Shown: one piece after another, positions 1 to 64,000 of the stretch
Position numbering within the stretch: the first letter of the stretch is position 1
Layout of the letters: each line of letters opens with the position of its first letter
NCBI RefSeq assembly: GCF_035961655.1
Contig: NZ_CP108393.1
Coordinates: 6,898,501-6,962,500, forward strand
Origin: Streptomyces sp. NBC_01317
GTDB taxonomy: Bacteria > Actinomycetota > Actinomycetes > Streptomycetales > Streptomycetaceae
DNA length: 64,000 bases
Direction: 5' to 3'
Program-made: the position numbers and the translations under genes
Notes under the pieces: generated by a model
What the model saw: only the letters and a program-made list of their open reading frames with translations
What the model was told of the DNA's origin: nothing
Databases searched by the model: none

Positions 1-338
1 GCGAGCGCGCCGCGCTGGTGGGCGGCACCGCCGTGGGCACGCTCGCCGTCGGCGGCCTCTTCACCGCCTTCCCCGACCTCTCTTGGAACCCCTGGCCCGA
101 CGCGTACATCTTCGTCGGCACGCTCGCCGCGATGGTCGCGCAGGCGCGCGGCCTGGTGGAGTTCTGGTTCGCCTGGCTCCTGGTCGACCTCGTCGGCGTC
201 CCCCTCGCGTTCAGCAGCGGGCTCGCCTTCTCCGGTCTCGTGTACGTGATCTACCTCGCCCTCGTCCTGTGGGGGATGCGCGACTGGTGGCTGCGCTCCA
301 GGGCCGGCGCCGTCTCTCTGGAAGGAGCAGCAGCATGA
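1..338 (+). CDS. pnuC: Nicotinamide riboside/mononucleotide transporter PnuC, C-terminal part
   Basis: The gene is cut by the window's left edge; 111 codons of its C-terminus are visible. The sequence is hydrophobic, with at least three membrane spans and the PnuC-like pattern of an aromatic-rich helix ([20 protein letters not shown]) followed by a helix with [16 protein letters not shown]. PnuC proteins carry nicotinamide riboside across the cytoplasmic membrane by facilitated diffusion; some homologues next to riboflavin genes have been suggested to carry flavin precursors. Its stop codon overlaps the ribBA start (ATGA), so the two are translationally coupled. The substrate is inferred from family and position only. 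Confidence 0.85.
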
Positions 339-1633
339 CTACCACCGCACTGCCCACCTGGTACTCGACCGACAACGTCGAGGACTTTGCCCTCGACCCG
401 GTCGAACAGGCCATCCGCGACATCGCCGCCGGACGGCCCGTCGTCGTCGTGGACGACGAGGACCGGGAGAACGAGGGCGACCTCGTCATCGCGGCCGAGA
501 AGGCCACCCCGGAGATCATCGCCTTCATGATGAGCGAGTGCCGCGGCCTGATCTGCGCCCCCATGGAGGGGGACGAACTGGACCGCCTCGCGCTGCCGCA
601 GATGGTCGACCACAACACCGAGATGATGGGCACCGCGTTCACCGTCTCCGTGGACGCGGGCCCCGCCCACGGCGTCACCACCGGCATCTCCGCCGCCGAC
701 CGGGCCACCACGCTCCAGCTGCTCGCGGGCGGCACGGCGGGCCCCGCCGACTTCGTACGGCCCGGACACGTCTTCCCGCTGCGCGCCAAGGAAGGCGGGG
801 TGCTGGTACGCAACGGTCACACCGAGGCCGCCGTCGACCTGGCCCGGCTGGCCGGACTGCGCCCCGCCGGGGCCATCGTGGAGATCGCGGGCGAGGACGG
901 CGTGATGCTGCGCCTGCCCGACCTCGTGCCGTTCGCCCGCAAGCACGGCCTGACGATCATCTCCATCGAGGACCTGATCGCGTACCGCCGGACGACCGAG
1001 CCGACCGTCCGCCGCGAGGCGAAGGTCCATCTGCCCACCGCCTCCGGCGACTTCACGGCGTACGGCTACCGCTCGGTCGCCGACGGCGTCGAGCACCTCG
1101 CCCTCGTCCACGGCGAGATCGGCGACGGCGAGGACGTGCTCGTGCGCGTCCACTCCGAATGCCTCACCGGCGACATCTTCGGCTCGCTGCGCTGCGACTG
1201 CGGCCCCCAGCTCCAGGCCTCCATGGACCGGATCACCGAGGCGGGGCGCGGAGTTGTCGTCTACCTGCGCGGCCACGAGGGCCGGGGGATCGGCCTGCTC
1301 TCCAAGCTGCGCGCGTACGAACTCCAGGAGCGCGGCCGGGACACCCTCGACGCCAACCTGGAACTGGGCCTGCCCGCCGACGCGCGGGACTACGCGGCCG
1401 GCGCGCGCATCCTGGACGACCTCGGCGTGCACAGCCTGCGGCTGATGACCAACAACCCCGACAAGACGTCCGCGCTGGTACGGCACGGACTCACCGTCAC
1501 CGGCCGCGAGCCGATGCCCGTCCAGGCCGGCGAGCACAACCTCCGCTACCTGCGCACCAAGCGGGACCGGATGGGGCACGACCTGCCGTGGCTGGATCCG
1601 GCCGTCGCCGTGTCCGCCTGCGGCAACCAGTAG
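335..1633 (+). CDS. ribBA: Bifunctional 3,4-dihydroxy-2-butanone 4-phosphate synthase / GTP cyclohydrolase II
   Basis: A 432-residue fusion enzyme that starts both branches of riboflavin synthesis in the cytoplasm. The N-terminal RibB half (about residues 20-205) makes dihydroxybutanone phosphate from ribulose 5-phosphate and contains the acidic loop [11 protein letters not shown] near residue 40. The C-terminal RibA half (about 210-410) opens GTP and shows the zinc ligand pattern C-x10-C-x-C around residues 275-287 ([17 protein letters not shown]). The start at 335 is chosen because it overlaps the pnuC stop and follows GGAG 7-10 nt upstream; an open frame extending further upstream is an antisense-like shadow of pnuC. 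Length and motifs are normal for actinobacteria. Confidence 0.97.
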
Positions 1634-1706
1634 GACGCGTAGACCCGTACACGCACACCCGTACACACACCCGTGACAACGCACAGAACGAGCTTCGAGG
1701 AGAGAC

Positions 1707-2192
1707 GTGAGCGGCAAGGGCGCACCCGAACTGAGTGTGAAGAACTGCGGTGACCTCAGGGTCGCCGTGATCGCGGCGCAGTGGCACCAGAAGGTCATGG
1801 ACGGTCTGGTCGACGGCGCCCTGCGCGCCCTGCGGGAACTGGGCATCGACGAGCCGACCCTGCTGCGCGTGCCCGGCAGCTTCGAACTGCCCGTCGTGGC
1901 CAAGGTCCTGGCCGGCCGCGGCTACGACGCCGTGGTCGCGCTCGGCGTCGTCATCCGGGGCGGCACCCCCCACTTCGAGTACGTGTGCCAGGGCGTCACG
2001 CAGGGCCTCACCCAGGTCTCCATCGACACCGGCGTCCCCATCGGTTTCGGGGTGCTGACCTGCGACACCGAGGACCAGGCCCTGGACCGCGCGGGCCTGC
2101 CGGAGTCGAACGAGGACAAGGGCCACGAGGCGGTGACAGCCGCCGTCGCCACCGCGACCGTCCTCCGTACGGTGGCCGAACCCTGGCGTTGA
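1707..2192 (+). CDS. ribH: 6,7-dimethyl-8-ribityllumazine synthase
   Basis: A 161-residue lumazine synthase that condenses dihydroxybutanone phosphate with 5-amino-6-ribitylaminouracil, usually as a hollow 60-mer or pentamer. It contains the family signatures [22 protein letters not shown] (with the active-site histidine) and [16 protein letters not shown]. The GTG start has a good GAGGAG ribosome site 5 nt ahead. The 73-nt gap from ribBA contains short CCCGTACAC repeats but no terminator, so one transcript with ribBA is likely. Confidence 0.97.
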
Positions 2193-2226
2193 GAGACGGG
2201 ACGGGCCGCGTAAAGTGGGCGCCACC

Positions 2227-2499
2227 ATGTCGAAGAAGACGTTCGAGGAGCTGTTCACCGAGCTCCAGCAGAAGGCCGCCAACGGCGACCCCGCCACCTC
2301 ACGCACCGCCGAGCTGGTGGAAAAAGGCGTGCACGCCATCGGGAAGAAGGTCGTCGAAGAGGCGGCCGAGGTGTGGATGGCCGCGGAGTACGAGGGCAAG
2401 GAAGCCGCCGCCGAGGAGATCTCCCAACTCCTCTACCACGTCCAGGTGATGATGGTGGCGCGCGGCATCTCCCTCGACGACGTGTACGCCCATCTCTGA
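2227..2499 (+). CDS. hisE: Phosphoribosyl-ATP diphosphatase
   Basis: A 90-residue all-helical MazG-fold enzyme performing the second step of histidine synthesis: hydrolysis of phosphoribosyl-ATP to phosphoribosyl-AMP and pyrophosphate. The acidic metal-binding motif [19 protein letters not shown] and the second helix [14 protein letters not shown] are typical. The ATG at 2227 is preferred over an in-frame GTG 12 nt upstream because it gives the family's usual N-terminus ([10 protein letters not shown]). It lies 34 nt after ribH, so riboflavin and histidine genes are probably co-transcribed here. Confidence 0.96.
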
Positions 2500-2587
2500 G
2501 CCGTACCGCCGCACGCCCCCGGCCGGCCCGCCAGGCCCCGGTCGGGTCCTGTACCACCCGCCCCTCCGCACAAAGGAATCGGACCCC

Positions 2588-3436
2588 ATGCTGCGCATCG
2601 CCATCCCGAACAAAGGCTCCCTCTCCGGACCTGCGTCGGCGATGCTCCATGAGGCCGGCTACCAGCAGCGCAAGGAGTCCAAGGAACTGGTCCTGGTCGA
2701 CCCCGAGAACGCCGTCGAGTTCTTCTACCTCCGCCCCCGCGACATCGCGATCTACGTCAGCTCGGGCCGGCTCGACATCGGCATCACCGGCCGTGACCTG
2801 CTGCTGGACTCCGGCGCCAGCGCGGAGGAGATCCTGCCGCTCGGCTTCGCCCGCTCCACGTTCCGCTACGCCACCAAGCCCGGTACGGCCAACGGGGTCG
2901 CGGAGTTCGGCGGCATGACCGTCGCCACCTCCTACGAGGGCATCGTCGCCAAGCACCTCGCGGACAACGGCGTCGACGCCTCCGTCGTCCACCTGGACGG
3001 CGCGGTCGAGACCGCGATCGAACTGGGCGTCGCCCAGATCATCGCGGACGTGGTCGAGACCGGTACGTCCCTGCGCAACGCGGGCCTGGAGGTCATCGGC
3101 GAGCCGATCATGACCTCCGAGGCGATTGTCATCCGCCGCACCGGCGCGGACTCCGAGACGCCCAAGGTGCAGCAGTTCCTGCGCCGCCTCCAGGGCGTCC
3201 TGGTGGCCCGCAGCTACGTGATGATGGACTACGACTGCCGCGCCGAGCACCTGGAGCGCGCCGTCGCTCTCACGCCCGGCCTGGAGTCGCCCACCATCTC
3301 CCCGCTGCACAACGAGGGCTGGGTCGCGGTCCGCGCCATGGTCCCCGCCAAGGAGGCGCAGCGGATCATGGACGATCTGTACGAGCTGGGCGCCCGCGCG
3401 ATCCTCACCACCGCCATCCACGCCTGCCGCCTCTGA
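2588..3436 (+). CDS. hisG: ATP phosphoribosyltransferase, long form
   Basis: A 282-residue enzyme of the long HisG type, committing PRPP and ATP to histidine synthesis. The first about 210 residues form the catalytic periplasmic-binding-protein-like domain, with the PRPP-binding segment DVVETGTSLRNAGL near residue 155-170. The last about 75 residues match the regulatory histidine-binding domain (ESPTISPLHNEGWVAVRAMV), so feedback inhibition by histidine is expected. The long form works without HisZ. It follows hisE after 88 nt with AAAGGA before the ATG. Confidence 0.97.
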   Translation: MLRIAIPNKGSLSGPASAMLHEAGYQQRKESKELVLVDPENAVEFFYLRPRDIAIYVSSGRLDIGITGRDLLLDSGASAEEILPLGFARSTFRYATKPGTANGVAEFGGMTVATSYEGIVAKHLADNGVDASVVHLDGAVETAIELGVAQIIADVVETGTSLRNAGLEVIGEPIMTSEAIVIRRTGADSETPKVQQFLRRLQGVLVARSYVMMDYDCRAEHLERAVALTPGLESPTISPLHNEGWVAVRAMVPAKEAQRIMDDLYELGARAILTTAIHACRL

Positions 3437-3487
3437 GACCGGCCCGTTCCCCCGGCCCCGACGCCACCTCTGGAAGACCAAAACGCC

Positions 3488-4006
3488 ATGTCAGTGCTGC
3501 CCGTGCTCCCCGTCACCTTCCGGGCCACCCGTACCCGGATCGTGCTCCTCACTGTCGGCGCGGTGATGTTCGCGGTCATCTCCGTCATCGGTATGACGCT
3601 GGAGCAGCTGAACCCGGGGGAGCGGCTGAGCTTCATCGTCACCGCCGCGCTGTTCTTCGGGGTGCTCGCGCTCCTGAGCCGCCCGAAGGTCGTCGCCGAC
3701 GCCGACGGGGTGACCGTGGTCAATCTCACCCGGACCCGCCGGCTGGCCTGGGCGGAGATCCTGCGGGTCAATCTGCGCACCGGCGACCCCTGGGTCTTCC
3801 TCGACCTCAGCGACGGCAGCAGCCTGCCCGTCCTGGCCATCCAGCCCGGTGTCGCCAAGGAACACGCCATCCGTGACGCGCGCGCCCTGCGGGCCCTCGC
3901 GGAGTCCCACGGCACCGGCACCGACTCCCGGGACACCGCACCGCGGGGCCCCGGGACCGATCCCCGGGGCGCCGGTTCCGGTGACGCCGGAAGCCACAAC
4001 GGCTGA
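3488..4006 (+). CDS. PH-domain membrane protein
   Basis: A 172-residue protein with two membrane spans (about residues 15-37 and 48-65) followed by a bacterial PH-like domain (about 66-130, including the pattern VVADADGVTVVNLTRTRRLAW). The last 35 residues are Gly/Thr/Asp-rich and probably disordered. Such proteins occur next to hisG in many streptomycetes; their function is not known. It starts 51 nt after hisG and may be the last gene of that transcript. Confidence 0.8.
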   Translation: MSVLPVLPVTFRATRTRIVLLTVGAVMFAVISVIGMTLEQLNPGERLSFIVTAALFFGVLALLSRPKVVADADGVTVVNLTRTRRLAWAEILRVNLRTGDPWVFLDLSDGSSLPVLAIQPGVAKEHAIRDARALRALAESHGTGTDSRDTAPRGPGTDPRGAGSGDAGSHNG

Positions 4007-4191
4007 GCCCCTGCCCTCCACGCCCCTGTCTTGATTACTCTGGTGGGTGGCGGCGCCGAAGTGCGCCGCGCCCCGCGTCCGACGGCCGTGTCCGGCCCGT
4101 GGGGCATCCTGCGACCCGAGGAGTGACTCCCTCCAGCAATGGACGGATCATCCGGTAGTACCTGCGCCGCCCCCTTCGACGAGGCGGCGGC

Positions 4192-5760
4192 ATGACCCTC
4201 TCCCTTCTGCTGCTCGCCGCGGCATTCCTTCTCATCCTCGCCAACGGCTTCTTCGTGGCGGCCGAGTTCGGCCTCGTCACCGTGGACCGGCCGGACGCCG
4301 AGCGCGCCGCCGCCGCGGGCGACCGGCGGGCCCGTACCGTCGTCAAGGCACTCGGCGAGCTGTCGTTCCAGCTCTCCGGCACCCAGCTGGGCATCACCAT
4401 CACCTCGCTGGTCGTCGGCATGCTCGCCGAACCGGCCCTCGCCCACCTGCTCGACGGGCCGCTGACCGCGACCGGGCTGCCCGACGGCGCCGTCTCCGGG
4501 ATCTCGGTGGTGGTGGGCATGCTGCTCGCCTCCGCCGTCCAGATGGTGATCGGCGAACTCGTCCCCAAGAACTGGGCGGTGTCCCGGCCGCTCCAGGTGG
4601 CCCGGTTCGTCGCCGGACCGCAGCATCTCTTCTCCACCGCGTTCCGGCCGGTGATCACCCTGCTCAACACCGTCGCCAACCGCCTCGTCCGGATGCTGGG
4701 CGTGGAACCGACGGACGAGCTCGCCTCGGCCCGTACCCCCGGCGAGCTGGTCTCCCTGGCCCGGCACTCGGCCCAGGCGGGCACGCTCGAACAGGACACC
4801 GCCGACCTGTTCGTACGGACCCTGTCCCTCGGCCGGCTCACCGCGCAGCACGTGATGACACCCCGCGTGAAGGTCAGCGCCCTCCAGTCGGACGCGACCG
4901 CCGCGGACGTCCTCAACCTGACCCGGGCCACCGGTCTGTCGCGCTTCCCCGTCTACCGGGAGCGCATCGACGAGATCGTCGGCATGGTGCATCTCAAGGA
5001 CGCGCTGGCCGTGCCCCGCGACGAGCGGACGCGTACGGAGGCCGGGCGCATCGCCGTCCCGGCGCTGCTGGTCCCCGAGACCCTGCCCGTCCAGCAGCTG
5101 CTGGAGCGGCTGCGCAGCGAACAGCCCATAGCCGTCGTGGTCGACGAGTACGGCGGTACGGCCGGGGTCGTCACCCTGGAGGACATCATCGAGGAGCTTG
5201 TCGGCGAGGTCCGGGACGAGCACGACGCCGAGGGCGACGGGCGGCCGGAACTGGCCCCTGTCGCCGCCGAGGACGGCAGGCCCGCCTGGGAGGCCGACGG
5301 CAGCGCCCGCGTCCTCACCCTGCGGCGCATCGGCCTGGACGTGCCCGACGGCCCGTACGAGACGCTGGCGGGCCTCGTCGCCGATCTGCTGGGCCGTATC
5401 CCCGCTCCCGGGGACCGGGCGGAGCTGCCCGGCTGGCGGCTCTCCGTCCGGCGGGTGGACCGCTACCGGGCGGAGCGGGTACGGCTGGTCCGTACCGGCG
5501 ACGTACCGGCGGAGGCGTACCAGGACAGCTCAGAGGACCTCGCCGCCGACGCTCCCGCCTCCCGTCCCGCCGGATCCCGCGCCGGAGGTCCCGCGAAGGT
5601 CCCGGTGGGCGTGGCCGGTGACGGTCCGTCCGGCGGCGCGCACGACGACCTGCCGGGCCTGGCCGCCCAGGACGCGGGCCGCGTGGCCCACCAGGACGCC
5701 GGCCGTGCCGCCCAGGACGCCTCCACGGACGCCCCCGCGATGGCGGAGGGCTCCCGATGA
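4192..5760 (+). CDS. CNNM/CorC family membrane protein (hemolysin-like), long paralogue
   Basis: A 522-residue protein of the DUF21-CBS-CorC_HlyC family. The DUF21/CNNM membrane domain spans about residues 1-190 (NGFFVAAEFGLVTVDR at the start, VIGELVPKNWAV near 125). A CBS-domain pair follows at about 205-335, with VDEYGGTAGVVTLEDIIEE, and a CorC_HlyC domain at about 345-430. The final 90 residues are Ala/Asp-rich with the repeated unit QDAGR and look disordered. Relatives are linked to Mg2+/Co2+ or Na+ export; the old name hemolysin is misleading. Its stop overlaps the start of the next paralogue. The 185-nt region upstream shows no gene. Confidence 0.9.
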   Translation: MTLSLLLLAAAFLLILANGFFVAAEFGLVTVDRPDAERAAAAGDRRARTVVKALGELSFQLSGTQLGITITSLVVGMLAEPALAHLLDGPLTATGLPDGAVSGISVVVGMLLASAVQMVIGELVPKNWAVSRPLQVARFVAGPQHLFSTAFRPVITLLNTVANRLVRMLGVEPTDELASARTPGELVSLARHSAQAGTLEQDTADLFVRTLSLGRLTAQHVMTPRVKVSALQSDATAADVLNLTRATGLSRFPVYRERIDEIVGMVHLKDALAVPRDERTRTEAGRIAVPALLVPETLPVQQLLERLRSEQPIAVVVDEYGGTAGVVTLEDIIEELVGEVRDEHDAEGDGRPELAPVAAEDGRPAWEADGSARVLTLRRIGLDVPDGPYETLAGLVADLLGRIPAPGDRAELPGWRLSVRRVDRYRAERVRLVRTGDVPAEAYQDSSEDLAADAPASRPAGSRAGGPAKVPVGVAGDGPSGGAHDDLPGLAAQDAGRVAHQDAGRAAQDASTDAPAMAEGSR

Positions 5761-6812
5761 GCGTGCTGCAACTCGGCCTCGCCGTGCTTCTCGTCCTGGC
5801 CAACGGGTTCTTCGTCGGCGCCGAGTTCGCCCTCGTCTCCGTACGCCGCAGCCAGATCGAGCCGCACGCCGCCCTCGGCTCCGCCCGGGCCCGGCAGGTG
5901 CTGCACGGCCTGGAGAATCTGCCGCAGATGATGGCGGCCGCGCAGTTCGGCATCACCGTCTGCTCCCTGACGCTCGGCGCGGTGGCCGAGCCGACGGTGG
6001 CGCGTCTGCTGGAGCCGCTGTTCCACGCGGTCCGGGTGCCCGAGGGGCTGATCCATCCGCTGGGCTTCGTCATCGCCCTGGCGCTGGTGGTCTTCCTGCA
6101 CCTGGTCATCGGGGAGATGCTCCCGAAGAACCTCGCCATGGCGGCCCCGGAGAAGACCGCGCTCTGGCTCAGCCCCGGCCTGGTCGGCTTCGCCCGGCTC
6201 TGCCGCCCGGTCACGGCCGCGCTGGGCGCCTGCGCCCGGCTGGTCCTGCGGGCGTTCCGGGTCGAGCCCAAGGACGAGGTGGAGGCGGTCTTCACCAGTG
6301 AGCAGCTCAACCGCCTCGTCGAGGACTCGGGCCAGGCCGGGCTGCTCGACGCGGAGGCGCAGGAGCGCCTGGAGGACGCGCTGGAGCTGGGCAGCCGCCC
6401 GGTCACCGACGTCCTGCTCGCGCGCGCGTCGCTGGTGACGGTGACGCCCGCCGTCACCCCGCGCGAGATCGAGGAGCTGACCGTACGGACCGGCTTCTCG
6501 CGCTTCCCGGTGTGCGCGGAGGGCAACGCGGCCTTCATGGGCTACCTCCACGTCAAGGACGTCCTCGACCTGGAGGCGGACGAACGGGCCGTACCGCAGC
6601 ACGTGTGGCGGCCGATGGCGACCCTGCGGGCGGAACTGCCGCTGGACGACGCGCTCACCGTGATGCGCCGTGCGGCCACGCACCTCGCCCAGGTCGCGGA
6701 CGCGTCCGGGCGGGTGCTCGGGCTGGTGGCGCTGGAGGACGTGCTGGAGATGCTGGTCGGTGAGGTACGGGACCCGTCCCACCGGGAGAACAACCAGGCG
6801 TTGGCACTCTGA
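5757..6812 (+). CDS. CNNM/CorC family membrane protein, short paralogue
   Basis: A 351-residue paralogue of the preceding gene, starting in its stop codon (ATGA). It has the DUF21/CNNM membrane domain (NGFFVGAEFALVSVRRSQIE near residue 17; VIGEMLPKN near 115) and a CBS pair to about residue 345, but ends there, so the C-terminal CorC_HlyC domain is absent. Tandem long and short copies are common in actinobacteria and may form a heteromeric transporter; that is inference. A strong intrinsic terminator follows the stop by 19 nt. Confidence 0.9.
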   Translation: MSVLQLGLAVLLVLANGFFVGAEFALVSVRRSQIEPHAALGSARARQVLHGLENLPQMMAAAQFGITVCSLTLGAVAEPTVARLLEPLFHAVRVPEGLIHPLGFVIALALVVFLHLVIGEMLPKNLAMAAPEKTALWLSPGLVGFARLCRPVTAALGACARLVLRAFRVEPKDEVEAVFTSEQLNRLVEDSGQAGLLDAEAQERLEDALELGSRPVTDVLLARASLVTVTPAVTPREIEELTVRTGFSRFPVCAEGNAAFMGYLHVKDVLDLEADERAVPQHVWRPMATLRAELPLDDALTVMRRAATHLAQVADASGRVLGLVALEDVLEMLVGEVRDPSHRENNQALAL

Positions 6813-6830
6813 CGCGCGAGCTGTGACGTG

Positions 6831-6865
6831 ACAGAGGGCCGACCCCCGCGGGGCCGGCCCTCTGT
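6831..6865 (+). terminator. Intrinsic terminator after the CNNM pair
   Basis: A perfect 11-bp stem (ACAGAGGGCCG at 6831-6841 with CGGCCCTCTGT at 6855-6865) encloses CCCC-CGC-GGGG, which pairs further to leave a three-base loop. It lies between the stop of the CNNM gene (+) and the end of the convergent AAA ATPase gene (-), so it can serve both strands. Confidence 0.85.
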
Positions 6866-6885
6866 CGTTCGGCTTCGCGCCCTGC

Positions 6886-8790
6886 TCAGGGCCCCGGCGG
6901 CTCCTGCTGGCCCCGGTTCACCGGACCCCGGCCCGATAGCACCTCTCCGTACGCCTGCATCAGGTCGGGCAGCCGCAGTGTCGCCAGGTCGTCGCGTCCC
7001 GGGGTGCCGCTGTACCCGGACAGCCGCAGATCGCGGTACGCGCAGCTCTTCTCGTACAGCGTCCTGAGGAAGCGCCCGTTGCCCAGCTCGTCGATCCAGC
7101 CCTGGGCGACGACGTGCGCGCTGATCGAGCGCAGCTCGTCCACCGACTCCTCGTCCCAGGCGTCGCCGTTCTCCGCGGCCAGGACCTGGCCGATGGCGGT
7201 CAGCTCCAGTGGCCGGTAGCTGGGGAAGTCGACCCGGCTGGTGAAGCGCGAGGAGAGGCCGGGATTGGTGGCGAGCAGCCGGTCCATGCCCTCCGGGTAG
7301 CCCGCCAGGATCACCACCAGATGGTCGCGGCTGTCCTCGGCGCGCTTGAGCAGCACCTGGAGGGCCTCGTCGCCGTAGGCGTCACCCTTGCTGTAGCCGG
7401 TGTTGGCGAGGCTGTACGCCTCGTCCACGAACAGCACCCCGCCGATCGCCGAGTCGATCAGATCGTTCGCCTTGACCGCCGTCTGGCCGAGGAACTCACC
7501 CACCAGATCGGCCCGCTGGGCCTCCACGAGATGATCCCCGCCGAGCAGTCCGAGCGCGTAGAAGACCCGGCCCAGGATGCGGGCGACGGTGGTCTTGCCG
7601 GTGCCGGAGGGGCCCGAGAAGACAAAGTGACGTTTCGGCGGCTGGACGGGCAGTCCCTCACCGGCCCGCAGCCGCGCCATGTTGAGCTGCGCCGAGAGCG
7701 CCTTGACCTGCCGCTTGACCGGTTCCAGGCCGACCATCCGCTCCAGCTCGGCCAGGGCGCTCGCCAGCAGGACCGGATCGGTGGGGCCCGCCGGGAAGCG
7801 CGGGGGAGCGGGCTGCACGGGCAGCGGGACCTTCTCCCGTACCCCGTCGAAATTGTCGGGCGGCGGGTCCGCCGGGCCGCTGCCCATCAGCGGCTGCGGT
7901 TCGCCGCCGAGGTGCGCGTCGGGGGCGGGCGGGGCCTCCGGATCGCCCTGCGCGTCCACCGCCTCCTGGCCGAAGCCCGCCAGGGCCACCGAGGCGAGCC
8001 CGCCCGGGTCGTCGGCGCCCTCGTACCCGTCCAGGTCCGTGATCGCCGCGAGCCGGGCGGCCGTGTCCATGAACGACGGGTCGAGCCGGTGCACGGCGCG
8101 GTAGAGCGGTAAGGCGGCGGCGCTGCGGCCGGTGCCCTCGTGGGCGCGCGCCAGCCAGTAGCGCAGCTCCTTGCGCTGCGGCTGCTCGCTGCGGCAGCGC
8201 ATCAGCGCCGTGGCCAGCAGCGGCTCCGCCTGGGTGAACATCTCCAGCCTGACCCGGGCCATGCCGCCGAAGAGGCCCGCCTCGATGCCCAGGAGGGTGT
8301 CGTCGACGAGCGGTTCGGTGTGGCGTACCAGCTCGTCCCAGTCCTTGACCAGGTACGCGCGGCACGCGTGCAGGAACCGCACCTGCGTATCGGCGTTCAC
8401 CGGCGGCAGCGCGGCGAGCGCCCGGTCGAGTTCCGGTACGTGCCGGCCGTCCAGCCAGTGCGAGGCGTGCGCGAGCAGCAGGTCCCGGCCGCTCTCCAGC
8501 ACCGGTTGCACCCACCAGCCCAGCCAGTACCAGGAGTTGAGCGTACGGCGGTGGTGGGCGCGCTGCTCGCCGAAGCGGTCGCGGTGGCGGTACATCCGGA
8601 GCAGGGCCGTCGTGGTGTCGACGCGCAGCGCGTGCAGCCCCAGCCAGCCGTCGGCCATCCCGGGATCCAGCCGTACGGCGGTCCTGAACTCCTCCTCCGC
8701 CTGCGGATACGCGCCCATGGTGTACGCGTCCACGCCACGCACCCAGGCGAGGTCGGCCGGGGCGTGCGTGCCCTGCGTGCCGAAATCCAT
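6886..8790 (-). CDS. EccA-like AAA ATPase with TPR N-terminus (CbbX/SpoVK family)
   Basis: A protein of about 634 residues. The N-terminal half is TPR-like helical repeats (YPQAEEEFRTAVRLDPGMAD and similar), as in the type VII secretion chaperone-ATPase EccA. The C-terminal AAA+ domain has Walker A GPSGTGKTT, Walker B GVLFVDEAY and the CbbX-family lid. An Ala/Pro/Gly-rich linker of about 75 residues joins the halves. No ESX core genes (EccB-E, EsxAB) lie nearby, so the partner system is not visible. The start at 8790 follows GGGGGA; an in-frame ATG at 8817 is the alternative. It is a stand-alone gene. Confidence 0.85.
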   Translation of the reverse strand: MDFGTQGTHAPADLAWVRGVDAYTMGAYPQAEEEFRTAVRLDPGMADGWLGLHALRVDTTTALLRMYRHRDRFGEQRAHHRRTLNSWYWLGWWVQPVLESGRDLLLAHASHWLDGRHVPELDRALAALPPVNADTQVRFLHACRAYLVKDWDELVRHTEPLVDDTLLGIEAGLFGGMARVRLEMFTQAEPLLATALMRCRSEQPQRKELRYWLARAHEGTGRSAAALPLYRAVHRLDPSFMDTAARLAAITDLDGYEGADDPGGLASVALAGFGQEAVDAQGDPEAPPAPDAHLGGEPQPLMGSGPADPPPDNFDGVREKVPLPVQPAPPRFPAGPTDPVLLASALAELERMVGLEPVKRQVKALSAQLNMARLRAGEGLPVQPPKRHFVFSGPSGTGKTTVARILGRVFYALGLLGGDHLVEAQRADLVGEFLGQTAVKANDLIDSAIGGVLFVDEAYSLANTGYSKGDAYGDEALQVLLKRAEDSRDHLVVILAGYPEGMDRLLATNPGLSSRFTSRVDFPSYRPLELTAIGQVLAAENGDAWDEESVDELRSISAHVVAQGWIDELGNGRFLRTLYEKSCAYRDLRLSGYSGTPGRDDLATLRLPDLMQAYGEVLSGRGPVNRGQQEPPGP

Positions 8791-9011
8791 CAGGTCCCCC
8801 ACAAACCGTGCACCCATGATGTCCCGCCGGGCGGGAGCCCGTCGGCAGCGTGCCGAACCACCTTGTCGCGGACGGGAATTGACCGCACCGAGATGCATCG
8901 TACCTGCGCAGGGGGTACGGGACTAAGGGTGCCGTGCGTCGGGAGGGCGCGGTGACCGACGGTGAGCGCGGGGTGCGGCGCGGGGGCCGGGAAGGGGTGA
9001 AAGGGGCAGAA

Positions 9012-9079
9012 CGAAGCCCCCGATCACGGGGGAACAACCGGGGGCTTCGCGTCTGCGGCGGCTCCGAAAAGCCGCACAT
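9012..9079 (-). ncRNA. Candidate small RNA with own promoter and terminator
   Basis: On the minus strand, a good promoter is followed by only about 70 nt and an intrinsic terminator. The predicted RNA has a 5' hairpin (GCGGCT/AGCCGC, 9075-9058) and a 3' hairpin with an 11-bp stem (CGAAGCCCCCG at 9012-9022 with CGGGGGCTTCG at 9039-9049), whose loop holds CCCCC and can re-pair alternatively with the stem. A T-containing tail follows. An ORF starting at 9079 runs on through the downstream gene in the wrong frame and has no coding character. This is the only content of the 382-nt gap 8791-9172. Confidence 0.5.
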
Positions 9080-9083
9080 TAAG

Positions 9084-9113
9084 AACGTAAGACCTGTCCC
9101 ACCCGTCGGTCAA
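9084..9113 (-). promoter_or_regulatory. Vegetative-type promoter of the candidate small RNA
   Basis: TTGACC (-35, 9113-9108) and TACGTT (-10, 9089-9084) are separated by 18 bp, close to the HrdB consensus. Initiation would fall near 9078. Confidence 0.55.
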
Positions 9114-9172
9114 GCGGAGTTGGAGACACGCCGGGCCGGATGCCGACTGCTCGGCAGGGAGACCGGAACTGA

Positions 9173-9781
9173 TCACGTTGGGTGAGGGGCCGGTTCGGTT
9201 CCCGCTGTCGCGGGCGGCGCAGGAGACACCACGTACCCCTCCCGCACCTCCCGTACCAGCGCGTCGGCGAACGGCCACGAGGGATCCGCTGTGAAATGGC
9301 TGGTCTCCGCCATCGTCCAGCCGTCCCAGAACCCGGTCTGCGCCGGTCCGTCGCGCCGGCGCCCCCGGCGCCAGGACTCCTCGGCGCCCCGGTCCATCCA
9401 CAGCAGCCGGGCGAGGTACGGCCGCAGGCCCCGCCGTCCGGCCCCGACCCCCTCGATCAGGACGACGGGGGCGGGCTCCAGGAGGAGGGGCGTACCGAAG
9501 CGGCGCAGGGTCCAGTCGTACGGCGCGTAGCGCGCGCTCGTCCCGCGCGCGAGGGGTTCGATCACCTGATCGAGCAGCCGGGGCAGCCACGCGAACAGCT
9601 CCTCGTGTGTCGCCAGGTCGTCGAGACGCAGGACGGGCGCGCCGCCGAGCGCGTCCGCCAGGCGGGTGGCGAAGGTGCTCTTCCCGGAGCCCGCGTGGCC
9701 GTCGACCGCCACCAGCCGTACGGGACCGCAGGAGGGCGGCAGGGCGCGCAGGGCTGCGGCCACATCCGTCAGATCGTCCAT
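9173..9781 (-). CDS. Uridine-kinase-like P-loop protein
   Basis: A 202-residue nucleoside-kinase-like protein. The P-loop GHAGSGKST lies near residue 28 and a Walker B-like stretch APVVLIEGVGAG near residue 108, with DDL after the second strand as in uridine kinases. The C-terminal 20 residues are Ala/Pro-rich. The natural substrate cannot be read from the sequence; it could be a nucleoside, pantothenate-like or other small metabolite kinase. It is transcribed alone, divergently from the C39-like peptidase gene. Confidence 0.75.
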   Translation of the reverse strand: MDDLTDVAAALRALPPSCGPVRLVAVDGHAGSGKSTFATRLADALGGAPVLRLDDLATHEELFAWLPRLLDQVIEPLARGTSARYAPYDWTLRRFGTPLLLEPAPVVLIEGVGAGRRGLRPYLARLLWMDRGAEESWRRGRRRDGPAQTGFWDGWTMAETSHFTADPSWPFADALVREVREGYVVSPAPPATAGTEPAPHPT

Positions 9782-9843
9782 CCGCCCAGCCTACGAGGGG
9801 TGGGGGCGGTGGTCCGGCGCCCGGTGGTCCCGCAGGTCATGCC

Positions 9844-9859
9844 ACTGGTCGAGACCAAT
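9844..9859. promoter_or_regulatory. DasR-like operator (dre-type palindrome)
   Basis: ACTGGTCGAGACCAAT matches the published dre consensus ACTGGTCTAGACCACT at 14 of 16 positions. It lies in the divergent region, 63 bp from the kinase start and 134 bp from the peptidase start. The match is sequence-only. Confidence 0.5.
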
Positions 9860-9992
9860 ATTGCTCGCGCCACGCGGGCCGAATCGCTGGCAGGAGGCCG
9901 CCGGGAGCCTGGATAGTTGACGACTGCCGGGCAGCCGCCCCTTCCCCCCTCTCGCCCTTCCCCCCTTTCTGCCTCGACCGGAGGTCCCCCCT

Positions 9993-11342
9993 GTGACCCG
10001 TCCCACCTCCCGCAGAACCGTACTGGCCGCCGTGTTCGCGTCCGCCGCGTCCGCCGCCGTGGTCTCCGCCGTCCCCGCGGCCGCCCTGTCCGCCCCCCGA
10101 ACCGAGCCACTGGTGGACAACTCCTTCTGGACCTCGTACTCCGACTGGCGCGCGGGCGAGGCCCGGGGCACCCGCGCCGTGGCGGGCGCCCGGCCCTCCC
10201 TGGCGATCGGCTCCCCCACGGGCCGCACCGACTACGCCGATCCGCACACCGGGCTGACCACCGCCTGGGAGTACGGGACGTGGACCTCGCCGGTCCACCG
10301 TTCGGCCGTCCCCGCCACCGAACTCGTCGCCTCCTGGAACGCCACGACGCCGGCCGGTACCTGGATCCAGATCGAGCTGCGGGGCGACTACTCCGACAAG
10401 ACCCGGACCCCGTGGTACGTCCTCGGCCGCTGGACCTCCGGTGACGGCCCCGACGACATCCGGCGTACCTCCGTCGACGACCAGACGGACGGGCGCAGCA
10501 GCATCTGGACCGACACGTTCGCCGTGGACGACGCGGCGAGCGGGCTGCGCCTGGCCTCGTACCAGCTGCGGCTCACCCTGTACCGCAAGCCGGGCACCCG
10601 GCTCACCCCGACCGTGCACCGGCTCGGCGCGATGGCGTCCGACATCCCCGACCGGTTCACCGTGCCGGCCTCCGCGCCCGGCCTGGCGCGGGAGCTGACC
10701 GTGCCGCGCTACTCGCAGAACACCCATGCCGGGCAGTACCCGGAGTACGACAACGGCGGCGAGGCCTGGTGCAGCCCCACCTCCTCGCAGATGATCATCG
10801 AGTACTGGGGGCGTAGGCCCACCACCGAGGATCTCGCCTGGGTCGACCCGTCCTACGCGGACCCGCAGGTCTGCCACGCGGCCCGGTACGCGTTCGACTA
10901 CCAGTACGACGGGTGCGGAAACTGGCCCTTCAACGCCGCGTACGCCGCCACGTACCGGGACCTGAACTCGGCGGTCACCCGGCTCGGTTCGCTGACCGAC
11001 GTGGAGAACCTGGTCCGCGCCGGCATCCCCGTCATCACGTCGCAGTCGTTCCTCCAGAAGGAGCTGACCGGGGCGGGTTACGGCACGGCGGGGCACCTGA
11101 TGACCGTGATCGGCTTCACCGAGTCCGGGGACGTGATCGCCAACGACCCCGCCTCGCCCGACAACAACGCGGTACGGCGGGTGTACCGGCGGGCCGAGTG
11201 GGAGACCATCTGGCTGCGCACCAAGCGCTACAACGCGGCGGGGAACATCACCTCGGGGACCGGCGGCGTCTGTTACGTCTACTGGCCCGCCGACCCCAGC
11301 ACCGCCCAGCGGCACGCCCTGCGCGCGGTGGGTCTGCTCTGA
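9993..11342 (+). CDS. Exported C39-like cysteine peptidase
   Basis: A 449-residue protein with a twin-arginine-type signal peptide (SRRTVLAAVFASAASA, cleavage likely after about residue 32). Residues about 35-220 form a domain of unknown function found in front of C39-like peptidases. The catalytic domain occupies about 235-445, with the cysteine in NGGEAWCSPTSSQMI, a histidine in AGHLMTVIGF and an aspartate in VIANDPASPDN, consistent with a papain-like triad of the Peptidase_C39_2 type. It is predicted to act outside the cell; no transporter domain is fused, so it is not a bacteriocin exporter. The GTG start follows GGAGG. A DasR-like site lies upstream. Confidence 0.88.
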   Translation: MTRPTSRRTVLAAVFASAASAAVVSAVPAAALSAPRTEPLVDNSFWTSYSDWRAGEARGTRAVAGARPSLAIGSPTGRTDYADPHTGLTTAWEYGTWTSPVHRSAVPATELVASWNATTPAGTWIQIELRGDYSDKTRTPWYVLGRWTSGDGPDDIRRTSVDDQTDGRSSIWTDTFAVDDAASGLRLASYQLRLTLYRKPGTRLTPTVHRLGAMASDIPDRFTVPASAPGLARELTVPRYSQNTHAGQYPEYDNGGEAWCSPTSSQMIIEYWGRRPTTEDLAWVDPSYADPQVCHAARYAFDYQYDGCGNWPFNAAYAATYRDLNSAVTRLGSLTDVENLVRAGIPVITSQSFLQKELTGAGYGTAGHLMTVIGFTESGDVIANDPASPDNNAVRRVYRRAEWETIWLRTKRYNAAGNITSGTGGVCYVYWPADPSTAQRHALRAVGLL

Positions 11343-11371
11343 CCGGAAGCCCGGACCGCTCTGATCGAACC

Positions 11372-11432
11372 GGTCTCCGGCCGCCACCGGTGTCTCTGCA
11401 ATACTGCGGGCATTCTGAGGCAGCCGGAGACC
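11372..11432. promoter_or_regulatory. Inverted repeat upstream of the TetR gene
   Basis: GGTCTCCGG (11372-11380) and CCGGAGACC (11424-11432) are perfect inverted copies 43 bp apart, and the second arm ends 11 bp before the regulator's GTG. It could be a pair of operator half-sites for autoregulation; no binding evidence is available. Confidence 0.3.
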
Positions 11433-11443
11433 AGGACGCGAAC

Positions 11444-12184
11444 GTGAATCGTAGTCAGCAGCGGGGCGCGTCCGCCCGATCACAGGTGCGACGCTCCGAA
11501 CTCATCGCCACCGGAAGGAAGTTGTTCGCCGACACCTCGTACGACGCGCTGTCGATGGACGACATCGCCTCGCACGCCGGGGTGGCCAAGGGGCTGATCT
11601 ACTACTACTTCGAGAACAAGCGCGGCTACTACCTCGCGATCGTCGAGGACGCCGTCACCGAACTCGTCACGCTCGCCGCGGGCGGCGCCGAACTCCCGCG
11701 CACCCAGCGCGTGCAGCGGACCGTCGAGGCCTATCTGCGCTTCGCCCAGTACAACGAGGCGGCCTACCGCACCGTCATCAACGGCGGTGTGGGCTTCGAC
11801 ACCCAGGTGCAGTCCATCCGGGACGCCGTGCGTACGGGACTGGTCTCCACGGTCGCCGACGGCGCCTACGGACACCACGACATCCCGCCGATCGCCCGGC
11901 TCGCGCTGCTGGGCTGGCTGAGCAGTGTCGAGTGGCTCACGCTCGAATGGCTGGCGCACCGCGACACGCTGCCCCGGGAGATCCCGCGCGACCTGCTGGT
12001 GCGGATGCTGCGTCACACCCTCAACACGATCGAGGAGTTCGCGCCGGAATGCCCGGCGCCGCCACCCGACCTGGAGTGGCGGCCGTTCACGGGCCTCGAC
12101 GACCGGCAGGCGGAGAGCCTGCTCGACTCGCCGGACGGTCCCGCGCCGGGCGGGCCGGATGCCCGCCCGCCCGGCGAGGAGTGA
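11444..12184 (+). CDS. TetR family transcriptional regulator
   Basis: A 246-residue repressor-type protein. The N-terminal HTH is clear (about residues 15-62: RRSELIATGRKLFADTSYDA, then MDDIASHAGVAKGLIYYYF). The remaining helices form the ligand-binding and dimer domain, and the last 40 residues are Pro/Gly/Asp-rich. The GTG at 11444 is chosen over longer frames because the HTH begins soon after. The target is unknown: it sits 101 nt after the peptidase gene and is convergent with the chitinase gene, 12 nt apart. Confidence 0.9.
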   Translation: MNRSQQRGASARSQVRRSELIATGRKLFADTSYDALSMDDIASHAGVAKGLIYYYFENKRGYYLAIVEDAVTELVTLAAGGAELPRTQRVQRTVEAYLRFAQYNEAAYRTVINGGVGFDTQVQSIRDAVRTGLVSTVADGAYGHHDIPPIARLALLGWLSSVEWLTLEWLAHRDTLPREIPRDLLVRMLRHTLNTIEEFAPECPAPPPDLEWRPFTGLDDRQAESLLDSPDGPAPGGPDARPPGEE

Positions 12185-12196
12185 GAACCGTCCTGC

Positions 12197-13477
<1,281 letters not shown>

Positions 13478-13595
13478 GAAGTCTCCTCGTGGGGGAGGAC
13501 GTACGGGTGGGGGAATGGCCGGACGGGACGGAGCGGTGGAAGGACGGCCGGCCACGGTCCGGATGTGACATGAACACCGAACCCGTTCCGGGTGG

Positions 13596-13637
13596 ACGTT
13601 AGAAGGACTAGACCACTGCGGTCAATGGTGCGGACCA
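13596..13637 (-). promoter_or_regulatory. Chitinase promoter with 12-bp direct repeats / DasR site
   Basis: Reading on the minus strand, two copies of the Streptomyces chitinase direct repeat, TGGTCCGCACCA (13637-13626) and TGGTCTAGTCCT (13615-13604), surround a TTGACC -35 (13625-13620), with TAACGT as -10 (13601-13596) after an 18-bp spacer. The second repeat matches the DasR core TGGTCTAGACCA at 10 of 12 positions. Such promoters are induced by chitin and repressed by glucose and DasR in known cases. The transcript would have a leader of roughly 110 nt. The rest of 13478-13909 shows no gene. Confidence 0.75.
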
Positions 13638-13909
13638 ACTCGGCCGCACCGTAAGGGGACGAACGGGACGGGCCGGGCGCCCGGGCACGCGCGGAGGCGC
13701 GCGGAGCGGGCGGATCCGCCCCGGTGACGGGGGGCCGCCGATCGGGCATACTCAACGCGCCACAACCGCTGGTCAGCCCCTTCCGCGATCCGGGAAGGCA
13801 GCATCGGTTGGGCAGTACGCGTCCGGGGGCACCCCGGACCTCAGCCGGCGGCGCCGCCCCACCCCGCGCGCGACCGCCGCAGTGTCCCGACAGGGAGGAG
13901 AGCGCCGCC

Positions 13910-15082
13910 ATGCCCGACCGCGCCCCGCAGCCGGTGGAACGTCACCTGCCCACCGAAGAGTCCGAGGACCTTCTCGCGCTCGTACGCGACATCGCCCAGC
14001 GGGAGATCGTTCCCGCGGCGGCCGAGGAGGAGGAAGCGGGACACTTCCCGCGCCCGCTCTTCACCCTGCTCTCCGAGTCGGGCCTGCTCGGCCTGCCGTA
14101 CGACTCCGCCCTCGGCGGCGGGGACCAGCCGTACGAGGTCTACCTCCAGGTCCTCGAAGAACTCGCCGCCGCCCGCCTCACCGTCGGCCTCGGCGTCAGC
14201 GTCCACTCCCTGGCCTCCTACGCGCTCGCCGGGTTCGGCAGCAAGGAGCAGCAGGCGGAACACCTCCCCGCGATGCTGGGCGGCGGTCTGCTGGGCGCCT
14301 ACTGCCTCTCCGAGCCCGCCTCGGGCTCCGACGCCGCCTCGCTGCGGACGCGCGCGGTCAGGGACGGCGACGACTGGGTCATCACCGGCACCAAGGCCTG
14401 GATCACCCACGGCGGGATCGCGGACTTCTGCACGGTCCTGGCGAGGACGGGCGGCGACGGCGCGCGGGGCATCACCGCGTTCCTCGTGCCGGGCGACGCC
14501 CCCGGCCTGCACGCCGCCGTCCCGGAGAAGAAGATGGGCATGAAGGGCTCGCCCACCGCCCAACTCCACTTCGACGGCGTGCGGGTGGCGGACGACCGGC
14601 GCATCGGGGAGGAGGGGCAGGGCTTCGCGATCGCGCTCGCCTCGCTCGACTCGGGACGCCTCGGGATCGCCGCGTGCGCCGTCGGCCTCGCGCAGGCGGC
14701 CCTGGACGAGGCCGCGGCGTACGCGACGGGCAGGCGGCAGTTCGGCCGCCCCATCGCGGACTTCCAGGGACTGCGCTTCCTGCTCGCGGACATGGCGACA
14801 CAGATCGAGGCGGGCCGGGCGCTCTACCTCGCCGCCGCGCGCCTGCGCGACGCCGGCCTGCCGTTCTCCCGGCAGGCCGCCATGGCGAAGCTGTTCTGCA
14901 CGGACGCGGCCATGCGCGTCACCACCGACGCCGTACAGGTCCTCGGCGGCTACGGCTACACGACGGACTTCCCCGTCGAGCGCTATATGCGCGAGGCGAA
15001 GGTGCTCCAGATCGTGGAGGGCACCAACCAGATCCAGCGGATGGTGATCGCCCGTCAACTGCTGGGCCCGGAAAGCCGCTAG
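13910..15082 (+). CDS. Acyl-CoA dehydrogenase
   Basis: A 390-residue FAD flavoenzyme introducing the alpha-beta double bond into acyl-CoA thioesters. Signature 1 (AYCLSEPASGSDAASL) and signature 2 (the QFGRPIADFQGLRF region) are present. The catalytic base is the glutamate in VEGTNQIQ near residue 370, so it belongs to the short/branched-chain-type enzymes. In streptomycetes such enzymes feed amino-acid and fatty-acid breakdown and polyketide precursors; chain specificity cannot be read here. The start follows GGGAGGAG. Confidence 0.94.
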   Translation: MPDRAPQPVERHLPTEESEDLLALVRDIAQREIVPAAAEEEEAGHFPRPLFTLLSESGLLGLPYDSALGGGDQPYEVYLQVLEELAAARLTVGLGVSVHSLASYALAGFGSKEQQAEHLPAMLGGGLLGAYCLSEPASGSDAASLRTRAVRDGDDWVITGTKAWITHGGIADFCTVLARTGGDGARGITAFLVPGDAPGLHAAVPEKKMGMKGSPTAQLHFDGVRVADDRRIGEEGQGFAIALASLDSGRLGIAACAVGLAQAALDEAAAYATGRRQFGRPIADFQGLRFLLADMATQIEAGRALYLAAARLRDAGLPFSRQAAMAKLFCTDAAMRVTTDAVQVLGGYGYTTDFPVERYMREAKVLQIVEGTNQIQRMVIARQLLGPESR

Positions 15083-15106
15083 GGCGCGCCCTGGGCCGGG
15101 GCGCGG

Positions 15107-15141
15107 ACCCGCACCATGCCGAACACGTCGTCATGGTGCGG
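15107..15141. terminator. Bidirectional hairpin terminator
   Basis: CCCGCACCATG (15107-15117) and CATGGTGCGGG (15131-15141) form a perfect 11-bp stem with a 13-base loop between the convergent acyl-CoA dehydrogenase gene and the following minus-strand gene. Confidence 0.7.
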
Positions 15142-15172
15142 GGGTTGGCTCACGTACGGTACGGCTCCGCGC

Positions 15173-15598
15173 TCACGCGGCGCGTGAGGCCTGACGCGCC
15201 GCCGGGAACGACTTGAACGGCCGCGAGCCCGGGCCGCCGACGTGCGAGAAGGGTTGCGTCCGCCAGTCGAGTCCCTGAGGAAGCGTCAGGAGCAGCGCGG
15301 TGTGCTGCTCCTGGGCCTCAGGCGACTCGTCGGCGGCCCCGGCCTCCGACGCCCGGCGTCCCGTACCCGCGCACACCGTGAGCACGAACGGGTTCCACGG
15401 AGACGGGCACAGCGCGTGCTCGGGCAGGACGTCCTCGTCCGCCAGGAGCGCGATCGGCCGGGCGCAGTCCGGGCAGACGACCCGGTACATCTCGAACGTG
15501 TCGTAGAGATCGGACTCGTCGAACTCATCGGAATCGTCCGCCTCGACAAGCTCGACGGATTCCGGTTCGCCGCGTCCTGCGCGCTTCAGGCTCTGCAT
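15173..15598 (-). CDS. Conserved hypothetical protein with CxxC-type cysteines
   Basis: A 141-residue soluble protein of unknown function. The N-terminal third is very acidic (EADDSDEFDESDLYDTFEM). The middle has a CPDC pair (VVCPDCARPIALLADEDVLP), a further cysteine in HALCPSPWNPF and another in LTVCAGTG, suggesting a small metal-binding or redox site. The C-terminus is basic. The ATG at 15598 is preferred to a longer frame because AGGGGGA lies about 11 nt ahead. It is divergent from the Lrp-type regulator gene, with a palindrome between them. Confidence 0.7.
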   Translation of the reverse strand: MQSLKRAGRGEPESVELVEADDSDEFDESDLYDTFEMYRVVCPDCARPIALLADEDVLPEHALCPSPWNPFVLTVCAGTGRRASEAGAADESPEAQEQHTALLLTLPQGLDWRTQPFSHVGGPGSRPFKSFPAARQASRAA

Positions 15599-15634
15599 GG
15601 AGACATTCCCCCTCGGGTGGGCCGACCAGGCACT

Positions 15635-15650
15635 TGTGGTCTCGACCACA
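15635..15650. promoter_or_regulatory. Palindrome resembling a DasR/HutC-type operator
   Basis: TGTGGTCTCGACCACA is a near-perfect palindrome 37 bp upstream of the minus-strand gene's start. Its core TGGTCTCGACCA differs from the DasR core TGGTCTAGACCA by one base. The outer bases differ from dre, so another GntR/HutC-type regulator is equally possible. Confidence 0.5.
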
Positions 15651-15826
15651 GCAAGCAATTCCCTCCGTGCGCGTCCGGTAACCGTGAGGTCCCGATGGAC
15701 CGCCCCACAGATCTGTGGCGTTCGTCACATGCCCGCCGCACGTGTCCGCGAGGCACGGGGAGGCCTTCCACAAGAGACCTCCGGCCGACTGTGCCGGAGG
15801 GGGCCCGGGGCAATAGGTTGATCCGT

Positions 15827-16267
15827 ATGGAGGAGCTGGATCGTCAGATCGTGGAGTTGCTCGTCAAGGACGGCCGGATGAGCTACACCGACCTGGGCAA
15901 GGCCACCGGCCTGTCCACCTCGGCGGTGCATCAGCGGGTCCGCCGGCTGGAGCAGCGCGGTGTCATCCGCGGGTACGCGGCCGTGGTCGACCCCGAGGCC
16001 GTCGGCCTGCCGCTGACCGCCTTCATCTCCGTGAAACCCTTCGACCCCAGCGCCCCCGACGACATCGCGGACCGTCTGGCCTCGGTCCCCGAGATCGAGG
16101 CGTGCCACAGCGTCGCCGGGGACGAGAACTACATCCTCAAGGTCCGGGTCGCCACCCCGCTGGAGCTGGAGCACCTGCTGACCCGCATCCGCGGCCTGGC
16201 CGGCGTCTCCACCAGGACGACGGTGGTCCTCTCCACGCCGTACGAGGCCCGCCCACCGCGCATGTGA
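15827..16267 (+). CDS. Lrp/AsnC family transcriptional regulator
   Basis: A 146-residue feast/famine regulator. The HTH spans about residues 1-50 (MEELDRQIVELLVKDGRMSY, then STSAVHQRVRRLEQRG). The RAM ligand-binding/oligomerisation domain covers about 65-140, with GDENYILKV at its core. A TAGGTT hexamer at 15814-15819 ends 7 nt before the ATG and no clear ribosome site is seen, so the mRNA is probably leaderless. The effector is presumably an amino acid, unidentified. Confidence 0.93.
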   Translation: MEELDRQIVELLVKDGRMSYTDLGKATGLSTSAVHQRVRRLEQRGVIRGYAAVVDPEAVGLPLTAFISVKPFDPSAPDDIADRLASVPEIEACHSVAGDENYILKVRVATPLELEHLLTRIRGLAGVSTRTTVVLSTPYEARPPRM

Positions 16268-16347
16268 GCGCCTGCCGTGTCTCACAGGGATGTCGTACCG
16301 GGTCCCCGGCGGCGGGGCGCCCGGCCGGAAAAGGGACACTGGTCGGC

Positions 16348-17973
16348 ATGACCGAGAGCGAAACCCGCACCGTGCTCCTGCGCGGCGGAGAAGTCCACAG
16401 CCCCGCCGACCCCTTCGCCACCGCCATGGTGGTCGAACGCGGCCATGTCGCCTGGGTGGGCTCGGAAGGGGCGGCCGACGCCTTCGCCACCGGGGTGGAC
16501 GAGGTCGTCGACCTCGACGGCGCGCTGGTCACCCCCGCCTTCACCGACGCCCACGTCCACACCACCGCGACGGGTCTCGCGCTCACCGGCCTCGACCTGT
16601 CCGGCGCGCGGAGCCTGCGGGACGCGCTCGGGCGCGTACGGGCCCACGCCACCGCGCACCCCGGCGTACGGATCCTCCTCGGCCACGGCTGGGACTCCGC
16701 CCGCTGGCCCGAGCGGCGTGCACCGTCCCGCGCCGAACTGGACGAGGCGACGGGCGGGCGGCCCCTCTACCTGACCCGTATCGACGTGCACTCCGCCGTC
16801 GCGACCACCGCCCTGCTCGACCTGGTCCCCGGCGTCACCTCCCTCACCGGCTACGACCAGGAGGGCCCGTTGACGGCCGCGGCGCACCACGCCGTCCGGG
16901 CGGCCGCCCACGCCGCCGTCTCGCCCCACCAGCGCGCCGAGGCCCAGCGCGCGGCCCGGCACCACGCCGCCTCGCTCGGCATCGGGACCCTGCACGAATG
17001 CGCGGGACCCGACATCTCCGACGAGGACGACTTCACCGCGCTGCTGGCCCTGGCCGCCGGCGAACCGGGACCCCGGGTCCACGGCTACTGGGCCGAGGCG
17101 ATCACGGACGGGAAGGGCGCCGCGCGCGTGCGCGACCTGGGCGCCGCCGGCGCGGCCGGTGACCTCTTCGTGGACGGCTCCCTCGGCTCCCACACGGCCC
17201 ACCTGCGCGAGCCGTACGCCGACGCCCCCCACACCGGCACCGCCCACCTCGACGCGGCCGCCGTCGCGGCCCACGTCACGGCGTGCACCGAGGCCGGTCT
17301 CCAGGCCGGTTTCCACGCCATCGGGGACGCCGCCGTCGGTGCCGTCGTGGACGGCGTGCGCGCCGCCGCCGAGCGGCTGGGCCTGGCCCGCGTCAGGGCC
17401 GCCAGGCACCGCGTCGAACACGCCGAGATGCTCATCCCCGAGACGATCGCCGCCTTCGCCGAGCTGGGGCTCACCGCCTCCGTCCAGCCCGCCTTCGACG
17501 CGGCCTGGGGCGGCGAGGACGGCATGTACGCCGAACGGCTGGGCATCGAGCGGGCCCGGACACTGAATCCGTACGCGGCCCTGCTGCGCGCCGGCGTCCC
17601 GCTCGCCTTCGGGTCCGACAGCCCGGTCACCCCGCTCGACCCCTGGGGCACGGTCCGCGCGGCGGCCTTCCACCGCACGCCCGCACACCGGATCTCCGTC
17701 CGGGCCGCCTTCACCGCCCACACCCGGGGCGGCTGGCGGGTCCTCGGACGCGACGACGCCGGTACGCTCGTGCCGGGTGCCCCCGCCGACTACGCCGTCT
17801 GGCGCACCGGCGCCCTGGTCGTCCAGGCCCCGGACGACCGGGTGTCCCGCTGGTCCACCGATCCCCGCTCGGGCACCCCGGGACTGCCCGATCTCACGCC
17901 GGGCGGACCGCTGCCGGAATGCCTGCGGACCGTTGTCGCCGGACAAACGGTGTTTGTGGGACCGAAAGAGTGA
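16348..17973 (+). CDS. Amidohydrolase family 3 protein (YtcJ-like)
   Basis: A 541-residue metal-dependent hydrolase. The N-terminal beta domain leads to the metal motif FTDAHVHTTATG near residue 67; further barrel ligands are in GFHAIGDAAV and HRVEHAEM, and the catalytic aspartate in AFGSDSPVTPLDPW. The family hydrolyses amide or ester bonds in diverse small molecules; substrate unknown. It starts 80 nt after the Lrp gene in the same direction and could be co-transcribed with it, so the Lrp protein may control it (inference). Confidence 0.88.
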   Translation: MTESETRTVLLRGGEVHSPADPFATAMVVERGHVAWVGSEGAADAFATGVDEVVDLDGALVTPAFTDAHVHTTATGLALTGLDLSGARSLRDALGRVRAHATAHPGVRILLGHGWDSARWPERRAPSRAELDEATGGRPLYLTRIDVHSAVATTALLDLVPGVTSLTGYDQEGPLTAAAHHAVRAAAHAAVSPHQRAEAQRAARHHAASLGIGTLHECAGPDISDEDDFTALLALAAGEPGPRVHGYWAEAITDGKGAARVRDLGAAGAAGDLFVDGSLGSHTAHLREPYADAPHTGTAHLDAAAVAAHVTACTEAGLQAGFHAIGDAAVGAVVDGVRAAAERLGLARVRAARHRVEHAEMLIPETIAAFAELGLTASVQPAFDAAWGGEDGMYAERLGIERARTLNPYAALLRAGVPLAFGSDSPVTPLDPWGTVRAAAFHRTPAHRISVRAAFTAHTRGGWRVLGRDDAGTLVPGAPADYAVWRTGALVVQAPDDRVSRWSTDPRSGTPGLPDLTPGGPLPECLRTVVAGQTVFVGPKE

Positions 17974-18082
17974 CGTACGGACATTTCGTACCGCCGACCG
18001 ATGCTTCCCGGCCTCCGCCGCGACCTGCGGATCTTCCCCACTGACCTGCTGATTTGGGTCAACACCGCAGGTCAAACGACTG

Positions 18083-18113
18083 TTGACAGTAAGCAGTCAC
18101 CGGCGGGTAGGTT
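18083..18113 (+). promoter_or_regulatory. Strong vegetative-type promoter upstream of ppm1
   Basis: TTGACA (18083-18088, perfect consensus) and TAGGTT (18108-18113) are separated by 19 bp. Initiation would be near 18120, leaving a 5' leader of about 335 nt before ppm1. Confidence 0.7.
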
Positions 18114-18119
18114 CGGCCG

Positions 18120-18455
18120 AGTCCACCACAGGACGTCCGTCCGGCAACCTCCGCGCAGTCGTCGAACGCCGCTGGGCCACGGGGCGGTGTGCCGCACCGG
18201 CGCACCTCCACTGGGAGCCAGGTCCAGCACCCGCGTCTCGGGGGCGAGGGAAGTTTCGGCCGGCCGGCAGGTGCGACCCGGGCGGGGTCCCGGCGTTCAG
18301 TAGACAACGGCTTTCGGTCGACCCGCAGCCAGCGGGTCCCAGGTCGGCCCGAAGGACGCCGGGTCCCGATCCGTAGGTCCGCGATGCGGTGACCACCCAC
18401 CCTCACGTGCTCGCTAAGGTGGTGCCTCGGCGTACGGCGCGATTGAGGGGCAGCA
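18120..18455 (+). ncRNA. Candidate structured leader RNA or independent non-coding RNA
   Basis: About 335 nt between the promoter and the ppm1 start contain several tight hairpins: CGGTG/CACCG with a 5-base loop (18185-18199) and GACCCGC/GCGGGTC with a 5-base loop (18320-18338) among them. Open frames across it lack the strong third-position G/C bias of neighbouring genes, and the longest plus-strand one would begin inside the -35 box, so coding is unlikely. No U-rich terminator is seen before ppm1, so a long 5' UTR is the simplest reading. I do not recognise a riboswitch class. This is the main content of the 482-nt gap 17974-18455. Confidence 0.4.
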
Positions 18456-19223
18456 GTGAACGACGGTGGTCAGAGGCGGTACGGCCCGCTCGGTAAAGCC
18501 TTGGTGATCATCCCGACCTACAACGAGGCCGAGAACATCAAGCCGATCGTCTCCCGGGTCCGCGCGGCGGTGCCCGAGGCCGACATCCTGATCGCCGACG
18601 ACAACAGCCCGGACGGCACCGGCAAGCTCGCGGACGAGCTCGCGGCCGAGGACGGCCAGGTCCGGGTCCTGCACCGCAAGGGCAAGGAAGGGCTGGGAGC
18701 GGCCTATCTGGCGGGCTTCCGATGGGGCATGGAGCACGGCTACGGCGTCCTGGTCGAGATGGACGCCGACGGCTCCCACCAGCCCGAGGAACTGCCCCGG
18801 CTGCTGACCGCGCTCAAGAGCGCGGACCTCGTCCTCGGCTCCCGCTGGATGCCGGGCGGGCGCATCGTCAACTGGCCCAAGAACCGGGAGTTCCTCTCCC
18901 GGGGCGCCAGCACCTACTCGCGGCTCCTGCTCGGTGTCCCCATCCGGGACGTCACCGGCGGCTTCCGCGCCTTCCGGGCCGAGACCCTGGAAGGACTCGG
19001 CCTCGCCGCCGTCTCCTCCCAGGGCTACTGCTTCCAGATCGACCTCGCACGGCGCGCGGTCGAGGCCGGATTCACGGTCGTGGAGGTGCCGATCACGTTC
19101 GTGGAGCGTGAGGTGGGCGACTCCAAGATGAGCAAGGACATCGTCGTGGAAGCGCTCTGGAAGGTCACCGCCTGGGGCGTCGAGTCCCGGGCGAACCGCT
19201 TCCTCGGCCGCAAGCCCTCCTGA
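18456..19223 (+). CDS. ppm1: Polyprenol phosphate mannosyltransferase (GT2)
   Basis: A 255-residue GT2 enzyme that transfers mannose from GDP-mannose to polyprenyl phosphate at the inner face of the membrane, supplying the donor for protein O-mannosylation. It has the nucleotide site IIPTYNEAENI, IADDNSPDGTG and the metal/donor motif EMDADGSHQPEEL, then GFRAFRAETL and the amphipathic C-terminal helix region. No membrane domain is fused, unlike mycobacterial Ppm1 with its Lnt half. In S. coelicolor the orthologous gene is needed for phage phiC31 infection and affects antibiotic sensitivity (recalled). The GTG at 18456 follows GGGGCAGCA. Confidence 0.93.
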   Translation: MNDGGQRRYGPLGKALVIIPTYNEAENIKPIVSRVRAAVPEADILIADDNSPDGTGKLADELAAEDGQVRVLHRKGKEGLGAAYLAGFRWGMEHGYGVLVEMDADGSHQPEELPRLLTALKSADLVLGSRWMPGGRIVNWPKNREFLSRGASTYSRLLLGVPIRDVTGGFRAFRAETLEGLGLAAVSSQGYCFQIDLARRAVEAGFTVVEVPITFVEREVGDSKMSKDIVVEALWKVTAWGVESRANRFLGRKPS

Positions 19224-19337
19224 GCTGCCTGAGGTCGTCGGCCCGGCTCTTCCGCCCGGCCCCGCCCGGCCCTTCCTCCCGGCTCTTTTGATTGCTCCCA
19301 TACGCCGGACCGACCCCCGCCCAGGCACACTGGAACC

Positions 19338-19943
19338 ATGACGACCGGACATCCTGGGCCTCCTCGGACCCCGCCCACGCGCTCCCGTGCCCGCACGCTG
19401 ATCCCGCTGGGCCTCGCTCTGTGGGTGGTGCTGGAGATCTGGCTGCTGATCTTCGTCGCCGGGGTCTCCGGCGGCCTCACGATCCTCGCCCTGCTCATCG
19501 GCGGGGCCGTGGTCGGCGCGGTGGTCATCAAGAGCGCCGGCCGGCGGGCCTTCGCCAACCTGACCGCGACCCTCCAGCGCCAGCAGCAGGCGCAGCAGGC
19601 CGCCGGTCCGCAGGCCGTGGCGCCGCCGGAGGGGCACGGGTCCACCGGCAACGGGTTCCTGATGCTGGGCGGCCTGCTGATCATGATCCCCGGGCTGATC
19701 ACGGACGTCCTGGGCCTGCTCCTGCTCATCCCGTTCGTACGGAAGGCCCTGGGCCGGTACGCGGAGCGGTCGCTGGAGCGCCGGATGAGCGCCGTGGCGG
19801 CGCCCGGCAGCCTGGGCGACGCCTTCCAGCAGGCCCGGATGCGGCAGCCGGACGGCAAGGTCGTCCAGGGCGAGGTCATCCGGCACGACGAGCCGCCGCG
19901 CCCGCCGGAGGACAACGGCCCCCGGCCGCCGCTCTCGAAGTAG
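19338..19943 (+). CDS. fxsA: FxsA family membrane protein
   Basis: A 201-residue FxsA-type protein with membrane spans at about residues 22-42, 45-65 and a hydrophobic pair around 108-133 (GLLIMIPGLITDVLGLLLLI). A Gln/Ala-rich linker lies at about 80-100 and the soluble C-terminal tail is Pro-rich. E. coli FxsA prevents exclusion of phage T7 by the F factor when overproduced; the role in actinobacteria is unknown. It is followed by an exceptionally long hairpin. Confidence 0.88.
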   Translation: MTTGHPGPPRTPPTRSRARTLIPLGLALWVVLEIWLLIFVAGVSGGLTILALLIGGAVVGAVVIKSAGRRAFANLTATLQRQQQAQQAAGPQAVAPPEGHGSTGNGFLMLGGLLIMIPGLITDVLGLLLLIPFVRKALGRYAERSLERRMSAVAAPGSLGDAFQQARMRQPDGKVVQGEVIRHDEPPRPPEDNGPRPPLSK

Positions 19944-19972
19944 CGAGGCCGACAGGGTCCACAGGACAGACT

Positions 19973-20033
19973 CCACAGAACAGCCGATGGGCCCGGCACA
20001 CGGTGTGTGTCGGGCCCATCGGCTGTTCTGTGG
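19973..20033. terminator. Very long bidirectional terminator hairpin
   Basis: Arms 19973-19995 and 20011-20033 are perfectly complementary over 23 bp. The enclosed 15 bases pair further (one G-T wobble and five Watson-Crick pairs) to leave a GGT loop, giving a 29-bp stem. It separates the convergent fxsA and rbpA genes. Confidence 0.9.
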
Positions 20034-20087
20034 CTCTACTGCGTTATGCGCTCTTATGACTTTTGTGCGGTGGTTACATGCTCGCGG

Positions 20088-20462
20088 TCAGGCCGACTTC
20101 CGGCTGTCCCGCGGGTGCACGGCGATGTTCATGGCGCCGGAGCGCAGGACTGCCAGCCGTTCGGCCAGCACCTCCTCCAACTCCTCGCGTGTGCGCCGCT
20201 CCATGAGCATGTCCCAGTGCGTACGCGCAGGCTTGCCCTTCTTCTCCTCGGGGCCATCTCCGTCGACCAGGAGTGCCTGGGCGCCACACGCCTTGCACTC
20301 CCACTCCGGCGGGATGTCCGCCTCCACCGAGAACGGCATCTCGAATCGATGTCCGTTCTCGCATGCGTACTCCACCGCCTGGCGCGGGGCCAGATCGATG
20401 CCGCGGTCCGTCTCGTAGCTGGTAACCACGAGTCGCGTGCCGCGGAGAGCTCGCTCACTCAT
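20088..20462 (-). CDS. rbpA: RNA polymerase-binding protein RbpA
   Basis: A 124-residue transcription factor that binds RNA polymerase and group 1/2 sigma factors (HrdB) and stabilises open complexes. Zinc ligands Cys34, His38, Cys56 and Cys59 are all present (ACENGHRF and WECKACG), forming the RbpA core domain. The basic linker (EEKKGKPARTHW) and the C-terminal sigma-interaction helices (MLMERRTREELEEVLAERLA) follow. The start has GGGAGG about 8 nt ahead. A perfect SigR-type promoter lies 62-87 bp upstream, matching its known induction by thiol stress. Confidence 0.97.
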   Translation of the reverse strand: MSERALRGTRLVVTSYETDRGIDLAPRQAVEYACENGHRFEMPFSVEADIPPEWECKACGAQALLVDGDGPEEKKGKPARTHWDMLMERRTREELEEVLAERLAVLRSGAMNIAVHPRDSRKSA

Positions 20463-20523
20463 GAATCGTGCCTCCCGGGCTTGTCGCCCACAGGACAGGT
20501 GTCGCTGTCGTCGTCATCCGGTC

Positions 20524-20549
20524 AACGTCCGGTCCGCGGTAAAGATTCC
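20524..20549 (-). promoter_or_regulatory. SigR-type (thiol stress) promoter of rbpA
   Basis: On the minus strand GGAAT (20549-20545), an 18-bp spacer and GTT (20526-20524) match the Streptomyces SigR consensus exactly. Upstream (about 20600-20650) two small palindromes, TGACA/TGTCA and GTGAC/GTCAC, may mark a further control site. Confidence 0.75.
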
Positions 20550-20717
20550 CGTGCCGGGTCTTGCGTCGCCCGTCGTGCCGCCCCTTGTTGTACCCACCAG
20601 TGACCGCTTTGTCACCTCTGACAGAAGATGTCACCCGGCGAATTCATTTCTCCACTACGCAGGAACGGTCCGCCCGGCAGGCCAAACGCGTACACTACCG
20701 CCCTTTGACTTCAACGT

Positions 20718-22091
20718 CTAAATCCGTGCCGGTACGGGGTTTCCCGCGGCGGCGATCGCCCGCCCCACCGGCACCCTCGCCAGCAGGACGGACCCCACGA
20801 CGAAGAACACCACCAGGGAGATGATCGCATCCCGGTAACTCCCCGTGAGCTGGTACGCGAGCCCGAACACCAGGGGTCCCAGCCAGCTCAGCCCCCGGTC
20901 GCTCATCTCGTACGCGGAGAAGTACTCGGCCTCCTTGCCGCGCGGCACCAGGTGGGAGAAGAGCGAGCGGGACAGCGCCTGGCTGCCGCCCAGCACCAGT
21001 CCGATCGCCGCCGCCAGTGCGTAGAACGCCACCGGCGTCCCGGCCGGCAGGAAATAGCCTGCCCCGAGGATCAGCGTCCACACCGCCAGGGAGGCGAGGA
21101 CGGTCCGCTTGGCACCGTACGACCTGGCCAGCCTGCCCATGCCGAGCGCGCCCGCCACGGCCAGGATCTGCACCAGCAGCACGGCCGTGATCAGCGTCGT
21201 CTGGTCCAGGTCCAGTTCCTCGGAGCCGTAGACCGAGGCCTGTGAGATCACCGTCTGGATGCCGTCGTTGTAGACCAGATAGGCGAGCAGGAACGACAGG
21301 GTCAGCGGATGGCGGCGCATGTCCCGCAGGGTGTTCCTCAGCTGCCGCCAGCCGGTGCCGACCGACCCCTCGCCGTGCGCCGGCACCGCGCGGTCCCGTA
21401 GCCGGCGCAGCGGGACGAGCGTGAAGGCGCCCCACCAGACGCCGGCCGAGGCGAGGCAGATCCGTACCGCCGTCGACTCGGAGACGCCGAACGTGTCGTG
21501 GCCCGTGTACAGGACGAGGTTCAGCACCAGCACCAGGGCGCCCGAGGTGTAGCCGAACGCCCACCCCCGGGAGGAGACGGCGTCGCGCTCCTCGGGCCCG
21601 GCTATCTGGGGCAGGAACGCGTTGTAGAGCACCATCGAGACGGACAGCGAGGCGTTCGCCACGATCAGCAGCAGCGCGCCCAGCAGATAGCGGTCGCCGT
21701 CCAGGAAGAACATGCCGGCCGTGGCGGTCGCGCCCAGGTACGCGGAGGCCGCCAGCAGCGGCTTCTTGCGTCCCGTACGGTCGGCCGCCGCGCCCGCCAG
21801 CGGCATCACGAGCACCGCCACCACGACCGACACGGAGACGGAGTAGGCGAAGACCGACCCCGCGCGCAGGGGGATGCCCAGCGGGTGCACGAACCCCTCC
21901 GCGTCGGCGGCGGCCTTGGCCACCGAGGTGAGGTACGGGCCGAGGAAGACGGTGAGGACGCTCGTGGAGTAGACGGAGCAGGCGAAGTCGTAGAAGTACC
22001 AGCCTCGTTGCTCGCGCCTGCGGTCGCGCACCCCGTCCGGCCCGCCCGGGCCGTCCGGCTCTTCGGTACGGTCCACGGTCTCGGCGGTCAC
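20718..22091 (-). CDS. MFS transporter, UMF1/Atg22-like
   Basis: A 457-residue membrane protein with about 12 predicted spans. The YFYDFACSVYSTSVLTVF start and the YLVYNDGIQTVI segment mid-protein are hallmarks of the UMF1 family (relatives of yeast Atg22 and bacterial BtlA). Substrates in this family are poorly known; amino acids are proposed for some. It lies 70 nt after the GDPD gene on the same strand and 255 nt before rbpA. The 20463-20717 gap holds the rbpA promoter and no gene. Confidence 0.88.
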   Translation of the reverse strand: MTAETVDRTEEPDGPGGPDGVRDRRREQRGWYFYDFACSVYSTSVLTVFLGPYLTSVAKAAADAEGFVHPLGIPLRAGSVFAYSVSVSVVVAVLVMPLAGAAADRTGRKKPLLAASAYLGATATAGMFFLDGDRYLLGALLLIVANASLSVSMVLYNAFLPQIAGPEERDAVSSRGWAFGYTSGALVLVLNLVLYTGHDTFGVSESTAVRICLASAGVWWGAFTLVPLRRLRDRAVPAHGEGSVGTGWRQLRNTLRDMRRHPLTLSFLLAYLVYNDGIQTVISQASVYGSEELDLDQTTLITAVLLVQILAVAGALGMGRLARSYGAKRTVLASLAVWTLILGAGYFLPAGTPVAFYALAAAIGLVLGGSQALSRSLFSHLVPRGKEAEYFSAYEMSDRGLSWLGPLVFGLAYQLTGSYRDAIISLVVFFVVGSVLLARVPVGRAIAAAGNPVPARI

Positions 22092-22161
22092 CCGCGCCCC
22101 CTCGATCAGTTCCCGGCGTTGAGTGCCCGGCGTTCCCTGTGCGGCGTCCGGTGTCCGGCGT

Positions 22162-22926
22162 TCAGTGCCAGGCTCCCCGCGCGGTGAACACCGTGCGCAG
22201 CGTTTCCAGTTGATCGGTCATGATGCCATCCACGCCGAGGTCCAGCAGGGCCTCCATGCGATCCGCCTCGTTGACGGTCCAGACGTGCACGTGAAGACCC
22301 CGCGCGTGGGCCGTCCGTACAAAACGCTCGTCCACCACCGGGATGCCGCTCTGCGCCTGGGGCACCTGCGCCGACACCGCCCCCGCCCGGACAGGGAAGG
22401 GGACCCCGTACGAGCGAAGTCGCAGGCCCAGCACGCCCCGTACGCCGTACGAGGTGGCCAGGCGGGGGCCCGCGAGCCGCGCCGCCGCCGCCACCCGGCG
22501 CTCGGAGAAGGACCCCACGCAGACCCGGTCCCAACTGCCCGTCCTGCGGATCAGGTCGACCAGCGGGACGAGCGCGGGGGCGGCCTTGATGTCCACGTTC
22601 CAGCGGGCGTCCGGGAATTCGTCCAGCAGGTCGGCGAAGAGGGGCAGCGGCTCCTTGCCCGCCACCCGCGCCTGCCGTACCTCCTCCCAGGGGAGGTCGG
22701 CGATCCGGCCGTGCCCGTCCGTCACGCGGTCGAGGGTCGTGTCGTGGAAGGCGACCAGACGGCCGTCGGCGGTGGTGTGGACATCGGTCTCGAAGTAGCG
22801 GTAGCCGAGGGAGTCCGCGCGGCGGAAGGCGGCGGCGGTGTTCTCCAGGCCCTCGGCCGCGCCGCCGCGGTGCGCGAAGGGGATCGGGCCCGGGTGGTCC
22901 AGGTACGGATGGCGTGGGTGGGTCAC
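22162..22926 (-). CDS. Glycerophosphodiester phosphodiesterase
   Basis: A 254-residue TIM-barrel enzyme releasing glycerol 3-phosphate from deacylated phospholipids. The catalytic motif FAHRGGAAEGLENTAAAF appears at about residue 16, with metal ligands in YFETDVHTTADG and FHDTTLDRVTDG, and DIKAA later. The C-terminal GVDGIMTDQLETL is typical. There is no signal peptide, so it is cytoplasmic. Its GTG start overlaps the stop of the YczE-like gene (GTGA), so the two are coupled. Confidence 0.93.
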   Translation of the reverse strand: MTHPRHPYLDHPGPIPFAHRGGAAEGLENTAAAFRRADSLGYRYFETDVHTTADGRLVAFHDTTLDRVTDGHGRIADLPWEEVRQARVAGKEPLPLFADLLDEFPDARWNVDIKAAPALVPLVDLIRRTGSWDRVCVGSFSERRVAAAARLAGPRLATSYGVRGVLGLRLRSYGVPFPVRAGAVSAQVPQAQSGIPVVDERFVRTAHARGLHVHVWTVNEADRMEALLDLGVDGIMTDQLETLRTVFTARGAWH

Positions 22927-23591
22927 GGCCGCAGTATGGCCTGCTCCGGTGACCCGGCGGCGACGACGGGGCTGCTTGCGGGCGCCGCCGGGACGGCGAA
23001 GACACGAAGGAAGAGCTGCGCGAGCGGGCCTATGGCCAGGGCGTACGCCACCGTGCCGATCCCGACCGAGCCGCCGAGGGCGAAGCCCGTGGCCACCACG
23101 GCGATCTCGATGGAGGTACGGACGAGCCGGATCGAGCGGCCGGTCACCCGGTTCAGCCCGGTCATCAGACCGTCGCGCGGGCCGGGGCCGAAGCGGGCCG
23201 CGATGTACAGGCCGGTGGCGACCCCGTTGAGGACGATGCCCGCGACCAGCAGGGTGATCCTGGCGGGCGCGCCGTGGGCGTCGGGGACGAGGGCGAGGGT
23301 GGCGTCCATGGCGATGCCGACCACGAAGACGTTGGAGACCGTGCCGGGCCCCGGGCGCTGGCGGAGGGGTATCCACAGCAGCAGGACGGTGGCGCCCACG
23401 ATGATCGAGACGACGCCCATGGACAGGCCGGTGCGCTCGGACAGTCCTTGGTGAAGCACTCCCCACGGCTCCAGACCCAGCCCGCCGCGCACCAGCAGCG
23501 CCGCGCTCGCCCCGTACAGCGCGAGTCCGGTGGAGAGCTGGAACAGCCGACGGCTGAGATGGACGCCCCGGAGGCCGGCGGTGGTGGACAT
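22923..23591 (-). CDS. YczE/YitT-like membrane protein
   Basis: A 222-residue protein with about five membrane helices and the pattern GLGLEPWGVLHQGLSERTGLS followed by GPGPRDGLMTGL, as in the YczE/YyaS/YitT family. It lies head to head with a MocR regulator gene 100 bp away, the arrangement seen for yczR-yczE in other bacteria, where the regulator is thought to control the membrane protein. Function unknown; possibly transport of a small molecule linked to vitamin B6 or amino acids. Upstream extension of the frame is a shadow of the regulator gene. Confidence 0.82.
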   Translation of the reverse strand: MSTTAGLRGVHLSRRLFQLSTGLALYGASAALLVRGGLGLEPWGVLHQGLSERTGLSMGVVSIIVGATVLLLWIPLRQRPGPGTVSNVFVVGIAMDATLALVPDAHGAPARITLLVAGIVLNGVATGLYIAARFGPGPRDGLMTGLNRVTGRSIRLVRTSIEIAVVATGFALGGSVGIGTVAYALAIGPLAQLFLRVFAVPAAPASSPVVAAGSPEQAILRP

Positions 23592-23612
23592 GAAGGGGTC
23601 TCCTGATGCGAT

Positions 23613-23685
23613 GGTGGACTGGTACGCATCACTCTGTGGCTGGCTCCTCCTCGCCAACCATGGCCAATCCGGTGAAGGTGGACTG
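23613..23685. promoter_or_regulatory. Direct repeats in the MocR/YczE divergent promoter region
   Basis: GGTGGACTG occurs at 23613-23621 and again at 23677-23685, 64 bp apart, with a partly palindromic CCAACCATGGCCAA between. MocR regulators commonly bind widely spaced direct repeats, so these are candidate operator half-sites. Confidence 0.45.
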
Positions 23686-23691
23686 ACTTCT

Positions 23692-25191
23692 ATGGCGCAG
23701 TGGACCTCTGCTGTCGGCGCGGCGCAGCTCGCCCGGCAGCTCAAGGCGCAGCACGACCGGCCCGCGGGGCCGAACAGCCGCCGGCCGCCGGCGTACCGGG
23801 CGCTCGCGGAGGGGGTCCGGCTGCTCGTGCTGGAAGGCCGGGTGCCGGTCGCGGCACGGCTGCCCGCCGAGCGGGAGCTGGCCGTCGCGCTGTCGGTGAG
23901 CCGTACGACGGTGGCCGCCGCGTACGAGGCGCTGCGCGCCGAGGGCTTCCTGGAGTCCCGCAGGGGCGCGGGCAGCTGGACGGCGGTCCCGGCGGGCAGT
24001 CCGCTGCCGGCGCGCGGGCTGGAACCGCTGCCGCCCGAGGCACTGGGCTCGATGATCGACCTGGGTACGGCCGCGCTGCCCGCGCCGGAGCCCTGGCTCA
24101 CCCGGGGCGTCCAGGGGGCTCTGGAGGAGCTGCCGAGGTACGCGCACACGCACGGCCGCTATCCGGCGGGGCTGCTGGCGCTGCGGCAGACGGTCGCGGA
24201 CCGCTACACGGCCCGTGGCATCCCGACCATGCCCGAACAGATCATGATCACCACGGGCGCGATGGGCGCGATCGACGCGATCTGCCAGCTCTTCGCGGGC
24301 CAGGGGGAGCGGATCGCGGTGGAGTCGCCGTCGTACGCGAACATCCTCCAGCTGATGCGGCAGGCGGGCGCCCGGCTGGTGCCGGTCGCGATGGCGGAGG
24401 GGCTGGCCGGCTGGGACCTGCCGCGCTGGCGTCAGGTGATGCGGGACGCGGCGCCCCGGATCGCGTACGTCGTGGCCGACTTCCACAACCCGACCGGGGC
24501 GCTGGCCGACGACGACCAGCGGCGCCAGCTGGTCGACGCGGCGCGTTCGGCGGGGACGGTGCTCGTCGTGGACGAGACCATGGTCGAGCTGCCGCTGGAC
24601 GACGGCCTGGAGATGCCGAGGCCGGTCTGCGCGTTCGACCCGGCGGGCAGCACGGTCCTGACGGTGGGCTCGGCGAGCAAGGCGTTCTGGGCGGGGCTCA
24701 GCATCGGGTGGGTGCGGGCGGCGCCGGAGGTCATCCGGTCGCTGGTGTCGGCGAGGGCGTACGCGGACCTCGGCACGCCGGTGCTGGAACAGCTCGCCGT
24801 GAACTGGCTGATGCGCAGCGGCGAGTGGGAGGACGCGGTCGCCTTCCGGCAAGGGCAGGCGCGGGGGAACCGGGACGCGATGGTGGCGGCGGTACGGGAG
24901 CAGCTGCCGGACTGGGAGTTCGCGGTGCCCCGCGGCGGCCTGACCCTGTGGGCGAGGACGGGCGGCCTGTCGGGCTCGCGCCTGGCGGAGGTGGGCGAAC
25001 GGGTGGGCGTACGGGTCCCCTCGGGCCCCCGCTTCGGCGTCGACGGCGCCTTCGAGGGCTACGTACGCCTCCCGTTCACGGTGGGAGGCCCGGTGGCGGC
25101 CGAGGCGGCGACACGCCTGGCGACGGCGGCGCGCCTGGTACGAGGCGGCGCGGGCACGGGCACGGACACCCCGAAGTCCTTCGTGGCGTAA
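23692..25191 (+). CDS. MocR family regulator (GntR HTH plus aminotransferase domain)
   Basis: A 499-residue PLP-dependent regulator. The N-terminal GntR-type winged helix covers about residues 33-103 (LPAERELAVALSVSRTTVAA). After a short linker a fold-type I aminotransferase domain spans about 120-490, with ADFHNPTG, VVDETMVE and the PLP-binding lysine in GSASKAFWAG. These proteins sense PLP or an amine rather than catalyse. The ATG at 23692 is used because the divergent control region lies just upstream; a longer frame would overlap the neighbour's start. Confidence 0.92.
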   Translation: MAQWTSAVGAAQLARQLKAQHDRPAGPNSRRPPAYRALAEGVRLLVLEGRVPVAARLPAERELAVALSVSRTTVAAAYEALRAEGFLESRRGAGSWTAVPAGSPLPARGLEPLPPEALGSMIDLGTAALPAPEPWLTRGVQGALEELPRYAHTHGRYPAGLLALRQTVADRYTARGIPTMPEQIMITTGAMGAIDAICQLFAGQGERIAVESPSYANILQLMRQAGARLVPVAMAEGLAGWDLPRWRQVMRDAAPRIAYVVADFHNPTGALADDDQRRQLVDAARSAGTVLVVDETMVELPLDDGLEMPRPVCAFDPAGSTVLTVGSASKAFWAGLSIGWVRAAPEVIRSLVSARAYADLGTPVLEQLAVNWLMRSGEWEDAVAFRQGQARGNRDAMVAAVREQLPDWEFAVPRGGLTLWARTGGLSGSRLAEVGERVGVRVPSGPRFGVDGAFEGYVRLPFTVGGPVAAEAATRLATAARLVRGGAGTGTDTPKSFVA

Positions 25192-25224
25192 CGCGCTGCC
25201 GCGCGTGGGTCCGCCGTTCCTCGC

Positions 25225-25347
25225 GGGCCGGACATGACGACCGGGTGCGGGGCACATCAAGCCCGTCCGGCGTTTGAGGACACCGCCCACCGGGCGGCAC
25301 CCGGTCATCATGTCCGGCCCGATCAAGCCCGTCCGGCGTTTGAGGAC
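25225..25347. repeat. Mosaic of direct and inverted repeats between convergent genes
   Basis: A 26-bp unit beginning ATCAAGCCCGTCCGG occurs at 25256-25281 and 25322-25347. The first copy is enclosed by a 24-bp inverted repeat with one mismatch (25225-25248 and 25297-25320, arms starting GGGCCGGACATGA). Similar GTCCGGCGTTTGAGGAC units are scattered through Streptomyces genomes (recalled). It may act as a bidirectional terminator between the MocR gene and the ATPase gene. Confidence 0.75.
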
Positions 25348-25381
25348 GAACGGTCACCGGGCCGCACCCGGTCGTGCAGCC

Positions 25382-26977
25382 TCAGCCCTCGACCGGCACC
25401 CCCGTAGCGACCGGCCCCGCAGAGGCCACCCGCTCCACCGCCCGCTCAGGAACAGGCCCCCCAGCCGGAGGCGTCACCGCGTCGGGCAGCAGCTCCAGCA
25501 CCGCCCGCCGGTGCCCCTCGCTCGTCGCGTCGTCGTAGGGATCGGGCGTCGCCGGCACCTGGAGCCTCAGCACCGGCCCCGTACCGAGGCGTGCGTACCC
25601 CCGCCCCGGCGGCACGTCCGGCGTGGGCGTCGTGTGCGGCGGAGCCCCGAGCACCCCCTCCACCTGCGCCGCCGCCACCGGCCCCAGGACGACCCGGGCG
25701 CGCGTGTGCGACCGTACGGCGTCGCCCAGCGCGTCCAGGCAGTCGAGCTGCTCCGCGACGACCACCGTCACCCCCGCGGCCCGCCCGTGGCGGAGCGGGA
25801 TCTGGAGGTGCTCCTGCGGATCGGGCCGCCCGCCCGCCGCAGCCAGCTGCCCGAACACGCTCGGCCGGTCCACGAAGATCCACAGCGGGCACTTCACGTC
25901 GTCGGGCGTGGGATGCCCGGACTGCCGTGCGCGATTCGCCGCGATCAGCCGCCGTTCCGTCTCGTGCGAGGCCCATTCGAGGCTGGACAGCGCGCCGGAC
26001 AGGGAGGACTCCACCGACAGCACCCCCCGGCGCCCCGAGAGAAACGCGAATTCGCCCGTGGCACTGCCCTCCACGATCAGCACGTCGCCGTGCTGGAGGG
26101 CCTGGAGCGCGAGCGAGCGCAGCAGGCTCGTGGCGCCGCTGCCCGGCTGGCCGGCCACCAGCAGGTGCGGCTCCGTGGAGCGCGGACCCGTACGCCACAC
26201 GACCGGCGGGGCATCGTGGGTCTCGTCGCCCGCCAGGACCGGCACGGTGCGCTGCACCGCGTCGTCGTCGGTGAAGCCGAGCACCGTCTCACCGGGGACG
26301 GTGACAAAACGCTGCGCGGCGATGGCGGTGGGGAGGGCGGCGAGGACGGTCAGCACCAGCTGGTTGCCCTCCTCGTCCCAGTCGAAGAGGTACTCGCGCC
26401 CGCGCCCCGACTTGGCGTGCAGGAGCTGCTCGATCCTGGCGCGGGCGGCCGGCTCACCGTCGGTGAAGTACGGGGGGTACTTCATCCGCAGCCTGGTGAG
26501 CCGTCCGTCACCGTCGAACGTGTACTCGTCGAACGCCGACTCCCACTCCCCGCCGTGGGAGAAGAGCGGACTGGGGTCCTCCGGCACGGAGAAGTAGGGC
26601 ACCAGCGCCTCGTAGAGGGACCGGAGCCGCTCCGTCTCCGCCTCGTCGGGCCCCGTCCGCTTCGGCGTACGGTCCCGTCCCTTCCAGGCGGCCGCGGCCA
26701 TCACCGAGATGAGGGCCAGCAGCGGCCCGTACGGGACGAGCGCGACCACCAGGCCGCAGGCCGCCACCAGGAACAGCGCGGGACCGCGCCGCTCCTTGGG
26801 GGTGCCGGCCCACTTCTGGCGCCCGGTGGCGGCCAGCACCCGCAGACCACGGGTGATCGTGATCAGCGGATGGAGAACATCCGTGGCGCCGTCGGCGGCC
26901 GTGCGGGCCATCTCGCGGCTGCGAGCGAGCTGGGCACTGCCGCTGCTCAGAATGCGGGGGAGCGGTCGCCGGGCCAC
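25382..26977 (-). CDS. FtsK-like ATPase-domain protein with degenerate P-loop
   Basis: A 531-residue protein. Residues about 60-105 form one or two membrane helices after a basic N-terminus. The C-terminal half resembles FtsK/SpoIIIE or TraB-like nucleotide-binding domains: the expected P-loop reads GQPGSGATS (about residue 273-281), with alanine (GCC codon) where the invariant lysine should be, and a Walker B-like PLWIFVDRPS follows. The GTG start is preceded by AGGAG. It is in one unit with a 64-residue two-helix membrane protein immediately upstream. The missing lysine suggests it binds or hydrolyses ATP poorly, or works in a complex. Function unknown. Confidence 0.7.
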   Translation of the reverse strand: MARRPLPRILSSGSAQLARSREMARTAADGATDVLHPLITITRGLRVLAATGRQKWAGTPKERRGPALFLVAACGLVVALVPYGPLLALISVMAAAAWKGRDRTPKRTGPDEAETERLRSLYEALVPYFSVPEDPSPLFSHGGEWESAFDEYTFDGDGRLTRLRMKYPPYFTDGEPAARARIEQLLHAKSGRGREYLFDWDEEGNQLVLTVLAALPTAIAAQRFVTVPGETVLGFTDDDAVQRTVPVLAGDETHDAPPVVWRTGPRSTEPHLLVAGQPGSGATSLLRSLALQALQHGDVLIVEGSATGEFAFLSGRRGVLSVESSLSGALSSLEWASHETERRLIAANRARQSGHPTPDDVKCPLWIFVDRPSVFGQLAAAGGRPDPQEHLQIPLRHGRAAGVTVVVAEQLDCLDALGDAVRSHTRARVVLGPVAAAQVEGVLGAPPHTTPTPDVPPGRGYARLGTGPVLRLQVPATPDPYDDATSEGHRRAVLELLPDAVTPPAGGPVPERAVERVASAGPVATGVPVEG

Positions 26978-27019
26978 GTCTGTCTCCTGGGGGGATGCGG
27001 GAAGGGAGGGAGGCGGGGG

Positions 27020-27214
27020 TCAGAACTTGATCCCGCCCAGCAGACCGGCGAGGGAGGCGCCGCCGGCCGTGATGCTCGGAGCGATGGCGGTGCCCGCGAG
27101 GTAGAAACCGAAGAGGGCGCTCACAAACGCATGCGACGCCTTGAGTCCGTCCTTCCTGAAGAAGAGGAAGACGATGATTCCGAGCAGCACGACACCTGAG
27201 ATGGACAGGATCAT
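27020..27214 (-). CDS. Small two-helix membrane protein
   Basis: A 64-residue hydrophobic protein with helices at about residues 2-20 (ILSISGVVLLGIIVFLFF) and 32-50, separated by a basic loop RKDGLKASH, and a Gly-rich tail. The ATG at 27214 is used because AGGAG stands 7 nt ahead; a start 51 nt upstream has no ribosome site. It lies 42 nt before the FtsK-like ATPase gene and is probably its partner, as small hydrophobic proteins often accompany conjugation-type ATPases (inference). Confidence 0.7.
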   Translation of the reverse strand: MILSISGVVLLGIIVFLFFRKDGLKASHAFVSALFGFYLAGTAIAPSITAGGASLAGLLGGIKF

Positions 27215-27297
27215 GAGGATTCTCCTGGTTGAGGGGACAGTCACCATGAGTTCTTCCAGGATCACCGAAAGTATCTATGCGACAAAAGGTGTAAATG

Positions 27298-27320
27298 GGT
27301 GAAATATTTGGTATTTCACC
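27298..27320. promoter_or_regulatory. AT-rich perfect palindrome in a divergent promoter region
   Basis: GGTGAAATA (27298-27306) and TATTTCACC (27312-27320) flank TTTGG. The surrounding 27280-27320 is strikingly AT-rich for this genome and lies between the small membrane protein gene (-) and the ankyrin gene (+), so it is a good operator candidate. Confidence 0.55.
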
Positions 27321-27453
27321 TCACTGGCCCACATCGGGGCCCCGCCCGGGTGGCGGACCGCCCGACCTTGCCGCTGAGCAGTACTCTTTCGTTCACCCGG
27401 ACGGCTGCGTACGCCGTCCGCACCAGGTCAACGGCGTGAAAGGCGGTTCACCG

Positions 27454-27846
27454 ATGAGCGAGGCCCACGATCCGGCGGTGGTGGAGCTGGCGACGAGGAT
27501 CTTCGAGCACGCCCGGCGGGGTGAGGGCGACGCCCTCGCCGCGTTCGTGGACGCCGGAGTGTCACCGAACCTCTCCAACGACCGGGGCGACTCCCTCGTC
27601 ATGCTCGCCGCCTATCACGGACACGCCCCCGCCGTGGAGTTCCTGCTCGCGCGTGGCGCGGACCCGGACCGGGCCAACGACCGTGGCCAGACCCCGCTCG
27701 CCGGCGCGGTCTTCAAGGGCGAGGACGCGGTGATCCGCGCCCTGCTGGCCGGCGGCGCCGATCCGGCGGGCGGCACCCCCTCCGCCGTGGATACCGCGCG
27801 GATGTTCGGGAAGGCGGACCTCCTGGAGCTCTTCGGAGCACAGTGA
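27454..27846 (+). CDS. Ankyrin repeat protein
   Basis: A 130-residue cytoplasmic protein with about three ankyrin repeats from residue 30 on (GDSLVMLAAYHGHAPAVEFL, then RGQTPLAGAVFKGEDAVIRA). Such short ankyrin proteins are protein-interaction modules; no partner is evident. The ATG at 27454 begins the conserved part; a longer frame upstream runs over the AT-rich regulatory region and is not supported. Confidence 0.85.
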   Translation: MSEAHDPAVVELATRIFEHARRGEGDALAAFVDAGVSPNLSNDRGDSLVMLAAYHGHAPAVEFLLARGADPDRANDRGQTPLAGAVFKGEDAVIRALLAGGADPAGGTPSAVDTARMFGKADLLELFGAQ

Positions 27847-28097
27847 GGCGGGAGGGTCCCGCCGTGTGAGGCGGGAGCGTCCCCAGGACGGGCGCGGGAA
27901 CGGGCGGGAGGCGAAATGTGGTCGCGGAGGCGAAATGGCTGGGTCATCATGACGTCGAGCCCGTACGGGTCCCCGACGAGAGGCAGAGGAAGATGGTCCA
28001 CACCAAGCGACAGACGACGGTCGGCCGAACTTGTTGCCGCGCGGCCTAGGTATCCATACCCCCCGGTTGCGTCGACAGCTTGAGTGAGGCTTTCCCC

Positions 28098-29516
28098 ATG
28101 TTCGATCCAGTCATAGCGCCGAGCGGCACGCTGCTCGGCCTGTTGCAGAGGGGCCGCGGCGACGGCACGCTGCACGCGCTCGCCGCGCCCCGCGCGGAAG
28201 CGCTCGCCGCCCTCAACCACTGCGTGCTGACCGACCCGCGCCACGACTGGCAGGTCGAGAACCGCTCGCTGTACTACGCACGCCTCTACCTGGATCTCCA
28301 CGGCGGTCTTGACGCCATCGACCACCATCTCTTCCGGGCAGAGGACCACTTCGACACCGAGGAGTCCAGAACCGGGCTCTCCCTCGCCGTACTGGGGCAC
28401 CTCGCCTCGTACGGCAGGCGCGACGCCCTGGACCTCCTCAGGCGCTACGCCGCGACCGGCTCCAACTGGGCCTGGGCCCTGGACGAGCTGGCGCTGCGCG
28501 ACGACGACACGGGCCTGCGCTCCCTCGCGCTGCCCGTGCTCGCCCGCTTCCCGGCGACCCCGGAGGGCGAGGCCGAACTGGCCTCGGCCGTGCGGGACGC
28601 CTTCGAACCCCGCCCCTGGCGGCTCTGGGCCGATGATCCCCGCGCGGCGGTCGGCGGCCGGATCAAGGCCGCGGGAGAACAGGGCTCGTTCGACCGCTGG
28701 CAGCGCCAGATGCGGCCGAGCGGTCCCCGGCCGGGCTGGAGCGTCCAGGCCGTCTTCGACTGGGCGCAACAGGCGCTCGACCGGGGCACGCCCCTCCATG
28801 TGCCCGCCGCGCGCTGCCTCACGGCGGTCGCGGGGCCCGACGACCGGCAGGCGATCGTCGAGGCCGCGCGCAACGGACCCGACGCGGCCCGGTGCGCCTC
28901 GCTCCACTACCTCGCCGAGATCCGCGACCCGGTGGTCCTCGACCTGATCGAGGCCGCCGCGTCGAGTACGGACCGCACGGTCGCGGAGGCCTCCGTCGCC
29001 GCGTTCGAGCGGATGTGCGGCGAGGACGCCGTCGACCGGGCCCGGGGCTGGGTCCACCGGCCCGACGCCCTCGGCGCCTCCGCCGCGGGGGTGCTCGCCG
29101 GCCGGGGCGGCACGCAGGACACCCAGCTCGTCCTCGGCGCGCTGCGCGAGACCGTACGGTCGGAGGGGCCCGACGCGCCCCTGCTGTGGACCCTCGTCGA
29201 CGGGGCGGGACGCCTCGGGATCGTCTGCGCCGCTCCCGTCCTGCGGCACGTCTACCGCGAGACCGCCTCCTCCCAGCTGCGCGGACGCGCGGCGAGGGCG
29301 CTGGCCGCCACCGACCCCTCGTACGCCACCGGATTCGCCGTCGAATGCCTGTGGGACTGCGAGGAGACCACCAGGGAGGTCGCCGCGCTGCACGCGGAGA
29401 CCGCCGACGTACGGGTGGCGGAGCGGCTGCGGAGGCTGGCCGCGGATCCGGCCGAGGAGGCCGAGGTGCAGACCGCCGTACGGAGCAGGATCGGCCCCGA
29501 CGCCGCCGCTCTGTGA
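28098..29516 (+). CDS. HEAT-repeat-like conserved protein
   Basis: A 472-residue soluble protein built mostly of alpha helices in short repeats (for example LHYLAEIRDPVVLDLIEAAA and VLRHVYRETASSQLRGRAAR), resembling HEAT/armadillo proteins. No catalytic motif is visible. The ATG at 28098 has GTGAGG 8 nt ahead and is preferred to a TTG 18 nt upstream. Upstream, 27847-28097 contains the small palindrome GGTATCCATACC but no gene. Function unknown; proteins of this kind occur widely in streptomycetes. Confidence 0.7.
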   Translation: MFDPVIAPSGTLLGLLQRGRGDGTLHALAAPRAEALAALNHCVLTDPRHDWQVENRSLYYARLYLDLHGGLDAIDHHLFRAEDHFDTEESRTGLSLAVLGHLASYGRRDALDLLRRYAATGSNWAWALDELALRDDDTGLRSLALPVLARFPATPEGEAELASAVRDAFEPRPWRLWADDPRAAVGGRIKAAGEQGSFDRWQRQMRPSGPRPGWSVQAVFDWAQQALDRGTPLHVPAARCLTAVAGPDDRQAIVEAARNGPDAARCASLHYLAEIRDPVVLDLIEAAASSTDRTVAEASVAAFERMCGEDAVDRARGWVHRPDALGASAAGVLAGRGGTQDTQLVLGALRETVRSEGPDAPLLWTLVDGAGRLGIVCAAPVLRHVYRETASSQLRGRAARALAATDPSYATGFAVECLWDCEETTREVAALHAETADVRVAERLRRLAADPAEEAEVQTAVRSRIGPDAAAL

Positions 29517-29754
29517 CCACCGGACGCTCATGACCTCGCGATGACCTCAGGGGCGTGGGCGTCCGGCGGAGCGCCGGGGCGGTGCCCCCGGTCGGGGCGC
29601 GCGTGACTCTGTGTGCGTTCCATGTGCGTTTCCGTACGACGTCCGAGGCCGCGGCGCCCTCCGGGACACCCCGGAGTCCAATGCTCATGGGGCGTTCGTC
29701 GGGCGGAAAGATCCACGTTGGCAGGGACACGTCCGGCAGGACGACAACACGAGC

Positions 29755-30873
29755 ATGCGTGTCGTCATTGTCACCGAGTCCTTCCCGCCCGACGTCAACG
29801 GCGTGGCCCACTGCGCCCTCCAGACCGCCCGGCACCTCGCCGCGCGCGGTCATGACCCGCTCGTCATCGCCCCGGCCGTCGCCGGCGACGACGAGATCGA
29901 CTCACCGTGCCCCGTGGTACGCGTGCCCTCACTCCCGCTCCCCGGCTACCCGCAGGTCCGGGTGGCACTCCCCAGCCGGCGGGTGGCCGCGACGATCGCC
30001 GCGCACCGCGCCGACCTGGTCCACCTCGCGGGCCCCTTCGTCCTCGGCGTGCGCGGCATGTCGGCCGCCACCCGGCTCGGGGTCCCCGCCGTCGCCGTCT
30101 ACCAGACCGACCTCGCCGGGTACGCCAGGACGTACGTCGGCGCCGGCGAGGCGGCCGCCTGGCGGCGCATCCGCGCCGTCCACACCGCCGCCGACCGCAC
30201 CCTCGCGCCCTCCAGCGCCGCCGTCAGCGATCTTGCCGCCCACGGCATCCCCCGGGTCAGCCTCTGGCCGCGCGGAGTGGACACCGTACGGTTCCGGCCG
30301 GAGCTGCGCGACGAGGCGCTGCGGCGGCGGTTCGCGCCGAACGGTGAGCTGATCGTCGGTTACGTCGGCCGGCTGGCGCCCGAGAAGCACGTGGAACTCC
30401 TCGCGGGCGTCTGCGCGCTCCCGGGAGTCCGGGTGGTGATCGTCGGGGACGGACCCAGCGAGGCGTCCCTGCGGGGCGCGCTGCCCGGCGCGCTCTTCCT
30501 GGGCCGTACCACCGGCGACGAACTGGCCAGGACCTTCGCGTCCTTCGACGTCTTCGCGCACACCGGTCCCTACGAAACCTTCTGCCAGACCGTGCAGGAG
30601 GCCATGGCCAGCGGGGTGCCGGTGATCGCGCCCGCGGCGGGCGGACCGCTCGACCTCGTCGACCACGGCCGTACGGGAACGCTCGTGACGCCCCTCGACG
30701 CCGACGCCATGACCCGGGCCGTGGAAGACCTCGCCCACGCGCCCGTCCTGCGCGCCTCCTACGGACACGTGGCCCGGGCCACCGTCGAGGGGCGCACCTG
30801 GGCGGTGGTCGGGGACCAGTTGATCGACCACTACGCGGACGTGCTGGGCGCCCGCACGGCGGTGGTCGCGTGA
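29755..30873 (+). CDS. Glycosyltransferase family 4 (mannosyltransferase-like)
   Basis: A 372-residue GT-B fold enzyme. The N-terminal half begins MRVVIVTESFPPDVNGVA, typical of GT4 lipid mannosyltransferases; the C-terminal donor site shows VGYVGRLAPEKHVELL and the EX7E motif within ETFCQTVQEAMASGVPVIAP. It probably transfers mannose or a related sugar from a nucleotide donor to a lipid or glycan at the membrane; acceptor unknown. Its stop overlaps the next glycosyltransferase start. The 29517-29754 gap contains GC-rich hairpins (for example CCGGGG/CCCCGG at 29574-29591) that may terminate the previous gene. Confidence 0.88.
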   Translation: MRVVIVTESFPPDVNGVAHCALQTARHLAARGHDPLVIAPAVAGDDEIDSPCPVVRVPSLPLPGYPQVRVALPSRRVAATIAAHRADLVHLAGPFVLGVRGMSAATRLGVPAVAVYQTDLAGYARTYVGAGEAAAWRRIRAVHTAADRTLAPSSAAVSDLAAHGIPRVSLWPRGVDTVRFRPELRDEALRRRFAPNGELIVGYVGRLAPEKHVELLAGVCALPGVRVVIVGDGPSEASLRGALPGALFLGRTTGDELARTFASFDVFAHTGPYETFCQTVQEAMASGVPVIAPAAGGPLDLVDHGRTGTLVTPLDADAMTRAVEDLAHAPVLRASYGHVARATVEGRTWAVVGDQLIDHYADVLGARTAVVA

Positions 30874-32114
30874 ACGCGGCGGGTTCGTCCTTCCCCTCCG
30901 CCTCTGCCTCTGTAGGAGGCGGCCTGCGGATCGTACGGCTGGCCAACTTCGTCACCCCGGCCTCCGGCGGCCTGCGCACCGCGCTCCAGGAGCTGGGCAG
31001 CGGCTACCTGGCGGCCGGGCACGAACCGGTGCTGATCGTGCCGGGCGAGCGGGAGACCGACGAGCACACCGCGCAGGGACGGGTGATCACCCTGCCGGGC
31101 CCGGTGCTGCCCGGCACCGGCGGCTACCGCGTCCTGACCGCGCGGCGGCGGCTGCGGGAGGTGCTCGAACAGATCCGTCCCGACCGGCTGGAGGTGTCCG
31201 ACAGGACCACCCTGCGCTGGACCGGCGAGTGGGCGCGCCGCCACCGCGTGCCGTCCGTGATGGTCTCCCACGAGACCGCCGACGGGGTGCTGCGGACCTG
31301 GGGCGTGCCCGGGGCGGCGGCCGGGCGGACGGCCGACCGGATCAACCTGCGCAGCGCGTGGGCGTACTCCCGGATCGTCTGCACCACGGAGTGGTCGGAG
31401 CGCGAGTTCCTGCGCATCGGCGCGCGGAACGTGGTGCGGGCGCCGCTGGGGGTGGACCTGGCGCGGTGCCGGCCGGAGCGGCGCGACCCGGCGCTGCGGG
31501 AGCGGTACGCGCGCGGGGCGGACGTTCTGCTGCTCCTCGGCTCCCGGCTGTCGGTGGAGAAGCGGCCCGGCACGGCGCTGGACGCGCTGGCGGAGCTGCG
31601 GGCGCGGGGCGTGCGGGTGGTGCTGGTCGTGGCGGGCGAGGGCCCGCTGCGGGCCGGACTGGTCCGCAGGGCGCAGGCGCAGCGGCTGCCCGCCCTCTTC
31701 CTGGGCCACGTACGGGACCGGGCCGCCATGGCGGATCTCCAGGCGGCGGCGGACATCTGCCTGGCGCCGGGGCCCGCCGAGACGTTCGGGCTCTCGGCCC
31801 TGGAGGCGCTGGCCTGCGGCACACCGGTGGTCGCCAGCGCGTCGTCGGCGCTGCCCGAGGTCATCGGCGACGCGGGCAGGTCGGCGGCGGACACGGGCGC
31901 GGCCTTCGCCGACGCCGTACAGGCACTGCTGACCCGCCCGGAGCCGGAGCGCCGCACGGCGGCGAGGACAAGGGCGGAACTGTTCGGCTGGGACCGCTCG
32001 GTGGCCGCATTCCTGGCGGCCCACGACGCCGAGCCACTGCGCCCGGCCGAACGGCTGCCCGATCCGGTGTCCATCGCGCCCCCACTCCACCACCCGGACG
32101 GGGCGCCACGGTGA
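30870..32114 (+). CDS. Glycosyltransferase family 4
   Basis: A 414-residue GT-B enzyme coupled to the preceding one (GTGA overlap). Features are SGGLRTALQELGSGYLAAGH at the acceptor side, GSRLSVEKRPGTALDALAEL, and the donor-site EX7E in ETFGLSALEALACGTPVVAS. The pair probably acts in sequence on one glycan or glycolipid. The C-terminal 30 residues are Pro-rich. The downstream SGNH hydrolase gene overlaps its stop. Confidence 0.88.
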   Translation: MNAAGSSFPSASASVGGGLRIVRLANFVTPASGGLRTALQELGSGYLAAGHEPVLIVPGERETDEHTAQGRVITLPGPVLPGTGGYRVLTARRRLREVLEQIRPDRLEVSDRTTLRWTGEWARRHRVPSVMVSHETADGVLRTWGVPGAAAGRTADRINLRSAWAYSRIVCTTEWSEREFLRIGARNVVRAPLGVDLARCRPERRDPALRERYARGADVLLLLGSRLSVEKRPGTALDALAELRARGVRVVLVVAGEGPLRAGLVRRAQAQRLPALFLGHVRDRAAMADLQAAADICLAPGPAETFGLSALEALACGTPVVASASSALPEVIGDAGRSAADTGAAFADAVQALLTRPEPERRTAARTRAELFGWDRSVAAFLAAHDAEPLRPAERLPDPVSIAPPLHHPDGAPR

Positions 32115-33634
32115 GCGGGCCGGGGAGACCCGCGACGCGGGAGGCACCGGGCGAGCCGACGTGCACGCGGCCGGCGGTACGCGACGACACGGCGCCCGCC
32201 GGTGCGCCCGCCGCCCCCACGAAGCCGCCACTGCGGCCCGCCAGGGCGGGCATCTCCCCCACGCCGAGGGGCCCGGGAGCCACCCGCACGGGCACACGGA
32301 CGGTCCCTGGGGCCGCTGCGGACCAGCTTCCGGCCGCCGGCCCGACGGCGGTGCCCGCCACGGAGCCGTCTCCGGCCGGCGGACCGGCCATGGTGCCGAC
32401 GTCGGAGTCCGTCGCGCCTCCGCGTGCGCGGGGTCTGGTGGCCGCTGCTCTCGCGGGCCCGCGACCGGTTTTCGGGGCCGTAACCGACCCGTCGCCAGTC
32501 CGTCGGACCGCGCCGCGAGCCGTCGCCGAGCCGTCTCGGCCCGGTCGGACACCGGTGGGGCCGGTGGCCGCCCCGTCGCCGGTCAGCCGGACCGCGCCGG
32601 GGGCCGGTGCCGAGGCGTCTCGCGTCAGCCGGACGGCAGTGGGGGGCGTTGCCGAGGCGGCCTCGGTCGGTTGGGCCGTACCAGGGGCCGTTGCCCAGCC
32701 GCTCACCGGCAGCCGGGCCGCGTCCCGCGAACCGGCCGGGGTCGGGGTGCCGGAGCCCGAGGTGGTCGCTTCGCCGCGCGGGATTCGGTTCGCCGCGCTC
32801 GGGGATTCTCTGACCGCCGGGGTCGGTGACCCCGTGGACGGGGGCTGGCGGGGGTGGGCCGCGCTGCTCGGTGGCGGGTTGGGCGGTGACGCCGAGTTTC
32901 GTAACTTCGCCGTCAGTGGCGCGCTCACCCGCGACGTCGAGGAGGACCAGCTGCCCGCCGTCCTCGACTTCGCCCCCGACCTCGCCTCCGTCGTCGTCGG
33001 CGTCAACGACACCCTGCGCTGCGCCTTCGACATCCAGGACCTCGCCCGCCGCCTCGACCGCGTCTGCCGCGACCTCGCCGCACGCGGCACCCTCCTGCTG
33101 ACCGCCTGCCTCCCCGACCCCGGCACCATGCTCGGCCTGCCCGCGCCGCTCGCCCGCCCGCTCGCCCGGCGCCAGCGTGCCGTCAACGCCGTCGTGCACG
33201 CCCTGTCCGAGCGCCACGGCGCGGTCCACCTCCACATGGCGGACGCCGCCTGGGTCGCCGACCGGACCCTCTGGAGCGCCGACCGGCTGCACCCGGGCGA
33301 GCGCGGTCACCGGATGACCGCCGCCCGCTTCCACGACCTGCTCGCCGCCCGCGGCCTCGCCCCGGGCCCGGCCCCCTCTCTGGAGGCGGACCGGCCGCCC
33401 CCGACCCGTACGGCCGCACTGGCCTGGCTCGCCACCGCGGGCACCGGCTGGGTCGTACGGCGGTGCCAGGACCTCCTGCCCGAACTGCTGCGCCTCGCCG
33501 GTGACGAGGTACAACACTGGGCCAGAGGCACCACCGCCCGCCTCGACCTCCACGCCGAACACGCGCTCTCCGGCGCGCTCGCCGCGCTCGGTGCCCGGTC
33601 AGCCGGGCCATCTCTTGCGAGAATGGGGGAATGA
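32111..33634 (+). CDS. SGNH/GDSL hydrolase with long repetitive N-terminus
   Basis: A 507-residue protein if read from the GTG overlapping the upstream stop. The catalytic SGNH domain covers about residues 226-440: block I FAALGDSLTAGVGD, block III VVVGVNDTL and block V SADRLHPGERGH with the catalytic Asp-His. About 215 preceding residues are Ala/Pro/Arg/Ser-rich with approximate repeats of the type RTAPGAVAEPSPVS and no signal peptide. An in-frame GTG at 32747, just before the domain, is an alternative start and would give a normal-sized enzyme. Probably an esterase or deacylase acting on the product of the glycosyltransferases (inference). Confidence 0.75.
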   Translation: MSGPGRPATREAPGEPTCTRPAVRDDTAPAGAPAAPTKPPLRPARAGISPTPRGPGATRTGTRTVPGAAADQLPAAGPTAVPATEPSPAGGPAMVPTSESVAPPRARGLVAAALAGPRPVFGAVTDPSPVRRTAPRAVAEPSRPGRTPVGPVAAPSPVSRTAPGAGAEASRVSRTAVGGVAEAASVGWAVPGAVAQPLTGSRAASREPAGVGVPEPEVVASPRGIRFAALGDSLTAGVGDPVDGGWRGWAALLGGGLGGDAEFRNFAVSGALTRDVEEDQLPAVLDFAPDLASVVVGVNDTLRCAFDIQDLARRLDRVCRDLAARGTLLLTACLPDPGTMLGLPAPLARPLARRQRAVNAVVHALSERHGAVHLHMADAAWVADRTLWSADRLHPGERGHRMTAARFHDLLAARGLAPGPAPSLEADRPPPTRTAALAWLATAGTGWVVRRCQDLLPELLRLAGDEVQHWARGTTARLDLHAEHALSGALAALGARSAGPSLARMGE

Positions 33635-36600
33635 CCGGTACCGGACGCTGGGAATTCTGGATCGACCGGGGCGGCACCTTCACCGACGTGGTGGGCAGGC
33701 GCCCCGACGGCCGGCTCGTCACCCGCAAACTCCTCTCCCACCAGCCGGAACGCCACCAGGACGCGGCCGTCGCCGGCATCCGGCTCCTCCTCGGCCTCGC
33801 CCCCGGTGAACCCGTCCCGGCCGAGCGGGTCCGCATCGTGAAGATGGGCACGACCGTCGCCACCAACGCCCTGCTGGAACGCCGCGGCGAGCCCACCGTC
33901 CTCGTGATCACCGAAGGCTTCCGCGACGCCCTCCGGATCGCGTACCAGAACCGCCCCCGGCTCTTCGACCGCCGGATCGTCCTGCCCGAGGCGGTGTACG
34001 AGCGGGTCGTGGAGGTCCCGGAACGGATCGACGCGCACGGCGCCACCGTCCGGCCGCTCGACCTGGACCCCGTCACCGATGCCCTGCGCGCCGCCCACGA
34101 CGACGGCTTCCGCAGCGCCGCCGTGGTCCTCGTGCACGGCTACCGCCACCCCGCCCACGAGACCGCCGTCGCCGACGCCGCCCGCGCCGTGGGCTTCACC
34201 CAGGTCAGCTGCTCCCACGAGGTCAGCCCCCTGATCAAGCTGGTCCCGCGCGGGGACACCACCGTCGTGGACGCCTACCTCTCCCCGATCCTGCGCCGGT
34301 ACGTCGAGGAGATCGCCGCTGAACTGCGCGGCATCCGGCTCATGTTCATGCAGTCCAACGGCGGACTGCGCGAAGCCGCCCACTTCCGGGGCAAGGACGC
34401 CGTGCTGTCGGGACCGGCCGGCGGTGTCGTCGGCATGGTCCGTACGTCGGAACAGGCCGGCTTCGACCGCGTCATCGGCTTCGACATGGGCGGCACTTCC
34501 ACCGATGTCTCCCACTACGCGGGCGAGTTCGAGCGCGAACTGGGCACCCAGGTCGCCGGCGTCCGGATGCGCGCCCCCATGATGAACATCCACACCGTCG
34601 CCGCGGGCGGCGGATCCGTCCTGCGCTTCGACGGACAGCGCTACCGCGTCGGTCCCGACTCGGCGGGCGCCGTGCCGGGCCCCGCCTGCTACCGGCGCGG
34701 CGGGCCGCTCACCGTCACCGACGCCCACGTGATGCTCGGCCGTATCCAACCGGCGCATTTCCCGGCCGTGTTCGGCCCCGGCGGCGACCTGCCGCTGGAC
34801 GCCGAGGTGGTACGGACCCGCTTCGCGGAACTGGCCAGGGACGTGACCAAGGCCACCGGTGCCCACCGCTCGCCGGAGCAAGTCGCCGCCGGTTACCTGG
34901 AGATCGCCGTCCTCAACATGGCGAACGCCGTCAAGAAGATCTCCGTACAGCGCGGACACGACATCACCCGCTACGCCCTCACCGGTTTCGGCGGCGCGGG
35001 CGGCCAGCACGCGTGCGCGGTCGCCGACGCCCTGGGCATCGACACCGTGATCGTGCCTCCGCTCGCCGGGGTCCTGTCCGCGTACGGCATCGGCCTCGCC
35101 GACGCCACCGCCATGCGCGAGCAGTCCGTCGAGGCCGAGTTGACCGGACCGGCGCTGCGCCGCGTGCGCGAGGTGTGTGACGGCCTGGCCGCCCGGGCCC
35201 GCGCCGATCTGCGCGCCGATTCCGTACCGGACGACGCGATCACCACCCACGCGCGTGTGCTCCTGCGGTACGCCGGTACGGACGCGAGCCTGCCCGTCGC
35301 CCTGGACACCGTCCCGGCGATGGCGGAGGCCTTCGTCGCCGAGCACCGCTCGCGCTACGCCTTCACGATGGACAAGCCGCTGGTCGTGGAGGCGGTCTCG
35401 GTCGAAGCGGTCGGGGCGGCGGGCGGGGAGCGTCCGCGCGGGCCGGCGGGGAGGGCTCCCACCGATGCCGGGGCGGAGCCCGAACCGTATGCCCTGACCG
35501 GCATGTTCGTGGACGGCCAGGTCCGCGGCACCCCGCTCCACCGGCGCGCCGACCTCCGTACGGGCGCCACCGTCACCGGCCCCGCCGTGATCACCGAGCC
35601 TGACGCCACCACGATCGTCGAGCCCGGGTGGCAGGCGGGGGCGGCGGAGTCGGGGCATCTGCTGCTGACCCGTGTACGGCCCCGGCCCACGCGCGTCGCG
35701 GTCGGCACGGACGTCGACCCGGTGCTGCTGGAGGTCTTCAACAACCTCTTCATGGCCATCGCCGAACAGATGGGCGTGCGCCTGGAGAACACCGCCCACT
35801 CGGTCAACATCAAGGAGCGGCTGGACTTCTCCTGCGCGCTCTTCGACGCCGAGGGCAATTTGATCGCCAACGCCCCCCACATCCCGGTCCATTTGGGGTC
35901 GATGGGCGAATCCATCAAGGAGGTGCTGCGGCGCAACGCGGGCGAGCTGCGCCCTGGTGACGTATACGCCATCAACGATCCGTACCACGGCGGCACCCAT
36001 CTGCCGGACGTGACGGTCGTGACCCCCGTCTTCGGCGAGCGGGGCGGGGAGCTCCGGTTCCTGGTGGCCTCCCGGGGCCACCACGCCGAGATCGGCGGCA
36101 TCACCCCCGGCTCCATGCCTGCCTTCAGCACCGACATCCACGAGGAGGGCGTGCTGTTCGACAACTGGCTGCTCGTCAGGGACGGCCGGCTGCGGGAGGA
36201 GGAGACGCGAGACCTGCTCACCGGCGCCCGGCATCCGTCCCGCGACCCGGACACCAACCTCGCCGACCTGCGCGCCCAGATCGCGGCGAATGAGAAGGGC
36301 ATCGCCGAACTCCACGCCATGGTGGGGGAGTTCGGACTCGACGTGGTGCGGGCGTACATGGGACACGTACGGCGCAACGCCGAGGAGTCCGTGCGGCGCA
36401 TCGTCGCCGGCCTCCACGACGGTTCGTACCGCTACGAGACCGACTCCGGCGCCGTGATCGAGGTCGCCCTGCGGGTCGACCGGGCGGCCCGCAGCGCGGT
36501 CGTGGACTTCGCCGGCACGTCGCCGCAGCAGCCCGGCAACTTCAACGCGCCCCGGTCCGTGGTGATGGCGGCCGTGCTGTACGTCTTCCGGACGCTCGTG

Positions 36601-37251
36601 GCCGACGACATCCCGCTCAACAGCGGCTGCCTGGTGCCCCTGGAGGTGCGCGTACCGGACGGGTCGATGCTCGCGCCCGCCTACCCGGCGGCGACCGTCG
36701 CGGGCAACGTGGAGATCTCCCAGGCCGTCACGGGCGCGCTGTACGCGGCGCTCGGGGTCCAGGCGGAGGGCTCGGGCACCATGAACAACCTCACCTTCGG
36801 CAACGACCGGGTGCAGTACTACGAGACCGTGGCCAGCGGCTCGGGCGCGGGCGACGGCTTCGACGGCGCCGACGCCGTACAGACCCACATGACCAACTCC
36901 CGCCTCACCGATCCCGAGGTGCTGGAGTGGCGCTATCCGGTACGGGTGGACAGCTTCGCCGTCCGGGAGGGCAGCGGGGGCGCGGGACGGTGGCGGGGCG
37001 GCGACGGAGTCGTACGGCGCATCCGCTTCCTGGAGCCGATGACGGTGACCCTCCTCACCGGACACCGCAGGACGGCGCCGTACGGGATGGCAGGTGGCGG
37101 TCCCGGCGCGCTCGGCGACAACTCCCTTGAGCGCGCGAACGGTTCGGTCACCCCGCTGAAAGGGGTCGACTCGGTGGAGACAGGACCGGACGACGTCCTG
37201 GTGCTGCGGACACCGGGCGGCGGTGGGTACGGGACGGCGGACAGGGCCTGA
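33631..37251 (+). CDS. 5-oxoprolinase / HyuA-HyuB fusion hydantoinase
   Basis: A 1206-residue fusion of a HyuA-type ATPase half (about residues 1-680) and a HyuB half (about 690-1195), the architecture of eukaryote-like ATP-dependent 5-oxoprolinase. HyuA marks are WIDRGGTFTDVV, MGTTVATNALLER and GFDMGGTSTDVSHY; HyuB marks include DPYHGGTHLPDV, RGHHAEIGGITPGSMP and TVAGNVEISQ. It opens 5-oxoproline to glutamate, although N-methylhydantoin or related lactams cannot be excluded. It starts in the stop of the SGNH gene (ATGA) and ends 2 nt from the end of the convergent pxpC gene. Residues near 595-625 show a Gly/Pro/Ala-rich linker. Confidence 0.88.
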   Translation: MTGTGRWEFWIDRGGTFTDVVGRRPDGRLVTRKLLSHQPERHQDAAVAGIRLLLGLAPGEPVPAERVRIVKMGTTVATNALLERRGEPTVLVITEGFRDALRIAYQNRPRLFDRRIVLPEAVYERVVEVPERIDAHGATVRPLDLDPVTDALRAAHDDGFRSAAVVLVHGYRHPAHETAVADAARAVGFTQVSCSHEVSPLIKLVPRGDTTVVDAYLSPILRRYVEEIAAELRGIRLMFMQSNGGLREAAHFRGKDAVLSGPAGGVVGMVRTSEQAGFDRVIGFDMGGTSTDVSHYAGEFERELGTQVAGVRMRAPMMNIHTVAAGGGSVLRFDGQRYRVGPDSAGAVPGPACYRRGGPLTVTDAHVMLGRIQPAHFPAVFGPGGDLPLDAEVVRTRFAELARDVTKATGAHRSPEQVAAGYLEIAVLNMANAVKKISVQRGHDITRYALTGFGGAGGQHACAVADALGIDTVIVPPLAGVLSAYGIGLADATAMREQSVEAELTGPALRRVREVCDGLAARARADLRADSVPDDAITTHARVLLRYAGTDASLPVALDTVPAMAEAFVAEHRSRYAFTMDKPLVVEAVSVEAVGAAGGERPRGPAGRAPTDAGAEPEPYALTGMFVDGQVRGTPLHRRADLRTGATVTGPAVITEPDATTIVEPGWQAGAAESGHLLLTRVRPRPTRVAVGTDVDPVLLEVFNNLFMAIAEQMGVRLENTAHSVNIKERLDFSCALFDAEGNLIANAPHIPVHLGSMGESIKEVLRRNAGELRPGDVYAINDPYHGGTHLPDVTVVTPVFGERGGELRFLVASRGHHAEIGGITPGSMPAFSTDIHEEGVLFDNWLLVRDGRLREEETRDLLTGARHPSRDPDTNLADLRAQIAANEKGIAELHAMVGEFGLDVVRAYMGHVRRNAEESVRRIVAGLHDGSYRYETDSGAVIEVALRVDRAARSAVVDFAGTSPQQPGNFNAPRSVVMAAVLYVFRTLVADDIPLNSGCLVPLEVRVPDGSMLAPAYPAATVAGNVEISQAVTGALYAALGVQAEGSGTMNNLTFGNDRVQYYETVASGSGAGDGFDGADAVQTHMTNSRLTDPEVLEWRYPVRVDSFAVREGSGGAGRWRGGDGVVRRIRFLEPMTVTLLTGHRRTAPYGMAGGGPGALGDNSLERANGSVTPLKGVDSVETGPDDVLVLRTPGGGGYGTADRA

Positions 37252-37253
37252 GA

Positions 37254-38159
37254 TCAGCCGGTACGGGGGGTGGGCCGGCCGGTACGGGGCGTGGGTCGGC
37301 CGACCGGGACGAAGCGGATCGGCGTACCGGGGACCGCCTGCGCGGCCGCCGCGAGGTCCGCCTCCCGTACCACCGCGACCACCGGATAGCCCCCGGTGGT
37401 CGGATGGTCGGCGAGGAAGACCAACGGCAGTCCGTCCGGCGGCACTTGGACCGCGCCGAGCACCATGCCCTCGCTGGGCAGTTCACCGGTCGCCGCACGC
37501 TCCAGCGCCGGCCCCTCCGTGCGCAGGCCGATGCGGTTGCTGGCGGAGGACACCCGGTAGACGGCGGAGGCGAGCGTCCGCAGGGCCGCGTCCGTGAACC
37601 AGCCGTCGCGCGGCCCCAGCCGTACCCGCAACACCAGTTCGGCGGGCGGCGCCTGCGCCGGTACGGCGTCGGCCGGGGCCGCCGGACCCCGTCGGGGACC
37701 CAGCGCCAGGACCGTACCGTCGCGCAGGACTGCCGGTCCGAGGCCCGACAGGAGGTCGGTGGACCGGCTGCCCAGTACGGGCTCCACCGCGACCCCGCCG
37801 CCGAACGCCAGATAGCTCCGGACCCCGGACACCGCGGGCCCCACTTCGAGCACCGTCCCCGCTGGGACCCGTACGGACTGCCCCCACGCCACCGGGCGGC
37901 CGTCCACGGTCACCCCGCACGGCGCGCCCGTCACAGCCACCTCGACCGTGCAACGCGGCCGGACCGCACAGCCGTTGAGGGTTGTCTCCAGCGCCGCCGT
38001 GCCCTCCGGATTGCCCACCAGCCGGTTGCCCAGCCGCAGCGCGGGCGGATCCAGCGCCCCGGAGCGGGGCACACCCAGGTGCGCGTGGCCGTGCCGCCCG
38101 AGATCCTGGACGCTGGTCAGCGCCCCGGCCCGTACGACGGCCAACGCCCGGTCCGTCAC
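37254..38159 (-). CDS. pxpC: 5-oxoprolinase subunit PxpC (KipA/biotin-dependent carboxyltransferase family)
   Basis: A 301-residue AHS2-domain protein, recognised by ALTSVQDLGRHGHAHLGVPRSGALD at the start and FLADHPTTGGYPVVAVV near the end. With PxpA and PxpB it forms the ATP-dependent prokaryotic 5-oxoprolinase. The GTG at 38159 overlaps the pxpB stop (GTGA). The last residues GRPTPRTG are duplicated by a 21-bp tandem repeat at 37258-37299, which lengthens the tail slightly. Confidence 0.92.
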   Translation of the reverse strand: MTDRALAVVRAGALTSVQDLGRHGHAHLGVPRSGALDPPALRLGNRLVGNPEGTAALETTLNGCAVRPRCTVEVAVTGAPCGVTVDGRPVAWGQSVRVPAGTVLEVGPAVSGVRSYLAFGGGVAVEPVLGSRSTDLLSGLGPAVLRDGTVLALGPRRGPAAPADAVPAQAPPAELVLRVRLGPRDGWFTDAALRTLASAVYRVSSASNRIGLRTEGPALERAATGELPSEGMVLGAVQVPPDGLPLVFLADHPTTGGYPVVAVVREADLAAAAQAVPGTPIRFVPVGRPTPRTGRPTPRTG

Positions 38160-38848
38160 GGGCTCTTGCCCCCGTGTCCGTCGTCCTCCACCGCCGCGAA
38201 ACGCACGCGTGTTCCCGGGGAGAGGAGGGCGGCGGGCTCGCGCGTCGCGTCCCACAGCACGCTGTCCGTCGTCCCGATCAGCTGCCAACCACCGGGCGAG
38301 GAGCGAGGGTAGACCCCGGTGTACGGTCCCGCGAGACCGACCGAGCCCGCCGGGACAGCCGTCCGGGGCGTGGCCCTGCGCGGGACGGCGTACCGCTCAC
38401 CGAGCCCGGTGAGATAGCCGAAGCCGGGCGCGAACCCGCAGAAGGCGACCCGGAATTCGGCCGCCGTGTGGATCCGTACCACCTCCTGCTCCGAAACCCC
38501 CCAGAGCGCCGCGACCTCCGCGAGATCGGGGCCGTCGTAGCGGACCGGCAGGGTGACCGTGTCCGACTCCCGGGAGTCGGGAGGGGACAGCTCCCAGGTG
38601 CGCAGCCCGGCCGCGAAACCGGCCGGGTCGTCCAGTCCGTCGAGCAGCACCGTGCGCGCGGCCGGCACGATCTCCCGTACGGCCGGGAGGGTCCCGGCGG
38701 CGCGCCGGCGCAGCAACTCGGCGTGGAAGGCCGCTGTTTCCTCGCCGCCGGCCAGCTCCACGAGCAGCGCCCGGTCGCCGACGGGCAGGGCCGTACCGCG
38801 ATAGGCCCGCGCGGTCGCACTCCTCCTCATACGGGCGGTCGCACTCAT
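38156..38848 (-). CDS. pxpB: 5-oxoprolinase subunit PxpB (KipI/allophanate hydrolase subunit 1 family)
   Basis: A 230-residue AHS1-domain protein with LLVELAGGEE near the start, the family motif FCGFAPGFGYLTGL and the end segment GPYTGVYPRSSPGGWQLIG. It works with PxpC on phosphorylated 5-oxoproline. The start overlaps the pxpA stop (ATGA); a second in-frame ATG 18 nt downstream is possible. The N-terminal MSATARMRRSATAR contains a small repeat that is probably not conserved. Confidence 0.92.
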   Translation of the reverse strand: MSATARMRRSATARAYRGTALPVGDRALLVELAGGEETAAFHAELLRRRAAGTLPAVREIVPAARTVLLDGLDDPAGFAAGLRTWELSPPDSRESDTVTLPVRYDGPDLAEVAALWGVSEQEVVRIHTAAEFRVAFCGFAPGFGYLTGLGERYAVPRRATPRTAVPAGSVGLAGPYTGVYPRSSPGGWQLIGTTDSVLWDATREPAALLSPGTRVRFAAVEDDGHGGKSP

Positions 38849-39609
38849 ACGAAGGCCTCCACCCGGACCCCCGCCGCCTCCAGCTGGCTCCGCACGCGCC
38901 GGGCCAGACCGACGGCGCCGGGCGTGTCCCCGTGCAGGCACAGCGAGCGCGCCCGGACGTTGACAGACTGCCCGCACCGCGAGGTCACCACCCCGAACCG
39001 GGCCATGGACACGGACCGTTCGACCACGGCCGCCGCGTCGGTGACCACCGCGCCCTCCTGGCCACGGGGCACCAGCGTGCCCTCCGGTGTGTACGCGCGG
39101 TCCGCGAACGCCTCGGTGACAGCGGGCAGTCCGGCCTTCTCCGCCAGGTCGTGCAGCCGCGACCCCGGCAGGCCGAGCAACGGCAGCCGCTCGCCGGTGA
39201 GTTTGACGCCCTCCACGACTGCCTCCGCCTGTTCCGCGTCGTGCACCACCCGGTTGTAGAGCGCGCCGTGCGGCTTCACATACGCGACCCGCGCGCCGGC
39301 CGCCTTCGCGAAGACCTCCAACGCGCCGATCTGATAAGCGATTTCGGCGGCCAGTTCGTCCGGCGGCACGTCCATCGACCGCCGTCCGAACCCCGCCAGG
39401 TCCCGGTAGGAGACCTGGGCGCCGATCCGTACCCCCCGCTCGACGGCCCACGCGCAGACCCGCCGCATGGTGGCCGCGTCCCCGGCGTGGAAGCCGCAGG
39501 CCACGTTGGCGCTGGTGACGACGGAGAGCAGTTCCTCGTCGTCGGTCAGCCGCCAGCGGCCGAAGCCCTCGCCCAGGTCGGCGTTGAGATCGATGGACGC
39601 CCAGGTCAT
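38845..39609 (-). CDS. pxpA: 5-oxoprolinase subunit PxpA (LamB/YcsF family)
   Basis: A 254-residue LamB/YcsF protein beginning IDLNADLGEGFGRW, with ANVACGFHAGDAATM and YVKPHGALYN as family signatures and CLHGDTPGAV near the end. It completes the PxpABC 5-oxoprolinase. AAGG lies about 8 nt before the ATG. It follows the MFS gene by 33 nt on the same strand, so the transporter and the enzyme are probably one operon. Confidence 0.94.
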   Translation of the reverse strand: MTWASIDLNADLGEGFGRWRLTDDEELLSVVTSANVACGFHAGDAATMRRVCAWAVERGVRIGAQVSYRDLAGFGRRSMDVPPDELAAEIAYQIGALEVFAKAAGARVAYVKPHGALYNRVVHDAEQAEAVVEGVKLTGERLPLLGLPGSRLHDLAEKAGLPAVTEAFADRAYTPEGTLVPRGQEGAVVTDAAAVVERSVSMARFGVVTSRCGQSVNVRARSLCLHGDTPGAVGLARRVRSQLEAAGVRVEAFV

Positions 39610-39642
39610 GGAGTCACCTTCCGGTCGTAACAGTCCTGCGAT

Positions 39643-40848
39643 TCACAGCAGTTCGCGCCCACGGGTCTCCGGGAGGCCGAGCAGCGCGAGTACGGCGAGA
39701 CCGTAACCGACGGCCCCGAAGACCAGGGCGCCGCCGACACCCCAGCCGGTGGCCAGGAAACCGACGAGGGTGGGGAAGAACGCGCCGACCGCGCGCCCGG
39801 TGTTGTACGTGAAGCCCTGGCCGGTACCGCGCACGGCGGTCGGATACAGCTCGCTGAGGAAGGAGCCGAAGCCGCTGAAGATGGCCGACATGCAGAAGCC
39901 GAGCGGGAATCCGAGGACGAGCAGCAGGCCGTCCGCCGATCCGGGGATGTTGACGTACACCAGGATGGCGAGCGCGGACAGGACGGCGAAGATCGCGATG
40001 TTCTTCTTCCTGCCCAGCCGGTCGGTGAGGTAACCGCCCGTCAGATAGCCGAGGAAGGCCCCGGAGATCAGGAACGTGAGATACCCGCCGGTGCCGACGA
40101 CGCTGAGTCCGCGCTCGGTCTTGAGGTACGTGGGCACCCAGGTGGCGAGCGTGTAGTAACCGCCTTGTACGCCTGCGGACATGAGGGTCGCGAAGAGTGT
40201 CGTGCGGAGCAGGCCCGTACGGAAGATCGTGGCGAAGCTGCCCTTCTCCGGACTCTCGCGCCGCTGTCGGGCGGCCTCCGGGGCGTCCTCGACGTTGCGC
40301 CGTACGTAGATGATCAGCAGCGCCGGCAGCGCGCCTGTCCAGAACATCACCCGCCAGGCGGTGTCCGCGTCGAGGAACTGGAACACGAGCGTGTAGACGA
40401 GCACGGCGAGCGCCCAGCCGGCCGCCCAGGCGCTCTGGACGGCGCCGAGGGTACGGCCCCGGTGCTTGCCGCTCGCGTACTCCGCGACCAGGATCGCGCC
40501 GACGGCCCACTCGCCGCCGAAACCGAGGCCCTGGAAGGCACGGAAGAGCAGCAGGGTCTCGTAGTCGGGTGCGAAGCCGCACAGGACGGTGAAGACCGCG
40601 TACGTCCCCACGGTGATCATCAGGGCCCTCACCCGGCCGATGCGGTCGGCCAGAATGCCCGCGAGGGCTCCGCCGACGGCCGAGACGACGAGGGTCACGG
40701 TGGTGAGGAGGCCGGTCTGGCCGCTGTCGAGCCCGAAATAGGCGGCGATCGCGACCATGCTGAGCGGCAGGGTGAAGAAGTCGTAGGAATCCAGGCCGTA
40801 TCCGCCGAACGCGCCGCCGAACGCGCGGCGCCCCGACGTCGAGGACAT
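39643..40848 (-). CDS. MFS transporter linked to the pxp operon
   Basis: A 401-residue major facilitator with about 12 spans (aromatic acid/sialate:H+ symporter-like; YDFFTLPLSMVAIAA, FLFRAFQGLGFGGEWAVGA-like segment and the loop DRLGRKKN). It probably imports 5-oxoproline or a related acid, given the downstream genes (inference). Its first eight or so codons (MSSTSG...) are the antisense of the FCD gene's DVEDI codons, and no good ribosome site precedes the only available start, so the native N-terminus was probably lost in the deletion described for the adjacent pseudogene. Most of the membrane domain appears intact. Confidence 0.8.
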   Translation of the reverse strand: MSSTSGRRAFGGAFGGYGLDSYDFFTLPLSMVAIAAYFGLDSGQTGLLTTVTLVVSAVGGALAGILADRIGRVRALMITVGTYAVFTVLCGFAPDYETLLLFRAFQGLGFGGEWAVGAILVAEYASGKHRGRTLGAVQSAWAAGWALAVLVYTLVFQFLDADTAWRVMFWTGALPALLIIYVRRNVEDAPEAARQRRESPEKGSFATIFRTGLLRTTLFATLMSAGVQGGYYTLATWVPTYLKTERGLSVVGTGGYLTFLISGAFLGYLTGGYLTDRLGRKKNIAIFAVLSALAILVYVNIPGSADGLLLVLGFPLGFCMSAIFSGFGSFLSELYPTAVRGTGQGFTYNTGRAVGAFFPTLVGFLATGWGVGGALVFGAVGYGLAVLALLGLPETRGRELL

Positions 40849-41263
40849 CTACCGCACCCGCCGGCTGGTCGAATGCGCGGTCGTGCGCGGGCTCGGCGAG
40901 CCGCCGTACGCCCTGAGCGGGCTGGAGGCGGCCGTCGGTACGGGCGAACAGGCGGCCGGGGACGGGATCTGGACCGGTGTAGCGACGGCCAACATCCACT
41001 TCCACCGCGAACTGGTCGCCCTGGCCGGCAGCGCGCGCACCGACGAACTGATGCGCGGGGTCCTGGCCGAACTGCGGCTCGCCTTCCACGTCGTGGACGA
41101 TCCGCAACGGCTGCACCAGCCGTATCTGGTCCGCAACCGCGTGCTGCTGGAGTCGCTCGGGTCGGGGGACAGGGAGCGGACGGAGCGGCTGCTGGCCGCG
41201 TATCTGGACGATTCGCGCGAGCAGCTGGTGGAGGTGTACGCGCGCCGGGTGGCGCAGCCGTAG
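40835..41263 (+). pseudogene. GntR/FCD regulator lacking its DNA-binding domain
   Basis: The plus frame reads as an FCD ligand-binding domain from DVEDIYRTRRLVECAVVRG to VEVYARRVAQP (about 143 residues), including HFHRELVALAGSARTDELM with metal-ligand histidines. The winged-helix domain of about 80-90 residues that should precede it is missing: a stop codon at 40784 closes the frame and the upstream sequence is the MFS gene's coding strand. The first available start is a GTG at 40883. It is best explained by a deletion that removed the divergent promoter region and the 5' ends of both genes. Confidence 0.8.
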
Positions 41264-41359
41264 CCGGGGTCTCGGCGAAGATGAGCACACGACCCGACAC
41301 GGACCGGCCACCGCACGGGTCGCTTCTGCGCCGTTTCGACCGTTGTCAGTCCGAGGATC

Positions 41360-41365
41360 TAATCT
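41360..41365 (+). promoter_or_regulatory. -10 element for a leaderless SMC-like operon transcript
   Basis: TAATCT ends 7 nt before the GTG at 41373, with a weak TTCGAC -35 at 41335-41340 (19-bp spacer) and no ribosome site, indicating initiation at or next to the start codon. Confidence 0.45.
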
Positions 41366-41372
41366 GTGCAAC

Positions 41373-42917
41373 GTGACTTCGCCTGCCTCGCCGGAATTCG
41401 TTCCGCCCCAGCTCAGCGCGGGGCCGCGGCCCGCACAGGGCCCGGCCGCCGACGAAGGGCTGGCGCGGCGGCTGCGCGCGCTCGCGTGCACGGCGCCCCT
41501 GCACGATCTGGACACGCGTAAGGCCAACCTCGCGGGGGAGTACTCGATATACGCGATGGCCGAGGTCGCGCTCTCCGCGATCGATCTGGTCACGCTGAAC
41601 ATGGACTTCGACACCGGCGCCGACCACGAGCAGATCGTGGCGAGGCTGCTGCCGCGCGTCGCCGCGCAGGCCCCGCGCCGCCCGGCCGCCGAGCACGAGC
41701 GGGTCGCCCGGTGGGTGCTGGAGAACCTGATCAACGTCGGCAGCGTGGACCGCGGCTTCCGGGCGGTGTACGGGACGTTCGGCACCGACGGCGTCTACAC
41801 CCGCAGGGACTACGACTTCAAGCTCATCGAGGAAGTCCCCGGGCACGGCGGGAGCGTCTACCTCCGTACGACGGACGAAGCGGTCAACGTGCTGGTGGGC
41901 GCCCTGGACACGGACGTCACCAGCGCGCAGATCGCCGCCGAGGTCAAGCTGGAGGTCCTGATCAACCGCGGCCGGCTCGCGGACGCGCAACTCGCCGCCG
42001 AGCAGGCGAGGTACCGCACGGTGCAGTACGCGGAGACGCTGCGGCGGACGCTGGAGGCGACGCGGCGCAACGTCCGCGCGGTCGACTGGCTGAACGCCGT
42101 GCCGGACATGATCGACGAAGCGCTCGACCATGTCGCCGACCGGTACCGCCACGAGAACGCGATCCTCACGAACATCCGCAAGGCCCGCGACGAGGCCGAG
42201 ACGGGCAACGACCCCAAGACGGCCGAGCACAAGCGGCGCGCCGCCGAGCTGGTCGACATCGTCAAGGACTGCATCCGCCGGCACACCCAGCTCCAGTCCC
42301 GGCTGCTGGAGGCCGGACCGCTGTTCCGGGCGGAGCAGGACCGCCAGGCGTTCGCGGGCCCGTCGGGGCGGACGGGCCTCGATCTCTACGGCCAGCTGGT
42401 CGCCCCGCTGCTGCCGTTGCCGGTGGAGCGGGCGACGCGCGTGACGGACGCGTTCTTCGCCCGGGGCACCGGACTGCGCACGCCGGTGTCCGTCCGGGTC
42501 GGCGACCTGATCGACCTCCTGCTGACGCCCCCGGTCGAGCGCGACCACCTCGGCGCGGAGATGCCGGAGCCCGACCTCATCGCGACGCCGGACGACAGCC
42601 GGTTCAGCGAGGAGCAGCTGGCGAGCGCGATGGAACTGCTCACGCTGGAACCCGACGCCCCCCGCCGCCTCTCGGGCCTCCTCGCCGAGGCCCGCCTCCG
42701 CGACCCCGAACTGCCCTACCTGGTCATCCTCCTGGCCATCCACGCGGCCAGCCCACCCGTGGGCACGGCCTACCGCCAGGGCGAGGAGCGCCTCCTGTTC
42801 GCCGTGGACGACGGCACCCCCCTCCACGACCAGGAGTTCGGCGGCGCCGACCTGATAGTGGGCACGGCACTCCTGGACGCGGCAGGCATGACGGCGTCCC
42901 GCACGGAGGCGGCGTGA
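41373..42917 (+). CDS. Kleisin-like subunit (MukF/JetA-type) of an SMC-like complex, predicted
   Basis: A 514-residue soluble, mainly helical protein. An N-terminal helical/winged-helix-like region (about 25-130, with GEYSIYAMAEVALSAIDLV) is followed by long helices in the middle (about 190-310: DAQLAAEQARYRTVQYAETL, HENAILTNIRKARDEAETG, HKRRAAELVDIVKDCIRRHT) and a second compact domain to the C-terminus. This layout, and its place before a small MukE-like gene and a giant SMC-like ATPase, suggests the bridging kleisin subunit that links ATPase heads. I do not recognise the family by sequence alone; structure-based search would decide. The GTG start appears leaderless. Confidence 0.55.
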   Translation: MTSPASPEFVPPQLSAGPRPAQGPAADEGLARRLRALACTAPLHDLDTRKANLAGEYSIYAMAEVALSAIDLVTLNMDFDTGADHEQIVARLLPRVAAQAPRRPAAEHERVARWVLENLINVGSVDRGFRAVYGTFGTDGVYTRRDYDFKLIEEVPGHGGSVYLRTTDEAVNVLVGALDTDVTSAQIAAEVKLEVLINRGRLADAQLAAEQARYRTVQYAETLRRTLEATRRNVRAVDWLNAVPDMIDEALDHVADRYRHENAILTNIRKARDEAETGNDPKTAEHKRRAAELVDIVKDCIRRHTQLQSRLLEAGPLFRAEQDRQAFAGPSGRTGLDLYGQLVAPLLPLPVERATRVTDAFFARGTGLRTPVSVRVGDLIDLLLTPPVERDHLGAEMPEPDLIATPDDSRFSEEQLASAMELLTLEPDAPRRLSGLLAEARLRDPELPYLVILLAIHAASPPVGTAYRQGEERLLFAVDDGTPLHDQEFGGADLIVGTALLDAAGMTASRTEAA

Positions 42918-43233
42918 ACGCCACGACACCGCGTCCGGCGGACCCGCTTCGGGCCGCTTACCGTCCGGCGGACGTGCTTCCGCCGGTACGGCTTGTGGCC
43001 GCCGCGTGGCCGGCGCGGGCCCGGGTGCGCCCCGGTGAGCGCACTCCTCGCCGCGGTGGAATGCCGACGTGGCCCCGCCGGGCGAGGGACGGGGCGGATC
43101 GGAGCCGTACAAGAAAGAAGGCAGTAGGAGCGGCAGGACCGGGGCCCCGATCCCCATGGCGCGGTGGCCGTGCCTGGCCGGGGCGCCGGGTCGTTCTCGT
43201 CACAGCCACCCCCCACCGCAAGGAGCAGTCCCC
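42918..43233 (+). other. 316-bp gap with short direct repeats and a hairpin
   Basis: No gene is seen. Two copies of a 30-bp-spaced unit starting CGTCCGGCGGAC lie at 42932 and 42962. The second forms a perfect 8-bp hairpin (CCGGCGGA/TCCGCCGG, 42965-42986) that could attenuate transcription between the first and second genes of the SMC-like operon. AAGGAG for the next gene is at 43220-43225. Confidence 0.5.
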
Positions 43234-44145
43234 GTGAGCGACCACCACGCCGAGCACTCCGGCGCGTGGGGCGAGCCCGCCGTCGTGGAGACGGCCGAGC
43301 GCGCCGTCCCGGCGGCGAGCGGCGCGGTCACCCCCGCCGACGCGGCCGACGCCGCCCGGCTCGTCTCCTTCGGCCTCCAGCCCAAGCTGCTCCCCGCCCG
43401 CGACGCGGAATACACCGAACTGCTGCGCCGCTACCGCGAGGACACCGCCTTCGCCCGGATCGCCGACGCCGTCGCCACCGGCTTCGGCCTCGTCGTCCTG
43501 GAGGTCTCCCCCCGCGCCGGCATGGCCGTCACCGCCGCCGAGGACTCCGTCTTCGCCGTCCGGATGGGCGACTACGCGCGCCGCGCCGCCACCGACTCGG
43601 CCGACCGCTTCCTGCACGGCCTCGCCCATCTGGCCGTCGCCGCCATGTCGTTCCCCCGGCCCGAGGACCTCGCCGACGACGGCTACATCGGCCGGATCAC
43701 GGTCAACGGGGTCGACGGGTTCGTCCGCCAGGCCTGCCGGCGACTGGAGGAGCGCGCCGAGGAGGACGGCGAGAACACCGACCCGTCCACGGACGCCCCC
43801 GGCCTCGAAGTCGCCTGGCGGATCTACTCACGGCGCAGCGCCACCGGCGCCACGAAGGACGCGCGGCGGCTCGCCGGTTCCACCACCGGCATCGTCGGCA
43901 AGGCCGTCGCCTTCCTCACCGAGTCCGGCTTCCTCCAGCGCACCGGCGACGACGCCGGAGGCGCGTACCGGACCACCGCCCGCTACCAGCTCCAGGTACG
44001 GGACATGGCCGGCCACGCCGCCATGACGGAGCTGCTGGAGCTGGGCATCGTCCCGGTCACCGACGGCTCCGCCACCCTGCTGCCGCCACGCGACGGCGAC
44101 GACCTCGACCTGGTCGCCGACGCGGGACTGCCCTTCCACTCCTGA
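43234..44145 (+). CDS. MukE/JetB-like subunit of an SMC-like complex, predicted
   Basis: A 303-residue protein with an Ala-rich start, a winged-helix-like central part (about 55-170: YTELLRRYREDTAFARIADA, RFLHGLAHLAVAAMSFPRPE) and a second winged-helix-like part (about 220-280: GIVGKAVAFLTESGFLQRTG, GAYRTTARYQLQVRDM). Small double-winged-helix proteins that bind the kleisin are typical of MukE, MksE and JetB; the assignment rests on gene order and architecture. GTG at 43234 is chosen for its AAGGAG ribosome site. The ATPase gene follows after 96 nt. Confidence 0.55.
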   Translation: MSDHHAEHSGAWGEPAVVETAERAVPAASGAVTPADAADAARLVSFGLQPKLLPARDAEYTELLRRYREDTAFARIADAVATGFGLVVLEVSPRAGMAVTAAEDSVFAVRMGDYARRAATDSADRFLHGLAHLAVAAMSFPRPEDLADDGYIGRITVNGVDGFVRQACRRLEERAEEDGENTDPSTDAPGLEVAWRIYSRRSATGATKDARRLAGSTTGIVGKAVAFLTESGFLQRTGDDAGGAYRTTARYQLQVRDMAGHAAMTELLELGIVPVTDGSATLLPPRDGDDLDLVADAGLPFHS

Positions 44146-44241
44146 TCGGCGCCTCGCCGGCCCGTCACCCGCCCCCCGTCACCCGCCCCCCGTCACCCGC
44201 CCCCCACACCCGCACCGTTCACCAGACGAGAGTCCGCCGCC

Positions 44242-47200
44242 ATGTACGAGCTGTCCCGGGTCCGCCTCTACTCCATCGGCCCCGCCGGTGCGCGCTACGC
44301 CGACACCGTGCTCGACCTGCGCGGAGTGGGCGCGCCCGTGCCGCACCCCGCCCCCGCGCAGGCGGAGTTCTTCGAGGAGGAACCCGTCGGGCCGCCGCGC
44401 CGGCCCGCCCCCGCCGGCGTGCTCTTCCTGGAGAACGGCGGCGGCAAGTCCGTCCTGCTCAAGCTGATCTTCTCGGTGATGCTGCCGGGACACCGCAACA
44501 CACTCGGCGGCGCCAGCTCCGGCGTTCTGCGCAAGTTCCTCCTCGCCGACGACTGCGGCCATGTCGCCCTGGAGTGGCAGCACGTCCTCACCGGCGAACT
44601 CGTCGTGGTCGGCAAGGCCAGTGAGTGGCGCGGGCGCCAGGTGTCCAACGACCCGCGGAAGTTCACCGAGGGCTGGTACTCCTTCCGGCCCGGCCCCGGG
44701 CTCAGCCTCGACTCCCTGCCCGTCGCCGAGGCCACCTCCGTCCGGCCGCCCTCCGAGGGCGCCTCGGGCGCGCGCGGCCGGCGCCGCACGATGAAGGGCT
44801 TCCGGGACGCGCTCACCGAGGCCGGCAAGTTCTACCCCCACCTCGACGTCCACTGGGAAGAGATCCACGACCGCTGGAACGAACACCTCGGGGACCTCGG
44901 CCTCGACCCCGAACTGTTCCGCTACCAGCGGGAGATGAACGCCGACGAGGGCGAGGCCGCCGGCCTCTTCGCCGTCAAGAAGGACTCCGACTTCACCGAC
45001 CTCCTGCTGCGCGCCGTCACCGACACCCGCGACACGGACGGCCTCGCCGACCTGGTCGGCGGCTTCGGCAACAAGCTGGGCCGCCGCGCCGAGCTGACCG
45101 CGGAGCGCGACTTCACCGCGGGATCGGTCGATCTGCTCGGCCGTATCGTCGAGACCACCGGGACCCGCGCGCGGGCCCGTGACATCCATGCGGCCGCCGA
45201 GCGCCGGGCCCGTACGCTCGTACGGCGGATCGCCGCCCGCGCGGCCGAGGAGCGCGGCCGGGCCGCCGAGCTGGCCCAGCGGGTCACCGCCGCCGCGCAC
45301 ACCGTGACCGGGGCCGAGCAGGCGCGGGGCCGCAGCGCGCTCATCGCCGCCGAACTGGCCTACCGGCACGCCTCCCTGGCCCTCGCCGTCGCCGAGAAGC
45401 GCGCCGCCGCGCAGCGCCGTGAACTCACCGAGGCCCGTACGCTCCACTCCGCCTGGCAGGCCGCCGAGGCCGTCCTGCGGCACCGCGCCGCCGCCGACCG
45501 CGCGGCCCGCGTCGCCGTCGCGATCCGCGAGGCCGAGCGGGACGCGGCCCCCGCGCTGGCCGCGCGCGCCACGGCGGCGGGTGATCTCGTCCGCGCGCTG
45601 CACGCCGCCGCCGAGGACGGCGAACGGCTCGCGAACGAGGAGGAGGAGCGCTCCGCCGTCCTCCAGGAGACCGGCGAGGCCGCCCACCGCGACGCGACCT
45701 CCGCCGCGACCGAGGCGCAGCGCGCCCGCAGCGAGATCGGCCATCTGCGGCAGCGACTGGGCGAGGTGGAGCAGGAGACGACCGAGGCGGTACGGGCCGG
45801 CTGGCTCGACAACTCCGCACCGGACGCGGACCCGGCGCGCGCGGCGCTCGCCGCGACGGACGCCGAGAAGGCGGCGGTGGCGGCCTGGGACGGCGCCCGC
45901 GAGGCGGCCCGTACGGCCGCGGAGCGCGCCAGGGAGGCGGCGGCGGAGGAGTCCCGCGCCGAACTGACGGCGGCCCGCGCCGCCGACGCGGCCTTGGCCG
46001 CCGAGCACGCGTACGACGCGGAGCACCGCGCGGCCGAGTCCCTCGCCCAGGACGAACGCCTGGCGGAACTGCTCAGCCTCCCCCCGACCCCCCAACCCGG
46101 AGTCCCGGCGCCCCGCACGGCCCAGCCCCCACCCCGCACGAGCGCCGCCACCCATGAACGCGCGTCCCGTGCCACAAGGGTCACCGCGAAGGTCCCGCTG
46201 GGGGAGCCCACCCAAGAGAGGGCACAAGGCAGGGCCGTTCCTCCGGGCGTTGGTGCCACTTCATCGATCCCGGGCGGAGCCCGGGACGGTTCGTCGGGCA
46301 CGGCGCCCGCCGGGGACGCCCGCACGGGCAGGGAACCGTTCGGTGCCTCCGGCGAGGCCGTTTCGCCGGGCCGGGGCGGTGCTTCGGCGGTGCCCGGCGG
46401 GGACGGCTCGGCGGGTACGCCGACGAGCGAGAGCGACCGGTCGGGCGACCGCCTGAACAGGGCCTCGGGCGAGCCCGGCCCAGCGGCCCAGGACCGCTCT
46501 TCGACGACGGCCGGGGAAGCCCGGGGCGGTTCGTCGGGTACGGCGTCCGCCGCGGACGCCTGGTCGGGTGACCGGCCGTTCGGGGCCTCTGGCGTTGCCG
46601 GTCCGGAAGGTCAGGGCCGCACTTCGGCCGCGCCCGGCGCAGGCTCGGGTGGTTCGCCGGGTACGGGGCCCGGTCCGAGCCACTGGTCCGGCGGCGGAGC
46701 GGGCAGTGCCCCCGGCGGCGCCGGACATGCGGGCCAGGGCCATCCCGCAACGAACTCCGCCGCAGGCCGCGGCGGTTCCGGTGAGAACGGGGCGGCGTCC
46801 GGTCCCGCCGGGGCGGCCTTGGACCGAGGCCCGCTCAGCGGCCAGGAGGGCGACCCGGGTGGCACCGCCACCGGCTCGCGCGACGTCCGTCGGACCGACG
46901 AGGTGACCGCTGGCGCCGCCGGCGCGTCCGGTACGGCGTCCGGCGGCCGACGTCGTGAGGGTCACGACGACCTCATGGGCGCTCCCGCGGCCATGTCCGC
47001 CGGCGCCGACGCGTCCAGCGCCACGGCTCCGGTCAGCGCCGGTGACCCCCAAGGCCCCTCGGCCGACGCAGACGACCCCGCCGGCCACGACGGCGGTCAC
47101 CCGGCCCCCGCCCACCGCAGGCGTTCCGCCCCCCGACGCGCGTCCGACGCGCCCCTCACCCCCGCCGAGTTGGACCGGTTCGCCGACGAACTGCGCGAGC

Positions 47201-49929
47201 TGCTCGACCAGGGCATCGCCGCCGCCGAGCGGCAGCTGTTCGATCTGCGGACCGTCGCCGCCGACGACTCCCGGATCCTCGGCGCGCTCGGTGACGGCGG
47301 GTTGCTGCCGCCCGGGCCCGACGTGCTGGCCACCGTCGAGTACCTGGGCGAGCACGGCATCCCCGCCCTCCCCGGCTGGCGTTACCTCGCCCAGGCCGTC
47401 GACCCCGGCGACCACGCCGCCGTCCTCGCCGCCCGGCCCGAGCTGGTCGACGGCGTCGTGATCACCGACCCCGCCTCGCACGCCCGCGCCCGCGACGTCC
47501 TCGCCGGTGCCGCCCTGCTGCCCCGCTCCGCCGTCGCCGTCGGGACGGCCGCCGCGCTGCTCGCGCCCGTCCCCGGCCCCGGCGCGGCCGGCCTGGACGA
47601 GGGCGGCGTGTTCCTCGTACCGCCGAACCCCGCCATGCACGACGAACACGCCGCCGACGAAGAGCGCCAGGCCCTCCGCGCCCGTGCCACCGTCCGCGAC
47701 GAGGACATCAAGCAGCTCGCCGCACGCCTGGCCGGCGACCGATCCCTGGCCGCCCGCCTCGGCTCCTGGCGCGCCGACTGCCCGCCCGGCATGCTCACCG
47801 AACTCGCCGAGGCGGCCGAGACCGCCCGGCGGACCGCCGTGACGGCCGAGGCCGCGCTCGCCGAAGCCCGTACGGTACGGGCCGAGGCGGACGAGGCCGC
47901 CGCCGACACCGCCCGCGTCCGCGAGGAACGGCAGGAGACCGCCCAGCGCGCCCGCCGCGTCGCCGACGCCCTCGCCGGCCTCGCCTTCCGCCTCCGCGAA
48001 CGCGCCGCCTGGCAGGCGAAACTCCGCGAACTGGCCGACGACGCCGCCGAGTCCGAGGCCAGGGCCGCCGCCTGTCTGGAACGGGCCCGCGCCTCGGACG
48101 AGGACCGCAGAGCCGCCCAGCGCGCCGCCGACGACGCCCGCCGCACCGCCCGCGCCCTGCGCGCCGAACGCGCCGAGATCGCCGGCGCGCCCGAAACCCT
48201 CCCGGAGCCGGCCCCCGACGCCCCCCGCATCGCCCTGCCCGCCCTGCGCGAGGCCTACCGCGCCGCCTCCCAGCTGTACGAGAAGGTCGGCGTCGGCGCC
48301 GACCTCCGCGCCGAACAGTCCCGCGCCGAGAGCGACGAGAGCGCCGCCGTGACCGAGTTGGACCGGCTCAGCAACAAGGTCCGCACCCGCGCCGCCCAAC
48401 TCCTCGAATCCACCGACGGTGCCGACGGCCCGTCCCGCCAGGCCGCCGCCGCCCGCGCCGAATCACTCGTCCAGATGCTGGAGACCCGCGCCACCACCGC
48501 CAGCGAGCAACTCGGCCGCCTGCGCGGCGAGGCCGAACGCCTCGCCCCGGCCGACGGCGAGGGCGACGGCGGCGCGCACACCGAACTGCCCGAGGACCTC
48601 GTCCCCGCCGACGTCGAGCAGGCGCAGAGCATGCTCCGTACGGCCACCACCGAACGGGCCCTGCGCACCGACGCGCTGGACACCGCCCGCGCCGCCCACG
48701 GCGAGCTGCTCCACTCCCACCGCGCGGCCGAGGACGCGGCGGGCGGCTTCGACGAGACGAGCGCCCTCCTGCGCGACCTGCTGCGCGGCGCGGTCGCCGA
48801 CGACACCGCCGCCGACGAGACGGCCGAGCCTCCGGAGCCGTACCCCGGCGGCCTGGAGGACGCCAGGCAGGCCGCCGCCGAGGCCCGCCGGTCCCTGCGC
48901 GGATGCGCCCAGGACCTCTCCACGGCGGACGCCGCCCTGCGGGAGACCTGCGACGTGCTCGTACGGCACGCCAACTCCACCCGCTACGAGCAGGTCCGGA
49001 CCCCGGCCCGCCAGCAGATCAGGGAGCTGCCCGCGTCCGCCCTGCCGGAACACGCCGAACGCTGGGCGGCGGCCTTCGCCCCCCGGCTCCGCGTCCTGAC
49101 GGACGAGCTGGCGCAGCTGGAGCGCAACCGCGAGTCCATCGTCGACCGGCTGCGCGGCCTGGTCGAGTCCGCCCTGACCACCCTCCGGTCCGCCCAGCGG
49201 CTGTCCCGGCTGCCGGAGGGCCTGGGGGAGTGGTCCGGGCAGGAGTTCCTGCGGATCCGCTTCGAGGAGCCGGACCGTACGACCCTCACCGAGCGGCTCG
49301 GCGAGGTCGTCGACGAGGCGACCCGCGCCGCCCTCAAGAAGAACGCCGACCTCCGCAGGGACGGCATGTCCCTTCTCCTGCGCGGTGTTCAGGCGGCGCT
49401 CCAGCCCAAGGGCATCGCCGTCGAGATCCTCAAGCCGGACGCCGTGCTGCGCGCCGAGCGCGTCCCCGTCGGGCAGATGGGCGACGTCTTCTCCGGCGGC
49501 CAGCTGCTCACCGCGGCGATCGCCCTCTACTGCACGATGGCGGCGCTGCGCAGCAACGACCGGGGCCGTGACAAGCACCGCCACGCGGGGACGCTCTTCC
49601 TCGACAATCCGATCGGCCGCGCCAACGCCACGTATCTGCTGGAGCTCCAGCGCGCGGTGTCGGACGCCCTCGGCGTGCAACTCCTCTACACCACGGGCCT
49701 CTTCGACACGACGGCGCTCGCCGAGTTCCCCCTCGTCATCCGCTTGCGCAACGACGCGGACCTGCGCGCCGGGCTGAAGTACATCAGCGTGGAGGAACAC
49801 CTGCGCCCCGGTCTGCCCAAGCAGGACCTTGACGGCGAGGTCGTCCACGGTGAGATCACCGCGACCCGCATGTTCAAACGGAGTCAGGACGCCATCGCCA
49901 CCGAGGGAGCGGACGCCACCCAGCAGTAG
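44242..49929 (+). CDS. Giant SMC-like (MukB/JetC-type) ATPase
   Basis: A 1895-residue protein with SMC layout: N-terminal head with Walker A-like LENGGGKS (63-70; the usual first glycine is leucine), coiled coil about 300-613, a low-complexity insert about 614-973, a presumed hinge about 1015-1120 (LLPPGPDVLATVEYLGEHGI), second coiled coil about 1140-1600, and C-terminal head with the signature FSGGQLL (1750) and Walker B TLFLDNPIG, where Asp1788 is followed by Asn instead of the catalytic Glu. Without the insert it would be about 1535 residues, close to MukB. It probably clamps DNA with the two preceding subunits. No JetD/MksG-type nuclease gene follows. Confidence 0.8.
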   Translation: MYELSRVRLYSIGPAGARYADTVLDLRGVGAPVPHPAPAQAEFFEEEPVGPPRRPAPAGVLFLENGGGKSVLLKLIFSVMLPGHRNTLGGASSGVLRKFLLADDCGHVALEWQHVLTGELVVVGKASEWRGRQVSNDPRKFTEGWYSFRPGPGLSLDSLPVAEATSVRPPSEGASGARGRRRTMKGFRDALTEAGKFYPHLDVHWEEIHDRWNEHLGDLGLDPELFRYQREMNADEGEAAGLFAVKKDSDFTDLLLRAVTDTRDTDGLADLVGGFGNKLGRRAELTAERDFTAGSVDLLGRIVETTGTRARARDIHAAAERRARTLVRRIAARAAEERGRAAELAQRVTAAAHTVTGAEQARGRSALIAAELAYRHASLALAVAEKRAAAQRRELTEARTLHSAWQAAEAVLRHRAAADRAARVAVAIREAERDAAPALAARATAAGDLVRALHAAAEDGERLANEEEERSAVLQETGEAAHRDATSAATEAQRARSEIGHLRQRLGEVEQETTEAVRAGWLDNSAPDADPARAALAATDAEKAAVAAWDGAREAARTAAERAREAAAEESRAELTAARAADAALAAEHAYDAEHRAAESLAQDERLAELLSLPPTPQPGVPAPRTAQPPPRTSAATHERASRATRVTAKVPLGEPTQERAQGRAVPPGVGATSSIPGGARDGSSGTAPAGDARTGREPFGASGEAVSPGRGGASAVPGGDGSAGTPTSESDRSGDRLNRASGEPGPAAQDRSSTTAGEARGGSSGTASAADAWSGDRPFGASGVAGPEGQGRTSAAPGAGSGGSPGTGPGPSHWSGGGAGSAPGGAGHAGQGHPATNSAAGRGGSGENGAASGPAGAALDRGPLSGQEGDPGGTATGSRDVRRTDEVTAGAAGASGTASGGRRREGHDDLMGAPAAMSAGADASSATAPVSAGDPQGPSADADDPAGHDGGHPAPAHRRRSAPRRASDAPLTPAELDRFADELRELLDQGIAAAERQLFDLRTVAADDSRILGALGDGGLLPPGPDVLATVEYLGEHGIPALPGWRYLAQAVDPGDHAAVLAARPELVDGVVITDPASHARARDVLAGAALLPRSAVAVGTAAALLAPVPGPGAAGLDEGGVFLVPPNPAMHDEHAADEERQALRARATVRDEDIKQLAARLAGDRSLAARLGSWRADCPPGMLTELAEAAETARRTAVTAEAALAEARTVRAEADEAAADTARVREERQETAQRARRVADALAGLAFRLRERAAWQAKLRELADDAAESEARAAACLERARASDEDRRAAQRAADDARRTARALRAERAEIAGAPETLPEPAPDAPRIALPALREAYRAASQLYEKVGVGADLRAEQSRAESDESAAVTELDRLSNKVRTRAAQLLESTDGADGPSRQAAAARAESLVQMLETRATTASEQLGRLRGEAERLAPADGEGDGGAHTELPEDLVPADVEQAQSMLRTATTERALRTDALDTARAAHGELLHSHRAAEDAAGGFDETSALLRDLLRGAVADDTAADETAEPPEPYPGGLEDARQAAAEARRSLRGCAQDLSTADAALRETCDVLVRHANSTRYEQVRTPARQQIRELPASALPEHAERWAAAFAPRLRVLTDELAQLERNRESIVDRLRGLVESALTTLRSAQRLSRLPEGLGEWSGQEFLRIRFEEPDRTTLTERLGEVVDEATRAALKKNADLRRDGMSLLLRGVQAALQPKGIAVEILKPDAVLRAERVPVGQMGDVFSGGQLLTAAIALYCTMAALRSNDRGRDKHRHAGTLFLDNPIGRANATYLLELQRAVSDALGVQLLYTTGLFDTTALAEFPLVIRLRNDADLRAGLKYISVEEHLRPGLPKQDLDGEVVHGEITATRMFKRSQDAIATEGADATQQ
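46288..46900 (+). repeat. In-frame tandem repeats of about 120 bp inside the SMC-like gene
   Basis: Copies that begin like GGTTCGTCGGG(T/C)ACGGCG start at about 46288, 46405, 46528, 46651 and 46774, spaced 117-123 bp, and decay further on. They encode about 40-residue Gly/Ser/Ala-rich units such as SSGTASAADAWSGDRPFGAS. Just upstream (about 46140-46260) codon use is unusual for the genome (ACA, AGG, CAA, TCA, GTT), as if intergenic-type DNA had been inserted in frame. Confidence 0.75.
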
Positions 49930-49961
49930 TGGGCCCTGCCCAGCAGGAGGCCCTCAGGCCC

Positions 49962-50495
49962 TCACGCCCGGCTGAGCCGACTGCCGCCGCGCTCGCGCCC
50001 CCGCTCGCCTCCCAGGCCGTGGCTCCGCTCCGGCGCCCGGTCGGCGCGGGGCGTCCGTATGCGTCCTCCGGCACGCTCCGCGTCCCGCGCCGAACTCCGC
50101 GCGGTACGCCGGGCCCTGCGCCGCTCCCGGCGCAACTGCCGTGCCGTGCTGCTCGGTACGGACACCACGCCGTTGCGTTGGTTCCACACCTGCCGCGTCA
50201 CCCAGACGTCCAGCACCGACCAGGTCGCCACCACCGTCGACGCGACACTGCTGATCACCATCGGGAACGCCAGCCAGGAGGCGCTGAGCGTGCCGAGAAA
50301 CGCAATCATGGCCTGAATCAGCGTCACCGCCGCGATGATCACCGCGCGGACCGCCGCCCTCCTGACCGGATCCGGCATGCGGTACCTGAGCGCGGGCTCC
50401 TCCACCCAGAGCTGCCGCGAGCCTCCCGGGAACCCCTGTGAGACCCCCGAGAAGTCGTCCGCCGGCGCCGCACCCCGCCGCTGATCCGTATCCAT
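49962..50495 (-). CDS. Small membrane protein with basic C-terminus
   Basis: A 177-residue protein with two adjacent membrane helices (about 52-75 and 80-100: AVIIAAVTLIQAMIAFLG and SWLAFPMVISSVASTVVATW) and a strongly Arg-rich C-terminal tail of about 65 residues. Function unknown. ATG at 50495 has GGAG about 11 nt ahead; a GTG 21 nt upstream is an alternative. It is convergent with the SMC-like gene and divergent from the conservon. Confidence 0.6.
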   Translation of the reverse strand: MDTDQRRGAAPADDFSGVSQGFPGGSRQLWVEEPALRYRMPDPVRRAAVRAVIIAAVTLIQAMIAFLGTLSASWLAFPMVISSVASTVVATWSVLDVWVTRQVWNQRNGVVSVPSSTARQLRRERRRARRTARSSARDAERAGGRIRTPRADRAPERSHGLGGERGRERGGSRLSRA

Positions 50496-50599
50496 GGACC
50501 CGTCACTCCCCACCACTGTCCGACCACCACTCCGGCCCCGAGGCCCCCCGTACGTCCGGCCTCAAGGGTGACTGCCCGACTTACGCCGCTTCACGCCCG

Positions 50600-50715
50600 C
50601 CCACAACGACATCCGCACACACGACACCAGGACATCCGCACCTACGACACCAGGACGTCCGCGCCCCCAAGGAGACCCCGCACACAGGACATCTCCGTAC
50701 ACAAGGACGACCGGC
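50600..50715. repeat. Imperfect 23-bp tandem repeats upstream of the conservon
   Basis: ACGACACCAGGACATCCGC (50621) and ACGACACCAGGACGTCCGC (50644) repeat with a 23-bp period, with degenerate copies on both sides. The remaining part of the 496-bp gap 50496-50991 is relatively AT-rich from 50750 to 50940 and contains a possible -10 (TAGGCT, 50917-50922) for the conservon; no gene is seen. Confidence 0.5.
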
Positions 50716-50991
50716 GACGCGGGAAGATTCCCGAGCGTGACCGCCGCGGAACGATTCCGGCCAACTGCTTGAGAGTTCATACGTCGTCCGGCCTGCCGAT
50801 TTTCGTCCCAGTAACGGACGGCAACTCGCCGAATACCGGGACAACTCATGATCAAGTCGTAGGGAGTCGGCCGAAAAACATCCGGACGTGCCTTCGAGTT
50901 GTCGGTGTGACAGTAGTAGGCTCGCGCCGTTTGTTGACGGAAGTTCACCGGGAGACCCCCGCACCGGGCGGGGATCGAGCAGGGGGAGGCC

Positions 50992-53928
50992 ATGCGCTTT
51001 CGCGGGAAGTCGATCCGCCGGAAGATCGTGGCGCTGCTGCTCGTGCCGCTCGTCTCGCTCACCGCCCTCTGGGCCCTGGCGACGACGCTCACCGGCAGCG
51101 ACGCCAAGCGGCTCCTGGACGTCGGTTACGTCATAGGCAAGGTCGGCGGCCCCGTCGAGGACACGATCCGCGTCGTCCAGAACGAGCGCAGGCAGACCCT
51201 GATCTACCTGGCGGACCCCCGCGCGCCCGACGCCCGGGTCACCCTCCAGAAGAGCCGTACCGACACGGACAAGGTCGCCGCGCGGGTCAAGGCGAACGCG
51301 ACGCCCGACGTCCGCTCCGACCTCGACGCCGTCACCGCCCAGCAACTGACCGCCGTCATCGGCGGACTGGACGACCTGGCGACCACCCGCCGTTCGGTGG
51401 ACAACAACAAGATCTCCCGCTCCGGGGCCCTGGACTTCTACAGCCGGATCGTCGACCCGGGCTTCACCTTCCTCTCGACCCTGCACGGTCTCCAGGAAGT
51501 GGACGCGGACAACTGGGGCCGCGCGCTGGTCGGTATGGCCCTCGCCCGCGAAATGCTCTCCCGCGAGGACGCGCTGGTCACCTCCGCGCTGATGACCGGC
51601 AGCATCAACGCGCAGGAGATCCGCCGGGTCTCCGACCTCGTCGCGAACCGCACCCTGCTCTACCGCACCAACCTCTCCGACCTGCCCGCCCGGGACCGCG
51701 CGATCCTGGAGCAGTACTGGCGCACGCCCTCCACCCTGACGCTCGGCTCCACCGAGGACAGCCTGATCACCGCCGGCTCCGGCGCGAGCCCCCGCGTGAT
51801 CGACGTCGCGGGCTGGCAGAAGCTGACCGGCCCCGTCCTCGACGACCTGCACCAGGAGAGCAACCGCGCCGACACCCTCTACGCGGCGCACATCGACCCC
51901 CTGCGCAGCGGCACCTACTTCCGCGCCGGCCTCGCCAGCGTGCTCGGCTTCCTGGCGCTGCTCGTCTCCGTGATCGTGTCGGTACGGGTCAGCCGCGACC
52001 TGATCCGCGACCTCTCCCAGCTCCGCAAGGAGGCCCACGAGGTCTCCGGCGTCCGCCTCCCCAGCGTCATGCGCCGCCTCGCCGCGGGCGAACAGGTCGA
52101 CGTCGAGACCGAGGCGCCGCGCCTCGACTACGAGAAGGACGAGGTCGGCCAGGTCGGCCAGGCACTCAACACGCTCCAGCGCGCCGCCGTCGAGGCCGCC
52201 GTCAAACAGGCCGACCTGCGCCGCGGGGTCTCCGAGGTGTTCGTCAACCTCGCCCGCCGCAACCAGGTCCTGCTCCACCGTCAGCTCACGCTCCTGGACA
52301 CCATGGAGCGCCGTACGGAGGACACCGAGGAACTGGCCGACCTCTTCCGGCTCGACCACCTCACCACCCGTATGCGCCGCCACGCCGAGGGCCTGGTGAT
52401 CCTCTCCGGCGCGGCCCCCTCCCGGCAGTGGCGCAAGCCCGTCCAGCTGATGGACGTGGTCCGCGCCGCGGTCGCCGAGGTCGAGGACTACGAGCGCATC
52501 GAGGTCCGCAGGCTCCCGCGCATCGGCGTCGGCGGCCCGGCCGTCGCCGACCTCACACACCTCATCGCCGAACTGCTGGAGAACGCCACGGTGTTCTCAC
52601 CCCCGCACACCGCCGTCCAGGTGCACGGCGAGCGGGTCGCCAACGGCTTCACCCTGGAGATCCACGACCGCGGCCTCGGCATGGCCGCGGAGATGCTGCT
52701 GGACGCCAACCTGCGGCTCGCGGAGACACCGGAGTTCGAGCTCTCCGACACCGACCGCCTGGGCCTGTTCGTGGTCAGCCGGCTCGCCCAGCGCCAGAAC
52801 GTCCGCGTCTCGCTCCAGCCTTCCCCGTACGGCGGGACCACCGCCGTCGTCTTCCTCCCGGTCGCGCTGCTCACCGACGCGCCGGAGACCGAGGGCGTGG
52901 GCTTCCGGCTCGACCGCAAGGGCACGGCCGAGCGTGGCCGGGGCCGCGCCGAGAGCGGTTCCACCGGCCGGCTCACCGCGCTGGCGCAGATCCCGACCGG
53001 ACTGGGCAGCGGTCCTTCCGTGCTCGACGGACCGGTCGAGCTCGAACCACCCGTGGGTCCGCTCGGCAGGGACACCAGGCCGATACGTGGCGGAGGTGAC
53101 GGCATCGCCGGTCTTGAGGATCCGGACAGTGAGCGCGGCGGGATCTTCCGTCCCCGCGAGCACCTGCGCGACCTCGACCTCGATCTGGGCCTCGGCGGGC
53201 GCGACGCGGGAGGCCGCGAGGCGGGCGAGTCCTGGCAGGTCCGCGAGGACGTACGGCTCTCGCACGACGAGGTACGGACCGCGCGGGACGGCGTCCGCAG
53301 CGCACGCGACGAGGCCCGTGAGGCCCGCGACCGGCGTGACGGCCGCCCGCCCACCCCGGAGCCGCACGACCTCCACGAGCCGTACGAGCCCCTGTCGGGG
53401 CCGGCGTCCGGGGGATCCGACGATCCCCTCTCGCTGCCCCGCCGCAAGCCGCCGACCCTGGTGGCCGATCGCGGCAGGCGGGTCGACGAGACCGGCCGTA
53501 CCCGGGCCGAAGCCGCTCGCGGACAGGCCGAGCCCGGCCGCGGACCGGCCGAACCGCCGTCGGGCGGACCGCTGTCCGGTGTCCCCGCCCCGTTGAGGGG
53601 CCGCTCGCCGGCCACCCGGGGAGACGCCAGGACGGACAGGTCCGCCAGGACCGACACGACCGACGAGGCCCCCGACCTTCTCGGCGGCCTGCCCCGCCGC
53701 GTACGGCAGGCCAGCCTCGCACCCCAGCTGAGGGACAGCGCTCCCGAGCGTGTCCCCGGACAGGCGCCCACCGGCCGGCAGGACGGCGAGCGGGACGCGG
53801 ACGAAGTACGCAACCGTATGGCCTCGCTCCAGCGAGGCTGGCAGCGTGGTCGCCGGCAGAACGACGCCGAAGAGACCACCGGCCCCGGCGAGACAGACAG
53901 AACCACATCGGAGGGGGACGGTCGATGA
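50992..53928 (+). CDS. cvnA: Conservon sensor histidine kinase (CvnA)
   Basis: A 978-residue membrane sensor. TM1 is about residues 12-32, a NIT (nitrate/nitrite-sensing-like) helical domain about 50-300, TM2 about 311-333, then HAMP-like and a degenerate dimerisation region with LARRNQVLLHRQLTLLD. The ATPase domain follows, with the N box ELLENATVFSPP (about 528) and GLGM/GTTAVVFLP. The last 320 residues are Arg/Asp/Pro-rich and repetitive (VRTARDGVRSARDEAREARD) and look disordered. Conservon kinases are thought to act as receptors for the downstream GTPase module rather than a response regulator. The ribosome site is GGGGGAGG. Confidence 0.92.
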   Translation: MRFRGKSIRRKIVALLLVPLVSLTALWALATTLTGSDAKRLLDVGYVIGKVGGPVEDTIRVVQNERRQTLIYLADPRAPDARVTLQKSRTDTDKVAARVKANATPDVRSDLDAVTAQQLTAVIGGLDDLATTRRSVDNNKISRSGALDFYSRIVDPGFTFLSTLHGLQEVDADNWGRALVGMALAREMLSREDALVTSALMTGSINAQEIRRVSDLVANRTLLYRTNLSDLPARDRAILEQYWRTPSTLTLGSTEDSLITAGSGASPRVIDVAGWQKLTGPVLDDLHQESNRADTLYAAHIDPLRSGTYFRAGLASVLGFLALLVSVIVSVRVSRDLIRDLSQLRKEAHEVSGVRLPSVMRRLAAGEQVDVETEAPRLDYEKDEVGQVGQALNTLQRAAVEAAVKQADLRRGVSEVFVNLARRNQVLLHRQLTLLDTMERRTEDTEELADLFRLDHLTTRMRRHAEGLVILSGAAPSRQWRKPVQLMDVVRAAVAEVEDYERIEVRRLPRIGVGGPAVADLTHLIAELLENATVFSPPHTAVQVHGERVANGFTLEIHDRGLGMAAEMLLDANLRLAETPEFELSDTDRLGLFVVSRLAQRQNVRVSLQPSPYGGTTAVVFLPVALLTDAPETEGVGFRLDRKGTAERGRGRAESGSTGRLTALAQIPTGLGSGPSVLDGPVELEPPVGPLGRDTRPIRGGGDGIAGLEDPDSERGGIFRPREHLRDLDLDLGLGGRDAGGREAGESWQVREDVRLSHDEVRTARDGVRSARDEAREARDRRDGRPPTPEPHDLHEPYEPLSGPASGGSDDPLSLPRRKPPTLVADRGRRVDETGRTRAEAARGQAEPGRGPAEPPSGGPLSGVPAPLRGRSPATRGDARTDRSARTDTTDEAPDLLGGLPRRVRQASLAPQLRDSAPERVPGQAPTGRQDGERDADEVRNRMASLQRGWQRGRRQNDAEETTGPGETDRTTSEGDGR

Positions 53929-54368
53929 CCGCACCGAACGCCGCAGCACGCAACTCCGCCGACCGGGACGGCGCCGGAGAGCTCAACTGGCTCCTCGACG
54001 AGCTCGTCGAACGGGTCGCCAGTATCCGCAAAGCCCTGGTGCTCTCCGGTGACGGACTCGCGACCGGCACGTCCAAGGACCTCACCCGGGAGGACGGCGA
54101 GCACCTCGCGGCCGTCGCCTCCGGCTTCCACAGCCTCGCCAAGGGCGTCGGCCGGCACTTCGACGCCGGCAGCGTCCGCCAGACCGTCGTGGAGCTGGAC
54201 GAGGCGTTCCTCTTCGTCACCGCCGCCGGTGACGGCAGCTGTCTGGCCGTCCTGTCCGACGCCGATTCCGACGTGGGCCAGGTCGCCTACGAGATGACGC
54301 TGATGGTCAAGCGGGTCGGCGTCCACCTCGCCACGAGGCCGCGGTCCGGTCTGCCCGCCGGAGGGTGA
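53925..54368 (+). CDS. cvnB: Conservon roadblock/LC7 protein (CvnB)
   Basis: A 147-residue roadblock/LC7-domain protein (LNWLLDELVERVASIRKALV, then SGDGLATG). Such proteins are regulators (GAP- or scaffold-like) of the small GTPase in the same cluster, as in the MglA-MglB pair. Its start overlaps the cvnA stop. Confidence 0.95.
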   Translation: MTAPNAAARNSADRDGAGELNWLLDELVERVASIRKALVLSGDGLATGTSKDLTREDGEHLAAVASGFHSLAKGVGRHFDAGSVRQTVVELDEAFLFVTAAGDGSCLAVLSDADSDVGQVAYEMTLMVKRVGVHLATRPRSGLPAGG

Positions 54369-54380
54369 GTGGGGGCCGAC

Positions 54381-54776
54381 ATGAGTGACGAAGATCAGGA
54401 CGCGCAGCACTGGTTCGACGGCGAAGCCGGACCGGTGGTACGCCCGTACGCCATGACGCGCGGCCGTACCAGCACCGCGACCCGCCACCGGCTCGACCTG
54501 ATCGCGATCGTCATTCCCGAGCCCAAGGCGGACGACCCCGGCCGGGACCAGATGCTCTCACCCGAGCATGTGGAGATCGTCGACCGCTGCAACGACAGCC
54601 CCCAGTCGATCGCCGAGCTCTCCGCGAGCCTGGACCTGCCGGTCGGGGTGGTACGGGTGCTGGTCGGCGACCTCGTCGAGGACGCGATCGTCCATGTCAC
54701 CCGCCCCGTCCCGCCGGCCGAACTGCCCGACGTGAGCATCCTCCGCGACGTGATCGACGGCCTGAGGGCGCTCTGA
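54381..54776 (+). CDS. cvnC: Conservon DUF742 protein (CvnC)
   Basis: A 131-residue DUF742 protein with the family's start pattern GPVVRPYAMTRGRTS and a winged-helix-like segment (NDSPQSIAELSASLDLPVGV, then RVLVGDLVEDAIVHV). It connects roadblock and GTPase in conservons; its exact role is not known. The ATG at 54381 is chosen; a GTG 12 nt upstream is possible. Confidence 0.93.
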   Translation: MSDEDQDAQHWFDGEAGPVVRPYAMTRGRTSTATRHRLDLIAIVIPEPKADDPGRDQMLSPEHVEIVDRCNDSPQSIAELSASLDLPVGVVRVLVGDLVEDAIVHVTRPVPPAELPDVSILRDVIDGLRAL

Positions 54777-54849
54777 CGCACGTCAACCGACCACCTGGGA
54801 CCCACGATGTATCCGAACCGCACCCACCCCTCCGGGGAAGAAGAGAGCC

Positions 54850-55455
54850 ATGACCCTCGGGCGCACTAGCCACCGGCCCCGCCCGGTCGACCCGGTCACA
54901 CTGAAGATCCTGGTCGCCGGCGGGTTCGGGGTCGGCAAGACCACCCTGGTGGGCGCCGTCAGCGAGATCAGGCCGCTCCGTACGGAGGAGCGGCTCAGCG
55001 AGGCCGGCCGGCCCGTCGACGACGTCGACGGCGTCGAGGAGAAGACGACCACCACGGTCGCCATGGACTTCGGCCGGATCACCCTCCGCGAGGACCTGGT
55101 CCTGTACGTGTTCGGCACCCCGGGCCAGGACCGGTTCTGGTTCCTCTGGGACGAGCTGGCCCAGGGCGCCCTCGGCGCGGTGGTCCTCGCCGACACCCGG
55201 CGCCTCGCCGACTCCTTCGCCGCCGTCGACTACTTCGAACGGCGCGGGATCCCCTTCACGGTCGCCGTCAACTGCTTCGAGGGCGCGGACCGCTTCCCCG
55301 GCGAGACCGTCCGCGCGGCGCTGGACCTCGACCCCGAGGTCCCGCTGGTGATGTGCGACGCGCGCGAGCGGGAATCCGTCAAGGAAGTCCTCGTGACGGT
55401 CGTGGAGCACGCGCTGAACCGCGCGCAGCGCCACCGCGAACACGCCGTCACCTGA
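54850..55455 (+). CDS. cvnD: Conservon small GTPase (CvnD)
   Basis: A 201-residue GTPase of the bacterial MglA-like type. G1 is GGFGVGKTTL (about residue 24), G3 is GTPGQDRF and the guanine-specificity loop reads NCFEGAD instead of NKxD, a deviation seen in CvnD-type proteins. It is predicted to switch downstream effects of the sensor kinase complex at the membrane. It ends the four-gene unit; the gap from cvnC is 73 nt. Confidence 0.95.
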   Translation: MTLGRTSHRPRPVDPVTLKILVAGGFGVGKTTLVGAVSEIRPLRTEERLSEAGRPVDDVDGVEEKTTTTVAMDFGRITLREDLVLYVFGTPGQDRFWFLWDELAQGALGAVVLADTRRLADSFAAVDYFERRGIPFTVAVNCFEGADRFPGETVRAALDLDPEVPLVMCDARERESVKEVLVTVVEHALNRAQRHREHAVT

Positions 55456-55534
55456 CCCGGGTCACCCGGACCGGGCACAGCGGCCCGTACCCCCGACCAC
55501 CGGGGTACGGGCACGCCGGCGAGTCGTACGCCCG

Positions 55535-56347
55535 TCAGGACCCGGCCACCGACCGCCACGCCACGGGGAAGTCGAAGTAGGTGTCGGGGAAGACCTCGGG
55601 CCGGTGCGTGAAGTGCCACCACTCCTCGGGCAGGTTGGTGAACCCGACCTCCGCCAGCGTGCTCTTCAACAGCTGCCGGTTGGCGCGCGCCACCCCCTGG
55701 ATCCGCGGGTCGTCGGTGTGCGCGAGCGTGTCGAAGCAGTCGTAACCCGTGCCCATGTCCACGGAGTTGTCCGGGAAGCGCTCCGCCTGCGGGGCGTAGC
55801 ACGGGACGAGCGGTTCGCCCGGCACGTACGCCCGGGTCGGCGGCGCGGGCAGCTTCACCAGCGTCAGATCCACCGTGCTCCCCCGGCTGTGCCCGGACTT
55901 CTCCGCGATGTAACCGTCCTCGAACAGCCGCGACTTGTCGACGCGCGGATAGAACTCCGCCTTCATCGCCTCGTCCTGGAGATCCTCCGCCCACCGGACG
56001 AAGTGGTCGACGGCCCGCTGCGGCCGGTAACAGTCGTACATCTTCAGCGAGTAGCCCTGCCGCAGCAGTTTCCGCTGCGCCAGGCGCAGCGCCTCGGCGG
56101 CCGGCCGGGTCACCAGACAGACCGGCTGCCGGTAACCGTCCACCGGCACCCCCATGAAGTCGTGGGGCGTGCTGTAGCGCATCTCCTGGATGATCGTCGG
56201 CGCGGCCGAGCGCAGCGCCACGAACTCCTCCGGAGCCCGGGGCTCGGTGACGGCGCCGGCCGTCTGCGCGGGAAGGGCGAGCAGGGCGACGGCGGAGGCG
56301 GTCAGCACCCGCAGGAGTGACACAAGAGGGCTCATGAGCCCTTTCAT
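55535..56347 (-). CDS. Secreted D-alanyl-D-alanine dipeptidase (VanX-type)
   Basis: A 270-residue zinc peptidase with a Sec signal peptide (about 1-32, LLRVLTASAVALLALPAQTAGA). Zinc ligands lie in SGHSRGSTVDLTL (His about 151 and Asp about 158) and EEWWHF, the VanX/DdpX pattern. It cleaves D-Ala-D-Ala or related dipeptides outside the cytoplasm, so it more likely recycles wall peptides than confers vancomycin resistance; vanHA genes are absent. Start ATG 56347 or 56335; both keep the signal peptide. Confidence 0.88.
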   Translation of the reverse strand: MKGLMSPLVSLLRVLTASAVALLALPAQTAGAVTEPRAPEEFVALRSAAPTIIQEMRYSTPHDFMGVPVDGYRQPVCLVTRPAAEALRLAQRKLLRQGYSLKMYDCYRPQRAVDHFVRWAEDLQDEAMKAEFYPRVDKSRLFEDGYIAEKSGHSRGSTVDLTLVKLPAPPTRAYVPGEPLVPCYAPQAERFPDNSVDMGTGYDCFDTLAHTDDPRIQGVARANRQLLKSTLAEVGFTNLPEEWWHFTHRPEVFPDTYFDFPVAWRSVAGS

Positions 56348-56396
56348 CTATCAGGTTCCCGGGAACGGCGGAAGGGTGATCGGATACAGTCCGCGC

Positions 56397-56936
56397 GTGT
56401 CCGAGCCCGAGAAGAAGCCTCCGATGAACGCGTACTGCGGCAGCTGCGGCGCGCCGTACCCGGCGGACGCCGGCTGGCCCCGTACCTGCGAGGTCTGCGG
56501 CGTCACCGCCTACCGCAATCCGCTGCCCGTCGCCGTCGCGCTGCTCCCGGTGACGGACGCCGGGGGGCGGGCGCTGGTGGTCATCACCCGTACGATCGAA
56601 CCCATGCGCGGGGGAGTCGCCCTGCCCGGCGGGTTCATCGACCACCGCGAGGCCTGGCAGCACGCCCTCGTAAGGGAGTTGAGGGAGGAGACGGGCATCG
56701 AGGCGGCCGAGGAGGACGTACGGCTGGCCGACACGCTCAGCTCCCCTGACGGGCACATCCTGGTCTTCGGCCTGCTCCCCGGGCGGCCCGCCGGCCAACT
56801 GCCCCCGTCCGCAGCCACGGACGAGACGACGGGCTGGCATCTGCTGCGCGCCCCGGCGGAGTTGGCGTTCCCGCTCCACACCGAGGCGGTACGGTCCTGG
56901 TTCGCCGGCCGCTACGACACGGGACCCCGCCGCTGA
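56397..56936 (+). CDS. NUDIX hydrolase with zinc ribbon
   Basis: A 179-residue NUDIX enzyme. A four-cysteine zinc ribbon (YCGSCGAPYP and RTCEVCG) precedes the NUDIX domain, whose box GGFIDHREAW...REETGI (Gx5Ex7REUxEExGU) is intact near residues 79-101. Substrates of such proteins include NAD(H), ADP-ribose and dinucleotides. A TACAGT hexamer ends 6 nt before the GTG, suggesting leaderless translation. An ATG ten codons later is the alternative start. Confidence 0.88.
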   Translation: MSEPEKKPPMNAYCGSCGAPYPADAGWPRTCEVCGVTAYRNPLPVAVALLPVTDAGGRALVVITRTIEPMRGGVALPGGFIDHREAWQHALVRELREETGIEAAEEDVRLADTLSSPDGHILVFGLLPGRPAGQLPPSAATDETTGWHLLRAPAELAFPLHTEAVRSWFAGRYDTGPRR

Positions 56937-56989
56937 CCCACGCGGGGCGGGGGCGGCCCCGTCCATTCACCGGGCCGCCCCGGGGACCC

Positions 56990-59350
56990 TCACCCCCCGG
57001 ACGCCACACCCCGCACCCGTACGGTCCGCTCCGGCTCCACGTTCCCCCCGTCCGTCACCCGCTCCACCCGGACCCGGCCGTCCACCAGCCGCGAGGTGTA
57101 CCGCTCCACCTCCGCCGTACCCCAGCCGTCGCCCGGATCGCCGATCACCAGCCCGCCCCCCGTCCGCCCGGGCGCCGGGGCCCACGCCTCCAGCTCCACC
57201 GCCCCGTCCCCGCCCCGTACCGGTATCACCGCACCCGCCCGCGCCAGCACCGGGACCCGCGACAGCGGCGCGTCGATCAACACCTGGCCCGGCCCCTCGT
57301 ACGCCTTCCCGGTCGCCGTGTCGTACCACCGCCCCCGGGGCAGCCGCACCGCCCGCCGGTCCTCCCCGCGCGCCAGCACCGGCGCCACCAGCAGACCGTC
57401 GCCCAGCATGAACGCGTCCTCGCAGTCCCGCAGCGCCCGGTCCTCCGGCGCCCCCCACCACACCGGCCGCACATAAGGAGCCCCCGTCAGCCGGGCGAGC
57501 TGCGCCAGCGTCATGAAGTACGGCCGCAGCCGCTCCCGTTCGGCCAGCGCGGCCCGCGCGTGCTCCAGCACCTCCGCGCCGAACTCCCACGGCTCCCTGC
57601 GCCCCGCGTCGATCGCCGCGTGCGTACGGAACAACGGCATGTACGCACCCAGTTGGAACCACCGCAGATACAGCTCCGGCGTCGGACTCCCGTCAAAACC
57701 ACCGACGTCGGGCCCCGAGTACGGCACCCCGCACAGGCCCAGCCCCAACACCAGCGCCAGCGAGGCCCGCAGCCCCGGCCAGCCCGTCGCCACATCGCCC
57801 GACCAGGTGCCGCCGTACCGCTGCATCCCCGCCCAGCCCGAGCGTGAGAACAGGAACGGCCGCTCGTCCGGGCGCAGCTTCCGCAGCCCCTCGAAACCGG
57901 CCCGCGCCATCTCCAGCCCGTAGACGTTGTGCGCCTCCCGGTGGTCACCGCCCCTGCCCTCCAGCCGGTGCCTGGCCGAGCGCGGCAGCGTCGTGTCACC
58001 GAACGGCGCGAAGGACACCGGCTCGTTCATGTCGTGCCACACGCCGGAGAACCCCTGCGCCAGCCGCTCCGCGTACAGGCCGCCCCACCACTCCCGTACC
58101 CCCGGATCCGTGAAGTCCGGATACACGCACTCACCCGGCCAGACCTCGCCCCGGACCTCCCCGCCCCGCGCGTCCCGTACGAAGGCGTCCGCCGCGCGCC
58201 CGCTCTCGTACACCGCGTTCCCGGCCGCCGCCCTCACCGCCGGATCCACGATCGACACCAGCCGCACCCCCTCCGCCCGCAACTCCCCGGCCAGCCCCGG
58301 CAGATCGGGGAAACGCTCCCGGTCCACGGTGAAGACCTGATGCGCGTCGTAGTGATCGATGTCGAGATGCACCGCCGACAGCGGAAGACCACGCTCCCGG
58401 TACCCGGCGACGATCCGCCGCACCTCCCGCTCACTGCCGAACCCCCACCGCGCGTGCTGCGGACCCAGCGCCCAGGCCGGCGGCGGTACGGGCGCCCCGG
58501 TCAGCGCCGTCCAGCCGTGCAGCACCCGCGCCGGCGTGCCGATCACCACCCAGCACCGCAGCGGCCCGCCGTCCATCCGCAGCTCGCTCGTCCCCGGCCG
58601 GTCGTGCCCCGAGCCCGCGCCCTCCTCACCCTCCCGCAGGGTCACCCGCCCGTCCCACGAGTTGTCGACAAACGCCAGATGCGTCCCCGCGTCCGCCACC
58701 ACCAGCTGCACCGGCATCGTGACGTACAGCGGATCGTCCTCGGGACCGAACCGGCCCCCGGGGTCCGTGTTCCACAGCCGGTACGTCCCGTCCGCCAGCC
58801 GCGGCCCCCGCGCCCGCCCGCCCAACCCGAAGAACCGTGCGTCCGCCGCCACCTCCGTCCGCTGCACCCACCGCGCCACACCCCCCGCGACCGGCTCCCA
58901 CCAGCGCGGCGGCAGCTCACGGCGGAGCACCACCCCGCCCGGCGTACGGATCTCCACCCCGCCGTGACGCGACACCGTCACCATCACGCGCTCCGACACC
59001 ACCCGCCAGCCGCCGTCCGTATTCGGCTCCAGCACCGCCCGGGGGTCGGGATCCGGCGGAGAACCCGCCAGCGCGTACGACGGCAGCGGCTCCGCGCCGT
59101 CCCACCCCCAGAACACCGCACCGCCCACCGTCACGCACACCCGCAGCTCCGCCCGCGCGAACCGCACGACACCCCCGCCGGGCCCGGGCCGCGCCCCCGC
59201 CGCCTGCCCCGGCACCCTGGCCCGCTCGGCGCCGCGCACCGGCAGCGCCCTCGCATCCGTACGCCGCTGCCGCCAGGCCGACCGCACCGAGCGGAGCCCC
59301 TGTACCGACCCGACCACTTTCATCGAACGCACCAGTTCACGACCGTCCAT
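56990..59350 (-). CDS. Glycoside hydrolase family 31 (alpha-glucosidase-like)
   Basis: A 786-residue enzyme with an N-terminal beta-sandwich (about 60-290), a (beta/alpha)8 barrel (about 295-650) and C-terminal beta domains. The nucleophile is the aspartate in GVWHDMNEP (about residue 439) and the acid/base region is near GTWSGDVATGW; YSGPDVGGF and FRTHAAIDAGRREPWEFG are conserved GH31 segments. It likely releases glucose (or xylose-type units) from alpha-linked saccharides in the cytoplasm, as no signal peptide is seen. The first 50 residues are Arg-rich and variable; an ATG 27 nt downstream is an alternative start. Confidence 0.92.
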   Translation of the reverse strand: MDGRELVRSMKVVGSVQGLRSVRSAWRQRRTDARALPVRGAERARVPGQAAGARPGPGGGVVRFARAELRVCVTVGGAVFWGWDGAEPLPSYALAGSPPDPDPRAVLEPNTDGGWRVVSERVMVTVSRHGGVEIRTPGGVVLRRELPPRWWEPVAGGVARWVQRTEVAADARFFGLGGRARGPRLADGTYRLWNTDPGGRFGPEDDPLYVTMPVQLVVADAGTHLAFVDNSWDGRVTLREGEEGAGSGHDRPGTSELRMDGGPLRCWVVIGTPARVLHGWTALTGAPVPPPAWALGPQHARWGFGSEREVRRIVAGYRERGLPLSAVHLDIDHYDAHQVFTVDRERFPDLPGLAGELRAEGVRLVSIVDPAVRAAAGNAVYESGRAADAFVRDARGGEVRGEVWPGECVYPDFTDPGVREWWGGLYAERLAQGFSGVWHDMNEPVSFAPFGDTTLPRSARHRLEGRGGDHREAHNVYGLEMARAGFEGLRKLRPDERPFLFSRSGWAGMQRYGGTWSGDVATGWPGLRASLALVLGLGLCGVPYSGPDVGGFDGSPTPELYLRWFQLGAYMPLFRTHAAIDAGRREPWEFGAEVLEHARAALAERERLRPYFMTLAQLARLTGAPYVRPVWWGAPEDRALRDCEDAFMLGDGLLVAPVLARGEDRRAVRLPRGRWYDTATGKAYEGPGQVLIDAPLSRVPVLARAGAVIPVRGGDGAVELEAWAPAPGRTGGGLVIGDPGDGWGTAEVERYTSRLVDGRVRVERVTDGGNVEPERTVRVRGVASGG

Positions 59351-59519
59351 GCTGCTCAGCCTGCCACTCGCCCGCCACGGGAAGGCGTTCGTTCAACTTC
59401 CGTTCACCCGAGGTGGGGGCACCCGTCCGCCCCCGTCGACGGGGAGAGAACGACATCTGGTGCGAAAGACGATCACATGGCATCGTCCCTGTGAGCCGCG
59501 TCAAGACCGGGAGCCGCAC

Positions 59520-61538
59520 ATGACCACAGCCGCCAGCCCCGCACCGCTCTGGCAGCCCGACCCCGCACGGATCGCCGCCGCCGGGGTCACCCGCTTCCAG
59601 ACGTGGGCCGCCGAACGGTACGGAGCCCCGGCCGAGGGCGGCTACGCGGCGCTGCACCGCTGGTCCGTGGACGAGCTCGACACGTTCTGGACCGCGCTCG
59701 CCGACTGGTTCGACGTACGCTTCACCGCCCCGTACGAACGGGTCCTCGGCGCGGAGACCATGCCGGGCGCCGAGTGGTTCCCCGGCGCCACCCTCAACTA
59801 CGCGGAACACGCGCTGCGCACCGCCATGGACCCGGCCCGCGCCGACACCCCCGCGCTCGTGCACGTGGACGAGACACAGGAACAGCGCTCCGTCTCCTGG
59901 TCCGAACTGCGCGGCGAGGTGGTCGCGCTCGCCGCCGCGCTGCGCGACCTCGGCGTACGCCCCGGGGACCGCGTCAGCGGCTACCTCCCCAACATCCCGC
60001 AGGCCGTCACCGCCCTGCTCGCCACCGCCGCCGTCGGCGCCGTCTGGACCTCCTGCGCCCCCGACTTCGGCGCCCGCGGCGTCCTCGACCGCTTCCAGCA
60101 GGTCGAACCGGTCGTCCTGTTCGCCGTCGACGGCTACCGCTACGGCGGCAAGGAACACGACCGTACGGAGACCGTCGCCGAACTCCGCCGCGAACTGCCC
60201 ACCGTCCGGGCCGTGGTCCACGTCCCGCTGCTCGGCACCCCGGCCCCCGAGGGCACGCTCGAATGGTCCGCCCTGGTCGAGCGGACCGCTGAGAACGCCG
60301 ACGCCGACGCTGACATCGACACCGACCCCGCACCGCCGGTCTTCGAACAGGTCCCCTTCGACCACCCCCTGTGGGTCCTCTACTCGTCCGGCACCACCGG
60401 CCTCCCCAAAGCCATCGTCCAGTCCCAGGGAGGCATCCTGCTCGAACACCTCAAGCAGATCGGCCTCCACTGCGACCTCGGCCCCGAGGACCGCCTCTTC
60501 TGGTACACCTCCACCGGCTGGATGATGTGGAACTTCCTGGTCAGCGGCCTGCTGACCGGCACCACGATCGTCCTGTACGACGGCAGCCCCGGCTTCCCCG
60601 CCGTCGACGCCCAGTGGCGCGTCGCCGACCGGACCGGAGCCACCTTCTTCGGCACCTCCGCCGCGTACGTCATGGCCTGCCGCAAGGCGGACGTCCACCC
60701 CGCCCGTGACCACGACCTCTCCCGCGTGCGCTGCGTCGCCACCACCGGATCACCCCTGCCGCCCGACGGCTTCCGCTGGCTGGCCGACGAGGCCGGCGAC
60801 GACCTGTGGATCGCCTCCGTCAGCGGCGGCACCGACATCTGCAGCTGCTTCGCCGGCGCCGTACCGACCCTGCCCGTCCACATCGGCGAGCTCCAGGCGG
60901 CGTGCCTCGGCACGGACCTCCAGGCCTGGGACCCCCAGGGCCGTCCCCTCACCGACGAGGTCGGCGAACTGGTCGTCACCCGGCCCATGCCGTCCATGCC
61001 GGTCCGCTTCTGGAACGACCCCGACGGCAGCCGCTACCACGACAGCTACTTCGACACCTATCCCGGCGTCTGGCGCCACGGCGACTGGATCACGCTCACC
61101 GACCGCGGCTCGGTCGTCATCCACGGCCGCTCCGACTCCACCCTCAACCGCCAGGGCGTCCGGATGGGCTCCGCCGACATCTACGAAGTGGTCGAACGTC
61201 TCGCCGAGATCCGCGAATCCCTGGTCATCGGCGTCGAAGAACCGGACGGTGGCTACTGGATGCCCCTCTTCGTCCACCTCGCGGAAGGACAGCGGCTGGA
61301 CGACGGACTGCGGGCCCGCATCGCGACAACCATCCGCCAGGAGCTCTCACCCCGCCATGTCCCCGACGAGATCATCGAGGTCCCCGGCGTCCCCCACACC
61401 CTCACCGGCAAGCGCATCGAGGTCCCCGTCAAACGCCTCCTCCAGGGCGCGAGCCTCGACCAGGCCGTCAACGCCGGATCCGTCGACCACGTCGAACTCC
61501 TCCACTTCTACGCGGACCTGGCCCGCGAGCGCCGCTGA
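59520..61538 (+). CDS. Acetoacetyl-CoA synthetase
   Basis: A 672-residue adenylate-forming ligase that activates acetoacetate with ATP and CoA. The family's long N-terminal part (PLWQPDPARIAAAGVTRFQ) separates it from acetyl-CoA synthetases. AMP-binding motifs are YSSGTTGLPKAIVQSQGG, YTSTGWMMWN and GSADIYEVVERL; the C-terminal catalytic lysine is in LTGKRIEVPVKRLL. It links ketone-body and polyester or leucine breakdown to acetyl-CoA. ATG at 59520 is chosen after GGGAG; a frame extension upstream overlaps the divergent GH31 start and is unsupported. Confidence 0.94.
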   Translation: MTTAASPAPLWQPDPARIAAAGVTRFQTWAAERYGAPAEGGYAALHRWSVDELDTFWTALADWFDVRFTAPYERVLGAETMPGAEWFPGATLNYAEHALRTAMDPARADTPALVHVDETQEQRSVSWSELRGEVVALAAALRDLGVRPGDRVSGYLPNIPQAVTALLATAAVGAVWTSCAPDFGARGVLDRFQQVEPVVLFAVDGYRYGGKEHDRTETVAELRRELPTVRAVVHVPLLGTPAPEGTLEWSALVERTAENADADADIDTDPAPPVFEQVPFDHPLWVLYSSGTTGLPKAIVQSQGGILLEHLKQIGLHCDLGPEDRLFWYTSTGWMMWNFLVSGLLTGTTIVLYDGSPGFPAVDAQWRVADRTGATFFGTSAAYVMACRKADVHPARDHDLSRVRCVATTGSPLPPDGFRWLADEAGDDLWIASVSGGTDICSCFAGAVPTLPVHIGELQAACLGTDLQAWDPQGRPLTDEVGELVVTRPMPSMPVRFWNDPDGSRYHDSYFDTYPGVWRHGDWITLTDRGSVVIHGRSDSTLNRQGVRMGSADIYEVVERLAEIRESLVIGVEEPDGGYWMPLFVHLAEGQRLDDGLRARIATTIRQELSPRHVPDEIIEVPGVPHTLTGKRIEVPVKRLLQGASLDQAVNAGSVDHVELLHFYADLARERR

Positions 61539-61616
61539 CGGCCCCGGCGGACGCCCCGCTGTCAGACCCCCCGATTACGCTGAGTGAGCAATGATCAACA
61601 GCGCTCAGGGGGAGTC

Positions 61617-62525
61617 ATGGCGCACACCGACCACAGCAAGCACACCGAGACCGACCGCACCCGGCGCCGCCGGCTGCGGCGCGAAGTCCCCAGCACCGTC
61701 GGCCTGCTGGCCGACGAGCAGGACTTCACCGCGATGCGGCGGTACGACACCTTCACCTTCGACGACCACGCCACCTACCTGCGGCAGATCGAAGCCCTGC
61801 TGAGATCCCTCACCGCCCAGGGCGTCCACACCACGGTCGCCCTCTTCGACCCCGACGAATACGCGGAGTTCTGCGCGGCCGGCGGCCACGACCCCGACAG
61901 TACCGCCAGCCGCAGCCGCTTCACCGCCACCATCCCCGCGACCGGCGCCGCCGTCGCCTACACCGGCCAGCCCCTCGACACCCTGGTCCCGCTGCTCATC
62001 AACACCGCGGTCCGCAAGGCCACCTGGGAGTACGTCACCGCGCTGCTCGCCGACCTCGGGGACTGCGCGGACTGCGGCCAGGACATCGGACGAGCGGCCT
62101 TCGACCGGGCATCCCGCCTCCTGTTCGCGCTCCTCGAAGCGGCGGGACCCGGCACCCACCACATGGTGTGCAGCGTCCCCGCGGCCGACGAACAACTCCT
62201 GGCCGCCCTCCAGGCCGACCACACCGGCGACACCTCCGCCGCCGTCGACCCCGCGGAAGGAGCCGAATTCGTCTCGGTCCTCGCCGCGGGCATCGCGCTG
62301 GAACGACCGGGAGGAGTGGTGCTCCGTACGACAGCACCCGACACCCCCGACCGCCTCCACGGCTGGCGCCTCCTGCACGGACACCTCGTCCCCCTCACCG
62401 AGGCCGAGGTCTTCAGCGCCTACTGCACGGACGCGGACACCGGAGAGCCACTCTCCCCGGAATCCGGCGTCGAATACCGCGCGGGCTACGACCTGGGCAT
62501 CGACACCACGGACACCCACCACTGA
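61617..62525 (+). CDS. Conserved hypothetical protein
   Basis: A 302-residue soluble acidic protein I do not recognise. The N-terminus is basic (RTRRRRLRREVPSTVG), the middle helical (DDHATYLRQIEALLRSLTAQ) and a CADCG segment lies near residue 155; the C-terminal third is beta-rich. The ATG at 61617 has GGGGGAG 4 nt ahead, better than a start 33 nt upstream. It ends at a terminator shared with ptsI. Confidence 0.7.
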   Translation: MAHTDHSKHTETDRTRRRRLRREVPSTVGLLADEQDFTAMRRYDTFTFDDHATYLRQIEALLRSLTAQGVHTTVALFDPDEYAEFCAAGGHDPDSTASRSRFTATIPATGAAVAYTGQPLDTLVPLLINTAVRKATWEYVTALLADLGDCADCGQDIGRAAFDRASRLLFALLEAAGPGTHHMVCSVPAADEQLLAALQADHTGDTSAAVDPAEGAEFVSVLAAGIALERPGGVVLRTTAPDTPDRLHGWRLLHGHLVPLTEAEVFSAYCTDADTGEPLSPESGVEYRAGYDLGIDTTDTHH

Positions 62526-62533
62526 ACGCCGAA

Positions 62534-62568
62534 GGGGGCTTCCCGCCGGACCACGGCGGAAAGCCCCC
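62534..62568. terminator. Bidirectional terminator before ptsI's 3' end
   Basis: GGGGGCTTCCCGCCG (62534-62548) pairs with CGGCGGAAAGCCCCC (62554-62568), 14 of 15 positions, with a five-base loop, between the convergent hypothetical gene and ptsI. Confidence 0.85.
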
Positions 62569-62583
62569 AGGAGTTCCTCTCCG

Positions 62584-64000
62584 TCACTCGCCGGACAGCA
62601 CCGCCTGCGCCGCGGCCTTGGCACCCTCGGCGGAGTCGGCGGCCCGCGCGGCCGACGCGGCACGCTCGCACTGCGCGAGCGTGTGCTTCGCCAGCGTCGC
62701 CCGCACATAGGGAATCGACGCCGAGCCCATCGACAACGACGTCACCCCGAGCCCGGTCAGCACACACGCCAGCAGCGGATCCGACGCCGCCTCCCCGCAC
62801 ACCCCGCAGCTCTTGCCCTCCGCCTTGGCACCCTCGGCCGACAGCGCGACCAGATCCAGCAGCGCCGGCTGCCACGGGTCCTGCCACCGCGCCACCGCCC
62901 CCACCTGCCGGTCGGCGGCGAAGGTGTACTGCGCCAGGTCGTTCGTCCCCAGCGAAAGGAACTCGACCTCCTGGAGAATCGACCGCGCCCGCAGCGCCGC
63001 GGCCGGAATCTCCACCATCGCACCGAACTTGGCGTGCAGCCCCGCCGCACGGCAGGCGTCCGCGAACGCCTTCGCGTCCGCACGGTCCGCCACCATCGGC
63101 GCCATGACCTCCAGATACACCGGCAGACCCTCGGCCGCCCTCGCCAGCGCCGTCAACTGCGTCCGCAGCACGTCCGGGTGATCCAGCAGACTCCGCAGAC
63201 CCCGCACCCCCAGCGCCGGATTCGGCTCATCGGCCGGCGTCAGGAACGCCAGGGGTTTGTCCGCCCCCGCGTCCAGCACCCGCACGACCACCCGGCCCTC
63301 GGGAAACGCTTCCAGGACCGACCGGTACACCTCGACCTGCTTCTCCTCCGACGGCGCCCGCTCACTGTCGTCCAGGAACAGGAACTCCGTACGGAACAGC
63401 CCCACCCCCTCGGCCCCCGCCTCGACCGCGGCCTGGACGTCGGAGAGCCCACCGATGTTGGCGAGCAGCGGCACCTTGTGCCCGTCCGAGGTGGCGCCGG
63501 GCCCGGTGACCCCCGACAGCGCCGCCTTCCGCGCCGCCGCGGCCTCCTCCAGCTCCGCCTGCCGCCCGGCCGACGGCTCCACATGGACCTCGCCCGTACT
63601 CCCGTCGACCGCGATCAGCGTTCCCTCGGCCAACTCGACGGCCCCCGGCAACGCCACCACGGCCGGCACCCCGAGCGCCCGCGCCAGAATCGCGCTGTGA
63701 CTGGTCGGCCCGCCCTCCTCGGTCACAAAACCGAGCACCAGGGTCGGATCGAGCAACGCCGTGTCGGCGGGGGCGAGGTCACGGGCGATCAGGACGTACG
63801 GCTCGTCACTGTCCGGCACCCCGGGCATCGGCACGCCCAGCAGCCGGGCGACGATACGGTTCCGCACGTCGTCCAGGTCCGCGACCCGCCCCGCCAGATA
63901 CTCCCCGGCGTTGGCAAGCAGAGCGCGGTACGAGGCGAACGCGTCGTACACCCCCCGCTCGGCGCTGCTCCCTACGGCGATACGCCGCTCCACGTCGGCC
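62584..64000 (-). CDS. ptsI: Phosphoenolpyruvate-protein phosphotransferase (PTS enzyme I), partial
   Basis: The right window edge cuts the 5' end; about 471 C-terminal residues are visible. The swivelling domain carries the phosphorylated histidine in GGPTSHSAILARALGVP. The PEP-binding barrel shows GVGLFRTEFLFLDD, VVRVLDAGADKPLAF, MVEIPAAAL, LSLGTNDLAQYTFA and the active cysteine in CGVCGEAASDPL. It passes phosphate from PEP to HPr for sugar uptake, including N-acetylglucosamine in streptomycetes. The first visible GTG (63993) is an internal valine. Confidence 0.97.
   Translation of the reverse strand, partial: ADVERRIAVGSSAERGVYDAFASYRALLANAGEYLAGRVADLDDVRNRIVARLLGVPMPGVPDSDEPYVLIARDLAPADTALLDPTLVLGFVTEEGGPTSHSAILARALGVPAVVALPGAVELAEGTLIAVDGSTGEVHVEPSAGRQAELEEAAAARKAALSGVTGPGATSDGHKVPLLANIGGLSDVQAAVEAGAEGVGLFRTEFLFLDDSERAPSEEKQVEVYRSVLEAFPEGRVVVRVLDAGADKPLAFLTPADEPNPALGVRGLRSLLDHPDVLRTQLTALARAAEGLPVYLEVMAPMVADRADAKAFADACRAAGLHAKFGAMVEIPAAALRARSILQEVEFLSLGTNDLAQYTFAADRQVGAVARWQDPWQPALLDLVALSAEGAKAEGKSCGVCGEAASDPLLACVLTGLGVTSLSMGSASIPYVRATLAKHTLAQCERAASAARAADSAEGAKAAAQAVLSGE

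Follow-up and report, generated by a model that had tools for sequence, protein, structure and literature searches.

The window analysed here, a stretch of 64,000 nucleotides of Streptomyces sp. NBC_01317, carries at positions 41373-49929 three genes on the same strand, the kleisin gene jetA, the KITE gene jetB and the SMC ATPase gene jetC. The genes and the parts of JetC that are referred to below are the following:

41373..42917, plus strand: jetA, kleisin, JetA3/MukF-like, 514 aa, GTG start
42918..43233, no strand: spacer between jetA and jetB, 316 bp
43234..44145, plus strand: jetB, predicted KITE winged-helix protein, MukE/JetB-like, 303 aa, GTG start
44242..49929, plus strand: jetC, SMC ATPase, 1895 aa, ATG start; PADLOC JetC3 PDLC00588, E=0, 1391.7 bits
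44434..44448, plus strand: JetC Walker A core NGGGK, residues 65-69, inside LFLENGGGKS (N65-K69)
46042..47166, plus strand: JetC low-complexity insert, residues 601-975, about 375 aa, pN/pS about 0.8
47167..47721, plus strand: JetC hinge-like region, residues 976-1160, assigned by position only
49492..49503, plus strand: JetC ABC signature SGGQ, residues 1751-1754
49600..49611, plus strand: JetC Walker B LDNP, residues 1787-1790, within LFLDNP

The start of JetA is backed by homologues that align from residue 1, and an AAGGAG motif is found upstream of the GTG start of jetB. An open reading frame at 49929-50441, which overlaps the jetC stop codon, was considered as a fourth gene but rejected, as it is arginine/proline-rich and was not picked by the gene caller. 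The small open reading frame on the opposite strand beside the locus has no Pfam match.

The preliminary description had recognized an SMC layout in the third protein, and this is borne out by the presence of Walker A, signature and Walker B and by membership in the PADLOC JetC3 profile family of type III Wadjet (E=0). JetA belongs to the corresponding JetA3 family (E=1.2e-183). These E-values exclude chance, and the three-gene SMC/kleisin/KITE arrangement is confirmed as real; as both proteins match type III Wadjet models, the family is also not an unknown one. JetB is less easily assigned, since no convincing sequence-family match was obtained among Pfam, NCBIfam and PADLOC profiles. The JetB3 profiles match neither the JetB of the window nor three of four JetBs from JetD-bearing loci, while the fourth reached E=0.011. 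In the predicted fold of JetB, MukE was the top match in one comparison and JetB/MukE in another, and for the JetA model the seven best VIA rows of the fold comparison are MukF, the models being modest in both cases. The predicted fold and the gene position suggest, on this modest model, that JetB is the KITE subunit, and the proposed MukF/MukE- or JetA/JetB-like nature of the two small proteins was thus supported, with neither the kleisin nor the winged-helix fold missing from the models. The curated MukB, MukE and MukF families of Pfam and NCBIfam were not matched by the trio at E<=1, and JetC had no NCBIfam match at this threshold, the SMC profile TIGR02168 included. PDB sequence searches with JetC alone and with alignments of JetC, JetB and JetA returned no SMC, KITE or kleisin among their matches.

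In the Walker B motif of JetC, the aspartate is followed by an asparagine (residue 1789, window 49606-49608), which we take to occupy the place of the usual catalytic glutamate. The same residue is found in the type III JetC proteins of JetD-bearing loci and of those that lack jetD (orphans), and a decay of the orphans was therefore rejected as its explanation. The unusual length of JetC is due to the low-complexity insert of about 375 residues that directly precedes the hinge-like region. The insert ranges from 40 to 501 aa in the 12 further Streptomyces copies compared, and full-length JetCs accompanied by JetD mostly have about 1450-1530 aa in total. That the insert might be a hidden nuclease was considered and rejected because of its low complexity, variable length, pN/pS of about 0.8 and lack of a Pfam match. 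The best profile match of JetC resumes at residue 975, and the hinge-like region is 182-188 aa long in 13 copies.

Selection on the locus was estimated from 13 Streptomyces copies, giving median pN/pS values of 0.18 for jetA, 0.25 for jetB and 0.31 for jetC. Within jetC, the N-terminal head has 0.14, the C-terminal head 0.17, the arms and the hinge-like region 0.32-0.37 and the insert 0.80, so that strong purifying selection acts on the ATPase heads. For comparison, six flanking genes, represented by 7-10 copies, have values of 0.27 to 0.63; against this background the heads and jetA stand out, while jetB and jetC as a whole do not. Among 94 JetC rows that lack a strong JetD, with repeats removed and with L081 and L083 ending before the position of jetD, Walker A is found in 93, and 90 show the signature and Walker B. 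The lone Walker A miss is the divergent row L083, and the other misses fall on cut rows or on the split row L075. The motifs kept in orphan JetCs, together with the low pN/pS of the heads, indicate that the machine is maintained as an ATPase.

The preliminary description had noted that neither the trio nor its neighbours include a nuclease, and JetD is indeed absent from the window. The genome was also searched for Toprim-type proteins with four JetD-type models (JetD_C PF09983, JetD3 PDLC00594, DUF3322 PF11795 and DUF2399 PF09664). No intact JetD was detected: the first three models had no match, and DUF2399 was found solely as a broken copy 4.9 Mb from the locus. This copy is a broken defence gene that lies at 2047415-2047859 of the chromosome in three pieces and different frames. 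It is flanked by an MFS-transporter gene and by a cluster of kinase, DISARM DrmD-like and PglX-like genes, the surrounding NCBIfam matches all being under their curated cut-offs.

A JetD profile was built here and used to scan 126 stretches (the window, L062-L091 and L112-L206), some of which repeat one contig and two of which, L082 and L205, lack jetABC. A strong JetD (E of 6e-95 or lower) is present in 26 of these, and none of the others gave a match better than 1.7e-4; the weak matches at loci lacking a strong one (E 1.7e-4 to 0.03) were treated as chance or as frame shadows of jetC. None of the 50 core loci from Streptomycetaceae (48 from Streptomyces, Kitasatospora L152 and Yinghuangia L173) has a JetD; downstream of jetC, 49 of them extend for at least 3.3 kb and L184 for just 0.7 kb. 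A JetD gene that is regularly adjacent in close relatives and merely lost in the window is thus not what is found.

The locus itself is nearly universal. For the genus, 199 genomes were screened and 193 gave a JetA match, as did 192 of the 194 good-quality ones; for the family, the figures are 148 of 150 and, among good-quality genomes, 144 of 145. A few of the matches are weak, such as G121 in the genus (E=1e-64) and G590 in the family (E=1e-18). Every one of the 17 genera in the family draw is represented, one of them just by the weak match of G590. A class-wide draw gave JetA in 60 of 394 genomes and 6 of 137 genera (g1 plus Frankiaceae and Pseudonocardiaceae). The patchy distribution that is typical of defence systems, though not strictly defining for them, is therefore not seen for the trio. 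Since JetA is near-universal in the family and JetD occurs in none of the 50 core loci, the loss of JetD is not recent. One Streptomyces copy of jetA (G087:C29:44817-46337) contains a single in-frame TGA and is possibly a pseudogene or reflects a sequencing error.

Among the 50 Streptomycetaceae loci, a LamB/YcsF (pxpA-like) or FCD-regulator gene lies upstream in 41 and conservon genes lie downstream in 36, with at least one neighbour of these types in 47. The jetABC genes are a core locus, fixed across Streptomycetaceae and mostly syntenic. In Pseudonocardiaceae, a GAPDH gene is located downstream in 30 of 36 distinct loci, usually as gap-pgk-tpi, and in Frankiaceae a thiamine-phosphate-synthase gene adjoins six of the ten core loci read. 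No neighbour gene is common to the loci of all three families. The spacing between jetA and jetB is positive in 45 of 48 Streptomycetaceae rows (one of which repeats another), and a 4-bp overlap occurs in 16 of 25 JetD-bearing rows (two of which are repeats), with start codons chosen heuristically for both counts. The overlap is retained in many Pseudonocardiaceae orphans. The widened spacing in Streptomycetaceae suggests a co-expression that is looser than in defence operons.

Complete JetABCD sets are present in the genus, yet they are sporadic. The JetD3 model has matches in 28 of 199 genomes, and in 14 of 199 at least 270 of its 345 positions are covered. All 14 full JetD3 places (L080 and L192-L204) have their own jetB and jetC beside JetD, and jetA as well where the contig reaches that far. 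In 11 of the 14 genomes the core jetA is among the rows listed, in eight cases at least 0.3 Mb from the complete set on the same contig and in three on another contig. Complete and nuclease-free copies thus occur together in single Streptomyces genomes.

Nuclease-free copies are also found outside Streptomycetaceae, in Frankiaceae and Pseudonocardiaceae. Trees were built from JetA (79 rows) and from JetA and JetC together (69 rows), after near-copies, truncated rows and very divergent rows had been dropped. In both, the orphan state needs at least five changes, three of which are forced by starred branches. The orphans of Streptomycetaceae and Frankiaceae are joined in the 79-row JetA tree (93), open in the JetA and JetC tree and weakly joined in another run (75). 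The AU test rejected a grouping of all orphans in one clade (p 1e-46 with the JetD-bearing L143 and L116 included), and it did so again when these two were left out (AU p=0.0005), with a warning of long branches attached to the test. The outer branches of known state all carry JetD, which favours its loss, although midpoint rooting is no proof of this, and we infer that JetD was lost rather than never present.

At the gap-pgk-tpi locus of Pseudonocardiaceae, 28 of 30 distinct loci are nuclease-free and two, those of Tamaricihabitans (L116) and Amycolatopsis rifamycinica (L143), have JetD. In A. rifamycinica, jetD (L143:14520-15494) separates jetC from a gene which in close sisters comes immediately after jetC. 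Between this species and L116, identity is 36% for JetD but 76% for JetA, so that an exchange or a later gain of JetD in A. rifamycinica is possible, and a vertical retention was not distinguishable here from a later gain.

The trio of the window is thus a variant JetABC machine that lacks the nuclease. It shares the JetA and JetC profile families and the gene order A-B-C with type III Wadjet, which in Frankiaceae has JetAs 54% and 60% identical to that of the window and JetD3 directly after jetC. However, the trio has no JetD, is fixed in a family instead of sporadic, has jetA set apart from jetB and possesses a long JetC linker. Since searches for JetD, the defining component, were negative, the trio is not to be classed as Wadjet defence. 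The gene set is that of a condensin (SMC, kleisin and KITE, with no nuclease), as in MukBEF, to whose MukF the JetA model and to whose MukE the JetB model (MukE/JetB) are likened by predicted fold. On the other hand, the trio lies outside the sequence families of MukBEF, and Smc and ScpA coexist with it in the same genome, while MukBEF is described as a replacement of Smc-ScpAB in the part of PMC10586767 that deals with it. MksBEFG of Corynebacterium glutamicum (type I) is likewise an actinobacterial SMC/kleisin/KITE complex, but it carries the nuclease MksG; for this system, plasmids as target and a location at the cell pole are given in the relevant part of PMC10123090. Smc-ScpAB is an SMC complex of the same cell, but its genes are separate and elsewhere, with Smc encoded at 2.42 Mb (TIGR02168 over its cut-off) and ScpA at 6.50 Mb. 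MksBEF of Pseudomonas aeruginosa represents another Wadjet branch.

As the nuclease is missing and the remaining genes are kept in nearly all sampled Streptomyces relatives, the data suggest a defence system that was turned into a chromosome organizer. We think it rather probable that jetABC is a type III Wadjet derivative which lost JetD and became fixed as a second condensin of Streptomycetaceae, second because Smc and ScpA are encoded in the same genome as well. In such a complex, the JetA kleisin would bridge the two heads of a JetC dimer and the KITE subunits JetB would bind to JetA. ATP-driven head engagement would then clamp or load DNA, and loops would be extruded or held as in MukBEF and JetABC. 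By this analogy JetABC is probably a loop extruder, and its assembly and a chromosomal target are likewise to be presumed. For Wadjet, it has been proposed that the finished extrusion of a small circle triggers JetD (total extrusion model, as outlined in a section of PMC10586767). Without JetD, extrusion would end without cleavage, and the motor could act on the chromosome with no risk of cutting it, which is the basis for assuming that it works as a second condensin.

The preliminary description of an orphan trio, MukBEF- or JetABC-like and with no nuclease, has thus been upheld and refined to a type III Wadjet relative at a family-wide core locus. Of the three options it had left, the condensin is favoured, though short of proof. 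The main rival is a control of plasmids that involves no cleavage, in which small circles would be recognized by complete extrusion and then silenced or trapped, comparable to Smc5/6 on extrachromosomal DNA. The nearest relatives are anti-plasmid Wadjet subunits, and Wadjet is placed beside Smc5/6 as SMC-based immunity in the abstract of PMC10586767, but the near-universal, mostly syntenic fixation contrasts with the complete JetABCD sets found in the genus, where a JetD3 match spanning most of the model occurs in just 14 of 199 genomes, and we consider this role unlikely. It is more doubtful still that a nuclease, JetD-like or an unrelated Toprim protein, is recruited from elsewhere to form a cutting defence with split genes. 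JetD-like genes of other types do exist in the genus (DUF2399 in 42 and JetD_C in 13 of 101 genomes), but they are sporadic whereas JetABC is near-universal, the four models found none intact in the window's own genome, and the loci of the three families share no neighbour.

Repair is a frequent role of SMC-like ATPases, and the deviating Walker B of JetC could be taken to point to a DNA-repair or recombination machine with a RecN/Rad50-like role instead of a condensin. Yet JetC is accompanied by a kleisin and a KITE protein, and Rad50, as stated in PMC10586767, has no such partners; we regard this role as slightly less probable again than a recruited nuclease. A decaying remnant of a defence system would account for the missing nuclease, for the in-frame TGA in the G087 copy of jetA and for the Frankiaceae JetC (L075) that is split over two frames, but it is hardly credible in view of the open reading frames and ATPase motifs that are kept in nearly all orphan copies holding the region and of the low pN/pS of the heads.

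If the second condensin is real, nearly every Streptomyces has a further, apparently unstudied loop-extruding machine beside Smc-ScpAB. More broadly, we give about even chances to the view that loss of the nuclease alone has, on two or more occasions in Actinomycetes, made a permanent condensin of the chromosome out of a plasmid-defence SMC complex, and that in Streptomycetaceae, with their linear chromosomes, multigenomic hyphae and spores, this is a family-wide second condensin that goes unmentioned in the chromosome-biology literature found. A descent of MukBEF/MksBEF from Wadjet by loss of JetD would then become testable in living sister species, as both kinds of copies occur at the same Pseudonocardiaceae locus and within single Streptomyces genomes. 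There is also a practical side, as matches of JetA and JetC alone would mislabel a core housekeeping candidate as a defence system. A literature search, thin on subscription papers and with nearly no preprints, found no paper on the core JetABC of Streptomyces. PMC13121528 discusses Streptomyces condensins, with Wadjet unmentioned in the portion of its text that was available, and PMC10482375 gives DefenseFinder counts for Wadjet, with no term beginning with Jet in the available portion. On plasmids, JetA relatives are rare: they were found in four of 72,556 records, all below 60% identity, the best having 52%. A JetA relative with this identity to the JetA of the window is encoded on the Rhodococcus plasmid NZ_CP070616.1 at 68297-69802.
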